DNA of 42,173 nucleotides, taken from positions 1 through 42,173 of the IMG/VR virus record IMGVR_UViG_3300046167_000693, one strand, 5' to 3'. The stretch's first letter is position 1. Each line of letters begins with the position of its first letter. The DNA is from a virus. Both the position numbers and the translations under genes were made by a program. The notes under the pieces were generated by a model. The model was not told the DNA's origin, made no database searches, and saw nothing but the letters and a program-made list of their open reading frames with translations. Shown in pieces: positions 1-42,173 of the stretch.

Positions 1-1659
1 TAATTCCTGGGCTACAACACCAATCTGCTTAGTCTCTTCCCCTTTTAAATTAAAGTTTCTAACTTTAACTTTCATTAAGTCATCTAATTTTGGAGTAGCA
101 TCTACTATATTTTCTTTTTTTCTTTCATCAGATAATGATCCGTAACTATTATTAGAATTTTGAATATTACCATTAGCAAATACAATCATTCTATTAGTTC
201 CAGAGCTAGGATCTCCCTGTCTATAAATTAAAGCATAACCACCAGTAGTAGCGGTAGTTTCTGCTCTATTTAATTGCATTACAGTGTTATTTGTAGTTGA
301 TGTATCTGAATTTCTAACAATTAAAGAGTAACCACTTGGGGAACTTTTTGCAATATGATGAGCAGAATAACCATAACTAGTAGTTACATCACCTATATAA
401 ACTGTTCCTCCGCTAAGAATACGTAACCGTTGTGTTCCAGCAGTTCTAAATGACATATCATCTCCATTATGATTGTATTCAACCGCACCTCTATATCTTT
501 CATTTCCATTTATTCCATCCGCAAATCTAATTGCACACCTTCCACTACTAGCTTGATTTCCATCTGTAGCTATTGTCATACCTATAGTTGGTGTTGATCC
601 ATTCACCCCACCTCTAATAACTAAATTTCTTGATTCACCATCAAAATCATCAGGTGTAGACGTCCCGATTCCTACGTTGCCGTTATAGTTAATCCTCATT
701 CTAAGATCAGGAGCAGCACTTCCTGTAGATAAAGTTTTTGTGTAAAAATCTATAGTACTTCCCGCTGTAGAAACGGAATCTCCTTGTTGAGTAAAAGCTA
801 TTTTACTTTGTTCTGTTTTTGCTCCATTTTGATAAGTTCTTGAATAATGTGTTATAGCAGTACCAAAACCAGTATAACCAAGAGAAGGATGATCACTTGT
901 TAAATATATTAAATTAACAGGTGCTTGTCTACTTGTAGCGTTTGAAACTGTTCTTTCTAACTGTAACCTAACTAAAGGTGAAGTCGTTCCGATTCCTAAA
1001 TTTCCAGAACTATTTATACGCATTGCTTCACTATTATTAGTAACAATCCTAAAATTTTGATTTGCTTTTAAATCTAATAATACTTGGCCGCCTGTTGTGT
1101 TGCTCCCAAAATTTCCTATTATAGTTGATTCTTTTCTAAATTCTAATAAACTTCCATCTGTTGAATTATTTCTTCCTAAAACCAAAGTTGCAACATCACT
1201 TGTACTTGCTATTTGTGCTTGCCCTGTTGCACTATTATAACCAATACCTTTTTGATTTGAAAATCCACTTGCTGGGTTTACAACGGTATTACCTATTAAA
1301 ACATCACCCCCAGAATTAATAACCATTCTTTGTGAACCACCTTGCGCGTGGGTACTTGAGCTGTGAGTCCAAAAATGAATAGATGTAGCTGGGTTTGTCT
1401 CCCATATATCTCCACCAATTACTACTTTGTTCTCATTAATACTACTATATCCGCCAATTAAAGCAAATCCTTCAGGTTCGGTTGTTGAATTATAATGTGT
1501 ACCTGTTAAATAAGACCATTTATTAGCACCTTGAGATGATAATCCCATTTGTATATTACCACCAGCTCTATTACCTTGACCTGAAACTTGTAAAAATGTT
1601 GAAGGCGAAGCAGTTCCGATTCCTACGTTTCCCGCAAAAGTTTGAGTTTTGATTTTCAT
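1..1659 (-). CDS. Tail fibre B, C-terminal fragment with start of S74 chaperone domain (partial)
   Basis: The frame is open from the ATG-like codon at 1659 to the window edge. It encodes repeated fibre motifs of the form NVGIGT.SP and SGNLGIGTTSP, typical of phage beta-helical fibres. Near the edge it reads DERKKENI, then GEETKQIGVVAQEL, which is the start of an intramolecular chaperone (peptidase S74) domain; this domain trimerises the fibre and then cleaves itself off. The rest of the domain lies outside the window. The codon at 1659 is probably not the true start. Removing one base from the T4 run at 1647-1650 joins this frame to a short middle piece (about 1650-1850), which continues the fragment starting at 2757. 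Tail-fibre identity is firm; receptor specificity cannot be read. Confidence 0.8.
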   Translation of the reverse strand, partial: MKIKTQTFAGNVGIGTASPSTFLQVSGQGNRAGGNIQMGLSSQGANKWSYLTGTHYNSTTEPEGFALIGGYSSINENKVVIGGDIWETNPATSIHFWTHSSSTHAQGGSQRMVINSGGDVLIGNTVVNPASGFSNQKGIGYNSATGQAQIASTSDVATLVLGRNNSTDGSLLEFRKESTIIGNFGSNTTGGQVLLDLKANQNFRIVTNNSEAMRINSSGNLGIGTTSPLVRLQLERTVSNATSRQAPVNLIYLTSDHPSLGYTGFGTAITHYSRTYQNGAKTEQSKIAFTQQGDSVSTAGSTIDFYTKTLSTGSAAPDLRMRINYNGNVGIGTSTPDDFDGESRNLVIRGGVNGSTPTIGMTIATDGNQASSGRCAIRFADGINGNERYRGAVEYNHNGDDMSFRTAGTQRLRILSGGTVYIGDVTTSYGYSAHHIAKSSPSGYSLIVRNSDTSTTNNTVMQLNRAETTATTGGYALIYRQGDPSSGTNRMIVFANGNIQNSNNSYGSLSDERKKENIVDATPKLDDLMKVKVRNFNLKGEETKQIGVVAQEL

Positions 1660-1809
1660 AAATAACTAAAGCATCTAACGCAGTATTTCCGTTTCTTTTA
1701 GTTTGTATTGTTAATTTTCCCCCAGTACCTGTATCACTTTCAACTTTAATATTTGCTAAAATATCTGCATGCGAAGTTTTATAGAAATTTAAAGTTGGTG
1801 TAGTTCCTC

Positions 1810-2757
1810 CTAATTGTACGTCTCCTGCAAAAGTTGCAGTTTCCTGATGTGCTCTATTGTTAATCTTGAAGTAGCATTTGTAATTAATTGTAATTCGTGA
1901 TTAGAACTTGTGCCTATCTGTCCTCTTGCAGATTGTGCAATGCTCTTTACTGTAGCACCACTTGTTCTTGTTACAGAAACTTCACCATTACCAGAATTTG
2001 TTACGGCAATATTATTACTTGCTATTGTTCCTGCAAAAGTTGTAGTACTTGTAGAAGGCGTGCCCATACCTGATACAGAAATTACACCTGAACCTGCATT
2101 ATTATTTAAACCCCAATCATTATTAGCATCAGCCCATAATCTCCTCCAATACTTTAAGCTTTTAGAAGTGCCACTTGAACTAAGATCACCTGCAAAAGTT
2201 GCATTTCCATTAGCTTGGTCAATAGTTAAAACATCACTTGATGTACCATAAGAATAAAATCTAAAATTATCATCTCCTGTATTTCTTAAACCTACTATCC
2301 ATTTATCAGCACTTGCGGTTTGATATTTTGTTATTGCATTATCATTATTAGCTGCTCTATTTATATTAATAGTATCTTGAGTACCTGAAGTTGTAATGTT
2401 TAAACCGTAAGCTGTTCCGCCTGTTATAGTCAAAGATCCAGTTAATGTTCCACCGGCTAATGGTAGTTTAGTAGCTATTGAATTAGTTACTGTTGTGCTA
2501 AAGTTTACATCATCACCAAGCGCCGCAGCTAATTCATTAAGTGTATCTAATGTAGATGGTGCAGAATCTGTTATAGCTGCTACTATAGTTGATTGTGTGG
2601 CATAACCATTAGAAGATAAGTAAGAACCTACTCTAGCATCTGTATAATACAAGTTACTGCCTTCACCAATATGTGCGGTAGTTATACCGTGGCTAGCATG
2701 TAAATTACCCTGGACTATTACGCCGTCTGATATAAGTTTTACTTTAGTTTGTGCCAT
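1810..2757 (-). CDS. Tail fibre B, N-terminal fragment
   Basis: Starts MAQTKVKLISDGVI and carries a fibre module (LNELAAALGDD, then KLPLAGGTLTGSLTI) also present in fibre A upstream, so the two are tandem paralogues. The last residues after RLTIEH are out of frame. In another frame the protein continues as QETATFAGDVQLGG…, a normal fibre segment, to about 1650. A one-base loss near 1851-1858 explains the break. With this and the break at 1647-1650 repaired, fibre B runs from 2757 past the left window edge as one S74-terminated protein. It starts 1 nt after the fibre A stop, so the two are co-transcribed. A genuine truncation is possible but less likely. Confidence 0.78.
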   Translation of the reverse strand: MAQTKVKLISDGVIVQGNLHASHGITTAHIGEGSNLYYTDARVGSYLSSNGYATQSTIVAAITDSAPSTLDTLNELAAALGDDVNFSTTVTNSIATKLPLAGGTLTGSLTITGGTAYGLNITTSGTQDTININRAANNDNAITKYQTASADKWIVGLRNTGDDNFRFYSYGTSSDVLTIDQANGNATFAGDLSSSGTSKSLKYWRRLWADANNDWGLNNNAGSGVISVSGMGTPSTSTTTFAGTIASNNIAVTNSGNGEVSVTRTSGATVKSIAQSARGQIGTSSNHELQLITNATSRLTIEHIRKLQLLQETYN

Positions 2758-2758
2758 A

Positions 2759-3565
2759 TTAATTATTTTCTAACGTTTCTATCCTAGCTCTTAAGCTATC
2801 GTTATCTGCTTTTAGTTCTTGTATTGCTTTGATTAAAACAGGAACTATTTTACTGTAATCTACGGTTTGGTATTTTTCTTCATCTTTATCACCGTCTACT
2901 ACTAATGGTAATACTTCTTTTAACTCGTGAGCCAACACACCGAAAGTTCTTACATTTTCTTTTTTCCATTTAAAATTATAAACTGGTATTTTATCAACTA
3001 AATCAATTCCATTAAAATCTTTTAAATCTTCTTTTAATCTGTAATCCGAAGCTGATAAATATGATGTTGTATTGGTTGATCCATTAACTGTAATTTGACC
3101 ACAATAATCATTACCATTATCTCTAAAAACCAGGGCTCCTACATTAGTGTTTAATTCAGTACCCGTTTTATACGTCACTATATTTGCCGTGCTGCTTCCT
3201 TGGAATGTAGTAGAATATCCATACGGATTTACTTGTAAATGTGGGCCATTACCATCTCCTGCGACTTTACCAAACATAATATCCGCTGAGTTATTAACAT
3301 GAAAAACAAGTTGTCCGTTTGCAACTTCACCAGCAGTACCTAATGTTGGCTGTGCTTGGTCTGATGTGCCCATCAATAAAGCAAATTTATTAGCTAAGTA
3401 ACCATTAGTAAAAGCAAAGGGTCTAGCCCCACCTGTATAATTATTATTTGAATTAAATGCTAACCAACCATAGCTACCGTATCTCAACGAATTGCTTGAT
3501 AAAACTCCATATCCTCCTAGTTTTTGTTGTAAAAACATTTCCGCCATAATTATTTTGAGTTCCAC
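2759..3565 (-). CDS. Tail fibre A, C-terminal fragment with complete S74 chaperone domain
   Basis: The C-terminus has the classic S74 pattern: SDYRLKEDLKDF, then NFKWKKENVRTFGVLAHEL, EVLPLVVDG, YQTVDYSKIVPVLIKAIQEL and a terminal coiled coil ending IETLENN. In known S74 proteins the first Ser before the D.RLK motif is the self-cleavage site, and the released domain assists folding of a trimeric fibre. The first ~20 residues of this frame are out of frame for the protein: the upstream fragment reads …GGNVFTT and continues here as KLGGYGVLSS when one base is dropped from the T5 run at 3521-3525. This is therefore the end of the fibre that begins at 5919. Confidence 0.85.
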   Translation of the reverse strand: MELKIIMAEMFLQQKLGGYGVLSSNSLRYGSYGWLAFNSNNNYTGGARPFAFTNGYLANKFALLMGTSDQAQPTLGTAGEVANGQLVFHVNNSADIMFGKVAGDGNGPHLQVNPYGYSTTFQGSSTANIVTYKTGTELNTNVGALVFRDNGNDYCGQITVNGSTNTTSYLSASDYRLKEDLKDFNGIDLVDKIPVYNFKWKKENVRTFGVLAHELKEVLPLVVDGDKDEEKYQTVDYSKIVPVLIKAIQELKADNDSLRARIETLENN

Positions 3566-5849
3566 CTAAGATAGTATGACCTTCTTTAACTTCTAATTTA
3601 GCGTCAGGTGATGTCGTTCCTAGCCCGAGCTGTCCATTATCTCCTAAACTAAATAAAACATCACCATTTACACCATTACTTTTTATTTGAAAAACTCTTC
3701 CTGTTTGATTATTATCTGAATCTATAACAAGTACCATAGACTCCTTAGCCGTTATAAATGCGGCATCACCTACATTAAAATTTAAAGATGTTGCGGTAGC
3801 TAAAGATAAATTACCAGAACTACCAATACGCATTCTTTCCCCAAATGAACTACCATTCCAAGTAGAAAATATCATATCGCTTGCAGCGTTTGATGCATTT
3901 ACCCTTGCTTTTATCTGTGCGTTACCGAAATCACCATGGTATGTTGAACCTTCTAAACCAAAATTTAATGCAGCTTCATTTCCAACTGTGTTTGATGCAT
4001 AATTTACAATACTAATTTCTCCTCCTCTTCCACCAGCAGCATCTTTTCTTACGGTTAATAGAGATCCAGGCGTAGTCGTTCCAATTCCCACGTCTCCACC
4101 TTGTTTAATAATCATTCTAGGATTTGCAGGACCATTACCACTTAAATTTCCAGTTCCAACATAAAAAGTATAATCCCCATAAGAGAATAATCCGCTTGAG
4201 TTATTATTTGAATTATAAAAATATCCGCCATCACCTGATGAAACAGAACTTAAGAAAAAAGTAGAAGACGCATTATTACTAAATGGTGCAAATCTTGTAG
4301 TAATATCTGCCCCATTTGTAGTCCCTTTTACATAAAGCATATTACTACCTGGGCTTGTTCCTATTCCTAGCTGTTCTGCAAAAACCGAACTTCCTGCTCC
4401 AACTGTTAATTGAGCAACGCCACCCGCGGGTTGTACTCGAAAGTTGTCTCCTGACGCTGATAATTCCACACTTCCTGAAGAATCTATTAAACCTATTGCG
4501 GCTATGCCATCTGTGCTTGTAAAAGTAGCCACAACATTAGTTGTTCCTGAATTAAAAAATCCTCTTACTCCAGAAATATTTCCTGCAAAAGTTGCGTTTT
4601 GTGATTTGTCTAAAGAAATTACATCTGTACCACTAACTCTAATTCTTGCTCCTGCTGAACTATGACTACTTACAAAATCTAATATTGGAAATATCGTTGA
4701 ACCACTTGTTGTTTCAATACTAAAAGTTGTATCTGTTGAAGAACTTGTTATTTTACTTCCTGTATTAGCTATTACGCTTCCTGTAAAAGTTGCGTTTGTG
4801 CCAACACTAAATGAATTTGTATTAAATGAATGTATTGTGTTTGAAGCATATCTTAATGCTATTATTTGACCATGACCACCTGTAGAGGTTCTACCTAACT
4901 GTAAAGCTGTACTATCGGAAGATATTTGTATTTCTGGAACTGTTGTGGAATACTTTAATCCTATACCTGTTTGATCTGCAAACCCAGAAGCTGGATTTGT
5001 AACGGTATTACCTATTAAAACATTACCAGTCATGGTACCACCAGCTAAAGGTAATTTAGTGCCAATACTTGTTGCCGTAGTTGTTGCAAAGTTTGGATCA
5101 TCTCCAAGGGCAGCAGCAAGTTCGTTTAATGTATTCAATGTCGCTGGTGAACTATCAACTAGATTTGATATTTGAGTTCCTACATAACTTTGTGTTGCAT
5201 AACTTTGGGTAGAATGATCTCCCCATCCGTATGCTGTATTCCAGTTTGCAGAGTTGTTTGCAGTTATGCTATACACGCCTGAACCATTAGTCGTCATTAA
5301 ACCGGCAGATGTAAAATCGTGATCGTATAATATATCACCACCTGAATATGCAGAACCTATACTCATAACTTCTATAGCTACACCATTTGCAGGTGCAGTA
5401 TCTAAAGTTAATGTAGTGCCGCTTAAAGCATAAGTACCCTTAAATTGGTATACACCATTTAAAAATACCATAGTTTGGTTCTCGTCATGAACGGTTTGTC
5501 CTAATGTGAATGCTGCTGCAGATCCGTTAGCTGTGAATGTATCTGTATAGATTGCTGTTGGACCACTGTTTATACCTGTTGTAGATATAACTTCTATTTC
5601 ATGGCCAGAAGCAGGTGCCGTGGAGAATGTTAATGTTGTTCCAGAAACTGAGTAAGTGCTTTTAGATTGGTATACACCATCTATATATACATTTGATTGC
5701 ACTTCATCATTTAAAGCATTAGCCAATGTAAAAGCCGTTGTGCTACCATTTCCTGTAAATGTATCTTTGTACATTACAGAAGCAGAATCTGCAGCTAACT
5801 GAGCGAAAGATAAATTACCAGGAACCATCCGTTTTAATAACTTGGCCAT
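3474..5849 (-). CDS. Tail fibre A, main shaft fragment
   Basis: Large fibre segment of about 790 residues. It contains two tandem repeats near the N-terminus (KDTFTGNGSTTAFTL and TDTFTANGSAAAFTL, each followed by VYIDGVYQ or MVFLNGVYQ), then the LNELAAALGDDPNF and KLPLAGGTMTG module, and many NATFAG, GNLSLA and GIGTT.P beta-helix repeats. The apparent start at 5849 is internal. The natural N-terminus is the fragment 5815-5919, joined by removing one base at 5821-5822, giving …KTDGSGNLSFAQLAADSAS. At the other end the final ~13 residues are out of frame, and the S74 domain follows after 3525. The repaired protein is about 1050 residues. Confidence 0.82.
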   Translation of the reverse strand: MAKLLKRMVPGNLSFAQLAADSASVMYKDTFTGNGSTTAFTLANALNDEVQSNVYIDGVYQSKSTYSVSGTTLTFSTAPASGHEIEVISTTGINSGPTAIYTDTFTANGSAAAFTLGQTVHDENQTMVFLNGVYQFKGTYALSGTTLTLDTAPANGVAIEVMSIGSAYSGGDILYDHDFTSAGLMTTNGSGVYSITANNSANWNTAYGWGDHSTQSYATQSYVGTQISNLVDSSPATLNTLNELAAALGDDPNFATTTATSIGTKLPLAGGTMTGNVLIGNTVTNPASGFADQTGIGLKYSTTVPEIQISSDSTALQLGRTSTGGHGQIIALRYASNTIHSFNTNSFSVGTNATFTGSVIANTGSKITSSSTDTTFSIETTSGSTIFPILDFVSSHSSAGARIRVSGTDVISLDKSQNATFAGNISGVRGFFNSGTTNVVATFTSTDGIAAIGLIDSSGSVELSASGDNFRVQPAGGVAQLTVGAGSSVFAEQLGIGTSPGSNMLYVKGTTNGADITTRFAPFSNNASSTFFLSSVSSGDGGYFYNSNNNSSGLFSYGDYTFYVGTGNLSGNGPANPRMIIKQGGDVGIGTTTPGSLLTVRKDAAGGRGGEISIVNYASNTVGNEAALNFGLEGSTYHGDFGNAQIKARVNASNAASDMIFSTWNGSSFGERMRIGSSGNLSLATATSLNFNVGDAAFITAKESMVLVIDSDNNQTGRVFQIKSNGVNGDVLFSLGDNGQLGLGTTSPDAKLEVKEGHTILGGTQNNYGGNVFTTKTRRIWSFIKQFVEIR

Positions 5850-5919
5850 TAGTTCCGTCTGACGCAGGGAAAGTATATGCGTCGTTAATCTTTATATTAC
5901 TAAGAAAGCGATTTGCCAT
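5815..5919 (-). CDS. Tail fibre A, true N-terminal fragment
   Basis: A 34-codon piece starting MANRFLSNIKINDAYTFPAS and continuing DGTNGQVIKTDGSW before a stop. The pattern TFP.SDGTNGQVLKTDGSGNL is common in phage tail fibres. One extra base at 5821-5822 (GG on the plus strand) breaks the frame; removing it gives …KTDGSGNLSF and runs straight into the shaft fragment ending at 5849. The start is 11 nt from the stop of the neighbouring fibre-like gene, fitting one late operon. Confidence 0.7.
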   Translation of the reverse strand: MANRFLSNIKINDAYTFPASDGTNGQVIKTDGSW

Positions 5920-5930
5920 ATTGAATTATA

Positions 5931-6920
5931 TTATCCTACTTTACTAATAAGAACTTTTATTTTGCTTGCAGCTGGTGCCGCAGTAAAAGAAACGGTTACT
6001 GTATTAGCATTTGTTCTGACTACATCAGCATAAACTGTTTCGTCTGTGTCTACATGAAATAATTGAACAATAACATTTTTACTACCTAAATTATGTGCTA
6101 CAGCTATAGATGTTGCTGAGCCATCACCTATTGCTGCTGCAAAAGTTGTAGGAATTTTATATGTTGTTAGTGCAGGTGTTCCTGCGTGGTTATAAGCTTG
6201 AAATTCCCAATCATCATCTGTTTCATTCCACTGTAATATAGCGTTAGTGGTATTGCCTCTTTCAACTTCTATACCTGCGTTTTGAGAAGGTGTTCCAGTT
6301 TCGTCAGAATTTAAAACTATAATATTGTCTCCAATATTTACAGTGTTTGAATTTACAGTAGTTGTTGTTCCCGATACAGTTAAATTTCCAGAAACTATTA
6401 AGTTACCAGAAACCGTTGGGTTTGTAACTAATCCAATTGTTATTTCATTATTACTTACTGCTGTTTCGATTTCGTTTGCAGTTCCAGAAAATGTTAATGT
6501 ATCAGTTCCTAAAGTTACATCATCGTTTGAGCCAGAATCTGCTGCTATAGTTAAATCTGTACTAATAGTTGCTGTACTAGCTGATGTAATTTGTCCTTGT
6601 GCATTTACTGCTATAACTGGAATTGCCGTTGAAGAACCGTAAGTTGCTGCAGTAACACCAGAGTTTGCAATGTTTAAAGTTACTGTTCCACCAGTACCGC
6701 CACCAGATAATCCAGTGCCGCCAAGTACTCCAGTAATATCACCACCAACCGATACCCAAGCTGATCCATTATATACATGTATTGATTTATCCCCAGCGGT
6801 ACTATCGTAATATATTTGCCCCTCTGCTGGACTTGAAGGTGCATTTGCAGAAACTTCAATTACGGCATTTCGTAATTCATTTTTCTTTAAATCTATGTGT
6901 GTTAAATATTGTAAAGCCAT
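5931..6920 (-). CDS. Tail fibre-like structural protein, 329 aa
   Basis: Starts MALQYLTHIDLKKNELRN and then has a short attachment-type motif (SPAEGQIYYDSTAGD…WVSVGGD), which commonly anchors fibre or neck-appendage proteins. A Gly/Thr/Ser-rich beta region follows, with VSGNLIVSGNLTVSGTTTTVNS and GDNIIVLNSDE. The C-terminus (AVAHNLGSKNVIVQLFHVD…YADVVRTNANTVTVSF) is a small beta domain often found at the distal end of fibres. It shares that last element with the upstream neighbour. Only 5 nt separate it from that gene. No S74 domain is present, so it may be a separate fibre subunit or the proximal part of a multi-protein fibre. Confidence 0.75.
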   Translation of the reverse strand: MALQYLTHIDLKKNELRNAVIEVSANAPSSPAEGQIYYDSTAGDKSIHVYNGSAWVSVGGDITGVLGGTGLSGGGTGGTVTLNIANSGVTAATYGSSTAIPVIAVNAQGQITSASTATISTDLTIAADSGSNDDVTLGTDTLTFSGTANEIETAVSNNEITIGLVTNPTVSGNLIVSGNLTVSGTTTTVNSNTVNIGDNIIVLNSDETGTPSQNAGIEVERGNTTNAILQWNETDDDWEFQAYNHAGTPALTTYKIPTTFAAAIGDGSATSIAVAHNLGSKNVIVQLFHVDTDETVYADVVRTNANTVTVSFTAAPAASKIKVLISKVG

Positions 6921-6925
6921 ATTAT

Positions 6926-7621
6926 TTAGTTTGCGTACACTTTAGCAGAGAAAGGTACATTGAATGTTATTTTAAATGAGTTTGCATTTATATGTTGAAC
7001 GTCTCCTATTATGTGTGCTCCCGTTGTATCTACTGTTGTTACGGAAGGAAATTTATTTAAATTATGATTTATTGTTACCGGGCTATTTGCATTAAAAGAA
7101 ATTTCATTTGAAACAAAAGTTTTATCGGTTTGCCCTTTGGGGGAATAAGATAGTGCATAATATTTATCTCCTGTTATCACCCCGTTACCTTCAATAAAAG
7201 ATAAGAAAAAATCTGTTTGATTTGCTGTGTTTGATGATACTGTTGCTGAATATAAGGCAAAAGTATTTTGGTCATCTGTTTGAGTTAACATAACAAATAG
7301 ACCATTAAAGTAATTTAAGTATTGAGCAATGTTATTTTGATTGCTATTTAAATGATGAAAAATTAAATGACTTATTGAATTCAAATTTGAGCCACTGCTT
7401 CCTCCTCCGCTTATAACAAAAGTACCAGCACTAGGTGTATTTGTTGATGCTTCAAATTTATATATTACTTGGCCATTAACATTTAAAAGACTTGACTCGT
7501 TTAAAAATTCTGCAATACTTTGTAATGGAAAATTCTTAGTTCCCGAAGAGGAATCTGTTCCAATTAACAAATCTGTTTTTGAAACGTCTGTATCTACATT
7601 ATAGGTACTAAGTCTAGCCAT
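6926..7621 (-). CDS. Short tail fibre or fibre-attachment protein, 231 aa
   Basis: The N-terminus MARLSTYNVDTDVSKTDLLIGTDSSS resembles that of fibre C (MARLTSYINQNPSDNDLLTGSE), suggesting a shared virion-docking domain of about 45 residues. The middle is Ser/Asn-rich with no recognised enzymatic motif. The C-terminus (NHNLNKFPSVTTVDTTG…VQHINANSFKITFNVPFSAKVYAN) is the same type of small beta domain as in the next gene. It begins 3 nt after the stop of the upstream holin-like gene. The role as a tail appendage is inferred from the N-terminal similarity and position. Confidence 0.65.
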   Translation of the reverse strand: MARLSTYNVDTDVSKTDLLIGTDSSSGTKNFPLQSIAEFLNESSLLNVNGQVIYKFEASTNTPSAGTFVISGGGSSGSNLNSISHLIFHHLNSNQNNIAQYLNYFNGLFVMLTQTDDQNTFALYSATVSSNTANQTDFFLSFIEGNGVITGDKYYALSYSPKGQTDKTFVSNEISFNANSPVTINHNLNKFPSVTTVDTTGAHIIGDVQHINANSFKITFNVPFSAKVYAN

Positions 7622-7624
7622 GTA

Positions 7625-8086
7625 TTACTTTTTTAATAAGCTTGCAGCCTTTTCTCCACTTCGTCCACCGAAATATGCTAAAACAACGGACATCATAACT
7701 TTTTCAAAAGTATCGTTCCATGTTTCACCTATATGAAATGGTATCGACTCAACACTATCTAATATTCCAGCTAATGAGAATATAACAATACACCACACTA
7801 AAACCAGTGGGCGTACATTTTTCGAAAGCCAGGAATCTGACATGGAATCCGCTTGCCACCTTGAAGTGATGCTTTCCATTTCTTTATTTTGTTGTTCAAA
7901 TATAAGCTGTTGTAATTTTATTTTATCTTCGCTGCTTGCATCGGATTTACCTATTGCTGCTATAGCTTCTGCCGGGGTTGAAGCACCACTAATTAAATTG
8001 CCCAAAGTAGGGTTAACTAATGAAGCAGCACCAAACAATAGTTTACCTACTGTACTATCCGCAAATTTCTTTTTTGGTTTACTCAT
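7625..8086 (-). CDS. Holin of the 3-TM gene-transfer-agent type
   Basis: A 153-residue protein with a polar N-terminal half (residues ~45-90 predicted helical, ASTPAEAIAAIGKSDASSED.. then EMESITSRWQADSMSDSWLSKNVRPL). Hydrophobic segments follow at about residues 103-120 (VLVWCIVIFSLAGIL) and 130-145 (MMSVVLAYFGG). The sequence SRWQADM.SD.WLSKNVRPL…GRSGEKAA matches the 3-TM holin family described for gene-transfer-agent and phage release. Holins open the inner membrane so that endolysin reaches the wall. Its start overlaps the stop of the upstream 54-residue protein by 3 nt. A second small holin-like gene lies at 40054-40218. Confidence 0.7.
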   Translation of the reverse strand: MSKPKKKFADSTVGKLLFGAASLVNPTLGNLISGASTPAEAIAAIGKSDASSEDKIKLQQLIFEQQNKEMESITSRWQADSMSDSWLSKNVRPLVLVWCIVIFSLAGILDSVESIPFHIGETWNDTFEKVMMSVVLAYFGGRSGEKAASLLKK

Positions 8087-8247
8087 CTTTTTTTCATTTT
8101 ATATGGAACAATTTTATTCAATGCGTTCTGTCTAGCCTCACAACCACAAGGTATGTTTAAGCCAGACGATACTTTATCAACTACACGTTTTATACCTGTA
8201 GCTTTAGTAAACTTCGCTATTGAATCTCCTAAACCTCTACTTTCCAT
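8083..8247 (-). CDS. Small conserved phage protein with Cys-Gly-Cys motif
   Basis: A 54-residue protein starting MESRGLGDSIAKFTKATGIK and containing IPCGCEARQNALNKIVPYK near the C-terminus. Small proteins of this pattern (GLGD.I.K.T.ATGIK…CGC..R...LN) occur next to holins in Bacteroidota phages as I recall; the function is unknown. Its TGA stop overlaps the ATG of the holin gene, so the two are likely translationally coupled. Confidence 0.6.
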   Translation of the reverse strand: MESRGLGDSIAKFTKATGIKRVVDKVSSGLNIPCGCEARQNALNKIVPYKMKKR

Positions 8248-8535
8248 TTAGCAATTCCATTTTCTTCTAGCGGCTCTACCTCTTTCAGATTTCCACCCTT
8301 TTGATCTTGCACAAAATGATTTACGTCTTTTAGCGGCTTTACTTCCTTTCTTTAATTTAGACGGTGGAGTTGTAACTGCAGTTTTTAGCTTACTTCCAGG
8401 ATTATCTCTTCTGTATTTAGCTACACCTTTTTTAGACATACCACCACCAGCTTTTGATCCAGTACCGCCTTTCTTATTAACTTTAGTGTAATAGCCTTTA
8501 GATTTTTTTCTTGATGGTGCGTTTTTACTAGGCAT
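8248..8535 (-). CDS. DUF6321-like basic phage protein, 95 aa
   Basis: Very rich in Lys/Arg/Gly. The C-terminal half reads KLKTAVTTPPSKLKKGSKAA, then KRRKSFCARSKGWKSERGRA, then ARRKWNC. This matches, by memory, the DUF6321 family found in marine tailed phages. No catalytic motif is visible. The charge suggests nucleic-acid binding or a virion-internal role. It is one of a run of tiny basic genes (8248-8754). Confidence 0.65.
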   Translation of the reverse strand: MPSKNAPSRKKSKGYYTKVNKKGGTGSKAGGGMSKKGVAKYRRDNPGSKLKTAVTTPPSKLKKGSKAAKRRKSFCARSKGWKSERGRAARRKWNC

Positions 8536-8537
8536 AA

Positions 8538-8648
8538 CTATTTTTTCTTTTTCTTTCTTAATTTAGCAAAATCAGCACCAGTAATTACATTATATGGTGG
8601 TGCCATTTTAGCTATTCGTTTTTGATTAGCTGTTAATTTTTTTGCCAT
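8538..8648 (-). CDS. Tiny basic phage protein, 36 aa
   Basis: Reads MAKKLTANQKRIAKMAPPYN, then VITGADFAKLRKKKKK. The MAPPYN.ITGADF core is a recurrent motif in small phage proteins encoded near structural genes. The stop is 2 nt before the start of the DUF6321-like gene. Short but convincing because of the conserved core and tight packing. Function unknown. Confidence 0.55.
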   Translation of the reverse strand: MAKKLTANQKRIAKMAPPYNVITGADFAKLRKKKKK

Positions 8649-8652
8649 CTTA

Positions 8653-8754
8653 TTATTTTTTAGACATTTTTTTACCTGTTTTCTTTGCGTATTTTTTCGC
8701 AGCTGCTTTACCTTTTGATGTATAAGCGAATTTTTTTTTCCCTACTTTTGGCAT
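8653..8754 (-). CDS. Tiny Lys-rich protein, 33 aa
   Basis: Starts MPKVGKKKFAYTSKGKAAAKK and ends YAKKTGKKMSKK. The pattern resembles short Lys/Ala-rich phage proteins (VGKKKFPYT..G...A..YAK). Located 2 nt from the winged-helix gene upstream and 4 nt from the next small gene. No known function; a DNA-compaction or scaffold role is only a guess. Confidence 0.55.
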   Translation of the reverse strand: MPKVGKKKFAYTSKGKAAAKKYAKKTGKKMSKK

Positions 8755-8756
8755 AA

Positions 8757-9197
8757 CTATCTGTTTTTATCTTTGATCATATCATCTATAGCTTTATTAT
8801 AAACTTTATCTGTATACGACCGGTTATTAAAAAATTTACTTCTTGTTCCTGTTGGCAAATCTTCTTCTGCAAGCATTATACGATATATTCGTTTAATTAA
8901 TTGCTTACATTTAAAACTTGTTTTGTATATTGTGTATTTTTGAGTGACACGATTTCTTTCTCTCCAAACATCAATCCAACCATCTCTTCTTAATCTTTCC
9001 CATCTGTCTTTGTCCCAACTATAGGTATACACCCCATCAATAAATTCATTACGTGTAAATCGATCTTTGCAATCTAAATAAATAAGTAACTCAAGATCTG
9101 CATCTTTTATATTATAAGTTTTACAGGCCCATTTACGAATGAGCCTGTAGTATTTTAATAAATTTAAATCTTTTATGTTATCTGCACTTATTCTCAT
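8757..9197 (-). CDS. MarR-like winged-helix DNA-binding protein
   Basis: A 146-residue protein with a MarR-like layout: helix (LLKYYRLIRKWACKTYNIKDA), then DLELLIYLDCKDRFTRNEFIDGV, then the recognition-helix/wing region DRWERLRRDGWIDVWRERNRVTQKYTIY, and a C-terminal dimerisation-like helix (TSFKCKQLIKRIYRIMLAEE). Similar proteins sit in the late operons of several Bacteroidota phages. It could regulate late transcription or pack in the virion. It overlaps the groES stop by 4 nt (ATGA type), so it shares the chaperonin transcript. Confidence 0.55.
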   Translation of the reverse strand: MRISADNIKDLNLLKYYRLIRKWACKTYNIKDADLELLIYLDCKDRFTRNEFIDGVYTYSWDKDRWERLRRDGWIDVWRERNRVTQKYTIYKTSFKCKQLIKRIYRIMLAEEDLPTGTRSKFFNNRSYTDKVYNKAIDDMIKDKNR

Positions 9198-9451
9198 TCT
9201 ACAAGTACAATATCAGCAAGTTTTAAAACATAATATAGTTTGTCATTAAATTCTATACCGTGTCCGGCAACTTTATCGTAATGTACTATATCATTTTCAT
9301 TAAGGTTTTCTACTAGATTGCCAGCAGATATAACTTTACCTTTTAAATACCTAACGTCTTTATTTTGATCTTCAGTAAGTTCTAAGCCTCCAACTTTTTT
9401 TGGTGCTTCTTTTATTTTTTCTATGACTACGTAGTAATTAATTGCTTTCAT
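9194..9451 (-). CDS. groES: GroES-like co-chaperonin, 85 aa
   Basis: The protein has the Cpn10 layout: strand NYYVVIEKIKE, mobile-loop region KVGGLELTEDQNKDVRYLKGKVISAG, then ENDIVHYDKVAGHGIEFNDKLYYVLKLADIVLV. This matches the GroES pattern KGKVVAVG…GD.V.Y….G..i…g..Y.il.e.DIL. Length is slightly below the usual ~95 residues. The mobile loop (KVGGLEL) supplies the hydrophobic tripeptide that docks on GroEL. The start lies 14 nt inside the end of groEL, so the pair is translated from one transcript. The order groEL then groES is the reverse of the usual bacterial operon. Confidence 0.85.
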   Translation of the reverse strand: MKAINYYVVIEKIKEAPKKVGGLELTEDQNKDVRYLKGKVISAGNLVENLNENDIVHYDKVAGHGIEFNDKLYYVLKLADIVLVE

Positions 9452-11000
9452 CTAATCGAATATTATTAATTACACAATCTGCAGAAAAAATAGTATTAAC
9501 AACACTTACTGCATTTTTAAGAGCTGTTTTAGTTACAAGAACAGGATCAATAACACCTTCTTTAATCATATCAACAACTTCTCCGTTGATTACATTTATT
9601 CCTTTACCTATGTGTCCAGATTCTTGATATTCTAAATTTGCATTTTCAAGTATAGTAGCGTATGGTGATTTTATTGCTTCAAGCAAAATAGCTTCACCAT
9701 CACTTTCAGGTCTTATATTATATGAAGCATCTAATAGTGCAACACCACCGCCTGGAACAATACCTTCTTGTAATGCTGCTTTAGTAGCATATATTGCATC
9801 CTCAACTCTATCTTTCTTTTCTTTTAACTCAACTTTTGAATTAGCACCAACTTTTATAATAGCAACGTATCCATTTAACATTGCTAATCTTTGTTGTAGC
9901 TTTTTCTTAAAGTAAGGGTTCTTTTCTTCTTTTATTTTGTTTTCAACTTTTTCTATTCTTTCATTTAGAATAGGACCTTGATCCATTATAGTTAAGACAG
10001 TGTTTTTATCGTCTGTAACAGACTTTATTGCTTGCCCTAATATATCAGGTTGAATTAAATCTAAATCATCCCCTAACTCTTCGTTTATTACCTTTGCTCC
10101 GGTAAGAATCGCAAGATCTTCAGTTGTGTCCTGTTTAGTAGGCCCGAATCCAGGTAAGTCAATCACATTGACTTTTATATTGCCTTTAACTTTATTTGCT
10201 AGCAATGCTGCTAATGGCTGCTGTTCTACGGTCGCTACAATAAGCAGACTTCTTTTTTCTTTGATTACAAACTCTAGTACATTCTGAATTTTACGAATGT
10301 TGGGGATTGGAGAAGAAACTATCATTACGTACGGGTTATCTAGTTCAGCTTTTCCTTTATCCTTATCTGTTACAAAGTATGGCGATTTGAGTCCGCAATC
10401 TATTTGTGTGCCTTCAACAAACTCAACGTTTGTTTTTTCGGTCTCAGACTCTTCCATAAGGACCACTCCGTCCTTACCCACTTTCGAATATGCTTGCGAT
10501 ATAATCTTTCCGAGGCTTTTATCGTTATTACAACTAATTGAACTGACATTTTCTAGCATGTCTCCTTTAACGTCCACCGCTTTATCAGTAAGTTCTTTAT
10601 TAACTTTTTCTAATCCCGTTTCTATCCCCTGCTTTATATCTCTTATATTGTTTTTGTCTTTTGCTTTATTAGCTAAATTCAAAAGCGAATGAGCAAGGAC
10701 GGTAGCTGTAGTAGTACCGTCACCTGCTTCTTTCACTGTGTTTTTGGCAGCCTCTTTTATAAGGGTTGCTCCCATATTTTCGACCGGGTCAATTAAGACT
10801 ACGCTTTCCGCAACGGTTACTCCGTCTTTTGTTATCACCGGTCTTCCGAGAGCGTCCTCGTAAATTACGCATTTACCAGAAGCGCCGAGGGTTGATTTAA
10901 CTGCTTTAGTTAATTTATCAACACCTGCCATTATTTTTGTTCTAGCATCTGTTCCGAAGGACAGATCCTTTACTATCTCACTTGGGTTATTATATTCCAT
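9438..11000 (-). CDS. groEL: GroEL-type chaperonin, 520 aa
   Basis: Full-length group I chaperonin. Nucleotide-binding and catalytic signatures are present: VITKDGVTVAE (Asp equivalent to E. coli D52), AGDGTTTATVL at about residues 92-102 (D87 equivalent), and VEDAIYATKAALQEGIVPGGG (D398 equivalent). The apical region has the expected segments LDNPYVMIVSS, PLAALLANK and GFGPTKQDTTEDLAILTGA. It lacks the GGM-repeat tail of cellular GroEL and ends IRLDESN. Cellular GroEL folds proteins in an ATP-driven double ring. In a phage it probably folds virion or fibre proteins, consistent with its place in the late operon. It is too divergent in places to be simple host contamination and is flanked by phage genes. 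Confidence 0.95.
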   Translation of the reverse strand: MEYNNPSEIVKDLSFGTDARTKIMAGVDKLTKAVKSTLGASGKCVIYEDALGRPVITKDGVTVAESVVLIDPVENMGATLIKEAAKNTVKEAGDGTTTATVLAHSLLNLANKAKDKNNIRDIKQGIETGLEKVNKELTDKAVDVKGDMLENVSSISCNNDKSLGKIISQAYSKVGKDGVVLMEESETEKTNVEFVEGTQIDCGLKSPYFVTDKDKGKAELDNPYVMIVSSPIPNIRKIQNVLEFVIKEKRSLLIVATVEQQPLAALLANKVKGNIKVNVIDLPGFGPTKQDTTEDLAILTGAKVINEELGDDLDLIQPDILGQAIKSVTDDKNTVLTIMDQGPILNERIEKVENKIKEEKNPYFKKKLQQRLAMLNGYVAIIKVGANSKVELKEKKDRVEDAIYATKAALQEGIVPGGGVALLDASYNIRPESDGEAILLEAIKSPYATILENANLEYQESGHIGKGINVINGEVVDMIKEGVIDPVLVTKTALKNAVSVVNTIFSADCVINNIRLDESN

Positions 11001-11026
11001 TTAATTAAATTTTTTAGTATAAGTGG

Positions 11027-11320
11027 TTATTTGAAGGTTTTAACTATCTTAGGCCCTTTTAAAAACTCAAGCTTTTTTGTGTAATGCGATATGCTTCCAT
11101 CAATTGCAGCTTCACAGCTTTCTAAAGTTTCACGCCTTGTTACGTCAATCCAATTTTCTTCATTTTTTGGATCTTTGTATTCGGCTTGAAAAAAACCGTT
11201 AGGTAGTTGAACAATACGCCAGTTTTTTTTCATAGCGATGTGCTCCCAAAGAGTTCTGGTTTCTTCGGGTATTCCTGAGTCACCTTGTGACCAAGAATAG
11301 GTTTTGTAAAAATAAGTCAT
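11027..11320 (-). CDS. Conserved hypothetical phage protein, 97 aa
   Basis: Contains RTLWEHIAMKKNWRIVQLPN, then GFFQAEYKDPKNEENWIDVT and RRETLESCEAAIDGSI. Single-domain alpha/beta layout with aromatic residues (Trp/Tyr). I recognise the general pattern (NG..QTEY…W..VT.R.t.e.AE.AID.SI.hY..KL) from marine phage genomes, where it has no assigned function. Located 26 nt upstream of groEL on the same strand. Confidence 0.6.
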   Translation of the reverse strand: MTYFYKTYSWSQGDSGIPEETRTLWEHIAMKKNWRIVQLPNGFFQAEYKDPKNEENWIDVTRRETLESCEAAIDGSISHYTKKLEFLKGPKIVKTFK

Positions 11321-11365
11321 TGGTTTTGGTCTTATGTTACTATAATCACGTGGTTGTTAGGTATT

Positions 11366-11860
11366 TTAATATATGGCACTTATGTTAACACTGCCACTTG
11401 TTCCAAAAGGATTTGTTGACGTGGAATACGTCCATAATTTACTGTGAACACTTGTCCAACCAGAAGACCCACCAAAATTCGTGCCTCCTATTAATAAGGT
11501 TGTCCATGTAGGTTTACTAATTGTAAAATAAAAATATATTTTGTTACCCTGCCAATACAAACCATCAAACGATTGAGAATTAAAACTCGCGGGATATAAA
11601 AATCCAAAAGTACCGAATACATGAATACTAGCGGTGTTAGCGTACCCATACGCTATGCTAGAATAATATTGTCCACTTCCCACTTGCATATTACTATTGT
11701 AATTATACGTAGGAGCACCACTATACCCATAAAATTCTTGCATACCATCAGGCGCTGATTTACCTGCTGTATTTGATAAACTTCTCAGTGAACTACTGGT
11801 ACCGCCAACCTCTGCTTTTATTTGACTTATAGATATTGATCCACTAGATTGTAAAGCCAT
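11366..11860 (-). CDS. Tail-associated protein with SQIKAE motif, 164 aa
   Basis: Begins MALQSSGSISISQIKAEVGG and continues LRSLSNTAGKSAPDGMQEFYGYSG, a pattern recurrent in phage tail and adhesin proteins (SGxIS.SQI..E.G). The rest is Gly/Ser/Tyr-rich and beta-prone. No enzymatic motif. It sits next to fibre C and the DUF7936-like gene. Probably a small tip or decoration protein; this role is inferred from motif and position. Confidence 0.55.
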   Translation of the reverse strand: MALQSSGSISISQIKAEVGGTSSSLRSLSNTAGKSAPDGMQEFYGYSGAPTYNYNSNMQVGSGQYYSSIAYGYANTASIHVFGTFGFLYPASFNSQSFDGLYWQGNKIYFYFTISKPTWTTLLIGGTNFGGSSGWTSVHSKLWTYSTSTNPFGTSGSVNISAIY

Positions 11861-12208
11861 TTACGATTCCAATATTACAGTTATTTCTGTAGGGGTTATT
11901 TGCTCGTTTATTAATGCAGCAACTTCCGCTTCGTAAGCTGCTTTCATATCTGGGCCTATTATTTTAAACACCCAGCCTTTAACTATTTCATTAGTTAAAT
12001 CATTTTTTTCTTGAAAGCTAGATAAATCATTAATAGGTAAAATAGTTTTTCTAACTATATTAGCTTTAATATCATCATCGTTAGTTCCTGTTAATGTCCA
12101 TATAACCGAATGTGCTACATTGCTTTTAGTTATAGGTGAAGCACTAAAGTCGGTATGACTAGTGTAAACTTGCAATGTTTTGCAGTCCCAATTATAAGTT
12201 ATTGCCAT
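11861..12208 (-). CDS. DUF7936-like small phage protein, 115 aa
   Basis: Starts MAITYNWDCKTLQVYTSHTD, then NVAHSVIWTLTGTNDDDIKA and LTNEIVKGWVFKIIGPDMKAAYEAEVAALINEQ. The general pattern (W….V.W.lta.dd……eiv.GWv…l…..e.e..i..qi.P) occurs in marine phages immediately beside S74 fibres. No known activity. The stop and next start are adjacent, and fibre C ends 2 nt downstream of nothing else, so it shares the fibre transcript. Confidence 0.55.
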   Translation of the reverse strand: MAITYNWDCKTLQVYTSHTDFSASPITKSNVAHSVIWTLTGTNDDDIKANIVRKTILPINDLSSFQEKNDLTNEIVKGWVFKIIGPDMKAAYEAEVAALINEQITPTEITVILES

Positions 12209-12209
12209 A

Positions 12210-15200
12210 TTATTTATTTTTTAATTCGTCTATTTGTCTTTGTAAATCTTTTATACCTTCTATAAGTAACGGTACTATTTTTTTGTAATCAACAGCTTTA
12301 TAGCCATCTTCTCTTGTTTCAACAACTTCAGGCAACACTTCTTCTATTTCCTGAGCTATTACACCAACATCGTGTCCTTCGTATAATTCTTGATTATCGT
12401 TCCAATCAAATTCATACCCCCCTATTTTATTTATTTTTTCACAAGCGTTTTGTATTGGCTTTATATTATCTTTTAATCTCTTATCAGATGTTTCAGAGGC
12501 TACTATATCTCCAACAACATGCAAACTATTTGTTGATGGCTTTACAGAAAGTATTTCTTGGCTGTATCCCCCTGTATTCCATTTTCTCATAACGAACCCT
12601 TTGTTTGCCCAAGTATCATCTGTACGAGGAGTAGGAATATCTAAAAAGAAAGTTTTAAAGTAGTTGTTTACGTGCAGTCTACCTGAATCTGAATCCACCG
12701 CAGCATTATTACTATTAAAAAATATGCTTCTACCATTATAAGTTCCGGTTGTACCTGTACCCGCTGGCACACATAATCCCCCCGCATTAAAATGGGCAAC
12801 AGTATTTACACCTCCACCAGAAGCCGGCCCTAATTGCAAATCAAAACCGTAATTATTTATGTCATTTTCTGTAGTTGTGTCTAAAAAAAACTGTGCAAAA
12901 TAACCCGAGCTGTTTTGTAATTTCATACCAACTTTACCATTGGTTGATCCCGTGTTGATTATTTTTACTGCAGTAAATTCATTATTTGTAGTGTCTGTAC
13001 CTTTTATTAAAGCTGTTCCGCTAACCTCTAAATCACCCGCAAAAGTACCTCCAGCAGCTGATAAATTACCTTTAAAAAACGCATTACCACTTGTATCTAC
13101 ATAAAATTGTTTAGTATGTATTGAACCACCACTGTTAATAGTTATACCTCCTGTTGTATAACCGGAAGTGTCTTTAGTCCCTGAGTAAATCGCACCAGCA
13201 TCTATTGTCCAACCTCCAACGGTTCCAGCGGTTTTAGCAGAATTATTTTGCTGAGCGGTTGCTCCTGATGCTGCTCCGGTTGTAACTGTTGCAACGGCCA
13301 CCCCGTTAACACTACCCGTTAAATCACCACCTACTCTTAATATACCAGTATCTATTCTAGCAGCCGCTATTGTTCCTGTTGTAATCGCACCGCCATCAAT
13401 AGCTGTATAATTAAAGTTATTTGTTCCGTCAGTTAAAGTGTTATTATTTGTTCCTGTAAATGTAACTAAACCACTAAATCCAAACATTCTAGTAACGCTA
13501 CCAACAGTTATAGTATTGCTAGAAGCACCTTCTACGACGGTAACCTGTACGTGCCAATAATTATTACTACCAGAACCAGGCGTTGCCGACGGAGCAGATT
13601 GACTCCAAGTGTAAGCCGTGCTGTCTACTGTAACTGATGGTAATCCACTAAAAGTATTATTGCTGAAACTATATGCTAGATTTTGTGTATTAAACCCTGG
13701 ACCATTTGCTGCATTATTAGCATCTGTATACGGCACTGGGAAAAATAAATAAGTTGAAAAACTTCTAGCTCCTGTCGCACCTGTGCCCCCTGGACTTCCT
13801 GTGTTACCTTTTAAAGATTTAGATAAAGATTGAACTTTAGTTAAAGTAACTTGATCTTCGCAATTTATAGTATAAGTAACAGTTGCTTTATTTTGTACCA
13901 TGTTACTATGATCCGCTACTACCGCAGGATTTCCAGATACTGTTATCGCCCCCGCCGTTATATCATTAACTGAAGCTGTAGTCGATACTGCCGCTGTTAC
14001 AGTAAATTGACCTGATCCAGGTGTATTACTAGAAGCAACACTGTCTAATTGCGTAGTTCCTTTATAAACTTCTATAGTAGTACCAGACCCTGTGTAGGTT
14101 GCTGCATTTGCTGCTGTTCCTGTTGCAGGTAATGTGTGTGCCTCGTTACTTAATATAGCCACATAAGGTGAAGTACCATTTGTACCATCTGCACCGGGTT
14201 TTATACCGATCATACTTATTTGGTCTCTAGCTACAACAGCCTCAGTTGCACCACCATCCCTTACTTCAACTTCAATTTTTTCCGGCATATCTGCATAGGC
14301 AGCTTTAGGTGTATAAGTATAAGTATTTGTTGTTGATGATTGTCCCGTAGAAACATCATTTAAAAAAAACTCATAATAACCAGTTCCCGCTAAATTAAAT
14401 GCAGTTGCAGTAACTGTTACACTTGCTGGGCTAGGTGTTGAACCGGCTGCATTATATTCAAAACTTAAATCCCCTGCTGTTAAATTAACTGATTTACCAT
14501 TAATACCAGCTGCTCCAGTGCCTCCTGCTGCACCAGTTAAGCCTTGTTTTGATTTATTTATTGTTTGGTATTTTTTTATTGTAGTTGTATTTTCTACATT
14601 AATAGTATATTCAATAATAGCTAAATCGCTTGTCATTCCACTGTGCTTAGCGAATGTTACTTTATTAGCCGATATATCTTGAGCACCTACAGTTATAGTT
14701 CCTGTTGTTACACTTGTTGTTACTTTAAACTCGTTATTACCAGGAGTTGCGTCGTGAGCAACACTATTGTATTCAGTTGCTCCATCAAATACTACTATAT
14801 CTGTACCAGAACCTGCATATCCGTCTGGACTTGTTAGTACCGTACCGTCTTTATCTGCAGGTACTGAATGTGCCGCATTAGATAAAACAATTGTTAATCC
14901 GTTTGATCCTTCTTTTACAGGAGCAATGTTTATAGTATCAAAAGCATCTTCAATTTGATCGCCATCCGCCACACCAGCTCTCATTTCAATTGGAGCGCCA
15001 AACCCTGAAAATGTTGAAGGAACTGTTATAGTTGCTGTGTCTTGGTTTTGTCCCGTACCGTCTGTATACGTTCCTTCATCCGTAAAGTGTGATCCACCAC
15101 CAGTAAATTTAAAGAAGCCATTGGCAAAATTTGTAGAATTTGCTGTAAGTGTTATTGTAGATGGAGAAGGGTTGTTACCTTCTGAATCGTATTTAACAAC

Positions 15201-16277
15201 TAAAGCGCTTGTACTTAGCTTTATTGTTTTAGCATCCGCGCCAGAAGCACCTGTGCTACCTGTAATAGGATTAAATACTAATGTGTTTGGTAAGTTGTTC
15301 AAGTCAACTGATGTTGATCCTTGATATATTGCATAAAACGTTCTGGTACCTTTAGTAAGTGAAGGTGACGTTCCGTTTGCGTCCGATGCATAAACTATTT
15401 GTGTAAATGATGTAGCTGGTGCACCAGATAAATCGCCGAATGCTACAGTACCTATATTTGCACTTTTTATTTTAACTACCCCATTAGCCACCTCAAAAGG
15501 TGCCACAGCTGAGGTTCCATTGTATACTTTAAAGCTATCTGCAGAAAAACTAATAGCCGAGGAAGTTTCATCCGCTAATAGTTTCATACTGGCAATGTTA
15601 CCGTTCGCATCCACATTTAAACCGTAAGATGCAGTAAGTTTACCACTTGTATCTACAATAGCTTGGGAGGCTTCATTAACCGCTGCATATATACCTAAAA
15701 ATGTAAGTGCAGTATTGTCAGCTAAATTTTCAGCTTTAGTCATTACTAAGCTGTTGTTGTTTATAGTAGATACGGCTGTTCCTACTCCAACACCTGTACC
15801 TTTTATTATAAACCCAGGTCTTATTGTTCCTGTTATGTTGTCAATTGCGATAGTTGCCGTACCTGTAAAAGTAAGTGTAGCTCCATTGGCTACCGTGATT
15901 GGTTTACTTAAAGTTATATTAACAGAATTTATACTCAATATTCTAGGTACGTTAGTCGCGCTCACACCTGTTCCAGATACATATTGCCCAACTTCTAAAT
16001 TGGAATTAGCCGCAGATATTACAAGAGCAGTTGAATCTGTTAATGCACCATTCACTGTACTGGTAGTTGTTGAATTAGTTGCCCCGTTTACAATTGCTGT
16101 TGCTTGTGTTGCTTGCTGCCCATTAACTTCGTTTATTCCAAGTGCTGCTCCTAGTGTAGAAAGATTTGTTGCTACAGCAGAATTAGCATCAACCTCCGTA
16201 GTTATAGCTTGCTTAAAAGAAGAGGAAAGTTGTAGTGCAAAAGTTATTGTTTCCATCAAAGGTACCCATTGTTGCAC
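12210..16277 (-). CDS. Tail fibre C, main part with S74 chaperone domain
   Basis: About 1350 residues. The C-terminus is a full S74 domain: SDKRLKDNIKPIQ, GGYEFDWNDNQ, HDVGVIAQEIEEVLPEVV, YKAVDYKKIVPLLIEGIKDL, then a coiled coil. The middle holds two tandem ~240-residue repeats (VLSNAAHSVPAD at about residue 460 and ILSNEAHTLPAT at about 700), each followed by a sugar-binding-like beta region and a short collagen-like stretch (GLTGAAGGTGAAG; GNTGSPGGTGATGA). The nominal N-terminal ~17 residues are out of frame. Two small breaks (16278-16280 and the A4 run 16239-16242) separate it from the fragment starting at 16645; the repaired joint reads SKITNLGATMGTFDGNNNFALQL. The whole fibre is then about 1480 residues. 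Confidence 0.85.
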   Translation of the reverse strand: MQQWVPLMETITFALQLSSSFKQAITTEVDANSAVATNLSTLGAALGINEVNGQQATQATAIVNGATNSTTTSTVNGALTDSTALVISAANSNLEVGQYVSGTGVSATNVPRILSINSVNITLSKPITVANGATLTFTGTATIAIDNITGTIRPGFIIKGTGVGVGTAVSTINNNSLVMTKAENLADNTALTFLGIYAAVNEASQAIVDTSGKLTASYGLNVDANGNIASMKLLADETSSAISFSADSFKVYNGTSAVAPFEVANGVVKIKSANIGTVAFGDLSGAPATSFTQIVYASDANGTSPSLTKGTRTFYAIYQGSTSVDLNNLPNTLVFNPITGSTGASGADAKTIKLSTSALVVKYDSEGNNPSPSTITLTANSTNFANGFFKFTGGGSHFTDEGTYTDGTGQNQDTATITVPSTFSGFGAPIEMRAGVADGDQIEDAFDTINIAPVKEGSNGLTIVLSNAAHSVPADKDGTVLTSPDGYAGSGTDIVVFDGATEYNSVAHDATPGNNEFKVTTSVTTGTITVGAQDISANKVTFAKHSGMTSDLAIIEYTINVENTTTIKKYQTINKSKQGLTGAAGGTGAAGINGKSVNLTAGDLSFEYNAAGSTPSPASVTVTATAFNLAGTGYYEFFLNDVSTGQSSTTNTYTYTPKAAYADMPEKIEVEVRDGGATEAVVARDQISMIGIKPGADGTNGTSPYVAILSNEAHTLPATGTAANAATYTGSGTTIEVYKGTTQLDSVASSNTPGSGQFTVTAAVSTTASVNDITAGAITVSGNPAVVADHSNMVQNKATVTYTINCEDQVTLTKVQSLSKSLKGNTGSPGGTGATGARSFSTYLFFPVPYTDANNAANGPGFNTQNLAYSFSNNTFSGLPSVTVDSTAYTWSQSAPSATPGSGSNNYWHVQVTVVEGASSNTITVGSVTRMFGFSGLVTFTGTNNNTLTDGTNNFNYTAIDGGAITTGTIAAARIDTGILRVGGDLTGSVNGVAVATVTTGAASGATAQQNNSAKTAGTVGGWTIDAGAIYSGTKDTSGYTTGGITINSGGSIHTKQFYVDTSGNAFFKGNLSAAGGTFAGDLEVSGTALIKGTDTTNNEFTAVKIINTGSTNGKVGMKLQNSSGYFAQFFLDTTTENDINNYGFDLQLGPASGGGVNTVAHFNAGGLCVPAGTGTTGTYNGRSIFFNSNNAAVDSDSGRLHVNNYFKTFFLDIPTPRTDDTWANKGFVMRKWNTGGYSQEILSVKPSTNSLHVVGDIVASETSDKRLKDNIKPIQNACEKINKIGGYEFDWNDNQELYEGHDVGVIAQEIEEVLPEVVETREDGYKAVDYKKIVPLLIEGIKDLQRQIDELKNK

Positions 16278-16645
16278 CTAAGGTTAGTTATTTTAGATGC
16301 TGCTGCTGATTGACTATCCGCATAAGTCTTAACTTCATCAAAATAATCTGCCGATGTGTCTATCGTAAAATTATTATTCGAATCGTATGTTCCAAATTTA
16401 GCAGATAGATTAGTATTCTTTGCTGCCAATGCCGAATGGTTAGTTGCATTTAAAGTAATTGAGTTCGACATAGTAGCCAAACTGTATACCGATCCATTCT
16501 GTAAATAGAAGTCAGCAAAATATGTTGCTAAGTCAACTAACTTGTAGTTGCCTGTCTTGTATTGCCCTATAGATATAAATTCCGATCCCGTTAAAAGATC
16601 GTTATCACTTGGATTCTGATTAATGTATGAGGTTAGTCTAGCCAT
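16256..16645 (-). CDS. Tail fibre C, N-terminal fragment
   Basis: Starts MARLTSYINQNPSDNDLLTG, resembling the N-terminus of the short fibre at 7621, so probably the virion-docking domain. It then reads IGQYKTGNYKLVDLATYFAD and a Ser/Asn-rich beta region. The last residues (RCNNGYL) are out of frame. In another frame the sequence continues GATMGTFDGNNNF, which echoes this fragment's own SAKFGTYDSNNNFTI repeat and leads into fibre C. It is the first large gene of the leftward late operon; the 76-residue basic protein precedes it. Confidence 0.75.
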   Translation of the reverse strand: MARLTSYINQNPSDNDLLTGSEFISIGQYKTGNYKLVDLATYFADFYLQNGSVYSLATMSNSITLNATNHSALAAKNTNLSAKFGTYDSNNNFTIDTSADYFDEVKTYADSQSAAASKITNLRCNNGYL

Positions 16646-16654
16646 AGTTATATT

Positions 16655-16885
16655 TTAATACCCGTATCTTCTCTGGGTCTTTTCGTTTTTAGTACCGCCT
16701 TTTCCACCGGCTCTGTTCTTAGATGCTTTGATGCACTTGCCTAATCTGTGATCAAAATCAAATCCTTTCTTACACTTCTTTGCCTGTGCAGTACGCTTCT
16801 TATATTTACCCCACTCGCTCATCGCATATTTCTTATCTCGCTTCGCTTTTGCTAATCGGGCTTTCATTGATAGTTTTTGTGCCAT
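16655..16885 (-). CDS. Small Lys-rich protein, first gene of the leftward operon
   Basis: A 76-residue, strongly basic protein (MAQKLSMKARLAKAKRDKKY, then KKCKKGFDFDHRLGKCIKAS). The two Cys around KKGFDFDHRLGKC suggest a small loop or metal site. Lys/Gly-rich tail. It opens the leftward late transcript, right beside the divergent control region. Function unknown; nucleic-acid binding is plausible from charge only. Confidence 0.6.
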   Translation of the reverse strand: MAQKLSMKARLAKAKRDKKYAMSEWGKYKKRTAQAKKCKKGFDFDHRLGKCIKASKNRAGGKGGTKNEKTQRRYGY

Positions 16886-16965
16886 ACTTTATTATTACTT
16901 ATTATACCTAATTGTTAATCAGTGACGTTAGGTAGCTACTTATATACCTTTACAGGCTAATGTCA

Positions 16966-17015
16966 TATAGGGAACTAATGGGTTACACCACCGTATTACC
17001 CTTGTATACCCTATA
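16966..17015. repeat. Inverted repeat in the divergent region
   Basis: TATAGGG at 16966-16972 pairs perfectly with CCCTATA at 17009-17015. Inside, GGGT (16980-16983) can pair with ACCC (16998-17001). The element could form a hairpin or bind a dimeric regulator between the two divergent operons. No T-run follows, so it is not a terminator. Confidence 0.4.
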
Positions 17016-17091
17016 ATAAAATCAACTTATTTTACCCCACCCCCCCTACCTTTTTAAATATTTCTTTATAAGTTTTTACCTTTTACAACGT

Positions 17092-17124
17092 AAACACGAT
17101 GTACTTTGGATAATATAAGTGTAA
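17092..17124 (+). promoter_or_regulatory. Early promoter element, copy 1
   Basis: AAACACGAT, 7 nt, then GGATAATATAAGTGTAA. First of six copies with identical spacing (consensus AAAYACGAA, N7, GGATAATATAA). It lies 33 nt upstream of the first early gene start (17157). TATAAG could act as a -10, or TAATAT; the AAAYACGAA block sits where a -35 would be. Confidence 0.65.
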
Positions 17125-17156
17125 GTAAGTAACTAATAAATCTAAATAAATATAAT

Positions 17157-17474
17157 ATGAGTAATTTAAATGAAGTAACTAAGACAATGAGTAAAGAACA
17201 ATTAAGCGAAATCTTTCCACCAATTCACCGAAACAATTTCGTAGTAAGAAAAAGTTGGTTAGGTAGAAATCAAATAATAACTTTCATTAACAACAAACAT
17301 GAACAAGTCACCTACAATCACGACGAAGTATTAAAAGTAATGTTACCTAAACTAAACATTCTACCATGCTGGATTAAGCGAGGTTATTGGTCACAGTCTA
17401 CCGACATGCCAAGTAATGTTAGAAGTAAAGTAATTGAAAGAATTAATCTTCTAGAAAACAGTGACAATAGCTAG
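17157..17474 (+). CDS. Early hypothetical protein, 105 aa
   Basis: First gene of the rightward early region, under promoter copy 1. The protein (MSNLNEVTKTMSKEQLSEIF, later VVRKSWLGRNQIITFINNKH, MLPKLNILPCWIKRGYWSQS) is basic in the middle and has a single Cys. No domain is recognised. First-expressed small phage proteins often inhibit or redirect host functions, but nothing in this sequence shows that. The A/T-rich leader (ATAATATG) has no Shine-Dalgarno, as in Bacteroidota. Confidence 0.6.
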   Translation: MSNLNEVTKTMSKEQLSEIFPPIHRNNFVVRKSWLGRNQIITFINNKHEQVTYNHDEVLKVMLPKLNILPCWIKRGYWSQSTDMPSNVRSKVIERINLLENSDNS

Positions 17475-17491
17475 TTACTAATTAACCTTAA

Positions 17492-17527
17492 GTACCTTAT
17501 GTCACACTTTTTCGGTGAGTGAGGTAC
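17492..17527 (+). other. Long RNA hairpin after first early gene
   Basis: GTACCTTAT plus TCAC (17492-17505) pairs with GTGA plus GTGAGGTAC (17515-17527) to give about 13 base pairs (two G-T) with one bulged G and the 9-nt loop ACTTTTTCG. No U-run follows, so a classic terminator is unlikely. It may be an mRNA-processing or stability element before promoter copy 2. Confidence 0.45.
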
Positions 17528-17601
17528 AGGGTTACAACTGTAAACAATTTTACAATAGTAAACAAATAACCTACTTTGCAAATGCTATACAACTACAAAG
17601 T

Positions 17602-17634
17602 AAATACGAAGTGAAATGGATAATATAAGTGTAA
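17602..17634 (+). promoter_or_regulatory. Early promoter element, copy 2
   Basis: AAATACGAA, 7 nt, GGATAATATAAGTGTAA. The downstream half is identical to copy 1. It precedes the gene starting at 17653 by 19 nt. Confidence 0.65.
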
Positions 17635-17652
17635 TAAATAAATAATAATAAA

Positions 17653-17784
17653 ATGAAATTAAATAAAATATATAAAGAAATCAACGAAATAGGTACTTAT
17701 ACTAAACCTAATGAAATTCAAAGAAAAAGATTAGTAGAGTTAATTGCAATGATACCAATTTCTAAATACGATAGAGTAAGATAA
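17653..17784 (+). CDS. Tiny early protein, 43 aa
   Basis: Reads MKLNKIYKEINEIGTYTKPN, then EIQRKRLVELIAMIPISKYDRVR. Predicted mostly helical and basic. Directly downstream of promoter copy 2. The stop is 1 nt before the next ATG (TAATATG). No homologue recognised; the call rests on promoter placement and tight packing. Confidence 0.5.
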   Translation: MKLNKIYKEINEIGTYTKPNEIQRKRLVELIAMIPISKYDRVR

Positions 17785-17785
17785 T

Positions 17786-17929
17786 ATGAAAAAAATACTA
17801 TACACCTACGACGAAAATAAGTTAGAAACATTAACTAAAGAAATGTTTGGCGAACAATATACTTTCAGTGAAATGAGTGAAAGAGAAAAAGGAATGATAA
17901 AAAACGAATACAATGATATATACAGATAA
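17786..17929 (+). CDS. Tiny early protein, 47 aa
   Basis: Reads MKKILYTYDENKLETLTKEM, then FGEQYTFSEMSEREKGMIKN. Mixed-charge and soluble. It follows the previous gene after 1 nt and overlaps the next start by 17 nt, typical of compact phage early operons. No function recognised. Confidence 0.5.
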   Translation: MKKILYTYDENKLETLTKEMFGEQYTFSEMSEREKGMIKNEYNDIYR

Positions 17930-18044
17930 TTACGGAAACGATTTAACTTGGGCAATAGGTTTGCAAATGGAAAATAAATTAACTAGAGTAGATGTGCTAG
18001 GTATAATTGAAACTCACAAACTAAATACGAATACTAACGGATAA
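17913..18044 (+). CDS. Tiny early protein, 43 aa
   Basis: Reads MIYTDNYGNDLTWAIGLQME, then NKLTRVDVLGIIETHKLNTN. The final codons (KLNTNTNG, stop) are the promoter copy 3 sequence itself, so coding and promoter functions overlap. The same thing occurs at the end of the gene at 18193. Function unknown. Confidence 0.45.
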   Translation: MIYTDNYGNDLTWAIGLQMENKLTRVDVLGIIETHKLNTNTNG

Positions 18045-18054
18045 TATAATTGAA
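18023..18054 (+). promoter_or_regulatory. Early promoter element, copy 3
   Basis: AAATACGAA, 7 nt, GGATAATATAATTGAA. Exact TATAAT at 18045-18050. The next start codon (18056) lies only 2 nt past the element, so the mRNA leader must be very short or absent. Embedded in the 3' end of the preceding gene. Confidence 0.65.
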
Positions 18055-18055
18055 T

Positions 18056-18196
18056 ATGGAAACAACATTTGAAAGTTTAATGGAAGAAATAGGATTTCAC
18101 CTAAACGAATACGATAAAGAAAATATAGACAAAGATGATTTAATCAATGCTATACAACAGGTACACGAATTTTATAATACCACAATAACAATATGA
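18056..18196 (+). CDS. Tiny acidic early protein, 46 aa
   Basis: Reads METTFESLMEEIGFHLNEYD, then KENIDKDDLINAIQQVHEFYN. Strongly acidic and probably helical. Starts immediately after promoter copy 3 and ends with an ATGA overlap with the next gene. No domain recognised. Small acidic early proteins of phages can mimic DNA or bind host enzymes; that is only a possibility here. Confidence 0.5.
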   Translation: METTFESLMEEIGFHLNEYDKENIDKDDLINAIQQVHEFYNTTITI

Positions 18197-18450
18197 AAGA
18201 AAATAAACAATACTACGTATGTAAGTCGATGAAGGAACTCCTCGCGTTCACCAAAGCAAAAAGAAAACAAAGAGCTCACCAGCACTATGAAATGGCTAAA
18301 GTATATGGCGAATGCAGTGGAATGGGTAACAGAAGATACAAAGTACAACAAAAATCCACGTTTCTAAAAGGTAAATCATATGCTTATAAAGGTAGATGGA
18401 ATTACTATGCGGTGGACCCAAATGGACATTACAAACTAAATACGAAGTAA
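18193..18450 (+). CDS. Basic early protein, 85 aa
   Basis: Reads MKENKQYYVCKSMKELLAFT, then KAKRKQRAHQHYEMAKVYGE and CSGMGNRRYKVQQKSTFLKG. Basic, with two Cys and a Gly/Tyr-rich C-terminal half (KGRWNYYAVDPNGHYKLNTK). ATGA overlap with the previous gene. The last codons contain the first half of promoter copy 4. Function unknown. Confidence 0.55.
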   Translation: MKENKQYYVCKSMKELLAFTKAKRKQRAHQHYEMAKVYGECSGMGNRRYKVQQKSTFLKGKSYAYKGRWNYYAVDPNGHYKLNTK

Positions 18451-18468
18451 TCTGGATAATATAATAAA
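18438..18468 (+). promoter_or_regulatory. Early promoter element, copy 4
   Basis: AAATACGAA, 7 nt, GGATAATATAATAAA. The upstream extension ACAAACTAAA is shared with copies 3 and 6. It lies partly in the end of the preceding gene and 9 nt before the start at 18478. TATAAT at 18460-18465. Confidence 0.65.
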
Positions 18469-18477
18469 TTAATAACT

Positions 18478-18660
18478 ATGATAAAAGCAATATTCTTTTC
18501 AAAAATGAGTGACTACAAAGTGGTCGACGTAATACTAAAAATAGTTCTTGCAGGATTATTTATAATGTGGGTACTAGGTATGGCTCAATTGCTATACCAC
18601 CTTGTAACTGACCCATCATCAATCGAAAATGCAACCTTTGGAATATTTGACACACTATAA
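18478..18660 (+). CDS. Small early membrane protein, 60 aa
   Basis: One clear transmembrane segment at about residues 17-42 (VILKIVLAGLFIMWVLGMA, then QLLYHLV), with a short Lys-containing N-terminal region and an acidic/polar tail (DPSSIENATFGIFDTL). Under promoter copy 4. Possibly an early inner-membrane protein (superinfection exclusion or host-targeting), but no family is recognised. Confidence 0.55.
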   Translation: MIKAIFFSKMSDYKVVDVILKIVLAGLFIMWVLGMAQLLYHLVTDPSSIENATFGIFDTL

Positions 18661-18661
18661 T

Positions 18662-18883
18662 ATGGAATTTAAAGACTATCCTCAACACCTAATTGACGCT
18701 AAACTACAAGAATGCCTTGACTACGAAGCGAAGTACGGTACAATACCAACCGTAACTGCAATTAAAAAATGGTGTAATAGCTTTGAATACCGTAAAAACG
18801 AGTGGCAATTCAGACAAAGTGTTGCAAAAAGTATAAAACCTAATGTAAACTATTTAAAACCTTATTACAATGATGGAATTTAG
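18662..18883 (+). CDS. Early hypothetical protein, 73 aa
   Basis: The start at 18662 (TAATATGG, 1 nt after the previous stop) is preferred over an ATG 33 nt upstream inside the membrane-protein gene. Reads MEFKDYPQHLIDAKLQECLD, then YEAKYGTIPTVTAIKKWCNS, FEYRKNEWQFRQSVAKSIKP. Helical, soluble, Trp/Tyr-containing. Overlaps the next gene by 14 nt. Function unknown. Confidence 0.5.
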   Translation: MEFKDYPQHLIDAKLQECLDYEAKYGTIPTVTAIKKWCNSFEYRKNEWQFRQSVAKSIKPNVNYLKPYYNDGI

Positions 18884-19070
18884 AACATTCACAAGATACA
18901 AACAAAACCTAAGACGAGTAGGTGATAAGATATTCTCTTACTCTACAAATGTAGCAACCGTTGATTACCCTAATTTAATACAACACGGTTGGTGGAGTGT
19001 AACCACTCAAAAACATATAAACTATGTTGCAAACGAATTAAACCTTAAAATAGTTAAAGATTATGAGTAA
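18870..19070 (+). CDS. Early hypothetical protein, 66 aa
   Basis: Reads MMEFRTFTRYKQNLRRVGDK, then IFSYSTNVATVDYPNLIQHG, WWSVTTQKHINYVANELNLK. Two consecutive ATG codons open it. The small alpha/beta layout resembles short phage proteins of unknown role. Overlaps the previous and next genes (14 and 8 nt). Confidence 0.5.
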   Translation: MMEFRTFTRYKQNLRRVGDKIFSYSTNVATVDYPNLIQHGWWSVTTQKHINYVANELNLKIVKDYE

Positions 19071-19278
19071 AATGAAAATTATGGAAGAAGTTGCCGACGT
19101 ACAGGTAACTTACATTATAGAAACATTGTATGACTCTATTGCATGGGCAATGGACGGAATTGAAGAGTTTGAAAAATTAGACGACGAAGCATTCAACACG
19201 GTGCACAGTGCTATACAAACCTTAACTATCGAGAAACTTCACGCCGGATATGTACCTGCGGAAGATTATACAGACTAA
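19063..19278 (+). CDS. Acidic early protein, 71 aa
   Basis: Reads MSKMKIMEEVADVQVTYIIE, then TLYDSIAWAMDGIEEFEKLD, DEAFNTVHSAIQTLTIEKLH. Acidic and helical; two helices likely. The final codon block (TACAGACTAAA) is the upstream half of promoter copy 5. Function unknown. Confidence 0.5.
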   Translation: MSKMKIMEEVADVQVTYIIETLYDSIAWAMDGIEEFEKLDDEAFNTVHSAIQTLTIEKLHAGYVPAEDYTD

Positions 19279-19308
19279 ATACGAACTCAATTGGATAATA
19301 TATTTGTA
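19277..19308 (+). promoter_or_regulatory. Early promoter element, copy 5
   Basis: AAATACGAA, 7 nt, GGATAATATATTTGTA. This copy contains TATATTTG, an exact match to the Bacteroidota -7 consensus TAnnTTTG. The downstream ATG (19308) abuts the element. If TAATAT is the -10, the transcript would begin at the A of the ATG (leaderless). Confidence 0.65.
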
Positions 19309-19499
19309 TGAAAAAATGTAAATGTAAAAATATAATACCAATCGGAAGAGTAAAACTAGGTTACAACACTTGTATTAATTGCAGTACAACTCAACAATAC
19401 AGTTACGTACCTATAATTGCAAACAAACAAGTACTCGAGGTACAAATTGTATCTCAAGAAGTAAGTGCTGCGGTGCATAAATCGTGGCGAAGAAAGTAA
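19308..19499 (+). CDS. Zinc-ribbon-like early protein, 63 aa
   Basis: Two Cys pairs, C.C near residues 4-6 (MKKCKCKNI) and CINC near residue 22-25 (YNTCINCSTTQQ), fit a small zinc ribbon. The C-terminal part (NKQVLEVQIVSQEVSAAVHK) is a probable helix ending in SWRRK. Directly at promoter copy 5; it is the last protein gene before the RNA segment. A DNA- or protein-binding adaptor is plausible, but the function is unknown. Confidence 0.5.
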   Translation: MKKCKCKNIIPIGRVKLGYNTCINCSTTQQYSYVPIIANKQVLEVQIVSQEVSAAVHKSWRRK

Positions 19500-19784
19500 C
19501 AGAGTCAGACGAGTAGCTTAATTAGGCGTGTATGTGGCGACGACTGTCGACGGACATATGTGATCATACGGAAGTGTATTACACGCACATAAGTGAATAG
19601 CTGGCAAAGTGAGAAATAGGAGACAATTTAAGAGCTGAGACCATTTGTCACACTAACTCACTTGAGAGACGGCGGCATACAGGTCACGTTAGGTAGATCG
19701 GTACATTGTACCAGTACGAAACAGAAATTGTGGATAAATGATAATACTAGTTAGCTACCTGTCCACAACTGGTGTCTCTCATAT
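19500..19784 (+). ncRNA. Structured non-coding RNA candidate upstream of initiator tRNA
   Basis: A 285-base stretch with stops in all three forward frames and visibly higher G+C than neighbouring genes. Pairings seen: 7 bp 19526-19532 with 19580-19586 (GCGTGTA/TACACGC), enclosing CGAC/GTCG (19538-19549) and TATG/CATA (19557-19568); a second domain closed by a perfect 8-bp helix 19663-19670 with 19774-19781 (TGAGAGAC/GTCTCTCA), with ACAGGT/ACCTGT inside (19679-19684, 19757-19762) and a GGTAC/GTACC hairpin at 19700-19712. The second domain ends 3 nt before the tRNA, so both could be cut from one transcript. It does not match tmRNA, RNase P or 6S RNA by eye. Confidence 0.55.
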
Positions 19785-19857
19785 TGCGGGGTAGAGCAGA
19801 GGTTAGCTCGTTGGGCTCATAACCCAAAGGCCGGAGGTTCGAATCCTTCTCCCGCAA
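19785..19857 (+). tRNA. Initiator-type tRNA-Met (anticodon CAT)
   Basis: Full cloverleaf: acceptor TGCGGGG/TCCCGCA with discriminator A; D stem GAGC/GCTC (A11-U24 pair); anticodon stem TTGGG/CCCAA with loop CTCATAA; variable AGGCC; T arm GGAGG, TTCGAAT, CCTTC. Three consecutive G-C pairs (29-31 with 39-41), A11-U24 and the loop CTCATAA are identity marks of bacterial initiator tRNA, and it resembles E. coli tRNA-fMet along its length. Differences: position 1 is U opposite A72, where E. coli has C1·A72, and the 3' end is ACTA, so CCA must be added. Not the elongator type. Confidence 0.9.
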
Positions 19858-19860
19858 CTA

Positions 19861-20016
19861 ATGAAATATCCAAATGCAAAGAAACATTTTTATGTGTCAA
19901 TTCTGAAGAGTGTAGTAAGAATCGGCGGGTATACGCTAATACCTTTCAATATAGTAGCGGCATGTATTACACTGGTTATCAGCGAGTTAATCGGTATAAT
20001 TGAAGAGTTGGTTTAA
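19861..20016 (+). CDS. Small membrane protein, 51 aa
   Basis: Starts 3 nt after the tRNA. Reads MKYPNAKKHFYVSILKSVVR, then a hydrophobic helix (IPFNIVAACITLVISELIGI) and a short acidic tail. One transmembrane segment with a basic, cytoplasmic N-terminus. Similar short single-span proteins occur in many marine phages without a known role. No own promoter copy; read from the tRNA transcript. Confidence 0.5.
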   Translation: MKYPNAKKHFYVSILKSVVRIGGYTLIPFNIVAACITLVISELIGIIEELV

Positions 20017-20024
20017 TACAAACT

Positions 20025-20057
20025 AAACACGAATACAATTGGATAATATAAATGTAA
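20025..20057 (+). promoter_or_regulatory. Early promoter element, copy 6
   Basis: AAACACGAA, 7 nt, GGATAATATAAATGTAA, preceded by ATACAAACT as in copies 3 and 4. Lies 18 nt before the start at 20076. It is the last copy; the long gene string beyond it has no further obvious copy. Confidence 0.65.
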
Positions 20058-20075
20058 ACTAAATAAAATTAAATT

Positions 20076-20304
20076 ATGAGCAAATCACTTTACCACAGGT
20101 TATTTCCTGAACTACGAAAAAAATCTAAATGCAAACGCGAAACAATACGAAACCGCAAAACACTTAAAGTACAGATTAATGAGTCACACAGCGTGGTATC
20201 AATTAACTATTGATGACGTCAGACAACTGCAAACTTGGGCAGACTTCTACGACAGATCAGTTGAATCAGTGCTATACGGCGATAACATTATCAAAAAACA
20301 ATGA
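20076..20304 (+). CDS. Early protein interrupted by a one-base frame break after the start
   Basis: From the ATG at 20076 the frame (MSKSLYHRLF…) stops early. The other frame from about 20085 reads HFTTGYFLNYEKNLNANAKQ, then YETAKHLKYRLMSHTAWYQL, TIDDVRQLQTWADFYDRSVE and ends at 20304, overlapping the next ATG. Dropping one A of the AAA at 20082-20084 joins them as MSNHFTTGYF…, about 75 residues. Promoter copy 6 lies directly upstream. Helical protein; function unknown. Confidence 0.5.
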
Positions 20305-20528
20305 CGTTAAACGAGCGAGCACACGATAAAATATACGCTAAAATAAATGCGTTAGAGTGGGAAATACACGATTATCAAAAAGATATTGATGACGGTACCG
20401 CAACTAGATTTATACCTATGAGTTTACATAACTCTGTATTAAAGTCCAGAAAGCGTGAAAAAGAATTATACGAATACATTTTAAAATTAATATTAGATGA
20501 GCACAAGAAGCGTAACAATGGTAATTGA
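20301..20528 (+). CDS. Hypothetical helical protein, 75 aa
   Basis: Reads MTLNERAHDKIYAKINALEW, then EIHDYQKDIDDGTATRFIPM, SLHNSVLKSRKREKELYEYI. Strong helical/coiled-coil character with mixed charge. ATGA-type overlap with the gene before and a 32-nt overlap with the next gene. Function unknown. Confidence 0.5.
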   Translation: MTLNERAHDKIYAKINALEWEIHDYQKDIDDGTATRFIPMSLHNSVLKSRKREKELYEYILKLILDEHKKRNNGN

Positions 20529-20961
20529 CCGATCAATAGCCAAACAATTTGAACAAGGCTTTGCGGTTAATCCTGCAAAAGTAAAAGACGATAGCTATGT
20601 AAATATGTACTTGCATCACGATGGTTACCCAGAGTGGCAGGGTGTAGAGTTATCTAACTGGATAACACATATGCAGGAAGATCAAGGTTTTAGTAATTTT
20701 GGTGATGGTTCACGAATTGCATCACATTTAGTGAAAGACTTTCATTACCGTAGTCAATACTTATACCCTAGTGTAGATTCTATTGATCACCATTACACAT
20801 GGATAGTATGGACTGGTAAACCTGATGTATGGATAAGTTGTTGGGACAACTACGAAAACAAAAATGTATTTGTTGGTGGTGGACACAAGTTAATTAAAAA
20901 TTATTCAGAACCTAATATGGGTTATACTAATTGGAAAGATAAAAATAATAATGATGAATAA
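20497..20961 (+). CDS. Conserved phage protein, 154 aa
   Basis: Starts MSTRSVTMVIDRSIAKQFEQ and contains NMYLHHDGYPEWQGVELSNW, GFSNFGDGSRIASHLVKDFH and HHYTWIVWTGKPDVWISCWD. The opening S.R....i..…..YVN.Y.H.DGYP..G..L..W pattern is common in marine phages and plasmids with no assigned activity. The His/Asp-rich core could be catalytic, but no family name can be given. Overlaps both neighbours. Confidence 0.55.
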   Translation: MSTRSVTMVIDRSIAKQFEQGFAVNPAKVKDDSYVNMYLHHDGYPEWQGVELSNWITHMQEDQGFSNFGDGSRIASHLVKDFHYRSQYLYPSVDSIDHHYTWIVWTGKPDVWISCWDNYENKNVFVGGGHKLIKNYSEPNMGYTNWKDKNNNDE

Positions 20962-21337
20962 CAAAGAAAAAATATACAAAGAAGATATATACGACGTTAC
21001 ACCTGATGAAGCAAAAACTTGGATACTAGATTATTACAACTCTACGATCAAAACTGATTACATGGGTACTAATACTTGTGACTATATTTTTGAATCTGTA
21101 TATACTGCAGACTCTTATACGGTATACTGGGCTCATGCAAACGATGATTATGGTTTTAACCCTGAAAATGTATACTATTATGCCACCGGTTTAGCCGATG
21201 AAGTTATCGGTTGTATTAAAGACGGTCTTGATATATTTATCGATGAAGAAATCTATGACGAATTATACGTAGATGATATGCTTCATGAACTTTATATTGA
21301 AGTGCAAGATAAAATACAAGCTGAACACGAAGACTAA
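20951..21337 (+). CDS. Acidic hypothetical protein, 128 aa
   Basis: Strongly acidic throughout (DVTPDEAKTWILDYYN, AHANDDYGFNPENVYYYATG, FIDEEIYDELYVDDMLHELY). Many Tyr and Asp/Glu, few basic residues. Such a composition could mimic DNA, but this is speculation. Overlaps the previous and next genes by a few bases. Confidence 0.5.
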   Translation: MMNNKEKIYKEDIYDVTPDEAKTWILDYYNSTIKTDYMGTNTCDYIFESVYTADSYTVYWAHANDDYGFNPENVYYYATGLADEVIGCIKDGLDIFIDEEIYDELYVDDMLHELYIEVQDKIQAEHED

Positions 21338-21609
21338 TGGATAATAATAATATGACAGACGAGCAATATCAAATGCTATACAACCGCATCAAAACCGATT
21401 TGTATAATGAATTTATTAATCCTGAAACCGCTACTTACGGCCTTGATGTCGTGCGACAACAGGACTCTAAACAATTTACACCCGGTGAACTAATACAAGA
21501 AGAAATAATTAGTTTAACTGAAGTAATGAAAGAATATGAAAGCAACGAAGAATACGAACAAGCTGCTTTTATTAAAAAACGAATTGATAACCTTAAAAAA
21601 AGATTATGA
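21337..21609 (+). CDS. Small protein with UVR-like helical hairpin, 90 aa
   Basis: The C-terminal part (LTEVMKEYESNEEYEQAAFI, then KKRIDNLKKRL) resembles the UVR motif (about 35 residues, L...M......eyE.Aa.iRD.I..L) found in UvrB/UvrC and Clp adaptors, where it forms protein-protein hairpins. The N-terminal half is unassigned. ATGA-type coupling to the ligase start downstream. It could be a partner subunit of the neighbouring ligase; this is inferred from position only. Confidence 0.4.
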   Translation: MDNNNMTDEQYQMLYNRIKTDLYNEFINPETATYGLDVVRQQDSKQFTPGELIQEEIISLTEVMKEYESNEEYEQAAFIKKRIDNLKKRL

Positions 21610-22445
21610 TAAGTAAACCAATGTTAGCCCACAAGTTTGATATAAACAGAGTTGATTACTCTCAACCTGTATATATACAACCGAAACTCGACGGCATCAG
21701 ATGTTTATTCACTGCTAATGGTGCGTTCTCACGTAACAAAAAACAGTTTATGAACCTTAAACATATCGAAATGGCACTTAAACCATTTTTCGATCAACAC
21801 CCTGATGTTGTACTTGATGGTGAATTATACAACCATAAATTAAAACGAGACTTCGAAAAAATAGTTTCACTTGTGCGTAAGCAAAAGCCAACCGAAGAAG
21901 ACAGACGTAATGCACAGCATTTAATTCAGTTTCATGTCTACGACTACTTTGATGGTGTACAATATGACTCATACCGAAACAGACACAACAACCTAACTAC
22001 ATCTGATATTTACGGTCCGAGCGTACATTATGTACCTACTTACAGAGTACACAAACATGAAGAAGCGTTGAACATGCACCATGATGCGTTTCTTTCTAAC
22101 GGTTACGAGGGCTCAATATTACGACTTGATGACGTGTACAAACACACAAGATCTTACAGTCTAATGAAGTTCAAAGACTTTAGCGACGCAGAAGCAACTA
22201 TAGTGGGCTACGAACTTGGTCAGGGTAAACGTACCGGTACCCTTGGCAAATTTCTAATGATGGATGATGATGGTAATAGATTTGGTTGTCCTCCCGGTAA
22301 AGGTTATAACTATAAAGATTTAGCAAATATGTTAAAAAATATTAATAAATATATCGGTAGACGTGCAACGTTTACATATTTTCAGCGAACAAATGCTGGC
22401 AGTTACAGACACCCATTGTTTAAAGCTATTAGAAATTACGAATAA
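21606..22445 (+). CDS. ATP-dependent DNA ligase, 279 aa
   Basis: Seals nicks in phage DNA using ATP. Motif I is KLDGIR (residues ~27-32; Lys27 is the adenylated residue). Motif Ia/III region VVLDGELYN at about 76, motif IV EGSILRL at about 166, motif V LMKFKDF at about 187, and an OB-fold C-terminus ending HPLFKAIRNYE, like motif VI. The length fits minimal phage ligases (T7 type is ~360, smaller forms ~280). Start overlaps the previous stop by 4 nt. Confidence 0.88.
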   Translation: MISKPMLAHKFDINRVDYSQPVYIQPKLDGIRCLFTANGAFSRNKKQFMNLKHIEMALKPFFDQHPDVVLDGELYNHKLKRDFEKIVSLVRKQKPTEEDRRNAQHLIQFHVYDYFDGVQYDSYRNRHNNLTTSDIYGPSVHYVPTYRVHKHEEALNMHHDAFLSNGYEGSILRLDDVYKHTRSYSLMKFKDFSDAEATIVGYELGQGKRTGTLGKFLMMDDDGNRFGCPPGKGYNYKDLANMLKNINKYIGRRATFTYFQRTNAGSYRHPLFKAIRNYE

Positions 22446-22955
22446 ATGAATATATTTTATTTACACAAAAACCCTTATAAAGCGGCGAGCTATGTTTATG
22501 ATAAACACAAAGTTAAAATGATCTTAGAGTCAGCCCAAATGCTTTGTACGGCCCACAGATACTATGGCAATGAAGACGTACCTTATAAAACTGCACATCT
22601 AAATCACCCATCAAGTATTTGGTGTCGTGAAAATAAAAACCAGTACAGATGGTTGTACAATCATATGTTAGGTTTAAGCCAAGAGTATACTGCGCGTTAT
22701 AATAAAAAGCATTTGACAATAACTAAATGCAAAGAAGCATTATCTAAATATCCGCCTAACATACCCGATGGTAAATTTCAAGAACCACCTCAGTGTATGC
22801 CAGACGAGTTTAAACGGTCTAATGCTATACACGGGTATTGGACGTATTACATTATTGAAAAAGCAAAAATAGTAAACAAAAATGAAAAACCTTATACTTT
22901 TAACACTATTCCTGAAGACGTACGTTACCGCTACGGTTTACCATGCGGTGCCTGA
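22446..22955 (+). CDS. Conserved phage protein, possible pyrimidine-dimer glycosylase-like
   Basis: Reads MNIFYLHKNPYKAASYVYDK, then HKVKMILESAQMLCTAHRYY, LNHPSSIWCRENKNQYRWLY and FQEPPQCMPDEFKRSNAIHG. This family (…HVVKM..E.AQ.L.TAH…..H.NHP...W.R.....Y.WL..) is frequent in cyanophages and other marine phages and is often labelled a pyrimidine-dimer DNA glycosylase-like protein; I cannot verify the activity. It starts at the base after the ligase stop, supporting a DNA-repair theme. Confidence 0.5.
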   Translation: MNIFYLHKNPYKAASYVYDKHKVKMILESAQMLCTAHRYYGNEDVPYKTAHLNHPSSIWCRENKNQYRWLYNHMLGLSQEYTARYNKKHLTITKCKEALSKYPPNIPDGKFQEPPQCMPDEFKRSNAIHGYWTYYIIEKAKIVNKNEKPYTFNTIPEDVRYRYGLPCGA

Positions 22956-23232
22956 ACAGACAGACAGTACTCCATTCGTCACTGCCTCTATGAAACACAT
23001 AAACCCTGATAATCCTGCGGGCCATCGGTGGATAGCAGTTTCACGAGACCTTGAAAAGTTGGGTTATACGTTTGGAGCAATTGTCTGCATTGAAGGAATA
23101 AATAGAGAATTTGATGGTGACTGGATTGTACAAGACCGAATGAATAAACGTTTTACTAAACGTATTGATTTACTTGTAAATGTTGGCACCATGGGAAAAT
23201 GGAATAATATAAAAATTGAACTAAATGAGTAA
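22882..23232 (+). CDS. 3D/RlpA-like double-psi beta-barrel protein, 116 aa
   Basis: After a short hydrophobic N-terminus (MKNLILLTLFLKTYVTATVY, possible signal peptide) the sequence is QTDSTPFVTASMK, HRWIAVSRDLEKLGYTFGAI, then GDWIVQDRMNKRFTKRIDLL. This is the pattern of the 3D domain (T.Y…..D.TP..TA.G……AVs.dl…..G…y……g.y.V.D……..iDly), a double-psi barrel related to lytic transglycosylases and RlpA. Probably acts on or binds peptidoglycan. Overlaps the previous gene by 74 nt, which is long but the frame and motif are convincing. Confidence 0.65.
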   Translation: MKNLILLTLFLKTYVTATVYHAVPEQTDSTPFVTASMKHINPDNPAGHRWIAVSRDLEKLGYTFGAIVCIEGINREFDGDWIVQDRMNKRFTKRIDLLVNVGTMGKWNNIKIELNE

Positions 23233-23338
23233 CACAGCAAAAAATGCAAAGCATTTAATTAAAGTTAATTACAAAGGTATTACAGACAAAATCAAGAAAT
23301 TTCAAAAGCCTAGAAGAGCGACGAAAGCTAATAAATAA
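23225..23338 (+). CDS. Tiny basic protein, 37 aa
   Basis: Reads MSNTAKNAKHLIKVNYKGIT, then DKIKKFQKPRRATKANK. Highly basic. Overlaps the previous gene by 8 nt. No homologue recognised; could be DNA-binding by charge. Confidence 0.4.
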   Translation: MSNTAKNAKHLIKVNYKGITDKIKKFQKPRRATKANK

Positions 23339-23355
23339 TAATTAGTAAACAGCTA

Positions 23356-23994
23356 ATGTCACAAGAAAGAAACATACAGTGGCTGAATGATAAGCAGGTT
23401 ATATACTATCGTAACCCTATCACAGATGAGCCAACCGAGTCAACTGATCTATATGATTACTACGCGGAAGGTACGTATCAATGCTATAGTCTATTCAGAA
23501 GCAAAGCAAAGATAACCACATACAAATCTTTAAAGTGGCATTTTCTAGTATTGTATTATTTAAATTATGATGGCATCGAAGGTGATCATTGGTCATTGGA
23601 AGATGATATGACTGCCGTATTTAAATTTATTGCTAATAAAGAAAATGGATTTGTTACATTTTTCATGAAGCAAAAAATACTTGATAATATGATTAATGAA
23701 GTACTCGCTGTTGGTGATACACCTCCACGTAATCGTATACGTAAAGTCATATTTAAATTTAATACAGGATTAACGTTGTCGCAAAAGTTAAGCATCGTTG
23801 GTACATTGATTGGCAAAGGTAAAAAAGTTTCAGAAGATGACATATACCAATGCATGCTTGATTTGAACCACGAAAAACAAAAGATAACAATTAACAAACT
23901 AGCCAAACTGCTGGGTTGTACAACACGTACAATACATAGAAACATGGGCAACCAATTAAAAACAGAAAAAGAATTACTTAATAACGAAATATGA
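23356..23994 (+). CDS. Helix-turn-helix regulator, 212 aa
   Basis: The C-terminal ~35 residues (KITINKLAKLLGCTTRTIHR, then NMGNQLKTEKELLN) form a clear helix-turn-helix with the ..IN.LA..LGCT.RTI.RN pattern. The N-terminal part (YDYYAEGTYQCYSLFRSKAK; LEDDMTAVFKFIAN) is an unassigned ligand- or oligomer domain with Tyr/Trp. Its stop overlaps the sigma-factor start (ATGA), so regulator and sigma factor are co-produced. Related HTH proteins control replication or early-to-late switching in phages. Confidence 0.65.
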   Translation: MSQERNIQWLNDKQVIYYRNPITDEPTESTDLYDYYAEGTYQCYSLFRSKAKITTYKSLKWHFLVLYYLNYDGIEGDHWSLEDDMTAVFKFIANKENGFVTFFMKQKILDNMINEVLAVGDTPPRNRIRKVIFKFNTGLTLSQKLSIVGTLIGKGKKVSEDDIYQCMLDLNHEKQKITINKLAKLLGCTTRTIHRNMGNQLKTEKELLNNEI

Positions 23995-24755
23995 AAAAAT
24001 ATAATATACCAATATATTTAAAGTATAAGCAAGAAGTTGAAGATGCGTGGGAAGATGTTAATAAACCAATTGACGGCGATTATACTGGATTAACTAATGA
24101 TGAAATCATTATAAACTTTTTACCATTAGTAGAAAACATAGCAAGAAAACAATCAACTTCTGATCAAGCTTCAGGTATATTATCAATACTTGATTTAATA
24201 CAAGAAGGCAGTGCAGGTTTAATTGCTGCCACAAATAAATTAGATCGCGAAACATTAAGAAAGTCAGACGATCAAGAAAAAACATTAAAGTCGTTTTTAT
24301 CTAAACGAATCAAAGGTGCAATCAGGCGTGCAGTTGATATGAATAGAGGTGAGATAAGAATACCCGAGCATAAATTAAATGAGATACGCAGAAATCCAAA
24401 AGACGAAAGATTAGTTTCAATGTTCTTTAACTCTGTATTTTCTTCAATTGATGCTAAGCCAAACAACGACGAAAATTTAGCTTATCAAGTTATAGATAAA
24501 TCTGAACCATACAACATAGCTTTATTAAATACTTATTTGTTAGGACTAATGCGAACGCATTTAGATGAACGACAATATAATGTATTGAGATTAAGTTACG
24601 GATTAGATTGTGATAAGCATTCAGCAAACGAGATAGCATCAATAGTTGGAATCAATGTGAGTACTGCTCATGTTCGTATTTCACAGATAAAACGCGATGC
24701 TATACAAACCTTAATTGACAACGTAGACGGCTCGCAAGTGCTTGATTACCTGTAA
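23991..24755 (+). CDS. Phage sigma-70 family RNA polymerase sigma factor, 254 aa
   Basis: Directs host RNA polymerase to chosen promoters. Region 2: FLPLVENIARKQ, then LSILDLIQEGSAGLIAATNK and the DNA-contacting KSFLSKRIKGAIRRAVDMNR (about residues 40-115). Region 4: NVLRLSYGLDCDKHSANEIA, then SIVGINVSTAHVRISQIKRD (about 195-240), a standard HTH. Region 1.1 is absent and region 3 is short. A natural candidate to read a phage-specific promoter, though the six repeated elements here lie upstream and might instead use the host factor first. Confidence 0.85.
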   Translation: MKKYNIPIYLKYKQEVEDAWEDVNKPIDGDYTGLTNDEIIINFLPLVENIARKQSTSDQASGILSILDLIQEGSAGLIAATNKLDRETLRKSDDQEKTLKSFLSKRIKGAIRRAVDMNRGEIRIPEHKLNEIRRNPKDERLVSMFFNSVFSSIDAKPNNDENLAYQVIDKSEPYNIALLNTYLLGLMRTHLDERQYNVLRLSYGLDCDKHSANEIASIVGINVSTAHVRISQIKRDAIQTLIDNVDGSQVLDYL

Positions 24756-24808
24756 GTTACGGTAAATATAGAATTTAAGTTTAATAATTAACATGTAATA
24801 ATATTAGT

Positions 24809-25384
24809 ATGACCCTAAACCAAAAACTGTCAACCATTCAGACAAAATTTAAATCGAAGAAAAGTAGATTTAACTCATTCGGCAAATACAACTTCAGATC
24901 AGCCGAAGACATTCTCGAAGCAATTAAACCCTATCTCTTAGAGTTAGGAGTGTCAGTAAGGATTAAAGAAAAATTAATCTCAACTGAACCTATGCCTATA
25001 CTTGAAAGCACAGCTATTATTAAAGATGAGAAAGGTATGGAATTGAAAGCTACAGCCTTAGTTGGTGTAGACTTAAATCAGAAGGGTATGCAAACTCCAC
25101 AAAAGTTTGGATCAGCTTCGAGTTACGGTAAAAAGTATGCACTTGGCAACTTATTACTTATAGACGACACTCAAGATAGTGACGCAACAAACAGTCACGG
25201 CAAAGTTACTATTGCTAAGCCTAAACCAGTCGCAAACAAAGCTGAAATAAAAAACAAAGAAGATGATAAATTTCAAAAAGCTTTAGACTACATTAGAGCA
25301 GGTGGTAAAATGTCAGTGATTGAAAACAAGTACGTCTTAACACCAGATGTTAAGAAACAATTAATTGAATTAACTACATTGTAA
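24809..25384 (+). CDS. ERF-family single-strand annealing protein, 191 aa
   Basis: Anneals complementary single strands in phage recombination. The ERF signature is seen: FNSFGKYNFRSAEDILEAIK (residues ~22-41), ESTAIIKDEKGMELKATALV and QKFGSASSYGKKYALGNLLL (residues ~96-115), followed by DDTQDSDAT and a Lys-rich linker. The C-terminal ~50 residues are a small extra helical domain. Followed directly by a PD-(D/E)XK exonuclease, giving the usual exonuclease/annealase pair. A possible promoter (TAATAATATTAG, 24796-24807) lies before the start. Confidence 0.82.
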   Translation: MTLNQKLSTIQTKFKSKKSRFNSFGKYNFRSAEDILEAIKPYLLELGVSVRIKEKLISTEPMPILESTAIIKDEKGMELKATALVGVDLNQKGMQTPQKFGSASSYGKKYALGNLLLIDDTQDSDATNSHGKVTIAKPKPVANKAEIKNKEDDKFQKALDYIRAGGKMSVIENKYVLTPDVKKQLIELTTL

Positions 25385-26116
25385 ATGAACAAAGAAAAGG
25401 TATTAGAAAAGTTAAAAGAAGATGAACATTATTATGGCAAGTTTGGTAAACAATTCTTGAGTAACAGTGACATATCTACTTTGCTTACTAATCCTTTAGC
25501 TTTAGGCGAACAATCAAAAATGTCTTCAGCGTTTCTTGTTGGTGGTTATTTCCATACTGCAATACTTGAACCAGATAAATTAAAAAAGTTTAAGATAATT
25601 GAAAGCAGTACGAGAAACACAAAACATTATAAAGAAATGTCTGGCGGCGAACTGTGTTTATTACAACACGAAGTCGATCAAATTGAATTGATGACCGACA
25701 AATTAATGAGTAATGATATATGCCGAGGTTTAGTCCGAGGTATAGATGTTGAGTATGAGAAGCCTGGTATAGTGGAGCTTGAAGGCAATATGTGGAAGGG
25801 AAAAGCTGACATCATAAACCATGATGATCAACTAATCATTGACCTGAAAACCACTTCCGACATACACGCTTTCAGGCGTTCCGCTTACCGTTATAATTAC
25901 GACAGTCAGGCATACATCTATAGTAAATTATTCGGCTATGAATTTGTGTTTATGGTAATAGATAAAAAAACACATCAAATAGCAGTTATTGATTGCTCAC
26001 CAGATTTTTATAAGTCAGGTGAGGCTAAAGTTAAAAGAGCCACTGAGGCTTACGACTTATTTTTTAAGACAGAAGGATTTGAACCTTCACAATATTTTAT
26101 GAATTTAACCCTTTAA
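25385..26116 (+). CDS. PD-(D/E)XK exonuclease (RecE/DUF3799-like), 243 aa
   Basis: Partner nuclease for the ERF protein. N-terminal LSNSDISTLLTNPLA and FLVGGYFHTAILEPD match the RecE C-terminal/DUF3799 family. Catalytic core: WKGKADIIN (Asp ~141), then LIIDLKTTSDIHAF (D and K of the DxK at ~152-154), RYNYDSQAYIY (QxxxY box). It produces single-stranded tails for annealing. Starts 0 nt after the ERF stop. Confidence 0.82.
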   Translation: MNKEKVLEKLKEDEHYYGKFGKQFLSNSDISTLLTNPLALGEQSKMSSAFLVGGYFHTAILEPDKLKKFKIIESSTRNTKHYKEMSGGELCLLQHEVDQIELMTDKLMSNDICRGLVRGIDVEYEKPGIVELEGNMWKGKADIINHDDQLIIDLKTTSDIHAFRRSAYRYNYDSQAYIYSKLFGYEFVFMVIDKKTHQIAVIDCSPDFYKSGEAKVKRATEAYDLFFKTEGFEPSQYFMNLTL

Positions 26117-26129
26117 AACCCTTATTATT

Positions 26130-26348
26130 ATGGCAAGAAGAAAAAAAGCAACAACAAAATTATGTGCAATGACGGGAATGACATTTCCGACAACAGAGTT
26201 TTATGCAAACAAAACATCTTCGGATGGATTGCATGCGTATAGCAAAAAAGCTGATAACTTCAGAAGAAGATTACAAGCTACAGGAGCTACAGTAGGAACT
26301 ACTGAGCTAAGAACTATGTTCAATAACTTATTTCAAACAGCAGTATAA
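26130..26348 (+). CDS. Small basic protein, degenerate zinc-ribbon-like, 72 aa
   Basis: Reads MARRKKATTKLCAMTGMTFP, then TTEFYANKTSSDGLHAYSKK and ADNFRRRLQATGATVGTTEL. The TEFY.NK.S.DGL..Y.K stretch resembles the HNH-associated CxxC…FY..k.skDGl..yCK.C motif but with the Cys pairs lost (only LCAMTG remains). Probably a recombination- or SSB-associated accessory protein; function not known. Sits between exonuclease and SSB. Confidence 0.45.
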   Translation: MARRKKATTKLCAMTGMTFPTTEFYANKTSSDGLHAYSKKADNFRRRLQATGATVGTTELRTMFNNLFQTAV

Positions 26349-26349
26349 T

Positions 26350-26661
26350 ATGGCTAGTATAATTAAAACAAGTATCAACCTTAACGAGATACCAAAAGAC
26401 AAGATCATTGTTGGTAAGAAAGGTAAGTATTTACCGATTACGATTACAATAAATGATGAAGTTGATCAGTTTGGTAATCAAGGACCGGTTGTAGTTGCTC
26501 AATCCAAGGAGGAAAGAGAAGCTAAAAATCCTAAAGTTTATTTAGGTAATGTTCAAGTAGTTTGGACAAATGGTGATAATGTTGATGCAGCACCAAGATC
26601 AGATCAACCAACACAAGCAGCAGCTCCGGCTCCTGCAGTAGCAGATGATTTACCATTTTAA
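26350..26661 (+). CDS. Single-stranded DNA-binding protein with acidic tail, 103 aa
   Basis: A small beta-rich domain (IIKTSINLNEIPKDKIIVGK, then KYLPITITINDEVDQFGNQG) followed by an Ala/Pro-rich linker and the tail VADDLPF. The tail matches the DD(I/L)PF end of bacterial SSB, which docks replication proteins. The fold itself lacks the usual OB signature, so the function is inferred from the tail and the position before the primase-helicase. Confidence 0.6.
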   Translation: MASIIKTSINLNEIPKDKIIVGKKGKYLPITITINDEVDQFGNQGPVVVAQSKEEREAKNPKVYLGNVQVVWTNGDNVDAAPRSDQPTQAAAPAPAVADDLPF

Positions 26662-26672
26662 ATAGTTAGTTA

Positions 26673-28397
26673 ATGCAAGTAAACAACACGGAGATTAATG
26701 GTTTTTTAATCGACCAGTTTAACCAACACAATTTAGATGTTGGTAAAGCACAGGGGATTTGTCCCCTGTGTTCGTCTAATAGAAAGCCAGAAAATAGAAA
26801 ACAAAAGTGTGCCTCTTACGATTGGGAAAGAGGTTTGGGTACTTGCCATCACTGTGATTCAACATTTCAATTACATTCATATCAACGTAAAGGGTCTGCA
26901 CTCAAAGAGTATGTTAGGCCCGATGCGTTGGATGTTGTTGACCCTAAACAATTAGGTTCAAAAGTATATGAGTGGTTCCAATCACGAGGTATATCTCAAA
27001 AAACTTTAAACGACTTAAATGTTACAGAAGGTAAAGAGTTTATGCCACAGACCGGCAAGTCCGAGAATACAATTCAATTTAATTATATAATGGGTGACCA
27101 ACTCATTAATGTTAAATATAGAGACGGCAGAAAGAATTTCAAATTATATAAAGGTGCTGAGAAAATATTTTATAACATTAATAGTATAGTTGGTTATGAC
27201 GATTGTATAATAACAGAAGGTGAAATGGATGTGTTAGCATTGCATGAAGCTGGAATTAAGAATGCAATATCAGTTCCTAACGGAGCTACACTTAATTCAA
27301 ATAACTTAGATTATTTGGATAACTGTATAGATTACTTTGAGAATAAAGAAAAAGTAATACTAGCTGTAGATAATGACGAACCAGGTCAAGCACTACAACA
27401 AGAATTTATAAGACGACTCGGAGCAGAAGTTTGTTATTTAGTTACATTTGAAGATTGCAAAGACGCAAATGAATATTTAATAAAATACGGTAAAGAGAAA
27501 TTAATTAAACGTATTGAAGGGGCTAGACCAGTTCCATTAGAAAATGTAACAACTTTTAAAGATATAGAAGATGAAATTACAGACTTTGTTAAAAATGGTT
27601 TCAAACGTGGGTATCAAATTGGTTTACCTAATTTTGATAACATTTTTAGTACTTATACTGGTCAGTTTATCACTGTTACTGGGATACCTAGTAGCGGAAA
27701 ATCAGATTTCGTTGATCAGATGGTAGTTGGCTATAACCAGAACTACGCATGGAAAACAGCATTTGCATCGCCTGAGAATGCACCAACATATTTGCATGCT
27801 CATAAACTAATGAGAAAAGTTTGGCAGGATATGCCACGTAAGCATGATATTGGTACAGACAAATGGAATCAAGTAGCGGAGCACGTTAATGATAATTTCT
27901 TTTTCATTGACATGGAAAGATACACACTTGAATCTGTATTACGTAAAGGTGCTGAGTTAGTAAAACGTAAAGGTATTAAATGTTTGGTTATAGACCCGTT
28001 TAATAAAATCAGAGACGTCGATTGTAAAACTGAAGACGTTAACAGATACACAATGGAGTATCTAACAAAGATTGAAACGTTTGCTAAAAAGTATGACGTA
28101 TTAGTGTTTATAGTAGCACATCCAACTAAGATGTATAAAGATAGTAATGGCAAGATTGAAGAACCAACTATGTATAACATTAAAGGTGGTGGTGAATGGT
28201 ATGATGCATCTTATCACGGTATATTAGTTCACAGAGATTATGAAAACAAAACTGTTAAAGCTAAAATACTTAAAGTTAAGTTTCAGAATTTAGGAGAGAA
28301 CGGAGCTGAAGCTCATTTTACGTGGGAACCTAAATCTGGTTGCTTTATACCGCACGAGCTTGCTATACACGACGATGAACCAATGCCCTGGGATTAA
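26673..28397 (+). CDS. T7-gp4-like DNA primase-helicase, 574 aa
   Basis: Unwinds DNA and makes RNA primers. Zinc-binding domain: CPLC at residues 30-33, Cys46 and CHHC at 58-61. TOPRIM: IITEGEMD (~180-186) and AVDNDEPGQ (~231-239). Helicase: Walker A GIPSSGKSDF (~337-346), Walker B CLVIDPFNK (~436-444), and H-motif/sensor FIVAHPTKM. The layout zinc finger, TOPRIM, RecA helicase equals T7 gp4. No DNA polymerase gene is next to it in this window. Confidence 0.92.
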   Translation: MQVNNTEINGFLIDQFNQHNLDVGKAQGICPLCSSNRKPENRKQKCASYDWERGLGTCHHCDSTFQLHSYQRKGSALKEYVRPDALDVVDPKQLGSKVYEWFQSRGISQKTLNDLNVTEGKEFMPQTGKSENTIQFNYIMGDQLINVKYRDGRKNFKLYKGAEKIFYNINSIVGYDDCIITEGEMDVLALHEAGIKNAISVPNGATLNSNNLDYLDNCIDYFENKEKVILAVDNDEPGQALQQEFIRRLGAEVCYLVTFEDCKDANEYLIKYGKEKLIKRIEGARPVPLENVTTFKDIEDEITDFVKNGFKRGYQIGLPNFDNIFSTYTGQFITVTGIPSSGKSDFVDQMVVGYNQNYAWKTAFASPENAPTYLHAHKLMRKVWQDMPRKHDIGTDKWNQVAEHVNDNFFFIDMERYTLESVLRKGAELVKRKGIKCLVIDPFNKIRDVDCKTEDVNRYTMEYLTKIETFAKKYDVLVFIVAHPTKMYKDSNGKIEEPTMYNIKGGGEWYDASYHGILVHRDYENKTVKAKILKVKFQNLGENGAEAHFTWEPKSGCFIPHELAIHDDEPMPWD

Positions 28398-28678
28398 TGA
28401 AAAGTTTATATAAAAGAAGAAAGAAAAACTATTTGCCTTCATATATGGCTTCGCCTGAAGAACAAGAATGGAAATTATTTTGTACAAGAAAGAACATAAG
28501 AATTTCGCCTTGGGCTATGCCACAAGATGGTCAATGGAAGATATGTATAAACTTAGGCCCGTATAAAAAAGGAGAGAAGTGTAACTTTGCTCCACACGTA
28601 TACGATAAAGAAACACTATGGCCAGAATATTATAGAATGTGTAAATATTATTATGATAAATATAGAAAATCAGTATAG
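28397..28678 (+). CDS. Conserved small phage protein, 93 aa
   Basis: Reads MKSLYKRRKKNYLPSYMASP, then EEQEWKLFCTRKNIRISPWA and KICINLGPYKKGEKCNFAPH. Basic N-terminus, two Cys. ATGA-type overlap with the primase-helicase stop and a 26-nt overlap with the thymidylate synthase start. Probably associated with replication by position; no family known. Confidence 0.5.
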   Translation: MKSLYKRRKKNYLPSYMASPEEQEWKLFCTRKNIRISPWAMPQDGQWKICINLGPYKKGEKCNFAPHVYDKETLWPEYYRMCKYYYDKYRKSV

Positions 28679-28976
28679 AGGATTAGTTGCTGCAATATTA
28701 CAGTCAGCTCCTAATAAAGAAGACAGAACGGGTGTTGGAACTAAATCTGTATTTGGCAGACAGTTAACACACGATATGTCTATAGGCTTTCCTTTACTTA
28801 CAAATAAAAAAATGTATTTCAATTCTGCAAGAACAGAATTACTATGGATATTAAATGGTAGAACAGATATGAAATACTTACAGGATAACAACGTATCTTA
28901 TTGGGATGCTGATTATAAAAGATCAGGCAGAACAGATGGCACTCTTGGTCCCTGTATATGGCCATCAATGGCGTAA
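28653..28976 (+). CDS. thyA: Thymidylate synthase ThyA, N-terminal fragment
   Basis: From ATG 28653 the protein begins MINIENQYRGLVAAILQSAP and has KEDRTGVGTKSVFGRQLTHD (Arg-Thr-Gly phosphate-binding), FPLLTNKKMYFNSARTELLW, then LGP before a break. Dropping one C of the CCC run at 28950-28952 restores PVYGHQWRKW and a short middle piece to 29050. The catalytic half follows as the fragment 29051-29503. It makes dTMP from dUMP with methylene-tetrahydrofolate. Confidence 0.85.
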   Translation: MINIENQYRGLVAAILQSAPNKEDRTGVGTKSVFGRQLTHDMSIGFPLLTNKKMYFNSARTELLWILNGRTDMKYLQDNNVSYWDADYKRSGRTDGTLGPCIWPSMA

Positions 28977-29050
28977 GTGGAAGATAGCAGATGGTGCATA
29001 CACAAGATATGCAGATCAATTGTATAATTTAGTTAAAAACATTAAAGAGA

Positions 29051-29503
29051 ATTCCTAGCTCAAGAAGATTATTAGTTAGTGCATGGAATGCATCTGAATT
29101 AGATAATATGGCATTGCCTCCTTGTCATTATGCTTTTCAAGTATATATAAACAACGGCAAAATGGATTTAATATGGGTTCAAAGATCTGCTGATGTGTTT
29201 TTAGGATTGCCCTACGATATAGCTATGTATGGTTTATTATTAGAATTATTATGTAAAGAAACAGAATATATTCCTGGTAAACTTATAGCTCAATTGGGTG
29301 ATTGCCATATATACAATAATCATATAGATGCTGCAACCTGTTATATGTACAGAAAAGAATCAAATAACCTACCCGAATTAAAATTAAATGAGGGTATTAA
29401 GATAATAGATGATAAATTACATATACCAAGTAAAGAATCTATTGAGATATTAAACTATAACCCTTTGCCAGCAATACCGGCAAAATTAAACGTTGGAAAA
29501 TAA
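29051..29503 (+). CDS. thyA: Thymidylate synthase ThyA, catalytic C-terminal fragment
   Basis: After removal of one A at 29050-29051 the frame reads IPSSRRLLVSAWNASELDN and MALPPCHYAFQVYINN (catalytic Cys in PPCH), then LIWVQRSADVFLGLPYDIA and AQLGDCHIYNNHIDA, all ThyA signatures. The first ATG in this frame (29108) is internal to the protein and not the true start. Whole enzyme 28653-29503, about 283 residues, normal ThyA size. Its stop overlaps the next start (TAATG). Confidence 0.85.
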   Translation: MPSSRRLLVSAWNASELDNMALPPCHYAFQVYINNGKMDLIWVQRSADVFLGLPYDIAMYGLLLELLCKETEYIPGKLIAQLGDCHIYNNHIDAATCYMYRKESNNLPELKLNEGIKIIDDKLHIPSKESIEILNYNPLPAIPAKLNVGK

Positions 29504-30270
29504 TGTATTATTTATATCATATTCCAGGTAAAAAAATCGGCGTTACACGTAATCTTAATAAAAGAGTTACGCAAACGCAGGGTTATAAGCCTACTGAATA
29601 CGAAGTTTTAGATCAGTCTGATGATATAGATTACATATCCCAGAAAGAACTAGAACTTCAAAAGTCTTATGGCTATAAAGTAGATATTAAACCTTATAAA
29701 AATTTATTTAAAATGAAAATAAACGTAACCGATCAAACCACAACATTCCCTGTTCCTGTTGCTAAAGTTAAAGGCAGATTGATGGATCAAATTGGAATGA
29801 CATGGACAACCAGCTTTGGTAAAATATTATTAGATGTTGAAACAGCACAATGGATTGCATCTAATGCACACACGTCCATGTTTAATAGCGATAGAAGCTA
29901 TGTATATAATAAAGCATTATGGGAATTTTATTGTTCGCATAACAGCTTAGAATCATTAAACATTGATGCTGAACAAAACATATTTGATAGTATTAGAACT
30001 TGGGCCAAAGTAAGAGGCTTATATGAAAAGGGTGATGAGAACACTCAGTATGTAAAACTTCAAGAAGAAGCTGGCGAGTTAGCTAAAGCTTTATTAAAGA
30101 ATGACCAACCTGAAGTTATCGATGCTATCGGTGACATCATAGTTGTTCTTACTAACTTAGCACATTTAAGAGGTGTTAAGATTGAAGATTGTATTGACTC
30201 AGCCTATAATGTTATTAGCAAGAGAACAGGAAAAATGATTAACGGAACATTTGTGAAAGATGAGCTGTAA
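29503..30270 (+). CDS. GIY-YIG-like plus MazG-like fusion protein, 255 aa
   Basis: The N-terminal ~65 residues (MYYLYHIPGKKIGVTRNLNK, then RV…QKELELQKSYGYKVD) fit a reduced GIY-YIG nuclease: Y near the start, IGVT, Arg in NLNKRV and Glu in KELE. The C-terminal ~75 residues (TQYVKLQEEAGELAKALLKN; EVIDAIGDIIVVLTNLAHLR; MINGTFVKDEL) match the MazG/all-alpha NTP pyrophosphohydrolase family with EExxE and ExxD. The middle ~110 residues are unassigned. MazG-like enzymes clear non-canonical or excess NTPs. Both parts lie in one frame without a break. Confidence 0.7.
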   Translation: MYYLYHIPGKKIGVTRNLNKRVTQTQGYKPTEYEVLDQSDDIDYISQKELELQKSYGYKVDIKPYKNLFKMKINVTDQTTTFPVPVAKVKGRLMDQIGMTWTTSFGKILLDVETAQWIASNAHTSMFNSDRSYVYNKALWEFYCSHNSLESLNIDAEQNIFDSIRTWAKVRGLYEKGDENTQYVKLQEEAGELAKALLKNDQPEVIDAIGDIIVVLTNLAHLRGVKIEDCIDSAYNVISKRTGKMINGTFVKDEL

Positions 30271-30478
30271 ATGTAAATTCAGAGACCCTGTTGTTGAAAG
30301 AGTCGTAGACAAGTTCAAACAACGATCAGATGTAGGCTATAAAAAATATGGCGTTACACTTGATGAAGACCCCTCTAAAATGATTGACTGGCTTAATCAT
30401 TTACAAGAAGAGTTGATGGATGCTGTATTGTATTTACAAAAAGCTAAAGAAACTTATGAGAAAGAAAAGAGTATATAA
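30260..30478 (+). CDS. Short MazG-like/DUF550-type protein, 72 aa
   Basis: Reads MSCKCKFRDPVVERVVDKFK, then QRSDVGYKKYGVTLDEDPSK, MIDWLNHLQEELMDAVLYLQ. The helix HLQEELMDAVLY has the EExxD pattern of the MazG/NTP pyrophosphohydrolase superfamily. Shares an 11-nt overlap with the GIY-YIG/MazG fusion, so two such proteins are made in tandem. It may be an active second enzyme or a partner subunit. Confidence 0.55.
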   Translation: MSCKCKFRDPVVERVVDKFKQRSDVGYKKYGVTLDEDPSKMIDWLNHLQEELMDAVLYLQKAKETYEKEKSI

Positions 30479-30911
30479 AAGAAAGAGAGGTCCTGTTGTA
30501 GCTAAAAAAGTTATTTACGATGGGATCCACTTCGCCTCTGGTTTAGAAAAATATATGTATAAAGCTTTAAAGCAAGCTAATATAAAAGCTAAATACGAAG
30601 GCGAAACTTTTGTATTAATAAATGGTTTTCATTTTGAAAACAAAGTATACGAAAGACAGTCTAATAGTAAAGGCATATTTAAAAATAGAGGTTGTAAAAG
30701 AATACTACCAATTAAATACACGCCAGACTTTATAGGAGAAGATTTTATAATAGAAACTAAAGGTAGACCTAATGAATCGTTTCCAATACGTTGGAAATTA
30801 TTTAAACATTTAATGACAAAACAATTTCCAGGTTATACTTTATATAAACCACAAAATCAAAAAGAATGCGATCAGGTAATAGAATTAATAAAAACGCCGG
30901 AAAGCATTTAG
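30456..30911 (+). CDS. T7-endonuclease-I-like Holliday-junction nuclease, 151 aa
   Basis: Starts at ATG 30456 (MRKKRVYKRKRGPVV), preferred over an in-frame ATG 36 nt upstream inside the preceding gene. PD-(D/E)XK residues: FASGLEKYMYKALKQANIKA (Glu ~31), YTPDF (Asp ~88), IIETKGR (Glu/Lys ~101-103). This arrangement matches T7 gp3, which resolves branched DNA. It is longer than T7 gp3 only in a linker (ENKVYERQSN…). Fits with T7-like primase-helicase and ligase. Confidence 0.75.
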   Translation: MRKKRVYKRKRGPVVAKKVIYDGIHFASGLEKYMYKALKQANIKAKYEGETFVLINGFHFENKVYERQSNSKGIFKNRGCKRILPIKYTPDFIGEDFIIETKGRPNESFPIRWKLFKHLMTKQFPGYTLYKPQNQKECDQVIELIKTPESI

Positions 30912-31039
30912 CTCGAAGGAAATATAAAGAACGTAAAATAGACACGTACATTAAGTGGTCAGTAAACAAAAGAGGCTATTTAAAATGGAAAGATCTTATA
31001 ATGATACATGAACAATATAATATAAAATGTTATGGATGA
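30866..31039 (+). CDS. Small basic protein, 57 aa
   Basis: Reads MRSGNRINKNAGKHLARRKY, then KERKIDTYIKWSVNKRGYLK, WKDLIMIHEQYNIKCYG. Overlaps the end of the endonuclease gene by 46 nt and the next gene by 8 nt. Highly basic N-terminal half. Not recognised; weak but open frame with plausible composition. Confidence 0.4.
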   Translation: MRSGNRINKNAGKHLARRKYKERKIDTYIKWSVNKRGYLKWKDLIMIHEQYNIKCYG

Positions 31040-31187
31040 TAAAGAAGAACCATCGGGAACATGGAGTATGGCATTAGGCACATACCCAGGAGTACTATTT
31101 GGGGCTAGAACTTATGAAGGCCCAACACACACACAACACGTATTTTATCTACCCTTTGTGGATATAGCAATAGAAATAAAAAATTAA
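31032..31187 (+). CDS. Small conserved phage protein, 51 aa
   Basis: Reads MDDKEEPSGTWSMALGTYPG, then VLFGARTYEGPTHTQHVFYL, PFVDIAIEIKN. Pattern (PG.LfG.R.Y.g.......YlPF.D..i.i) appears in marine Bacteroidota phages near RNR genes, as I recall. Function unknown. Two nt before the NrdB start. Confidence 0.5.
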   Translation: MDDKEEPSGTWSMALGTYPGVLFGARTYEGPTHTQHVFYLPFVDIAIEIKN

Positions 31188-31189
31188 TT

Positions 31190-32182
31190 ATGAACGCACC
31201 ATTATTTACAGAAAGAATTCCGTACAAACCATTTGAATATCCTGAGTATTACACAGAGGGTTGGTTAAAACAAGCTCAGGCCTTTTGGCTACATACAGAA
31301 ATTCCTATGTCCGGTGATTTAAAAGATTGGAACGAAAAACTAAATGACAAAGAGAAGAACTTGGTCGGAAACATACTACTCGGCTTTGCCCAGACAGAGT
31401 GTGCAGTATCCGACTATTGGACGCAGAATGTTGTCTCGTGGTTTCCCAAGCACGAGATTCAACAAATGGCAATGATGTTCGGTAGTCAAGAGACTATCCA
31501 CGCCGTTGCATACAGCTACCTGAATGAAACCTTAGGTCTTGAAGACTATGAGGCATTCTTACACGAGCCCGCTACAGCAAAAAGATTTGAAAATCTAGTT
31601 GCTTATGAGGGTAACGATCCCGTGGGTATTGGTAAAAGTCTTGCAGTATTTTCTGCATTTGCTGAAGGTGTATCTTTATATTCTGCATTCGCTGTGCTAT
31701 ACAGTTTTCAAATGCGTAATATGCTTAAAGGTATAGGCCAACAAATGAAGTGGTCTGTAAGAGATGAATCATTACACAGCAAAATGGGATGCCAGTTATT
31801 TAGACATATGTGTTCACAAATACCCGGTCTAAAACAAGAGTGCGAGCCACATATATATTTGGCCGCTTTAGAAATGCACAATGCTGAAATGTCTTATATA
31901 AATAAGATGTTTGAGATGGGTGATATAGAAAATTTAACAGCTTATGACTTACAACACTTCATCAAAAAAAGAGTTGGCGACAAGCTTGAAGAGCTCGGCT
32001 ACACTGAAAGAAAATACAAGCAGTGGGACTGGACAGAAAAATCGTATGACCAAAAAGCAATTAACAAAATGGCTTGGTTCGATCATCTTACTGGGGGTCA
32101 CACTCACACTGATTTCTTCGCTATTAGGCCGACTGACTATAGTAAAGCAAACGAAGGAGAAGATTTTGAAGACGTTTGGTAA
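31190..32182 (+). CDS. nrdB: Class I ribonucleotide reductase small subunit NrdB, 330 aa
   Basis: Houses the dimetal/tyrosyl-radical site. Candidate ligands: Glu70 (QTECAVSDYW, at the place usually held by Asp), Glu101 and His104 (SQETIHAVAY), Glu159 (AFAEGV), Glu193 and His196 (RDESLHSKMG). Tyr108, seven residues after Glu101, aligns with the radical tyrosine. Length is normal. The C-terminal tail ends DFEDVW and would dock to NrdA. Gene order is nrdB before nrdA. Confidence 0.92.
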   Translation: MNAPLFTERIPYKPFEYPEYYTEGWLKQAQAFWLHTEIPMSGDLKDWNEKLNDKEKNLVGNILLGFAQTECAVSDYWTQNVVSWFPKHEIQQMAMMFGSQETIHAVAYSYLNETLGLEDYEAFLHEPATAKRFENLVAYEGNDPVGIGKSLAVFSAFAEGVSLYSAFAVLYSFQMRNMLKGIGQQMKWSVRDESLHSKMGCQLFRHMCSQIPGLKQECEPHIYLAALEMHNAEMSYINKMFEMGDIENLTAYDLQHFIKKRVGDKLEELGYTERKYKQWDWTEKSYDQKAINKMAWFDHLTGGHTHTDFFAIRPTDYSKANEGEDFEDVW

Positions 32183-32192
32183 AAATTAAATT

Positions 32193-32396
32193 ATGGGAGT
32201 ACAAAAAAACATTAAACAATTGCAAGAACAAGTAGGAGTTTTAAGTGGTGCTTTAACCAATGCATTAAAAGAATTGGATGCTTTAAAAGTATTGTCCCAA
32301 GGGACACTAACAGCATTTCAATTACATATTGGTAAAGACGACTGGGATAAACTTGTTGAAGAACTTAAAGATTTAGATAAAAGAGATGTGGAATAA
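32193..32396 (+). CDS. Small coiled-coil protein between nrdB and nrdA, 67 aa
   Basis: Reads MGVQKNIKQLQEQVGVLSGA, then LTNALKELDALKVLSQGTLT and AFQLHIGKDDWDKLVEELKD. The heptad-like first half suggests a coiled coil. It overlaps the nrdA start by 11 nt. No family known; position suggests an RNR-associated role, but this is inference. Confidence 0.5.
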   Translation: MGVQKNIKQLQEQVGVLSGALTNALKELDALKVLSQGTLTAFQLHIGKDDWDKLVEELKDLDKRDVE

Positions 32397-34107
32397 AGAA
32401 TGGAAAAAAGGCGTAGACTACCCTTCGTGGGGTGACACAGACGTATATAAAAAAACAATTGGTGGTGGTTATTTAATTAAAAATGAAACACCAAGAGATG
32501 CATACAATAGAGTTTGTGAAACTGTAGCGAAGCGTTTAGGACGCCCAGAAATGGCCAAAACATTTTTTGAATATATATGGAATGGTTGGCTATGTTTAGC
32601 TTCTCCTGTGTTGTCTAATACAGGCTCAGATCGAGGTCTGCCAATATCATGCTTTGGTATAGATGTTGCTGACTCAATATATGACATTGGAAGTAAAAAT
32701 TTAGAGATGATGTTACTCGCTAAGCACGGCGGTGGAGTTGGCATTGGGATAAATCAAATCAGACCCGCCGGCGATAAAATAACAGGAAATGGAACAAGTG
32801 ACGGAGTTGTGCCTTTTTGTAAGGTATACGATTCAACAATACTTGCCACTAATCAAGGATCTGTCAGACGAGGAGCTGCATCGGTTAATATTAACATTGA
32901 CCACCCCGATTTCGATGAGTGGCTCGAAATACGTGAACCTAAAGGAGACGTTAATCGTCAATCGCTCAACCTACACCAGTGTGCTGTGGTCGGCGACAAG
33001 TTTATGCGACGACTTGAGCAAGGAGATGGAGAAGCTAGAAAACGTTGGGGAAAACTACTTCAAAAGCGTAAAGCTACTGGAGAACCTTACGTGTTATTTA
33101 AGGGGAATACAAACAAAAATAACCCAGAGCAATACAGAAAGCACGGATTAAAAGTACATATGACAAACATATGTAGTGAGATTACATTACATACTGATGA
33201 ATCACATTCGTTTGTTTGTTGTTTATCATCGTTAAACTTAGCCAAGTACGATGAATGGAAGAACACCAATCTTATATACGATAGTATATGGTTTTTAGAT
33301 GGCGTGTTAGAAGAATTTATACAAAAGTCCAAAGGTAAAGTTGGCTTTCATAATTCTGTAAGATCTGCTGAAAAAGGTAGAGCTTTAGGATTAGGGGTGC
33401 TTGGCTGGCATACTTATTTACAAGATCAAGGTTTACCGTTTGAAGGACTATTAGCACAATATGAAACAAGAAAAATATTTTCACAAATTAAAATTGAAAG
33501 CGAAAGAGCTTCCATGGCACTTGCAGAGGAGTTTGGTGAACCTCTATGGTGTAGGGGTTCAGGTTTTAGGAATACTCATCTCCGTGCCATTGCTCCTACT
33601 GTTAGCAATAGTAAACTTAGTGGCAATGTTAGTCCCGGTATCGAACCCTGGGCCGCTAATGTATTTACGGAACAAAGCGCTAAAGGTACTTTCATTCGCA
33701 AGAACCCTACATTATTAAAGTTATTAAGAAAACATAAAATCAATACTGATAAAGTGTGGAATAGAATAATGAAAGACGGAGGATCAGTTCAAGGTGTTAA
33801 AGAACTTAATGATATAACCATAGGTAAATGGGATACACCAGCGAAAGAAGTATTTAAAACATTTAAAGAAATTAATCAACTGGAATTAGTTAATCAAGCA
33901 GGAATAAGACAGCAATATATAGATCAGTCTGTTAGTTTGAATTTAGCTTTTCCTAGTGTTGCAGATCCTAAATGGATTAATAAAGTTCATTATGAAGCGT
34001 GGAAGAAAGGTATTAAAACCTTATATTATATGAGAACGGAGTCTGTATTAAGAGGTGATATTGCGCAAGCAGCAATGGATGAAAATTGTTTAGCTTGTGA
34101 TGGATAA
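32386..34107 (+). CDS. nrdA: Class I ribonucleotide reductase large subunit NrdA, 573 aa
   Basis: Reduces ribonucleotides to dNDPs. Active-site Cys in LPISCFG (Cys89), thiyl Cys in HMTNICSEITLH (~262), partner Cys in FVCCLSSLNL (~277), tyrosine relay TLYYMRTESVLRG (~545-550), and redox tail Cys in ENCLACDG (568, 571). The N-terminal ATP-cone is absent, so allosteric activity control by ATP/dATP is likely lost, as in several phage enzymes. Much shorter than cellular NrdA (~750). Confidence 0.9.
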   Translation: MWNKEWKKGVDYPSWGDTDVYKKTIGGGYLIKNETPRDAYNRVCETVAKRLGRPEMAKTFFEYIWNGWLCLASPVLSNTGSDRGLPISCFGIDVADSIYDIGSKNLEMMLLAKHGGGVGIGINQIRPAGDKITGNGTSDGVVPFCKVYDSTILATNQGSVRRGAASVNINIDHPDFDEWLEIREPKGDVNRQSLNLHQCAVVGDKFMRRLEQGDGEARKRWGKLLQKRKATGEPYVLFKGNTNKNNPEQYRKHGLKVHMTNICSEITLHTDESHSFVCCLSSLNLAKYDEWKNTNLIYDSIWFLDGVLEEFIQKSKGKVGFHNSVRSAEKGRALGLGVLGWHTYLQDQGLPFEGLLAQYETRKIFSQIKIESERASMALAEEFGEPLWCRGSGFRNTHLRAIAPTVSNSKLSGNVSPGIEPWAANVFTEQSAKGTFIRKNPTLLKLLRKHKINTDKVWNRIMKDGGSVQGVKELNDITIGKWDTPAKEVFKTFKEINQLELVNQAGIRQQYIDQSVSLNLAFPSVADPKWINKVHYEAWKKGIKTLYYMRTESVLRGDIAQAAMDENCLACDG

Positions 34108-34161
34108 AATTTGGAAGAAGCGCGCGTGAGGAAATGAGAGGTTGGTGGGATCCAAATAATT

Positions 34162-34187
34162 AAGGGGGATTAATTTCCCCCTTTTTT
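34162..34187. terminator. Bidirectional-type terminator between convergent operons
   Basis: AAGGGGGA (34162-34169) and TCCCCCTT (34176-34183) form a perfect 8-bp stem with a 6-nt loop (TTAATT), followed by six T (34182-34187) on the plus strand. It ends the early/RNR transcript. The stem includes the last codons of the leftward gene; on the minus strand the following tract is T-rich but weaker. Confidence 0.85.
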
Positions 34188-34823
34188 CATTATTACTTTT
34201 GTTGAATTAACAATATCTCTACCGGACCTGTTATTATTATAATTATTAATATCTTGCCTAGGTGTTATTTTAGATTCAAATCTATTTGGATTTTCCCTTG
34301 GCTCAACCCTTATGTTATTATTCCAACTTCTGGAAACATTATTAGGATTTTTATAAATTCTTTCTTCTCTATAATCTACTTTCTTTCTTAATTTATTTGC
34401 TATAATATCTACATTCGCTGTTCTTCTTCTTTCTTTCATTATAGCTATATTACGAGGCTCTTCATACATATAATATCTTGGTATTCGATAATTAAAATAA
34501 GGGTATCCAAAAGCCCAATCGTACCAAAAATTATGTCTATTCCAATACATATCAAAAGAATTAAACGGATTCCAAAATCTAGCAAACGACGCAGACGAAT
34601 AAAATGAGAACGGTTGATTAGATGCAAACTTAGCGTAGTTCCATCTAAACGTAAAGCTATCTCTCATCTTCCAACTTAATCTTGTATAAGATAACGTATC
34701 TATCTTTACAGTGCTCGGCACTTCTAATACTACAAACTTAGTAGGCTTATGGTTGATAGTAGATAATTGAACAGCTCCACACCCTGTTAATATTAATAAT
34801 AAAATTAAAATATACTTTTTCAT
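34170..34823 (-). CDS. Lipoprotein, 217 aa
   Basis: Signal peptide with lipobox: MKKYILILLLILTGCGAVQL (LTGC). The mature part has many Arg/Asn/Tyr/Phe (FARFWNPFNSFDMYWNRHNF; EEPRNIAIMKERRRTANVDI). Probably anchored in the outer membrane or periplasm. No domain recognised. Start overlaps the M15 peptidase stop (ATGA). Could be a spanin-like outer lipoprotein, but it is larger than usual. Confidence 0.6.
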   Translation of the reverse strand: MKKYILILLLILTGCGAVQLSTINHKPTKFVVLEVPSTVKIDTLSYTRLSWKMRDSFTFRWNYAKFASNQPFSFYSSASFARFWNPFNSFDMYWNRHNFWYDWAFGYPYFNYRIPRYYMYEEPRNIAIMKERRRTANVDIIANKLRKKVDYREERIYKNPNNVSRSWNNNIRVEPRENPNRFESKITPRQDINNYNNNRSGRDIVNSTKVIMKKGGN

Positions 34824-35275
34824 ATAACCATGTATTTAGTTTTGCCATCTTCTTTATAAGCTTTCAAACATCTTTTTCTATTTGAATCAGCATCCACATA
34901 ACTTACATGCACCCAATCCGGGTTTTCATCGGTACCAAATTCCCAAATCATCTGATCGTAATCTAAGTTATCTTTTATATATTTATACATATCTGCATTA
35001 GACATATAACCATATGTGTCGTCTAAATCTATTGCTCTGCCTTGGCAATGCTGTGATTTTGAACTTCCCCCGATCGCTTGATTTAATTCTTTACTGCGAT
35101 AGAACGAGTTAATTTTAATAGGTCCATTAACGTGTTTTCTTAATGGTTCAAATACTTTTTCAGCAATCAATTCCATATTCTGTAATTCATATTCACCAGG
35201 TGTATTATCTATACCTGTTCTCATTGCTGTTGCACTAAACGTTGCTTCTTTTTTACTAATGTGTTCGCTAATCAT
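34820..35275 (-). CDS. M15-type endolysin (D-Ala-D-Ala carboxypeptidase fold), 151 aa
   Basis: Zinc peptidase that cuts the peptide part of peptidoglycan. Signatures: INSFYRSKELNQAIGGSSKS (Arg60), SQHCQGRAIDLDD (His76, Asp83) and DWVHVSYV (His123), the zinc ligands of the M15_3/Hedgehog-DD-peptidase group. No signal peptide, so it needs a holin. Length typical. Placed between exported proteins and convergent with nrdA. Confidence 0.85.
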   Translation of the reverse strand: MISEHISKKEATFSATAMRTGIDNTPGEYELQNMELIAEKVFEPLRKHVNGPIKINSFYRSKELNQAIGGSSKSQHCQGRAIDLDDTYGYMSNADMYKYIKDNLDYDQMIWEFGTDENPDWVHVSYVDADSNRKRCLKAYKEDGKTKYMVI

Positions 35276-35278
35276 TTT

Positions 35279-36685
35279 TTATAATTTAAATTTACCGCCT
35301 ATTGTTATTGAATATGTTAATGGAAATGAGTCTGTGCTTTTAGCTACATTAAAACCTAAATTCATTCTAAAGGTTTTAGTTATAGAAAAATCAAAGTTAG
35401 CACCACCCACGAATAAAGCGTGCTCATTAAAAACAAATCCATTATCTAATGTACTGTAACTCACTGGTGTTAATGCGGTAGCTAACATAGGTGATACAGT
35501 AAATCTTTTAAAATTGTAAGGCTTAGTGCCGAATGCTACAAATGCTGGCATTACATTCCACTCCCCTTGGCTGTATAATATATTATTAGAAGCGGACACG
35601 CCTCCAACAAATCCTTTCCATTTATTTTCTTTTTGGCCAATATACACGTTACTTATACCAAAGGACATATTGTAAACGCCATACATATACATTAATCCAG
35701 CGGATAATGTTTGTACGTTGGCTATGCTTCCTTTGTCGTAAAAATATCCAAACACATATTCTTTACCATCTTCTTTAATTACCATAGGTACTTTCTTATC
35801 GTATCTATGAAATGTATGCCCTCTTGATCCACTTAAACTAAATTGTTTTAAGTTATCCCATATCATCATATTAGCAGAGTAATTAAACTCGCCGTTCATA
35901 GATGATTGTGCAAAGCCAATACCTATAACTTGATTTGCTGCACCGTCTAATCCCGACATACGCATTAGATTAGCTGATATAATTATAGGGTTTGTATTTT
36001 TCTTTTTCTTTTCTTTTTCTTCTTCTTCCTCTTCTTCTTCAGTTTCCTCTTCCTCCTTTTCTTCTTCTTCTTCTTTCTCTTCTTCCTTCTCCTCTTCTTT
36101 TTCCTCCTCTTGTTCTTCTTCTTTTTGCTCCTCTTCATTATCGCTATCGTCAGAATCATCAGAGTCGCCACTATCATCACTGTCATCAGAATCACCGCCA
36201 TCATCTCCTCCATCATCACTATCGCCTCCCCCATCATCAGAGTCACCACCACCGTCACTGTCTCCTCCACCATCGGAATCACCGCCGGAATCACCGCCAC
36301 TGTCTCCAGTATCACCACCACTATCTCCACCAGAATCAGAACCACTTCCTGAATTATCAGTCGATCCACTTCCGCTAGAATCAGAACTATTATTTGTGTT
36401 TGATGTAGATGTTTGCGTAGTTGTTTGCGTGGTCTGTGCTGTTGAGCATGCTGACAATGCATACCACCAAGCATACGTTTGCTCCATCCAAGTTCTTAAT
36501 GCGCCACTGTAAAAATCATTAGCAGTAAAAGTTTTTGTTCTATTATAAAAGGATACTGTTGTGTATCCTTCCATTTGAATTGAAACTCTTTTAATCTCTC
36601 CGGTACATCTATCCGCAAAGGCTTGTACTAATGTTTGAGAATATATACTTGAGGAAAATAATAATAATATTATTATTTTTTTCAT
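35279..36685 (-). CDS. Exported outer-membrane-type protein with long acidic linker, 468 aa
   Basis: Signal peptide MKKIIILLLFSSSIYSQ, a short N-terminal domain (residues ~18-80, TLVQAFADRCTGEIKRVSIQ…), then a Ser/Gly/Asp block and Glu/Lys block (~residues 95-228), and a C-terminal domain of ~240 residues with alternating aromatic/glycine strands (GIGFAQSSMNGEFNYSANM; SAGLMYMYGVYNMSFGISNV) ending SITIGGKFKL, like an outer-membrane beta-barrel. GDSGGD-type repeats could bind calcium. It abuts the CsgG-like gene. A surface or receptor-blocking role is possible. Confidence 0.6.
   Translation of the reverse strand: MKKIIILLLFSSSIYSQTLVQAFADRCTGEIKRVSIQMEGYTTVSFYNRTKTFTANDFYSGALRTWMEQTYAWWYALSACSTAQTTQTTTQTSTSNTNNSSDSSGSGSTDNSGSGSDSGGDSGGDTGDSGGDSGGDSDGGGDSDGGGDSDDGGGDSDDGGDDGGDSDDSDDSGDSDDSDDSDNEEEQKEEEQEEEKEEEKEEEKEEEEEKEEEETEEEEEEEEKEKKKKNTNPIIISANLMRMSGLDGAANQVIGIGFAQSSMNGEFNYSANMMIWDNLKQFSLSGSRGHTFHRYDKKVPMVIKEDGKEYVFGYFYDKGSIANVQTLSAGLMYMYGVYNMSFGISNVYIGQKENKWKGFVGGVSASNNILYSQGEWNVMPAFVAFGTKPYNFKRFTVSPMLATALTPVSYSTLDNGFVFNEHALFVGGANFDFSITKTFRMNLGFNVAKSTDSFPLTYSITIGGKFKL
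35998..36385. repeat. Low-complexity coding repeat (Asp/Ser/Gly then Glu/Lys)
   Basis: Imperfect trinucleotide/hexanucleotide repetition, on the plus strand mostly TCATCACC.. and TTCTTCTTC.. units, encoding the acidic linker of the outer-membrane-type protein. Long plus-strand and minus-strand frames over this stretch are by-products of the repeat. Such tracts change length easily by slippage. Confidence 0.85.
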
Positions 36686-37086
36686 TAATGATCAAATATC
36701 TTTTTTCTTATCATTCGTTTAACAACCTTAGCAACCGCAGTTTCTAAAGCTTTCTTAGTCGATGTACCAATTGACGATTGGTTGAACTTAACATCTTCTA
36801 AATTCTCATTATTTAATAAAGTTAATTCTCTTGTTGTTGTAGCTTTACCTAAGCCAGATCCTGTCATGTATAACCCAGTTTCAGAATCAACAAGCTTAAC
36901 CTGCAGGCCTAATCTTGTAACTAATTTATTTTTAATACCGTCTTTTAAATTAATAGTTTCATCTTCTGATATACTAAAATCGTATACCTCTATATAACAA
37001 AAGTATTTAGCTAAAACTATTTTACCTATAGGATTTATTACATTAGCTGTAAAACCTTTCTCACTTGCTTTGAATTGTTTAATCAT
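36685..37086 (-). CDS. CsgG-like protein, C-terminal fragment
   Basis: The segment GLQVKLVDSETGLYMTGSGL, then SIGTSTKKALETAVAKVVKR fits the CsgG/HfaB-type fold (…vkvVd..TGei…sG.G…………G.A...A….). CsgG forms an outer-membrane export channel for curli subunits. The frame is open upstream to 37198 and joins, on dropping one base of the GGG at 37199-37201, to the fragment starting at 37405 (…ILNQYPELGDYRVGL…). The ATG at 37086 is therefore internal. Domain call is moderate; no search was run. Confidence 0.6.
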   Translation of the reverse strand: MIKQFKASEKGFTANVINPIGKIVLAKYFCYIEVYDFSISEDETINLKDGIKNKLVTRLGLQVKLVDSETGLYMTGSGLGKATTTRELTLLNNENLEDVKFNQSSIGTSTKKALETAVAKVVKRMIRKKIFDH

Positions 37087-37195
37087 TCTGTCTTTTATTT
37101 CATCTCTTGTTTCTACAAACTCAAAACGAAACGTTTCATCTAAGAACGCTACAGTTATATTAGTTAAACCTAATCCAACCCTATAATCACCTAAT

Positions 37196-37405
37196 TCAGG
37201 GATACTGATTTAATATTTCTTCAGTAACACCAATGTTAAGCAAGGCTACAGATACGGGGTCACCATTATATTCTGGCACACTCCATATAGATTCTCTTGA
37301 CTCAAAGCTACCAACGTAATCTTCGGTTGTTGTTTTTCCAATTACTTGGCTATGAACAGAAGCCACAGCCGATACAAATATCGCACATAGTATAAATTTT
37401 TTCAT
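37196..37405 (-). CDS. CsgG-like protein, N-terminal fragment with signal peptide
   Basis: Signal peptide MKKFILCAIFVSAVASVHSQ, then TTEDYVGSFESRESIWSVPE and VSVALLNIGVTEEILNQYP before a frame break. The VSVALLNIG…EEIL start is the first strand-helix of the CsgG fold. Joined with 36685-37198 the protein is about 239 residues, normal for this family. No lipobox Cys at the cleavage site, unlike E. coli CsgG. Confidence 0.6.
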   Translation of the reverse strand: MKKFILCAIFVSAVASVHSQVIGKTTTEDYVGSFESRESIWSVPEYNGDPVSVALLNIGVTEEILNQYP

Positions 37406-37406
37406 G

Positions 37407-37637
37407 TTACCAATCTATTTCTCTTTCTTCTTTCTTTGGTTTTTGTATAACTGTTTTAGTTATAACCAAAGTATCTTTTACAACACTCGGTGGTATTGTT
37501 ATTGTTTGCTCCATTGTTGGCGGAGGTGAATCATCTTCAGGGCTAAATATGGCTTCCATGTTAGCTATGAATATTCCCCCAGCCGCAGTTATAATTAAAC
37601 CTACTGTAGCTATTATTTGGTTTTTTAATTCTTTCAT
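37407..37637 (-). CDS. Small single-pass membrane protein, 76 aa
   Basis: One transmembrane helix near the N-terminus (IIATVGLIITAAGGIFIANM), then an acidic/Pro stretch (FSPEDDSPPPTMEQ), and a Lys-rich tail. Placed 1 nt before the CsgG-like gene. Could be an inner-membrane spanin-like or accessory subunit; no family recognised. Confidence 0.5.
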   Translation of the reverse strand: MKELKNQIIATVGLIITAAGGIFIANMEAIFSPEDDSPPPTMEQTITIPPSVVKDTLVITKTVIQKPKKEEREIDW

Positions 37638-37638
37638 A

Positions 37639-37998
37639 TTACTTCATTGAAAAGGTTTGTCGACCTATAAATTGATTGTTTTTAGTATACAGCTCCACGG
37701 TGTATGAGCTAACTGGTAATGAATTAACATATATATTTAATATGTTATCTCCTTCTTTGCCTTTTATTATTTCTTGATTAATTATAGTATTTGTAAAATC
37801 TAATATTTTAATTCTATAATCACCATCAGAGGGTAGCTTAGTATTTATTCTCACTTTGTCTTGTACTATATAGCTTTCAAGTTTTAAACCAACAGCTTGA
37901 GGCATGAATAAAGATTCAGGCACTTCTTGTATCGGTCTTTCATTGTATACCTCTGTGGTACAACTTATAAATAAAAATAGTATAAAAAGTTTTTTCAT
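37639..37998 (-). CDS. Lipoprotein, 119 aa
   Basis: Signal MKKLFILFLFISCTTEVYNE with Cys directly after the hydrophobic core. The mature part (VPESLFMPQAVGLKLESYIV; SDGDYRIKILDFTNTIINQE; SYTVELYTKNNQFIGRQTFS) is a small beta-sandwich-like domain. It overlaps the stop of the upstream gene (TAATG) and is followed by the small membrane protein. Likely works with the CsgG-like and cohesin/dockerin-like proteins. Confidence 0.55.
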   Translation of the reverse strand: MKKLFILFLFISCTTEVYNERPIQEVPESLFMPQAVGLKLESYIVQDKVRINTKLPSDGDYRIKILDFTNTIINQEIIKGKEGDNILNIYVNSLPVSSYTVELYTKNNQFIGRQTFSMK

Positions 37999-38733
37999 TA
38001 TTGTATTTTTAAAATTACTTTAGTTCCATCGCTTGTAACAGCATCCGTTGTTTTAAAATAAATTAAACCCTGATGCATTTGTTACGGTTTGTTTTGTATT
38101 AAATATAATTTTATAAGGTTTACCAACCTTAATGCTTTCTTGGTTTTCTACACTAATGCTACCAAAATATAATTTATTATCGCGTTCTGTTGCAAAATTA
38201 GTTAATAGATTGCCTGTATCGAATTGAACCTCTTCAAATTCTAATATAGTATCGTCAAACTGAATTACAAATTGCATGCCCGCTAAATAATTTTTTTCGA
38301 GCTCAACTAATAATTCCACTTTATCGTTAACTAAACTTGTTGAAATATCTAAATCTAAATTTTCAATTTTACCCTGCACAGTAGGTGTTCTTACAACACC
38401 CTCGTTATCGTCTTCAACTATAGGTTCAAATGAATGTGAGAAGTCTACGTCTCCAATAAGCCCGTGACCAAAATCAAAAACCTTATTAGAATCAGTAGGT
38501 GTAAAATGTTTTTTTTGTCCAAAGTAATAATCATCTGTAGCATATCCGTATTGTGTTTTTTCCCCCCAAATATCTTTAGCGCCGTTAGTAGAGCTGGTAA
38601 AATATTCACTAACATTTTCATCCATTATGTGGCTAAGCATAACATAAGAATCATCAAAGTCTACATTGCCACTGTTGTTAACTTCGCCTAGTAAATATTG
38701 TAGTGCGTGTGTGAATGTATTTGCTGAACCTAC
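37998..38733 (-). CDS. Cohesin/dockerin-like secreted protein, C-terminal fragment
   Basis: From the break at 38733-38735 the frame reads VGSANTFTHALQYLLGEVNN, then SGNVDFDDSYVMLSHIMDEN, a dockerin-like calcium loop (V.N.G.VD..D……), and a cohesin-like beta domain (KVELLVELEKNYLAGMQFVI; LEFEEVQFDTGNLLTNFATE; KLYFGSISVENQESIKVGKP). One more one-base break at 38068-38070 is needed to add the last residues (GLIYFKTTDAVTSDGTKVIL). The internal ATG at 38640 is not the true start. Sole dockerin repeat; the pairing partner is unknown. Confidence 0.55.
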
Positions 38734-39246
38734 CCTGGACTAGCACCTGCGCCGATAGCTTCTTTAAATACCAGGAAAACATCAGTTACAGTAACTACAT
38801 CATCTAGCCAATCAGAAGCCAATTCATTATCAACAGTAATGTTAATATCGTATTTAACATCGTTTTCTAAACCAGTTACAATAGCTTGAGAATTAGCATC
38901 AAAGTTGCCACTCGCTACACTATTATTATTACTTAATATATCGTATTTATAATGTGTCGGTTTGTCATTCTCTGTTTTAAGATTTATAGTAACACTTCCA
39001 GCATCACCACCTTCAACGTCAGACAATGTTATTTTTTGTTGCATTGCGTCCACATCGTATTTTGTTGATGTTGAATTGTCTTCAGCTCTCATCCAGTTAA
39101 GATGGGTTACATTATTATAATTACTGTAGTTAGTATTAATCTTATCCTTAATTTTAAAATCAACTTCAATTAAAGTATTGTTATATGTTATACCTACACC
39201 ATCTTGAATTGTTATTCTTTCTACTGACCAATCGTTATCTGTAGGG
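38730..39246 (-). CDS. Cohesin/dockerin-like secreted protein, middle fragment
   Basis: After the break at 39244-39246 the sequence is PTDNDWSVERITIQDGVGIT, a beta-rich region, then GLENDVKYDINITVDNELAS, DWLDDVVTVTDVFLVFKEAI, ending GAGASPG at 38730. It has a fibronectin-III-like part followed by the DVxLVFKEA helix that commonly precedes dockerin repeats. Upstream out-of-frame codons up to 39326 are not part of the protein. Confidence 0.5.
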
Positions 39247-39627
39247 ATATGAATTAGTATCTCCTTGAACTTGTGTTCTGTTAAACCAACCGTGTAAATA
39301 CTGAGCTGAAAGATTATCTTCATCATAAGTGCTTAAAACTTTATACTTATAACCGTCCCAATGTGTTAACGATGTTTGTGCATTTGTGTTGGCTGAGTTA
39401 TCGGTTACTTTAAATCTATGAGTAATCTTTTGTAACAATTTGTTATTGTACTCATAATCAAATATATACAAGTTAGGATCTACATCTTCTGTAACTTGTA
39501 TTGTATTAAACTTTATTGTTATAGTATCACCAACCGCAAAATCCTCGGCGTTTGTATAACTGTGATCAAGTTTTAAATCTTGTGCTAAGCAGAATAATGG
39601 TAATAATAAAAACAATAATTTTTTCAT
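39235..39627 (-). CDS. Cohesin/dockerin-like secreted protein, N-terminal fragment with signal peptide
   Basis: Signal peptide MKKLLFLLLPLFCLAQ with a flavobacterial ..AQ cleavage. Then YTNAEDFAVGDTITIKFNTI, a beta-sandwich start, to GDTNSYP where the frame breaks (GGG at 39244-39246). Joined to the other two fragments, the gene 37998-39627 encodes about 540 residues. Overlaps the upstream exported protein's stop (ATGA). Confidence 0.6.
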   Translation of the reverse strand: MKKLLFLLLPLFCLAQDLKLDHSYTNAEDFAVGDTITIKFNTIQVTEDVDPNLYIFDYEYNNKLLQKITHRFKVTDNSANTNAQTSLTHWDGYKYKVLSTYDEDNLSAQYLHGWFNRTQVQGDTNSYPYR

Positions 39628-40088
39628 AGTTTTAATTTCTTAATAATGTTTTCAGATAATTTTTTTAATGCAACGCTAACACTGTTTTGCGTGAACTCTC
39701 CTTGCTCATTTAATAAAATTAAAGATGTAGTTATATCTTTTGATGTGCCTTTTACTTTTACTTTTTTCTTTTTGTATTTGGCAATAGCAATTATTTCGGT
39801 TTGACTCGATGATTTGCTATACAACGCAATATTTGATTGAGTACGTTTCACATCAAAATAAATTAGTTCAACATCTAAAACATTTTCACTTCTATCATTT
39901 AAGTTATAATCTTGATCCTGAACCACTTCCTCTAATATGTTTTTCAAACCAAACCCAACGTTCCTATTGCCAACCAAAGGACCAGTTTGAATTGAATTTT
40001 TTATATCGTTTATTTTAATATCTTGTGCAGATATTACAATGCAAAATAATAAACTACTTACTATCTTTATTCCTTTTATGTACTTCAT
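39624..40088 (-). CDS. Exported protein, possible CsgG/LpoB-like fold, 154 aa
   Basis: N-terminal hydrophobic segment MKYIKGIKIVSSLLFCIVIS with AQ after it. The mature part (IQTGPLVGNRNVGFGLKNIL; VLDVELIYFDVKRTQSNIAL; TTSLILLNEQGEFTQNSVSV; ALKKLSENIIKKLKL) has the strand-helix order and terminal A…A..L..NI..KL helix of small CsgG-related lipoprotein folds. The call is weak. It begins inside the end of the holin-like gene and is coupled to the cohesin/dockerin gene. Confidence 0.4.
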   Translation of the reverse strand: MKYIKGIKIVSSLLFCIVISAQDIKINDIKNSIQTGPLVGNRNVGFGLKNILEEVVQDQDYNLNDRSENVLDVELIYFDVKRTQSNIALYSKSSSQTEIIAIAKYKKKKVKVKGTSKDITTSLILLNEQGEFTQNSVSVALKKLSENIIKKLKL

Positions 40089-40218
40089 ACCATCTTTGAA
40101 CAGTAAAGCCTATTGAAACTAATAATAATATTATTTTAAGTATATCTTCAACCGAAGTCATTGAAACTGTGAATGCCGATGTATTCAATGCTAACACTTT
40201 TAAATCTTGAGTATCCAT
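40054..40218 (-). CDS. Small holin-like membrane protein, 54 aa
   Basis: Reads MDTQDLKVLALNTSAFTVSM, then TSVEDILKIILLLVSIGFTV and QRWYEVHKRNKDSK. One clear transmembrane helix with a basic C-terminus. The D.L…..N..A…S…ie..LK..LL..S.gyTi..w…..k pattern is frequent among small holin-like proteins in marine phages. It overlaps the exported protein's start by 35 nt. Confidence 0.55.
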   Translation of the reverse strand: MDTQDLKVLALNTSAFTVSMTSVEDILKIILLLVSIGFTVQRWYEVHKRNKDSK

Positions 40219-40494
40219 TTATTTTTTTCTTTTAACTGATTTGACCCTTCTTGGTTTTCCCTTTGGTTGTCCTAAACTTTTCTTTTCTCTGATTTTTTTT
40301 GCTTTTTCAGATGAAGACATTTCACTTGCTGTTTTTGGTGTTTTACTTGATACTCTTTTGCTTGGTCTGCAATATGGCACGCCTCTGCCGTCGCCTTTTT
40401 TACGACCACAAGCTTTCCCTGTTCTAACGTCAACCCATTTTTCTTTGAACCAACGTTTAAGCGATGCGCCTTTTTTGGTTTTTCTTACAGCCAT
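40219..40494 (-). CDS. Basic phage protein (DUF5872-like), 91 aa
   Basis: Reads MAVRKTKKGASLKRWFKEKW, then VDVRTGKACGRKKGDGRGVP and YCRPSKRVSSKTPKTASEMS. The K.WV…TGK.CGRKKGD.R..PyCRPskRVs.ktP.t..e pattern is seen in many marine phages; I know the family only approximately. No enzymatic motif. Adjacent to the holin-like gene. Confidence 0.6.
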   Translation of the reverse strand: MAVRKTKKGASLKRWFKEKWVDVRTGKACGRKKGDGRGVPYCRPSKRVSSKTPKTASEMSSSEKAKKIREKKSLGQPKGKPRRVKSVKRKK

Positions 40495-40610
40495 TACTTT
40501 TTCTGTTTACCTTTGTTTTTTCTACATTTAGCTATAGCTCCACTCGCATATGCGGATGGGAATACTTTGTATTGTCTTTTTACTTTATAGTAACACGCGT
40601 CTTTTGGCAT
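40494..40610 (-). CDS. Tiny basic phage protein, 38 aa
   Basis: Start chosen at the ATG 40608-40610 (MPKDACYYKVKRQYKVFPSA), because the longer frame would overlap the preceding gene by 70 nt. The YKVFPSAYASGAIAKCRK stretch is a well-conserved tiny phage protein motif. TTA/ATG overlap with the next gene at 40494. Function unknown. Confidence 0.6.
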   Translation of the reverse strand: MPKDACYYKVKRQYKVFPSAYASGAIAKCRKNKGKQKK

Positions 40611-40612
40611 AA

Positions 40613-42173
40613 TTAAAATTTTACTATGTTCGATTTTGATTTTGTTTTTTTCTTTTTTGCATTTTTCCACTCTAATTCCCATTTAGCCCAACCTAAAGCA
40701 TTAGCTATTCTCATCCAATCTTCATTTTCAGAGTCTAAAGCGTCTTTTATATTTGTTATTTTTTTAATTCCTCTGTCAAGTGGTATATTCGTGCTCGCAC
40801 TAACTAAATTACCTAAAGCTAAAGCAGCAGGATTATCTATAGCAAAACCTTTTTCTTTTATTTCTTTTTTATTCCATTGAAAAGTTCTATTTGCTGACAC
40901 AACTTTTTTAATTTTAGATGAAATTGGAGGAGATAAATTCAATAATTCAATAGCAGTATCTTGAGGGCTACCTTTATCCGCCATTTTTATTATAACATTT
41001 TTAAGTGTAGATATTGCTGCTCCATGAAAACCAATACCCCTTAATAATGAATCCGCCATACCGTTTGCAATTCTAGCACTTTTATTTTTTAAAAGCTCAT
41101 CATCAGGATCATTACCAAACATCATGGCAAATAAAGCTTGCTGTAATGCGTTAAACATAATATTTTGTACAACACCATAATACATTATCTTAGACATATT
41201 GGTTTTATCATCCCCACGTCTATTTATAAGATCACTAGCGGCTTTTTGCATTATTCTAGCATATTGTGATGGTGTATTTGCAAAAGCTAATATAACGCGG
41301 CCTAATTCACTGGCTTGTTGTTGGCTAATTCTATCAGGTCTGCTTGATTGCTGAGACTCTTCAGATATTTCTCTAAAATCCAAAAAGGCTTTTTGCTCAG
41401 CTTCAGTTTTTGACATACCATCTTTGATATATGAATTAATTCTATTTCTATAAAAAGCAGCCCCCCCAGAGGATATTGCAAAACTATCCGCTATTTGTGT
41501 TGGTAAAAATCCTAATTTTAATATTTTAGCAACAAAAGCTTTTGCTTTATTATTAGATTCAGCTGCAATTTCAGCAATATCGGCTTCATTAACATTAATT
41601 TTTAACCCGTTACGTCTAGTTACTAAGTAATCAGAATTCATTAAAAACATTACGTCTTTCCAATATTGAGGTTGATTAGCAAATGCTGCAGCTGCTTTCA
41701 ACGGATTGTTATCATTCCAATTTAAATAATTCACTGCAGATATTGTTTGAAGAACAGCTGATCTTGAGTTAAAAAACATTATTGTTCCTACTGAGCCGTT
41801 TATCCAATCAACAAGTCTATTTGTTAAAGCGTCACCACCTTTGGATTTTCTGTTAGTTCCAGTTTTCATACGTTCGAGCATGTTTTCTAAAGCTAACCTA
41901 TATTTTTTACCAAAAGCAGCCTCTAATTTATTTAAATTTGTTTCAGAAAATATTATATCAACATTTTGTTGCCATTTTTCTAAAGCTTGCTTTCTAGAGT
42001 CTGTGTTTAACCCTTGTAATAAATCTGTATTTATATTGCCAGCTAACCAATTTTTGTCCGGTTTTATGTATCCATCTTCATTTATTGTCATTAAATCGTT
42101 AGCAAAATTTCTTAAAGAATTATCTTTAGCAATAAATTTATTTAATTCTTTTTTATCAATTTGAGATAATCCA
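40613..42173 (-). CDS. Large virion-internal protein, C-terminal part (partial at right edge)
   Basis: Open from the window edge (the frame continues upstream of the first internal ATG at 42091) to the stop at 40613. Helix-rich, with long Ala/Asn stretches (GSVGTIMFFNSRSAVLQTIS; KLGFLPTQIADSFAISSGGA; LGRVILAFANTPSQYARIMQ) and a Lys-rich end (KNAKKKKTKSKSNIVKF). This resembles the C-terminal part of giant internal virion/DNA-ejection proteins of marine podoviruses (MFFNSRSA.LQT.S..N…ND…KA.AAF.N…). The N-terminal part, which may hold a lytic or polymerase domain, lies outside. Confidence 0.6.
   Translation of the reverse strand, partial: GLSQIDKKELNKFIAKDNSLRNFANDLMTINEDGYIKPDKNWLAGNINTDLLQGLNTDSRKQALEKWQQNVDIIFSETNLNKLEAAFGKKYRLALENMLERMKTGTNRKSKGGDALTNRLVDWINGSVGTIMFFNSRSAVLQTISAVNYLNWNDNNPLKAAAAFANQPQYWKDVMFLMNSDYLVTRRNGLKINVNEADIAEIAAESNNKAKAFVAKILKLGFLPTQIADSFAISSGGAAFYRNRINSYIKDGMSKTEAEQKAFLDFREISEESQQSSRPDRISQQQASELGRVILAFANTPSQYARIMQKAASDLINRRGDDKTNMSKIMYYGVVQNIMFNALQQALFAMMFGNDPDDELLKNKSARIANGMADSLLRGIGFHGAAISTLKNVIIKMADKGSPQDTAIELLNLSPPISSKIKKVVSANRTFQWNKKEIKEKGFAIDNPAALALGNLVSASTNIPLDRGIKKITNIKDALDSENEDWMRIANALGWAKWELEWKNAKKKKTKSKSNIVKF

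What the first reader, a model, noticed from the sequence alone, without database searches (positions are those of the whole stretch)
19500..19784. Structured non-coding RNA candidate directly upstream of an initiator tRNA
A gene-free, G+C-rich 285 nt holds several compensating helices, including a perfect 8-bp closing stem (19663-19670 with 19774-19781) ending 3 nt before the tRNA and a 7-bp stem 19526-19532 with 19580-19586. It is not recognisable as tmRNA, RNase P, 6S or a group I intron by eye. A phage RNA processed together with an initiator tRNA would be new.
Basis: partly seen in the sequence, partly recalled or inferred. Interest (0 to 1): 0.78.

Follow-up and report, generated by a model that had tools for sequence, protein, structure and literature searches.

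The report
Shuffled, nested phage RNA modules
The stretch before the phage's initiator-tRNA gene encodes a real structured RNA made from four of at least thirteen interchangeable RNA building blocks that related marine phages plug into one another in many combinations; it matches no known RNA family and its function is not yet known.

Summary
Relatives show that it is not one RNA but a string of separate modules: C[B], then A, then H, then tRNA-Met. In about 65 non-redundant arrays from marine Bacteroidota-type phage contigs, at least 13 conserved modules recur. They are nested in one another in at least 42 combinations, with 74 nested pairs and no genuine crossing. No module occurs twice in an array. 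Compensatory changes are strong (C: 175 double-change cells against 60 in shuffles), H contains a covarying pseudoknot, and the G-U to A-C ratio (126:16) shows that the plus strand acts as RNA. Phages with about 90-98% identical flanks carry different module combinations. Relatives also carry tmRNA-type tRNA-like domains lacking the messenger part, with an almost invariant G3:U70, used as shells for the modules. The window's modules match no Rfam family; the C core was found in none of 84,980 genomes. Best reading: an accessory RNA toolkit, each module an independent RNA effector or decoy, possibly aimed at host translation or defence. Structure and modularity are near certain; function is inference.

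The parts
19288..19308 (+). phage promoter-like motif CAATTGGATAATATATTTGTA just before the upstream ORF
   Evidence: 5 copies on the + strand in the window, 0.05 expected; similar repeats before other genes of relatives. Promoter role inferred.
19308..19499 (+). 63-aa zinc-ribbon-like ORF (CKC...CINC, ends HKSWRRK); arrays often start 3-20 nt after its stop codon
   Evidence: no Pfam or PHROG match above cut-off
19504..19605 (+). module C (outer stem GTCA/TGGC; core GACGAGTAGCTTAATTAG 19508-19525 and ACATAAGTGAATAGC 19587-19601; AGUA...GAA bulged-G/loop-E-like signature)
   Evidence: 57 distinct relatives: 91.9% of cells paired, 175 double-change cells vs 59.7 +/- 6.9 in shuffles; core C-G to G-C switch in 6
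   Evidence: same module found inside C, A, D, K or G in relatives; inside A in the near relative L002
19607..19663 (+). module A (outer stem AAGTGAG/CTCACTT; internal loop AAATAGGA / ACACTAA; inner stem GACAA/TTGTC)
   Evidence: 20 distinct relatives: 25 double-change cells vs 8.7 in shuffles; z = -2.38
19663..19781 (+). module H: closing stem P1 19663-19671/19773-19781; pseudoknot P2 19679-19683/19758-19762 crossing P3 19728-19733/19763-19768; P4 19688-19691/19752-19755; variable hairpin 19692-19717
   Evidence: 12 distinct relatives, 95.7% paired, 17 double-change cells vs 5.6; P2 ACAGG/CCTGT to ACTGG/CCAGT, P3 TGTGG/CCACA to TGTAG/CTACA or AGCGG/CCGCA; z = -3.29
19785..19858 (+). tRNA-Met(CAT), initiator-like, followed by ACTA rather than ACCA
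   Evidence: ARAGORN; Rfam RF00005, 67.2 bits
19861..20016 (+). 51-aa ORF (MKYPNAKKHFYV...), last gene before the next promoter-like motif at 20036-20056
   Evidence: start region conserved in several relatives

Best explanation
The region encodes part of a modular RNA array. Shown: at least 13 self-contained RNA modules exist, each defined by a conserved internal loop, junction, pseudoknot or tRNA-like fold closed by a freely varying helix. They are swapped between phages and plugged into one another's apical ends (in the window C[B]-A-H, then tRNA-Met), always keeping proper RNA nesting and never repeating a module. Inferred: the array is transcribed from the phage promoter at about 19288 with the 63-aa ORF, the tRNA and the 51-aa ORF, and freed at the tRNA 5' end by RNase P. 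Inferred: each module is an independent RNA effector, a binding site or decoy for one host factor, so a phage carries one copy of each module useful against its host, and nesting packs them into compact nuclease-resistant rods. The tRNA-like module G (alanine-type acceptor, no anticodon, no messenger) and the tRNA suggest that at least some modules act on translation, ribosome rescue, or defences that attack them.
For: Covariation in C, H, A and G far above shuffles and slid controls. Nesting 74 against 1 crossing, the one being a pattern artefact. No repeated module in 65 arrays against about 21 expected by a crude independent draw; the C core is single-copy in 26 of the 27 contigs that have it, and the exception has its two copies at the two contig ends. 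Same flanks, different arrays: L036 vs L037 (flanks 93-98%) is F[C[A[D[B]]]-E] against C[B]; L036 and L041 share a 97-nt D[B] cassette with 2 differences, directly in C in one and inside A inside C in the other; window vs L002 (ligase 98%) is C[B]-A-H against A[B]-H. The tRNA-like module matches tmRNA at 64.7 bits over 82 nt and occurs in about 20 of 30 contigs. Plus-strand RNA: G-U 126 against A-C 16. Presence/absence in 42 combinations resembles accessory effectors rather than one fixed machine.
Against: No transcript, binding partner or phenotype is known. Arrays sit just after stop codons, which also fits a 3'-end mRNA-stabilising role. The single-copy rule could come from recombination deleting repeats. 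C is near-universal in the sampled arrays, partly because it was a search probe, which could also mean a core scaffold. Module C[B] alone is not unusually stable (z = -0.93). The window itself has no tRNA-like module G. Host and defence targets are unknown.
Confidence: 0.45

Rival explanations
1. Cis-acting elements: the modules form exonuclease-resistant structures after stop codons that protect or separate phage mRNAs, and any stable module will do, which is why they are interchangeable.
For: Arrays start within about 20 nt of a stop codon in most cases, behind several different genes, inside an operon between two promoter-like motifs; no terminator found.
Against: Core loops are almost invariant over dozens of phages, more than stability needs; no module is ever repeated; simple hairpins would suffice; arrays sit in one or two slots, not after most genes.
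Confidence: 0.2
2. A single functional RNA (like GOLLD or ROOL) that forms an RNA-only assembly, with a tolerant architecture in which modules are peripheral extensions.
For: Large structured phage RNAs of unknown function near tRNAs are known to assemble into cages (PMC12286853); loop-E-like, pseudoknot and tetraloop elements are typical tertiary contacts.
Against: No module is universal (L002 lacks C), order and nesting are unconstrained, and 42 combinations occur in 65 arrays; no fixed core of that size and no Rfam match to GOLLD or ROOL.
Confidence: 0.12
3. Selfish or mobile hairpin cassettes: the modules are DNA or RNA elements that insert into each other's loops without benefit to the phage.
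For: Insertion of whole hairpins into hairpins, promiscuous hosts, same cassette in different positions.
Against: No coding capacity, only one copy of each type per array, confined to one or two slots, loops conserved and the RNA strand selected; mobile elements usually multiply and scatter.
Confidence: 0.1
4. Translation-specific toolkit: tRNA-Met, the tmRNA-like domain and the other modules all act on the ribosome, for example occupying SmpB, alanyl-tRNA synthetase or EF-Tu to block trans-translation of phage messages.
For: tmRNA-type fold with G3:U70 in 23 of 24 distinct domains while pairs 4 and 5 vary, nearly always A73, no anticodon, no tag frame.
Against: Only module G has recognisable translation ancestry; about a quarter of sampled contigs and the window lack it.
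Confidence: 0.13

Closest known systems
GOLLD and ROOL RNAs (phage/prophage, near tRNA genes)
   Same: Large structured noncoding RNAs of phages, often beside tRNA genes, function unknown; GOLLD env-38 lies downstream of a Met-tRNA (PMC12286853).
   Different: Those have a large fixed core (ROOL env-120 659 nt, many GOLLD over 800 nt) with Rfam models; here no Rfam match, short independent modules, free order and nesting, no universal core.
tmRNA (RF00023), tRNA-like domain only
   Same: Module G of relatives: acceptor stem with G3:U70, A73, D-loop with GG and no D stem, T arm; 64.7 bits in L029.
   Different: No messenger region, tag frame or tmRNA pseudoknots; the body is replaced by a short hairpin or by nested modules A, B, D; the window itself has none.
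tRNA-like structures of plant RNA viruses
   Same: A viral RNA that copies the acceptor half of tRNA (from general knowledge, not tested).
   Different: DNA phage, internal operon position, tmRNA ancestry, modular guests.
RNA-based counter-defence (e.g. RNA anti-CRISPRs, ToxI-like decoys)
   Same: Would be short accessory phage RNAs that act by mimicry (proposed analogy only).
   Different: Similarity to CRISPR repeats or ToxI repeats was not tested; many unrelated modules in one transcript.

Membership tests
tmRNA (window RNA) | match to RF00023 / tRNA-like domain | tested here: not met
   only tRNA found in the window region
tmRNA (module G of relatives) | tRNA-like domain with G3:U70 and A73 | tested here: met
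   64.7 bits over the cut-off of 47 in L029; 36 bits in L009, L028 and L036 (below cut-off); G3:U70 in 23 of 24 distinct domains
tmRNA (module G of relatives) | messenger domain with tag frame and pseudoknots | tested here: not met
   about 300 model positions deleted; 82-nt gene in L029
GOLLD / ROOL | match to the Rfam models, large fixed core | tested here: not met
   no match in the window or 12 relatives; no module is universal
RNase P, 6S, group I/II intron or any other Rfam family | covariance-model match | tested here: not met
   at gathering score; up to E = 10
initiator tRNA (19785-19858) | three G-C pairs in the anticodon stem and purine 11:pyrimidine 24 | tested here: met
   sequence read
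initiator tRNA (19785-19858) | mismatch at 1:72 | tested here: not met
   U1-A72 pair
structured functional RNA | compensatory base changes in homologues | tested here: met
structured functional RNA | transcript present during infection | not testable with these tools
   no expression data

The most novel reading that the evidence does not exclude
A combinatorial RNA effector system: phages assemble, by hairpin-in-hairpin exchange, a personal set of nested RNA modules, each disabling a different host factor (including a tmRNA-like alanine acceptor without messenger), so that RNA domains are shuffled like accessory counter-defence genes.
Probability: 0.35. Interest if true: 0.95.

Novelty: categorically new. 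Interest (0 to 1): 0.86.

Why it matters
Domain shuffling is routine in proteins but is hardly documented for natural noncoding RNA, and I know of no system where RNA domains are exchanged by nesting one hairpin inside another. If confirmed, these phages give a natural library of portable RNA motifs with known boundaries, a direct test of whether RNA modules work as independent parts, and a likely new class of phage RNAs acting on the host. The messenger-less tmRNA domains make a specific question testable at once: do phages carry RNA mimics that interfere with ribosome rescue?

Tried and rejected
Known Rfam families: rejected, no matches other than tRNA in the window and tmRNA-type domains in relatives. 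BLAST of the region against phage records: the best-listed matches all lie on the tRNA, so no isolate carrying the array was found in that collection. Host search: the 19-base C core and the phage ligase gave no match in 84,980 genomes, so the host rests on distant protein similarity to Cellulophaga and Flavobacterium phages. The ARAGORN tmRNA call in L007 with tag ERTEVYYIC was rejected as a tag: the frame lies in nested modules, although the tRNA-like ends are real. The A-core scan of viral contigs gave mostly chance matches. The single crossing module pair (L084r) comes from a variable-length B pattern starting one base too early. Four second copies of A were chance matches by inspection. 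Energy-based folding alone was judged too weak for C[B]. Literature searches found nothing matching, in open-licence papers only.

Full report
Check of the observation. The interval 19500-19784 has no ORF of 60 aa or more on either strand, lies between the stop codon of a 63-aa ORF and a tRNA-Met gene, and has G+C 0.43 against 0.34 for the window. The 285 nt fold at -77.6 kcal/mol, 2.2 sd better than dinucleotide shuffles. Rfam gives no family for it, even at E = 10; only the neighbouring tRNA matches above its cut-off.

Finding relatives. The phage ligase next door brought 42 related viral contigs. A 20-mer from the region brought 4 more. Scans with conserved pieces found later brought the total to about 340 loci, many of them chance hits that carry no second module. 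Window proteins resemble Cellulophaga and Flavobacterium phage proteins at about 40-50% identity, so a marine Bacteroidota host is likely but not shown.

What the relatives show. The intergenic slot holds different RNAs made from the same parts. I name thirteen modules A-M. Most are two-sided: a 5' piece and a 3' piece that close a helix, with room for any hairpin between. The window reads C[B]-A-H-tRNA. Others read G[A[D[B]]] (L007), C-H-G[A[B]] (L008), F[C[D]-E] (L009), F[C[A[D[B]]]-E] (L036), A[B]-C[D] (L004), C[A]-H (L045). A mechanical parse of 65 non-redundant arrays gives 74 nested pairs, 162 side-by-side pairs and one crossing pair, which is a pattern artefact. That is what RNA folding demands and what random shuffling of half-modules would not give. 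Forty-two combinations occur. No module occurs twice in one array, against about 21 arrays expected from an independent draw (crude null, and the sampling used C, A, B, F, H and L as probes, so module frequencies are biased).

Covariation. For C, 57 distinct sequences (of 68 found) give 91.9% paired cells and 175 double-change cells against 59.7 in shuffles; sliding the partner by 1-3 columns drops pairing to 22-45%. The outer stem takes the forms GCTA/TAGC, GTTA/TAAC, GTCA/TGGC, GCAG/CTGC and GCCG/CGGC, and the core helix switches C-G to G-C in six sequences. Its invariant AGUA opposite GAA has the signature of a bulged-G (loop E) motif, an inference from sequence. H contains a pseudoknot, P2 crossing P3, both with compensatory changes. 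A and the tRNA-like module G also covary. Over the four alignments G-U cells number 126 and A-C cells 16, so the selected molecule is the plus-strand RNA, although module A taken alone shows no such bias (6 against 8).

Module exchange. L036 and L037 are 93-98% identical on either side of the array, but between them lie about 255 and 105 nt that share only a 21-base C core. L036 and L041 share a 97-nt D[B] cassette with two differences; in L041 it sits directly in C, in L036 inside A inside C. Such a change at the DNA level needs either two coordinated insertions or replacement of one hairpin's tip by another hairpin; I infer the second. The window and L002 (ligase 98% identical) have B inside C and inside A respectively.

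The tRNA-like module. G has an acceptor stem GGGnnnG, a D-loop with GG and no D stem, a helix in place of the anticodon arm, and a T arm. In L029 it is 82 nt long and matches tmRNA at 64.7 bits, above the family cut-off, with the messenger part missing. Other copies score about 36 bits, below the cut-off of 47. Pair 3:70 is G-U in 23 of 24 distinct domains while pairs 4 and 5 vary; nearly all have A73. G3:U70 is the alanine identity element of tRNA-Ala and tmRNA (established knowledge). About 20 of 30 contigs have one such domain with a substantial score. The window has none.

Setting. Arrays begin mostly within about 20 nt of a stop codon, in more than half the cases that of the zinc-ribbon-like HKSWRRK ORF, but also after several other genes. 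A promoter-like motif occurs five times in the window, at 19288 and 20036 around this unit. No terminator-like site lies in it.

Mechanism. Shown: structure, strand, modularity, nesting, exchange. Inferred: co-transcription, release by RNase P at the tRNA, and independent action of each module. The pattern of presence, absence and single copy resembles accessory counter-defence genes, so I favour independent RNA effectors or decoys. Cis protection of mRNA, an RNA-only assembly and selfish hairpins remain possible.

Novelty. No Rfam family and no paper found describes it, and BLAST of the region against the phage records listed only matches to the tRNA. Absence from the open-licence literature is not proof. 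Naming it categorically new rests on the nested, interchangeable architecture rather than on being one more orphan RNA.

Noticed in passing
L029 231-312, L009 3989-4091, L028 3584-3712, L036 3785-3869: Messenger-less tmRNA tRNA-like domains in phages, almost always with G3:U70; Rfam's default filters missed them in a whole-locus search and only the sensitive mode found them.
   Followed up: yes
window 17103, 17613, 18034, 19288, 20036: Repeated promoter-like motif (CNATTGGATAATATAANTGTA) on the plus strand, 5 copies against 0.05 expected; similar to Bacteroidota-type promoters.
   Followed up: partly
window 19785-19860 and relatives: tRNA-Met and the tRNA-like domains are followed by ACTA instead of ACCA, a shared tail conserved over many phages; purpose unknown.
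   Followed up: no
L028 3367-3462, L024 3588-3668: Module M is a second, more degenerate tRNA-like element (T arm plus ACTAG/CTAGT acceptor) that gave no Rfam match in L028.
   Followed up: partly
L031 3823-3900: Module C holding a minihelix of acceptor stem plus T arm (GTGGTG...CACCAC) as its guest, so tRNA-like parts can also be guests.
   Followed up: no
window 9438-11000: Phage-encoded GroEL-like chaperonin (phrog_5725, E 1.3e-137).
   Followed up: no
window 19308-19499: 63-aa zinc-ribbon-like protein with a basic tail, often directly upstream of the arrays; could bind the RNA.
   Followed up: partly
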